This document shows positions 1 through 5,950 of a stretch of DNA of 5,950 nt, in pieces. The stretch's first letter is position 1; every line of letters starts with the position of its first letter. The notes under the pieces are model-generated. The model worked only from the letters and a program-made list of their open reading frames with translations. It had not been told where the DNA came from and did not search any database. This DNA comes from Candidatus Bathyarchaeum sp. GTDB taxonomy: Archaea; Thermoproteota; Bathyarchaeia; Bathyarchaeales; Bathyarchaeaceae. A program made the position numbers and the translations under genes. Where the stretch lies: assembly GCA_003096255.1 (NCBI GenBank), contig PIXS01000013.1, positions 1 to 5,950 of the forward strand. The letters are read 5' to 3'.

Positions 1-1
1 C

Positions 2-856
2 GGATACAAAGAAATCACGCTGGTAGACGACCTAGGCAACGTGGTCGTATTAACTGAGCCTCCAGAGAGAATTGTCTCCTTGGCACCAAGCAATACCGAA
101 ATACTGTTTGCTGTTGGAGCAGGCGACAAAGTTGTAGGCGTAACAAACGTCTGTGACTACCCATACAATTTCACAGCTTGGATAGAAGCTGGCAACATGA
201 GCAGCATTGGACCCTATTGGCAACCCGCAGTAGAACCCATCATGACTCTTGACCCAGACCTTGTTTTTGCCTCAACTGCAAGCGAAGAAGCTGCTGAAAC
301 TCTCAAAAACCTTGGATACAATGTATTGATAGTAGAACCAAAAACCATCAACGGCGTTCTTGAAAGCATTCTTTTGGTAGGCAGGGCAACTGGCAATCAC
401 GTTGAAGCTGGCGAATTCGTGAATCAAATCAGAGACAGAATCGACGCCGTAATCAACACTGTGGCGGATGCAAGTTCCACTCCAAAAGTGTACTATGAAG
501 TTTGGGGACCCGACATCCAAAGTGCAGGTCCAGGAACATTCATTGATGAATTGATAACTTTGGCTGGTGGCGAAAACATCTTCCATGATGCGGGCACTTC
601 ATTTCCAATGGTAAGCTCAGAAACTGTCATCATGAAGAACCCTGACGTAATCATCTTCCCTCATATGTATATGGGCACTGTATCTTGGGGAACCTACGCT
701 GACATAGCCAGTAGACCTGGATGGGACTCCATCACCGCTATTCAGAACGACAACTTTCACATAATCGACGCAAGCATAATCTCTCGGTCAGGTCCAAGAC
801 TCGTTGACGCACTAGAAACCATAGCAGAAATGATTAATCCCGAACTCTTTGGGTAA
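2..856 (+). CDS. BtuF-type ABC transporter substrate-binding protein, 5'-truncated by window edge
   Basis: This is the extracytoplasmic binding protein of a class II ABC importer; it captures a corrinoid or iron chelate and delivers it to the permease downstream. The frame is open to the window edge, and the residues before the first in-window GTG (position 41) read as normal family sequence (ITLVDDLGNVV). That GTG is therefore internal, and the signal peptide and true start lie upstream. 284 residues are visible. Family landmarks are RIVSLAPSNTE, then VVGVTNVCDYP, LDPDLVFA, LAGGENIF, VSSETVIMKNPDVII and the C-terminal SRSGPRLVDALETI. These match E. coli BtuF segment by segment (SPANTE, SDYP, LKPDLV, CGGENIF, VSREQVL, ASPRI). 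The two glutamates that dock BtuF onto BtuC (E72 and E202 in E. coli) appear conserved at codons 233-235 and 620-622. Siderophore, haem and B12 binders share this fold, so B12 is the best guess for substrate and is not proven. Confidence 0.93.
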   Translation, partial: GYKEITLVDDLGNVVVLTEPPERIVSLAPSNTEILFAVGAGDKVVGVTNVCDYPYNFTAWIEAGNMSSIGPYWQPAVEPIMTLDPDLVFASTASEEAAETLKNLGYNVLIVEPKTINGVLESILLVGRATGNHVEAGEFVNQIRDRIDAVINTVADASSTPKVYYEVWGPDIQSAGPGTFIDELITLAGGENIFHDAGTSFPMVSSETVIMKNPDVIIFPHMYMGTVSWGTYADIASRPGWDSITAIQNDNFHIIDASIISRSGPRLVDALETIAEMINPELFG

Positions 857-873
857 CCCTAAAATATTCCCCC

Positions 874-906
874 TTTTTTATAACCTAAACCACTCGTGGG
901 AAATCA
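874..906 (+). promoter_or_regulatory. T-tract and candidate TATA box before the permease gene, possibly leaderless
   Basis: The 50-bp gap after the binding-protein stop contains a T6 run (874-879) that continues into TTTATAA (877-883). The run could terminate the upstream transcript. The T/A-rich octamer is a good archaeal TATA box; 26-27 nt downstream of its centre is about position 906-907, the A of the permease ATG. No convincing Shine-Dalgarno sequence precedes that ATG (only GTGGG at 896-900). Together these suggest a leaderless or nearly leaderless mRNA. Read-through from the binding-protein gene is equally possible. Confidence 0.4.
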
Positions 907-1983
907 ATGGAAATTGACGCTGGAGAATCACATTTAAAGCGTGTCTCCCACTGGAAGTCATATTTCATTATACTAACAGTCGTGTTAGTGTTTGTTTTCA
1001 TTTTATCCCTCAACATAGGTTACGGTTACATCCCCTTCGATAAAATCCTAACAATACTCACAAAAAACATTCCAATCATAGGTGACCTGATTGAAACTTC
1101 AGGTATTCCAGATTTTGCACGCGACCAATCTATAATTCTTCACGTTAGGATGCCTAGGGTTTTTGCCGGAGCTTTGGTGGGTGTTGCTCTATCTGTTGCT
1201 GGTGTGGCATATCAAGGAATCTTCAGAAACCCCATGGCTGACCCATACACTGTCGGTGCTATGGGTGGCGCATCTTTCGGGGCAGCAGTAGCAATAGTAC
1301 TAGGCATAGGTGTCGAATTGTTAGGATTAAATACGGTGCCCATATTCGCCTTCATCGGTGCTCTAGGGACTGTTTTCCTAGTTTATGCAATTTCTCGAGA
1401 AGGAGCAAGAGTTCCCGTCACAACCTTAATACTTTCAGGATTAACCGTAACCATTTTCTTTAATGCATTAGTTACTTATTTGAAAGTTATCGCAGGCGAC
1501 TTACTTCATGCATTGGAGTACTGGATTATGGGCAGTTTTAGGTACTCCGCATGGTATGAGGTAATAACTATTTTTCCCATAATCATTTTTTGCACAGCGG
1601 TCATCTATCTCTATGCACGTGACCTGAATATTCTTGTTTTAGGTGAAGAGCAATCCCAGCATTTAGGTGTCGAGTTAGAGAAGGTGAAAAAGATTTTGTT
1701 GGTTTGTGGAGCCTTCATGACTGCTGCGGCTGTTTCTATTAGCGGTTTGATTGGTTTTGTTGGTTTAATAATTCCACATTTAACAAGAATCATTGTGGGG
1801 CCAGATCATCGTATTCTTCTTCCTACTTCAGCTATTGTGGGCGCTTCCTTTATGATGCTCTGTGATTCCTTGGCAAGGGTGATAATGGGCTCTGCAGAGT
1901 TGCCTGTGGGTGTCATAACCGCAGTTGCAGGCGGTCCGTTTTTCATATATCTCCTCCGCCGTAAAAGAAGAAGGTACACGTAA
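907..1983 (+). CDS. BtuC/FecCD-type ABC transporter permease
   Basis: This is the membrane subunit of the importer; two copies form the translocation path for a corrinoid or ferric chelate. The 358 residues are slightly longer than typical family members because of about 80 residues before the conserved core. The first membrane segment spans roughly residues 19-38, and the remaining hydrophobic segments fit the family's ten-helix fold. Landmarks are RMPR (81-84), GVAYQGIFRNPMADPYTVG (99-117), the ISGLIGFVGLIIPHLTR block ending at residue 294, DHRILLP (300-306) and a C-terminal AELPVGVITAVAGGPFF stretch. R81, R84 and R294 align with E. coli BtuC R56, R59 and R295, which salt-bridge to the BtuF docking glutamates; those glutamates are also present in the upstream protein. 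The tail is very basic (RRKRRR). ATG 907 is the first start consistent with the leading hydrophobic segment. The gene is followed after 12 bp by the ATPase gene. Confidence 0.95.
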   Translation: MEIDAGESHLKRVSHWKSYFIILTVVLVFVFILSLNIGYGYIPFDKILTILTKNIPIIGDLIETSGIPDFARDQSIILHVRMPRVFAGALVGVALSVAGVAYQGIFRNPMADPYTVGAMGGASFGAAVAIVLGIGVELLGLNTVPIFAFIGALGTVFLVYAISREGARVPVTTLILSGLTVTIFFNALVTYLKVIAGDLLHALEYWIMGSFRYSAWYEVITIFPIIIFCTAVIYLYARDLNILVLGEEQSQHLGVELEKVKKILLVCGAFMTAAAVSISGLIGFVGLIIPHLTRIIVGPDHRILLPTSAIVGASFMMLCDSLARVIMGSAELPVGVITAVAGGPFFIYLLRRKRRRYT

Positions 1984-1988
1984 GGTGA
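1983..1988 (+). promoter_or_regulatory. Shine-Dalgarno sequence of the ATPase gene, overlapping the permease stop
   Basis: AGGTGA begins on the last base of the permease TAA and lies 7 nt before ATG 1996. It matches the archaeal 16S rRNA 3' end (UCACCU). The overlap implies that the permease and ATPase are translated from one mRNA. Confidence 0.75.
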
Positions 1989-1995
1989 AAGAGTT

Positions 1996-3270
1996 ATGGT
2001 GAAGTTATCAATCGGCGACATTGACTGCTACTATGGTTCCACTAAGATTCTGGAGGATATCGATTTTGCAGTTAAGAGTGGCGAATTCTTGGGAATTCTG
2101 GGTCCTAACGGCTCAGGAAAAACTACATTACTAAAAAGCATCAGCAGAATACTCGAACCTAAGAAAGGAGCAATTCTCATCGACGCATCTAACATCTATG
2201 ACATGAAAACCGTGGACGTCGCAAAACAGTTAGCAGTAGTACCCCAGACAACACCCGTAACATTCGACTTCACCGCATTAGAAGTTGTTCTGATGGGACG
2301 CAATCCTCACTTGGCTCGGTTCGCCATGGAAAGCAAAGAAGACTTGGCTATCGCAAAGAACTCCATGCAATTAACCAACACTTGGCATCTTGCTAAGCGT
2401 CCTGTAACCGAACTTAGTGGCGGTGAAAGGCAACGAGTAATAATAGCTCGGGCGTTAACTCAGGAACCCAAAATTCTTTTGTTAGACGAACCGACAACCC
2501 ACTTGGACATAAGCAACCAACTGGAAATAATGGACCTCATAAAAGAGCTATGCAAAACCAAAAAGTTGTTGATTGTCGCAGTTTTCCACGACTTCAACCT
2601 AGCTGCACGATACTGTAACTCCTTCATTCTTCTGAAGGATGGAAAAATTGTTGCAGTCGGGAAATCTGATGACACTCTCACAAGCGAAAACATCAAGAAA
2701 GTTTTCAACGTAGATACCCTCGTGAAACGGCACCCCATCACAGGGACTCTCCATGTTATTCCAATTTCTAGACCATTAAATCTGAAACCAAGAAGCCTTC
2801 CTGTGCACCTGATTTGCGGATGTGGAACAGGCAGCCCCATAATGAAGCTTCTGCTGGATGAAGGCTACAATGTAACTGCCGGTGTTCTCAACCTGTTAGA
2901 CACTGACCAAGAGACTGCCCAGTTGCTTTCGGTTCCCACAGCTACTGAGGCTCCGTTCTCCCCCATAACCCAAGATGCTCATGAAGCAAACTTGAGATAC
3001 CTGAAAAAAGCCAAGGTTGTTGTGATAACTCCGACCCAGTTCGGTGACGGCAACCTACGTAACCTTGAGGCTGCAGAAACCGCCCTCGACGAAGGAATCC
3101 CCGTGGTTCTCATGGACGATGGACCCATGGAAGAGCGTGACTTCACCAAAGGCAAAGCCACAAAAGCCCTAACCAAACTCAAAGACAAAGGCGCCATAAC
3201 TGTGAAGAACAACAGTGAGCTCCTAGAGTTTCTTGATAACCTAGAAACCAAAAACAACAAAGCACATTGA
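1996..3270 (+). CDS. BtuD-type ABC transporter ATP-binding protein with an extra C-terminal domain
   Basis: This is the cytoplasmic ATPase that powers the importer. Residues 1-255 form a complete ABC nucleotide-binding domain: Walker A GPNGSGKT (36-43), Q-loop Q84, signature LSGGERQ (140-146), Walker B ILLLDEP with catalytic E165 (160-166), D-loop HLD (169-171) and switch H198 in VFHDFNLA. The VVLMGRNPH stretch (97-105) is typical of the FepC/BtuD subgroup. At 424 residues the protein is about 150-170 longer than a plain BtuD. The extension (about 268-418) starts with a hydrophobic strand followed by GCGTG (275-279), a GxGxG-like glycine pattern as in Rossmann-type folds. It continues with AGVLNLLDTDQE, EAPFSPIT, KAKVVVITPTQFGDGNLRNLEAA, and GIPVVLMDD with a later RDFTKGKA. 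I recall similar extensions on ATPases of this group in other archaea and anaerobic bacteria, but know no assigned function. All ATPase motifs are intact, so the protein should be active. Confidence 0.94.
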   Translation: MVKLSIGDIDCYYGSTKILEDIDFAVKSGEFLGILGPNGSGKTTLLKSISRILEPKKGAILIDASNIYDMKTVDVAKQLAVVPQTTPVTFDFTALEVVLMGRNPHLARFAMESKEDLAIAKNSMQLTNTWHLAKRPVTELSGGERQRVIIARALTQEPKILLLDEPTTHLDISNQLEIMDLIKELCKTKKLLIVAVFHDFNLAARYCNSFILLKDGKIVAVGKSDDTLTSENIKKVFNVDTLVKRHPITGTLHVIPISRPLNLKPRSLPVHLICGCGTGSPIMKLLLDEGYNVTAGVLNLLDTDQETAQLLSVPTATEAPFSPITQDAHEANLRYLKKAKVVVITPTQFGDGNLRNLEAAETALDEGIPVVLMDDGPMEERDFTKGKATKALTKLKDKGAITVKNNSELLEFLDNLETKNNKAH

Positions 3271-3276
3271 GTACAG

Positions 3277-3311
3277 GTCTTTTTGTGACGAAATCAAATA
3301 TGTTTTTATTT
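3277..3311 (+). promoter_or_regulatory. T-tract after the ATPase gene and TATA-like box for radical SAM gene 1
   Basis: Seven bases after the ATPase stop is a TCTTTTTG run, a plausible archaeal oligo-T terminator. It is followed by an A-rich stretch and TTTTTATT (3303-3310), a plausible TATA box. A start 25 nt from its centre would fall near 3332, leaving a leader of about 18 nt that contains the GGTGA ribosome site. The radical SAM gene may therefore be transcribed separately from the transporter. Confidence 0.35.
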
Positions 3312-3339
3312 CTTTGTTTGACTCTTGAATAGTGCTTGT

Positions 3340-3344
3340 GGTGA
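3340..3344 (+). promoter_or_regulatory. Shine-Dalgarno sequence that selects TTG 3350 as start of radical SAM gene 1
   Basis: GGTGA lies 5 nt before TTG 3350 and complements the archaeal 16S rRNA end. The upstream in-frame GTG codons (3332, 3338, 3341) lie before or over this site and have no such motif at a workable distance. Confidence 0.6.
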
Positions 3345-3349
3345 CGGTT

Positions 3350-4426
3350 TTGAGACAAAAAGGACCCCTATTCATTCTGCCATGGAGATGCACACAAGCC
3401 TGCACCAGCAGTTGTCTGCATTGCGGCTTTGCATCAACCCCTCCAGCCCCAGATGCCCTCTCTACAGAGGAAGTCATGAAGCTTGTGGACGAAATCTACG
3501 ATTTTGGAGCAACCTACCTTGGATTAGGTGGCGGAGAAACCCTTCTGCGAAAAGACCTCCCCGAAATAATCGGCTACGCAAAGAACATCGGCTTGAATGT
3601 GAGCCTAATAACCAACGGCTATTACATTGACGGCAAAATCTTTGACAGCCTAGTTAAAAATAACGTTCGCGTCTCGTTGAGCGTTGACGGAGCCGAACCA
3701 ATCAACGATGCCATCAGAGGAAAGGGCGCATACGCAAAAGCTGTTTCAGCAATGGAAAAAACTTCCAAAGCTGGGCTGCTTGACTGTCTTGTGGCAACTC
3801 TGGCAAATGTTGACGAGACCCGCAACAACGTTAACTCCGAAGATATGGAGCATGTAATCAAGTTGGCTGAAGAGTATGGTGCCCGATGGGTGGTGATTCA
3901 CGGCTTCATTCCCTTCAACCGGACAAAAGAGCATCTTGCCCGAGCTCCTTCTCCTCAGCAGTATGAAAAGATTTGGAACGAAGTCTATGATTTGCGGCTG
4001 AAATATTACGGAAAACCTGAAGTCAACGTTTACTGTCCCTTCTTCGCTCGTATAGCAAAAGAACGGAACATGCCAGACTTCAATCGATGGTACAGCAGCT
4101 TTTTCCTTGGCAAATGCACCCTCGCAGGCAAATACATGAGCGTAATCGAAAACGGCGACGCCATCCCCTGCAGCTTCAATGACCGCATCCGACTGGGAAA
4201 TATCCAGAAAAAGCCACTGAAGCAAATCTGGGATGAACTGCAGAATTCCGAACTAACCCGTAAACTCCGCGACCGCAGGAATTTGAAGGGTAAGTGTGGT
4301 GTTTGTGAGTATCGGGAGATTTGTGGTGGCTGCCGAACCCGCGCAGAAATCTACACAGGAGACATATTCGCTTCTGACCCAGCATGCGCTTACGTACCTA
4401 AACTCTTGCGCAAAAAATCTCAGTAA
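3350..4426 (+). CDS. Radical SAM/SPASM domain protein 1 (AhbD/NirJ/MftC-like)
   Basis: This is a radical S-adenosylmethionine enzyme: one [4Fe-4S] cluster cleaves SAM, and a C-terminal SPASM domain binds auxiliary Fe-S clusters. The radical SAM triad CX3CX2C is C18, C22 and C25, with a further cysteine at C14. The SAM-contacting GGE motif (61-63) is followed by T64 where proline is usual. VSLITNGYYI and LSVDG follow in family order. SPASM cysteines are C256 and C274 (in NGDAIPC), then C316, C319, C325, C328 and C346. The ending LKGKCGVCEYREICGGCR, with GD and DPAC further on, is shared by the haem-pathway AhbD/NirJ enzymes and by peptide maturases such as MftC. Substrate cannot be chosen from sequence: tetrapyrrole or peptide modification both fit. 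I chose TTG 3350, giving 358 residues; a GTG at 3332 would add six. With TTG the protein aligns without gaps from residue 1 to the tandem paralogue through the GGE motif. Stop TAA 4424-4426. Confidence 0.9.
   Translation: MRQKGPLFILPWRCTQACTSSCLHCGFASTPPAPDALSTEEVMKLVDEIYDFGATYLGLGGGETLLRKDLPEIIGYAKNIGLNVSLITNGYYIDGKIFDSLVKNNVRVSLSVDGAEPINDAIRGKGAYAKAVSAMEKTSKAGLLDCLVATLANVDETRNNVNSEDMEHVIKLAEEYGARWVVIHGFIPFNRTKEHLARAPSPQQYEKIWNEVYDLRLKYYGKPEVNVYCPFFARIAKERNMPDFNRWYSSFFLGKCTLAGKYMSVIENGDAIPCSFNDRIRLGNIQKKPLKQIWDELQNSELTRKLRDRRNLKGKCGVCEYREICGGCRTRAEIYTGDIFASDPACAYVPKLLRKKSQ
4265..4341 (+). repeat. 77-bp exact direct repeat, copy 1, within radical SAM gene 1
   Basis: It is identical base for base to 5666-5742, 1401 bp downstream and in the same codon frame. 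It encodes LRDRRNLKGKCGVCEYREICGGCRT and so covers four SPASM cysteines. Both flanks differ at many synonymous and non-synonymous positions. One mismatch (4342 against 5743) separates a further 8 identical bases. Confidence 0.97.
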
Positions 4427-4457
4427 CTTTCTCCATTTTTGGCGAAATTTTGCTGTT
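4427..4457 (+). terminator. T-rich tract after radical SAM gene 1
   Basis: The sequence after the stop carries short T runs (CTTTCTCC, T5 at 4436-4440, then AAATTTTG). This is the kind of oligo-T signal that terminates archaeal transcription. No strong hairpin precedes it. Confidence 0.3.
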
Positions 4458-4500
4458 CAACCCTTAGTCAAGAAAATTTGACTAAACTATCCGAGGGTTG
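4458..4500. repeat. 43-bp bulged palindrome (operator or 3'-UTR hairpin candidate)
   Basis: The outer arms CAACCCT (4458-4464) and AGGGTTG (4494-4500) are perfectly complementary. Inside, TAGTCAA (4465-4471) pairs perfectly with TTGACTA (4478-4484) across GAAAAT, with nine unpaired bases (4485-4493) on one side. GTCAAGAAA occurs at 4467-4475 and again at 4501-4509. No T-run follows, so a terminator is unlikely. It sits just upstream of the TATA box of the next unit, where an operator for a dimeric regulator would be expected. Confidence 0.5.
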
Positions 4501-4520
4501 GTCAAGAAACCTTTACAAAA

Positions 4521-4536
4521 ATCCTTTTATTAAAAA
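4521..4536 (+). promoter_or_regulatory. TATA box with upstream A-rich BRE-like bases, before the structured leader
   Basis: TTTTATTAA (4525-4533) follows CAAAAATCC and is the best archaeal TATA box in the gap. Transcription starting 25 nt from its centre would begin near 4554, within one base of the outer stem of the predicted RNA structure. That agreement supports both the promoter and the RNA. Confidence 0.5.
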
Positions 4537-4552
4537 CTCAACCCGTAAACAA

Positions 4553-4713
4553 TTGTTGGAGCCTCCAACATAATTAACCGAACCCTGTTATGTTGGCGAA
4601 TCCTCTCCAGAATCAATTCCCAACCGCGGAACTTAAGCTCAATATTGCTCCCGCGCTGGCGCACAAATGTAGCAGCTGGCTAGCTATTGGTTAACCCACC
4701 GGGGCTCCAACAA
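4553..4713 (+). ncRNA. Candidate structured leader RNA or ncRNA with alternative pairings
   Basis: A perfect 11-bp stem, TTGTTGGAGCC (4553-4563) with GGCTCCAACAA (4703-4713), closes a 161-nt region. Immediately inside is a perfect 9-bp hairpin, CCAACATAA (4565-4573) with TTATGTTGG (4588-4596), with a 14-nt loop. Loop bases TTAACC (4574-4579) complement GGTTAA (4689-4694), a possible pseudoknot. Further short stems are CGCGG/CCGCG (4625-4629/4651-4655) and TAGC/GCTA (4670-4673/4679-4682). The first strand can instead pair locally (TGTTGGA/TCCAACA, 4554-4560/4564-4570), which would free TGTTGG (4591-4596) to pair with CCAACA (4707-4712). Such mutually exclusive pairings are typical of regulatory leaders. 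It lies 5' of radical SAM gene 2 and may control it. I recognise no known RNA family; the fold is a hand prediction. Confidence 0.5.
4590..4694 (+). CDS. Possible 34-residue peptide ORF between the radical SAM genes (doubtful)
   Basis: An ATG at 4590 opens 34 codons ending in TAA (4692-4694). The peptide has a mildly polar first half (MLANPLQNQFPTAELK) and ends in HKCSSWLAIG, with one cysteine. Short peptides beside SPASM radical SAM enzymes can be their substrates, which is the reason to list it. Against it, there is no ribosome-binding site, GCG codons are unusually frequent compared with the neighbouring genes, an open stretch of this size arises readily by chance, and it lies entirely inside the predicted RNA structure. 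The RNA reading is preferred. Confidence 0.15.
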   Translation: MLANPLQNQFPTAELKLNIAPALAHKCSSWLAIG

Positions 4714-4718
4714 CAAAA

Positions 4719-4748
4719 AATCCCCCATCCGATTGTGCCTGAGGGATT
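4719..4748 (+). promoter_or_regulatory. Small hairpin just upstream of the ribosome-binding site of radical SAM gene 2
   Basis: AATCCC (4719-4724) is complementary to GGGATT (4743-4748) across an 18-nt loop, ending 8 nt before the GGAG ribosome site at 4756-4759. It could be the expression-platform part of the preceding leader RNA. A 6-bp stem with this loop is weak on its own. Confidence 0.3.
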
Positions 4749-4755
4749 GAGCAAA

Positions 4756-4760
4756 GGAGA
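4756..4760 (+). promoter_or_regulatory. Ribosome-binding site of radical SAM gene 2
   Basis: GGAGA lies 11 nt before GTG 4772, within a purine-rich stretch. An in-frame TGA at 4748-4750 and the absence of any other in-frame start make GTG 4772 the only upstream choice. Confidence 0.6.
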
Positions 4761-4771
4761 GTGGAAAGAAA

Positions 4772-5821
4772 GTGAATGAACGACCGCTCTTATACATGAT
4801 GACTTGGAGATGTACAAGGGCCTGTAACTATAACTGTTTACATTGTAGCTTTGCTTCTAATCCATATGCCATTAACGAGATTGACACCAAAGGCGGAATG
4901 AAGATTGTTGACGAACTTTATGAGCTTGGGGCAAAGTGGTTTGGCTTAAGCGGCGGAGAACCCCTTGTACGAAAAGACGTTTTTGACATAATTGAACACG
5001 CGAAGAGCCTTGGCATGAACGTGAGCCTCATAACAAACGGCTACTACGTCAAAGGAAAAATTCTCGATAAATTGGCTCGAAACGAGGTTATGACCGCAGT
5101 CAGTCTTGAGGGAAAAGAAAAAACAAACGACCTTACCCGCGGCAAAGGCTCCTACCAGACAGCCCTCAAGGCCATGGAGAACCTGTCTAAGAACGGAATT
5201 TTTGATTGCATCGTAACAACCCTAAGCAAAAACAACTGCTCAGAAGTGGGTCATATTGTCGAGCTTGGGCGCAAATACAACGCCACAAGAGTCGTCTATC
5301 ACAACTACATCCCTGTTGGCAGGGCTCAAGAGCATCTGGACATGGCGCCTACCCAACAGCAGTACGAAGTCGTCTTTAACAGAATCTACGACATGATGCA
5401 AGAAAACAAAGGAAAACTCGGCATCAACGTATACTCCCCATTCTTCGCTCGCATCGCAAAGGAGCGGGGCATGCCCGACTTCGATTACTGGTTCGACAAC
5501 GTGTTTCTTGGTCAATGCTTCATAGGCGGCAGATACATGGGACTTCTCGAAAACGGCGACATCAGACCCTGCGGCTTCAACGAAGGCTACCGCATGGGCA
5601 ACATCAGAGACAAATCCATGAAAGAAATCTGGACCAACATGCAAGACTCCTCTTTCACCAGCAAGCTCCGCGACCGCAGGAATTTGAAGGGTAAGTGTGG
5701 TGTTTGTGAGTATCGGGAGATTTGTGGTGGCTGCCGAACCCGAGCAGAAATGTACACCGGAGACCTGTTTGCCTCTGACCCCGCCTGCGCTTATGTGCCT
5801 AAAATTTTGCGCGAAAGATAG
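4772..5821 (+). CDS. Radical SAM/SPASM domain protein 2 (AhbD/NirJ/MftC-like), tandem paralogue
   Basis: This second radical SAM enzyme (349 residues) has the same architecture as its upstream neighbour. The triad is C18, C22 and C25, with C14 also conserved. The SAM motif is canonical GGEP (61-64). The strand that reads LSVDG in the neighbour reads VSLEG here. SPASM cysteines are C249, C267, C309, C312, C318, C321 and C339, a full set of seven for auxiliary clusters. It lacks a seven-residue segment present in protein 1 near its residues 160-170. The shared block VY(C/S)PFFARIAKER and the matching C-termini show an old tandem duplication. The divergence of the rest suggests two different jobs, for example successive steps or two substrates. 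Start GTG 4772 is fixed by an upstream in-frame stop. The gene has its own TATA box and a leader of about 220 nt with predicted structure, unlike protein 1. The product is cytoplasmic, with no signal or membrane segment seen. Confidence 0.92.
   Translation: MNERPLLYMMTWRCTRACNYNCLHCSFASNPYAINEIDTKGGMKIVDELYELGAKWFGLSGGEPLVRKDVFDIIEHAKSLGMNVSLITNGYYVKGKILDKLARNEVMTAVSLEGKEKTNDLTRGKGSYQTALKAMENLSKNGIFDCIVTTLSKNNCSEVGHIVELGRKYNATRVVYHNYIPVGRAQEHLDMAPTQQQYEVVFNRIYDMMQENKGKLGINVYSPFFARIAKERGMPDFDYWFDNVFLGQCFIGGRYMGLLENGDIRPCGFNEGYRMGNIRDKSMKEIWTNMQDSSFTSKLRDRRNLKGKCGVCEYREICGGCRTRAEMYTGDLFASDPACAYVPKILRER
5666..5742 (+). repeat. 77-bp exact direct repeat, copy 2, within radical SAM gene 2
   Basis: This is the partner of 4265-4341, encoding residues 299-323 and two bases of codon 324. 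Within the tract many codons end in T (GGT, TGT, GTT, TAT, ATT), whereas the surrounding codons of this gene mostly end in C. This suggests a tract of different origin copied into one or both genes. Confidence 0.97.
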
Positions 5822-5826
5822 TGGCT

Positions 5827-5856
5827 GCAGTTTTCTTTTGACTGCTTACCTTTTTG
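5827..5856. terminator. Short hairpin and T-tracts between convergent genes
   Basis: GCAGT (5827-5831) pairs with ACTGC (5841-5845) across a T-rich loop, followed by CCTTTTTG. The T-rich loop and T5 run on the plus strand would suit termination of radical SAM gene 2. The T5 run lies over the 3' end of the minus-strand gene. Confidence 0.4.
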
Positions 5857-5950
5857 TTGCGTAAACAGAGATTCTGCCGTTGTCGTAGATTTTGTCTAGG
5901 GCAGGTGTTGCATCGATGGTTGAGACACTTTTTTGTGTGTCAACAACCAC
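5846..5950 (-). CDS. C-terminal end of an unidentified protein, truncated by window edge
   Basis: On the minus strand the window edge opens into 34 codons ending with TAA at 5848-5846. The visible residues include QKSVSTIDATPALDKIYDNGRISVY and end in ATKR. The mix of residues and the C-ending codons (ATC, GAC, TAC, GGC) look like a genuine gene of this genome. Endings of the form 'IYDNG-x-hydrophobic-x-VY' occur at the C-terminus of some archaeal membrane glycosyltransferase-like and STT3-like proteins, but this fragment is too short to assign. It converges on radical SAM gene 2 with a 24-bp gap. Confidence 0.55.
   Translation of the reverse strand: MVVDTQKSVSTIDATPALDKIYDNGRISVYATKR

Follow-up and report, generated by a model that had tools for sequence, protein, structure and literature searches.

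Structured 5' leaders that hide a ribosome-binding site form a general class of RNA elements, and two further architectures lie close to the one described here: riboswitches, whose closing helix P1 joins the 5' end of the RNA to a strand close to the domain's 3' end and whose conserved part is the interior, and trp-type attenuators, which combine four mutually exclusive segments with a leader peptide. To our knowledge, few structured 5' leaders have been described in archaea; a narrow literature search found no papers on archaeal riboswitches, and its sole match for Bathyarchaeia together with riboswitches concerns Culexarchaeia.

The leader candidate analysed here, made of segments A to D (Table 1), shares something with each of these systems. 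As in the masking leaders, a downstream strand is complementary to a ribosome-binding site and exclusive helices are possible in the window (the whole stretch of 5,950 nucleotides that was analysed); here, however, the putatively masked site is that of a promoter-proximal start and cannot clearly be assigned to the enzyme gene, and the element has no ligand domain. As in riboswitches with a closing P1, the 5' end pairs near the 3' end of the domain, whereas the interior, conserved in riboswitches, is the least conserved part (31 of 117 ungapped columns identical between the window and genomes G003 and G012), varies in length and has no Rfam match. The likeness to trp-type attenuators lies in the four segments with exclusive pairings in the window, but there is no coding-constrained leader peptide, B and C are not kept in relatives and C:D carries no weight. 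The explanation that we favour, and to which we give an even chance of being right, is an untranslated leader derived from a captured promoter, in which D would mask that promoter's own ribosome-binding site.

The window carries BtuF/BtuC/BtuD-like transporter parts and two radical SAM/SPASM genes, and the gap between the latter (4427-4771) houses the four segments. For both radical SAM genes the top NCBIfam score is that of the heme b synthase AhbD (195 and 205 bits; cut-off 500). These two otherwise diverged genes share 77 identical bases (4265-4341 and 5666-5742), an identity that looks like recent gene conversion. Positions 1996-3270 encode a BtuD-like ATPase with a C-terminal extension, residues 3-354 of which score 324 bits with PRK09536, a model of corrinoid ABC ATPases whose cut-off, at 537, is not reached.

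A contig scan detected gene 2 relatives at eight loci, all from Candidatus Bathyarchaeum or Bathyarchaeota, and homologous gaps are present in six further genomes of the same archaeal family, where gene 2 relatives about 80% identical lie behind the same promoter: G003 (L005, L049), G012 (L048), G002 (L003, L053), G001 (L004, L054), G010 (L055) and G009 (L056). Six gaps, related and not independent, were compared, namely those of the window, G003 and G012 (the first group below) and of G002, G010 and G009 (the second group); G001 was omitted as a near-copy of G002. Gene 2 copies with different upstream sequence (L001, L002, L007, L008 and L047) were excluded, one of which (L008, in G005) shows 97% identity over 70 residues up to the end of its contig. 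Apart from these excluded copies, gene 2 matches elsewhere in the order are at most 58% identical among the matches listed.

Table 1. Features of the radical SAM gap and its surroundings (window coordinates)
Feature	Position	Strand	Remarks
Radical SAM/SPASM gene 1	3332-4426		
Upstream operator-like palindrome TTAGTCAAGAAAATTTGACTAA	4464..4485	+	Similar stretches in the genomes of five relatives
Promoter module GTCAAGAAACCTTTACAAAAATCCTTTTA (second operator copy and TATA region)	4501..4529	+	Pattern match with 0 mismatches
TATA-like box TTTTATTA	4525..4532	+	First base 28 nt before A begins
Segment A	4553..4563	+	Contains GGAG (4558-4561), probably the ribosome-binding site typical of this promoter class
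Segment B	4564..4573	+	ATA (4570-4572) in place of the ATG of the five compared relatives
Variable interior	4574..4702	+	Holds C and the TTAACC/GGTTAA inner helix
Segment C	4588..4596	+	9 bp with B in the window
Segment D	4703..4713	+	11-bp complement of A, closing the domain
Radical SAM/SPASM gene 2, downstream of the leader	4772..5821	+	349 aa; Pfam PF04055, PF13186

A sequence-only reading of this DNA had described the four segments, and their complementarity proved exact, as did that of the loop TTAACC (4574-4579) to GGTTAA at 4689-4694, an inner helix seen in the window only among the compared gaps. Dinucleotide shuffles of the gap 4427-4771 yielded a perfect inverted repeat of at least 11 at any distance in 4 of 200 cases, and one of at least 9 with a loop of up to 20 in 8 of 200, so that each helix by itself is only modestly unusual. 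The 161-nt stretch 4553-4713 folds with a z of -3.27 on the plus strand (1 of 200 shuffles as good or better) and of -2.32 on the minus strand (3 of 200).

Comparison of the gaps reveals that the best downstream partner of A is D in all six. The A:D stem spans 11 bp in the window and 9 bp in G012 and G003; in the second group it forms 9 of 10 pairs as an inward-shifted stem (GGCGCCCCAT/ATGGGGCACC) with one C.A mismatch. Out of 500 shuffles, the pairing was matched by 1 in the window, 16 in G002, 16 in G010, 13 in G009, 51 in G012 and 86 in G003, the last two values meaning that A:D in G012 and G003 is not significant alone. Every tiled control segment, each having less downstream sequence than A, was beaten by A:D (15 segments in the window, 15 in G003, 13 in G012 and 10 each in G002, G010 and G009). 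In the alignment of the first group, the A core is identical in 9 of 9 columns and the D core in 8 of 8; outside these two segments no conserved run reaches 3 columns, so that the conserved core of a riboswitch is not seen.

The sequence-only reading had proposed to look for conserved or covarying pairs among homologous gaps, and the outcome is divided: a conserved A:D stem is there, but covarying pairs within it are not, no compensatory change in A:D having been found within either three-sequence group. The A:D pairs are kept through sequence identity; identical letters can have another cause, and selection may act on A independently of its pairing. In the first group D complements A including GGAG in 3 of 3 sequences, which is the arrangement expected of a masked ribosome-binding site; in the second group GGAG reads GGCG and the shifted stem remains. 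The six-gap alignments A1 and A2 left the D segments of the two groups apart and an L-INS-i run joined them, while of two covariance models R1 missed G003 and G012 and R2 missed G001, G002, G009 and G010. That the stems of both groups are the same element would be a matter of complementarity and of place (equally far from TATA and directly ahead of the gene) rather than of shared letters.

The four segments had also been read as an exclusive switch, and here the comparison speaks against the earlier proposal: the homologous gaps preserve neither A:B nor B:C, C:D carries no weight and no covarying pair was found in A:D. The 6 bp of C:D are real as letters, but a leader model of 4553-4771 predicts them with a probability of 0.0, against mean pair probabilities of 0.93 (A:D), 0.22 (B:C) and 0.0007 (A:B); the free minimum of this model includes A:D, and the state combining A:B and C:D lies 12.3 kcal/mol above the one with A:D. 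A:B is strong only in the window (7-8 bp) and in G003 (6 bp); when the three genomes are aligned, two of its pairs are wobbles and two are missing in G012, one is missing in G003, and by eye A:B is reduced to TGG/CCA in G002 and G009, the G009 minimum omitting even this. Out of 500 shuffles, 2 equalled the hairpin in the 40-nt stretch after A in the window and none did so in G002, as opposed to 193 in G003, 422 in G012, 133 in G010 and 188 in G009, and G010 loses the strong G002 hairpin through two base differences. B:C has fewer pairs in G003 and G012 than in the window and is no better there than in shuffles.

A true two-state switch, in which A:B or B:C would form first and A:D later, a signal deciding between them and thereby setting gene 2 expression, draws on the window itself. 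A growing-chain model, computed on the window sequence alone, gives A:B up to 4587, mainly B:C at 4602-4677, a mixture of both at 4692-4707 and A:D from 4722, and the end states have nearly equal energies (-60.2 for the A:D minimum versus -59.6 for the B:C state without A:D). Two B:C pairs are moreover changed on both sides in the three-row alignment; 200 of 500 shuffles, however, reach as many and 115 of 500 reach the covariation score, in a set of sequences that is small for such counts. Given the decay of A:B in G012, G003, G002 and G009, the shuffle-like hairpin after A in four relatives, the weightless C:D and an interior that is not conserved as an aptamer would be, we regard this switch as decidedly unlikely. 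Unlikely, too, is a lineage-specific leader behind a promoter controlled by a transcription factor which, on the folding model, would pass from A:B through B:C to A:D and set the expression of a heme-type radical SAM enzyme without a conserved aptamer.

The domain enclosed by A and D varies between 118 and 170 nt from stem to stem (161 in the window) and contains open reading frames of 27 (G012), 60 (G003), 45 (G002 type) and 52 aa (G009), those of G003 and G012 having no similarity by eye. Among the reading frames after A in the second group, synonymous and non-synonymous codon differences number 0 and 4 between G002 and G010, 2 and 14 between G002 and G009, and 1 and 14 between G010 and G009, the G002/G009 changes falling on the three codon positions as 7/5/7; no coding constraint was detected in these three genomes. 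A promoter-proximal ATG is kept in the five relatives and missing from the window, which together with these codon differences argues against a leader peptide. Since the interior is unconserved and without coding constraint where testable, both an aptamer and a leader peptide are unsupported. That the stretch between A and D encodes a small protein, or a peptide on which the radical SAM enzyme acts, was likewise considered; the idea was rejected for G002, G010 and G009, where coding constraint is absent.

The TATA-like box lies where the sequence-only reading had placed it for a start at the foot of A, and the usual archaeal spacing between TATA and start fits such a position, so that transcription probably begins near 4550-4556. 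The promoter is one of a class: the module pattern GTCAAGAWNNNTTNACNAAAANNNTTTTA has 86 matches with at most 2 mismatches in six related genomes (25 in G001, 18 in G003, 16 in G004, 9 in G005, 17 in G009 and a single one in G012, which is the radical SAM promoter) and its reversed control has none. The layout of the class (window 4464-4532; L113-L193) is a GTCAAGA..palindrome followed by TTTTA. Bacterial-type signals sought in 4427-4790 amounted to one sigma-70-like site (0.4 expected by chance) and one minus-strand terminator-like site at 4570-4554, which is the A:B hairpin (again 0.4 expected); neither was counted as evidence.

By raw count, TTGG.G follows the TATA start in 13 of the 87 promoter sites collected, the window's own included, at a distance of 27 nt in seven sites, 28 nt in one and 31 nt in five; three of the five 31-nt sites are the leaders of the window, G003 and G012. 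TTGGTG or TTGGAG occurs in 5' leaders such as those of L124, L129, L120, L140, L151 and the window (4556-4561). TTGG.G in the leaders of this class is likely a ribosome-binding site. Complementary arms in several 5' leaders of the class prompted the idea of a regulon-wide hairpin directly before start codons, of which A:B would be one instance; this was rejected: once 21 sites without a fitting ORF (start 30-63 nt after TATA) and 5 leader loci were excluded from the 87, 4 of 61 non-leader sites had a shuffle rank of at most 0.05, where about 3 are expected. Two genomes have similar small membrane-type ORFs downstream of promoters of this class, at L010 1557-1764 (G004, 63 aa) and at L142 (G003, 56 aa), both of the form MNK...LGYC; the former has an exact A:B palindrome ahead of its ATG.

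The company kept by this promoter class also bears on the possibility that the locus is the captured 5' end of a gene for a secreted protein whose body has decayed, the RNA structure being functionless and D a leftover or a chance complement. Many class sites precede ORFs that by eye resemble signal-peptide proteins, G004 has 17 letters identical to those of the window (TGTTGGAGCCTCCAACA) ahead of its 63-aa membrane-type ORF, the ATG has become ATA in the window and the interior changes freely. D is nevertheless a second conserved block, complementary to A in all six gaps, for which decay alone is insufficient, and we consider this origin without function unlikely.

A leader or small-RNA candidate with its own archaeal promoter upstream of gene 2, as had been proposed, gains from the comparison, since relatives carry the candidate at the corresponding position and A:D recurs in all six gaps. 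In G012 the gene follows promoter and leader and the next gene upstream is divergent, and a search of the window for four TATA-like strings between D and the gene found none, both of which favour a leader. In the second group a run of seven Ts follows D and, by eye, a TATA-like string precedes the gene (TTAAATATA in G002 and G010, TTTAATATG in G009), which hints at a separate short RNA. To judge from these signals, the element may be a leader in some species and a separate short RNA in others.

That it is a free-standing small RNA which has a promoter of its own, terminates at the A:D stem and acts elsewhere seems rather unlikely to us. Besides the T-run and the TATA-like box of the second group, the folds of G002 (z -5.34) and G009 (z -3.55), each better than 200 of 200 shuffles, agree with it; the window, G003 and G012, however, have no T-run after D, D pairs with other leaders of the class (G001, G009, G003) no better than shuffles do, and covariance models found no strong second copy in 162 genomes. 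D as a trans-acting seed against ribosome-binding sites of the class was rejected: with 24 sites compared in G001, 16 in G009 and 17 in G003, those with a shuffle rank of at most 0.05 numbered 0-1, 0-1 and 1, respectively.

The earlier impression that no RNA family is recognisable here was borne out by the Rfam search that the sequence-only reading had suggested. Rfam 15 gave a single weak match in the whole window at E up to 1, located elsewhere (3866-3919), and three matches in 4500-4780 at E up to 10, all far under their gathering scores and none of them to 5S. The idea of a 5S rRNA with an insert, raised by a short look-alike at 4616-4640, was discarded on this absence of a 5S match at E 10, and no look-alike stretch was seen in the homologous gaps. 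R1 and R2, run with stricter filters against 162 genomes of the order, returned respectively their own four loci (G001, G002, G009, G010) plus 4 matches with E of 0.01-0.09, and G003 and G012 plus 7 matches with E of 0.004-0.09; a weak match in G004 is the leader of the 63-aa ORF, and neither model found strong additional copies of the element. The pattern GTTGGAGCC, 100-130 nt, GGCTCCAAC occurs in the same genomes in G012 and at one place in G131.

In the untranslated leader that we favour, the transcript of this genome would start at the operator-bearing archaeal promoter and read into radical SAM gene 2, with 4553-4713 as its untranslated 5' part. A would carry the ribosome-binding site of the promoter class, and D, about 140 nt downstream, would pair with A, close the domain and hide GGAG; ribosomes would thereby be kept off the promoter-proximal start (ATA in the window), the leader would stay untranslated and translation would begin at gene 2's own site near 4756-4772. 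In G002, G010 and G009 the stem-closed unit ends in the T-run, to be followed by the TATA-like box and the gene, and is perhaps a separate short RNA. From the start of transcription to the read-through, the masking and its purpose, this sequence of events is one that we infer. Control of gene 2 by the stem is not claimed, the effect of A:D on the predicted openness of the gene's ribosome-binding site being small or inconsistent: with A:D forced and with D blocked, respectively, it is 0.18 and 0.05 in the window, 0.29 and 0.30 in G003, 0.34 and 0.27 in G012, 0.78 and 0.28 in G002, and 0.23 and 0.05 in G009.

If the stem does decide where ribosomes start, this locus would show how a captured promoter can be adapted to serve a new gene. 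For its part, the promoter class with its operators is a candidate regulon in a widespread class of archaea of which there are hardly any cultures.
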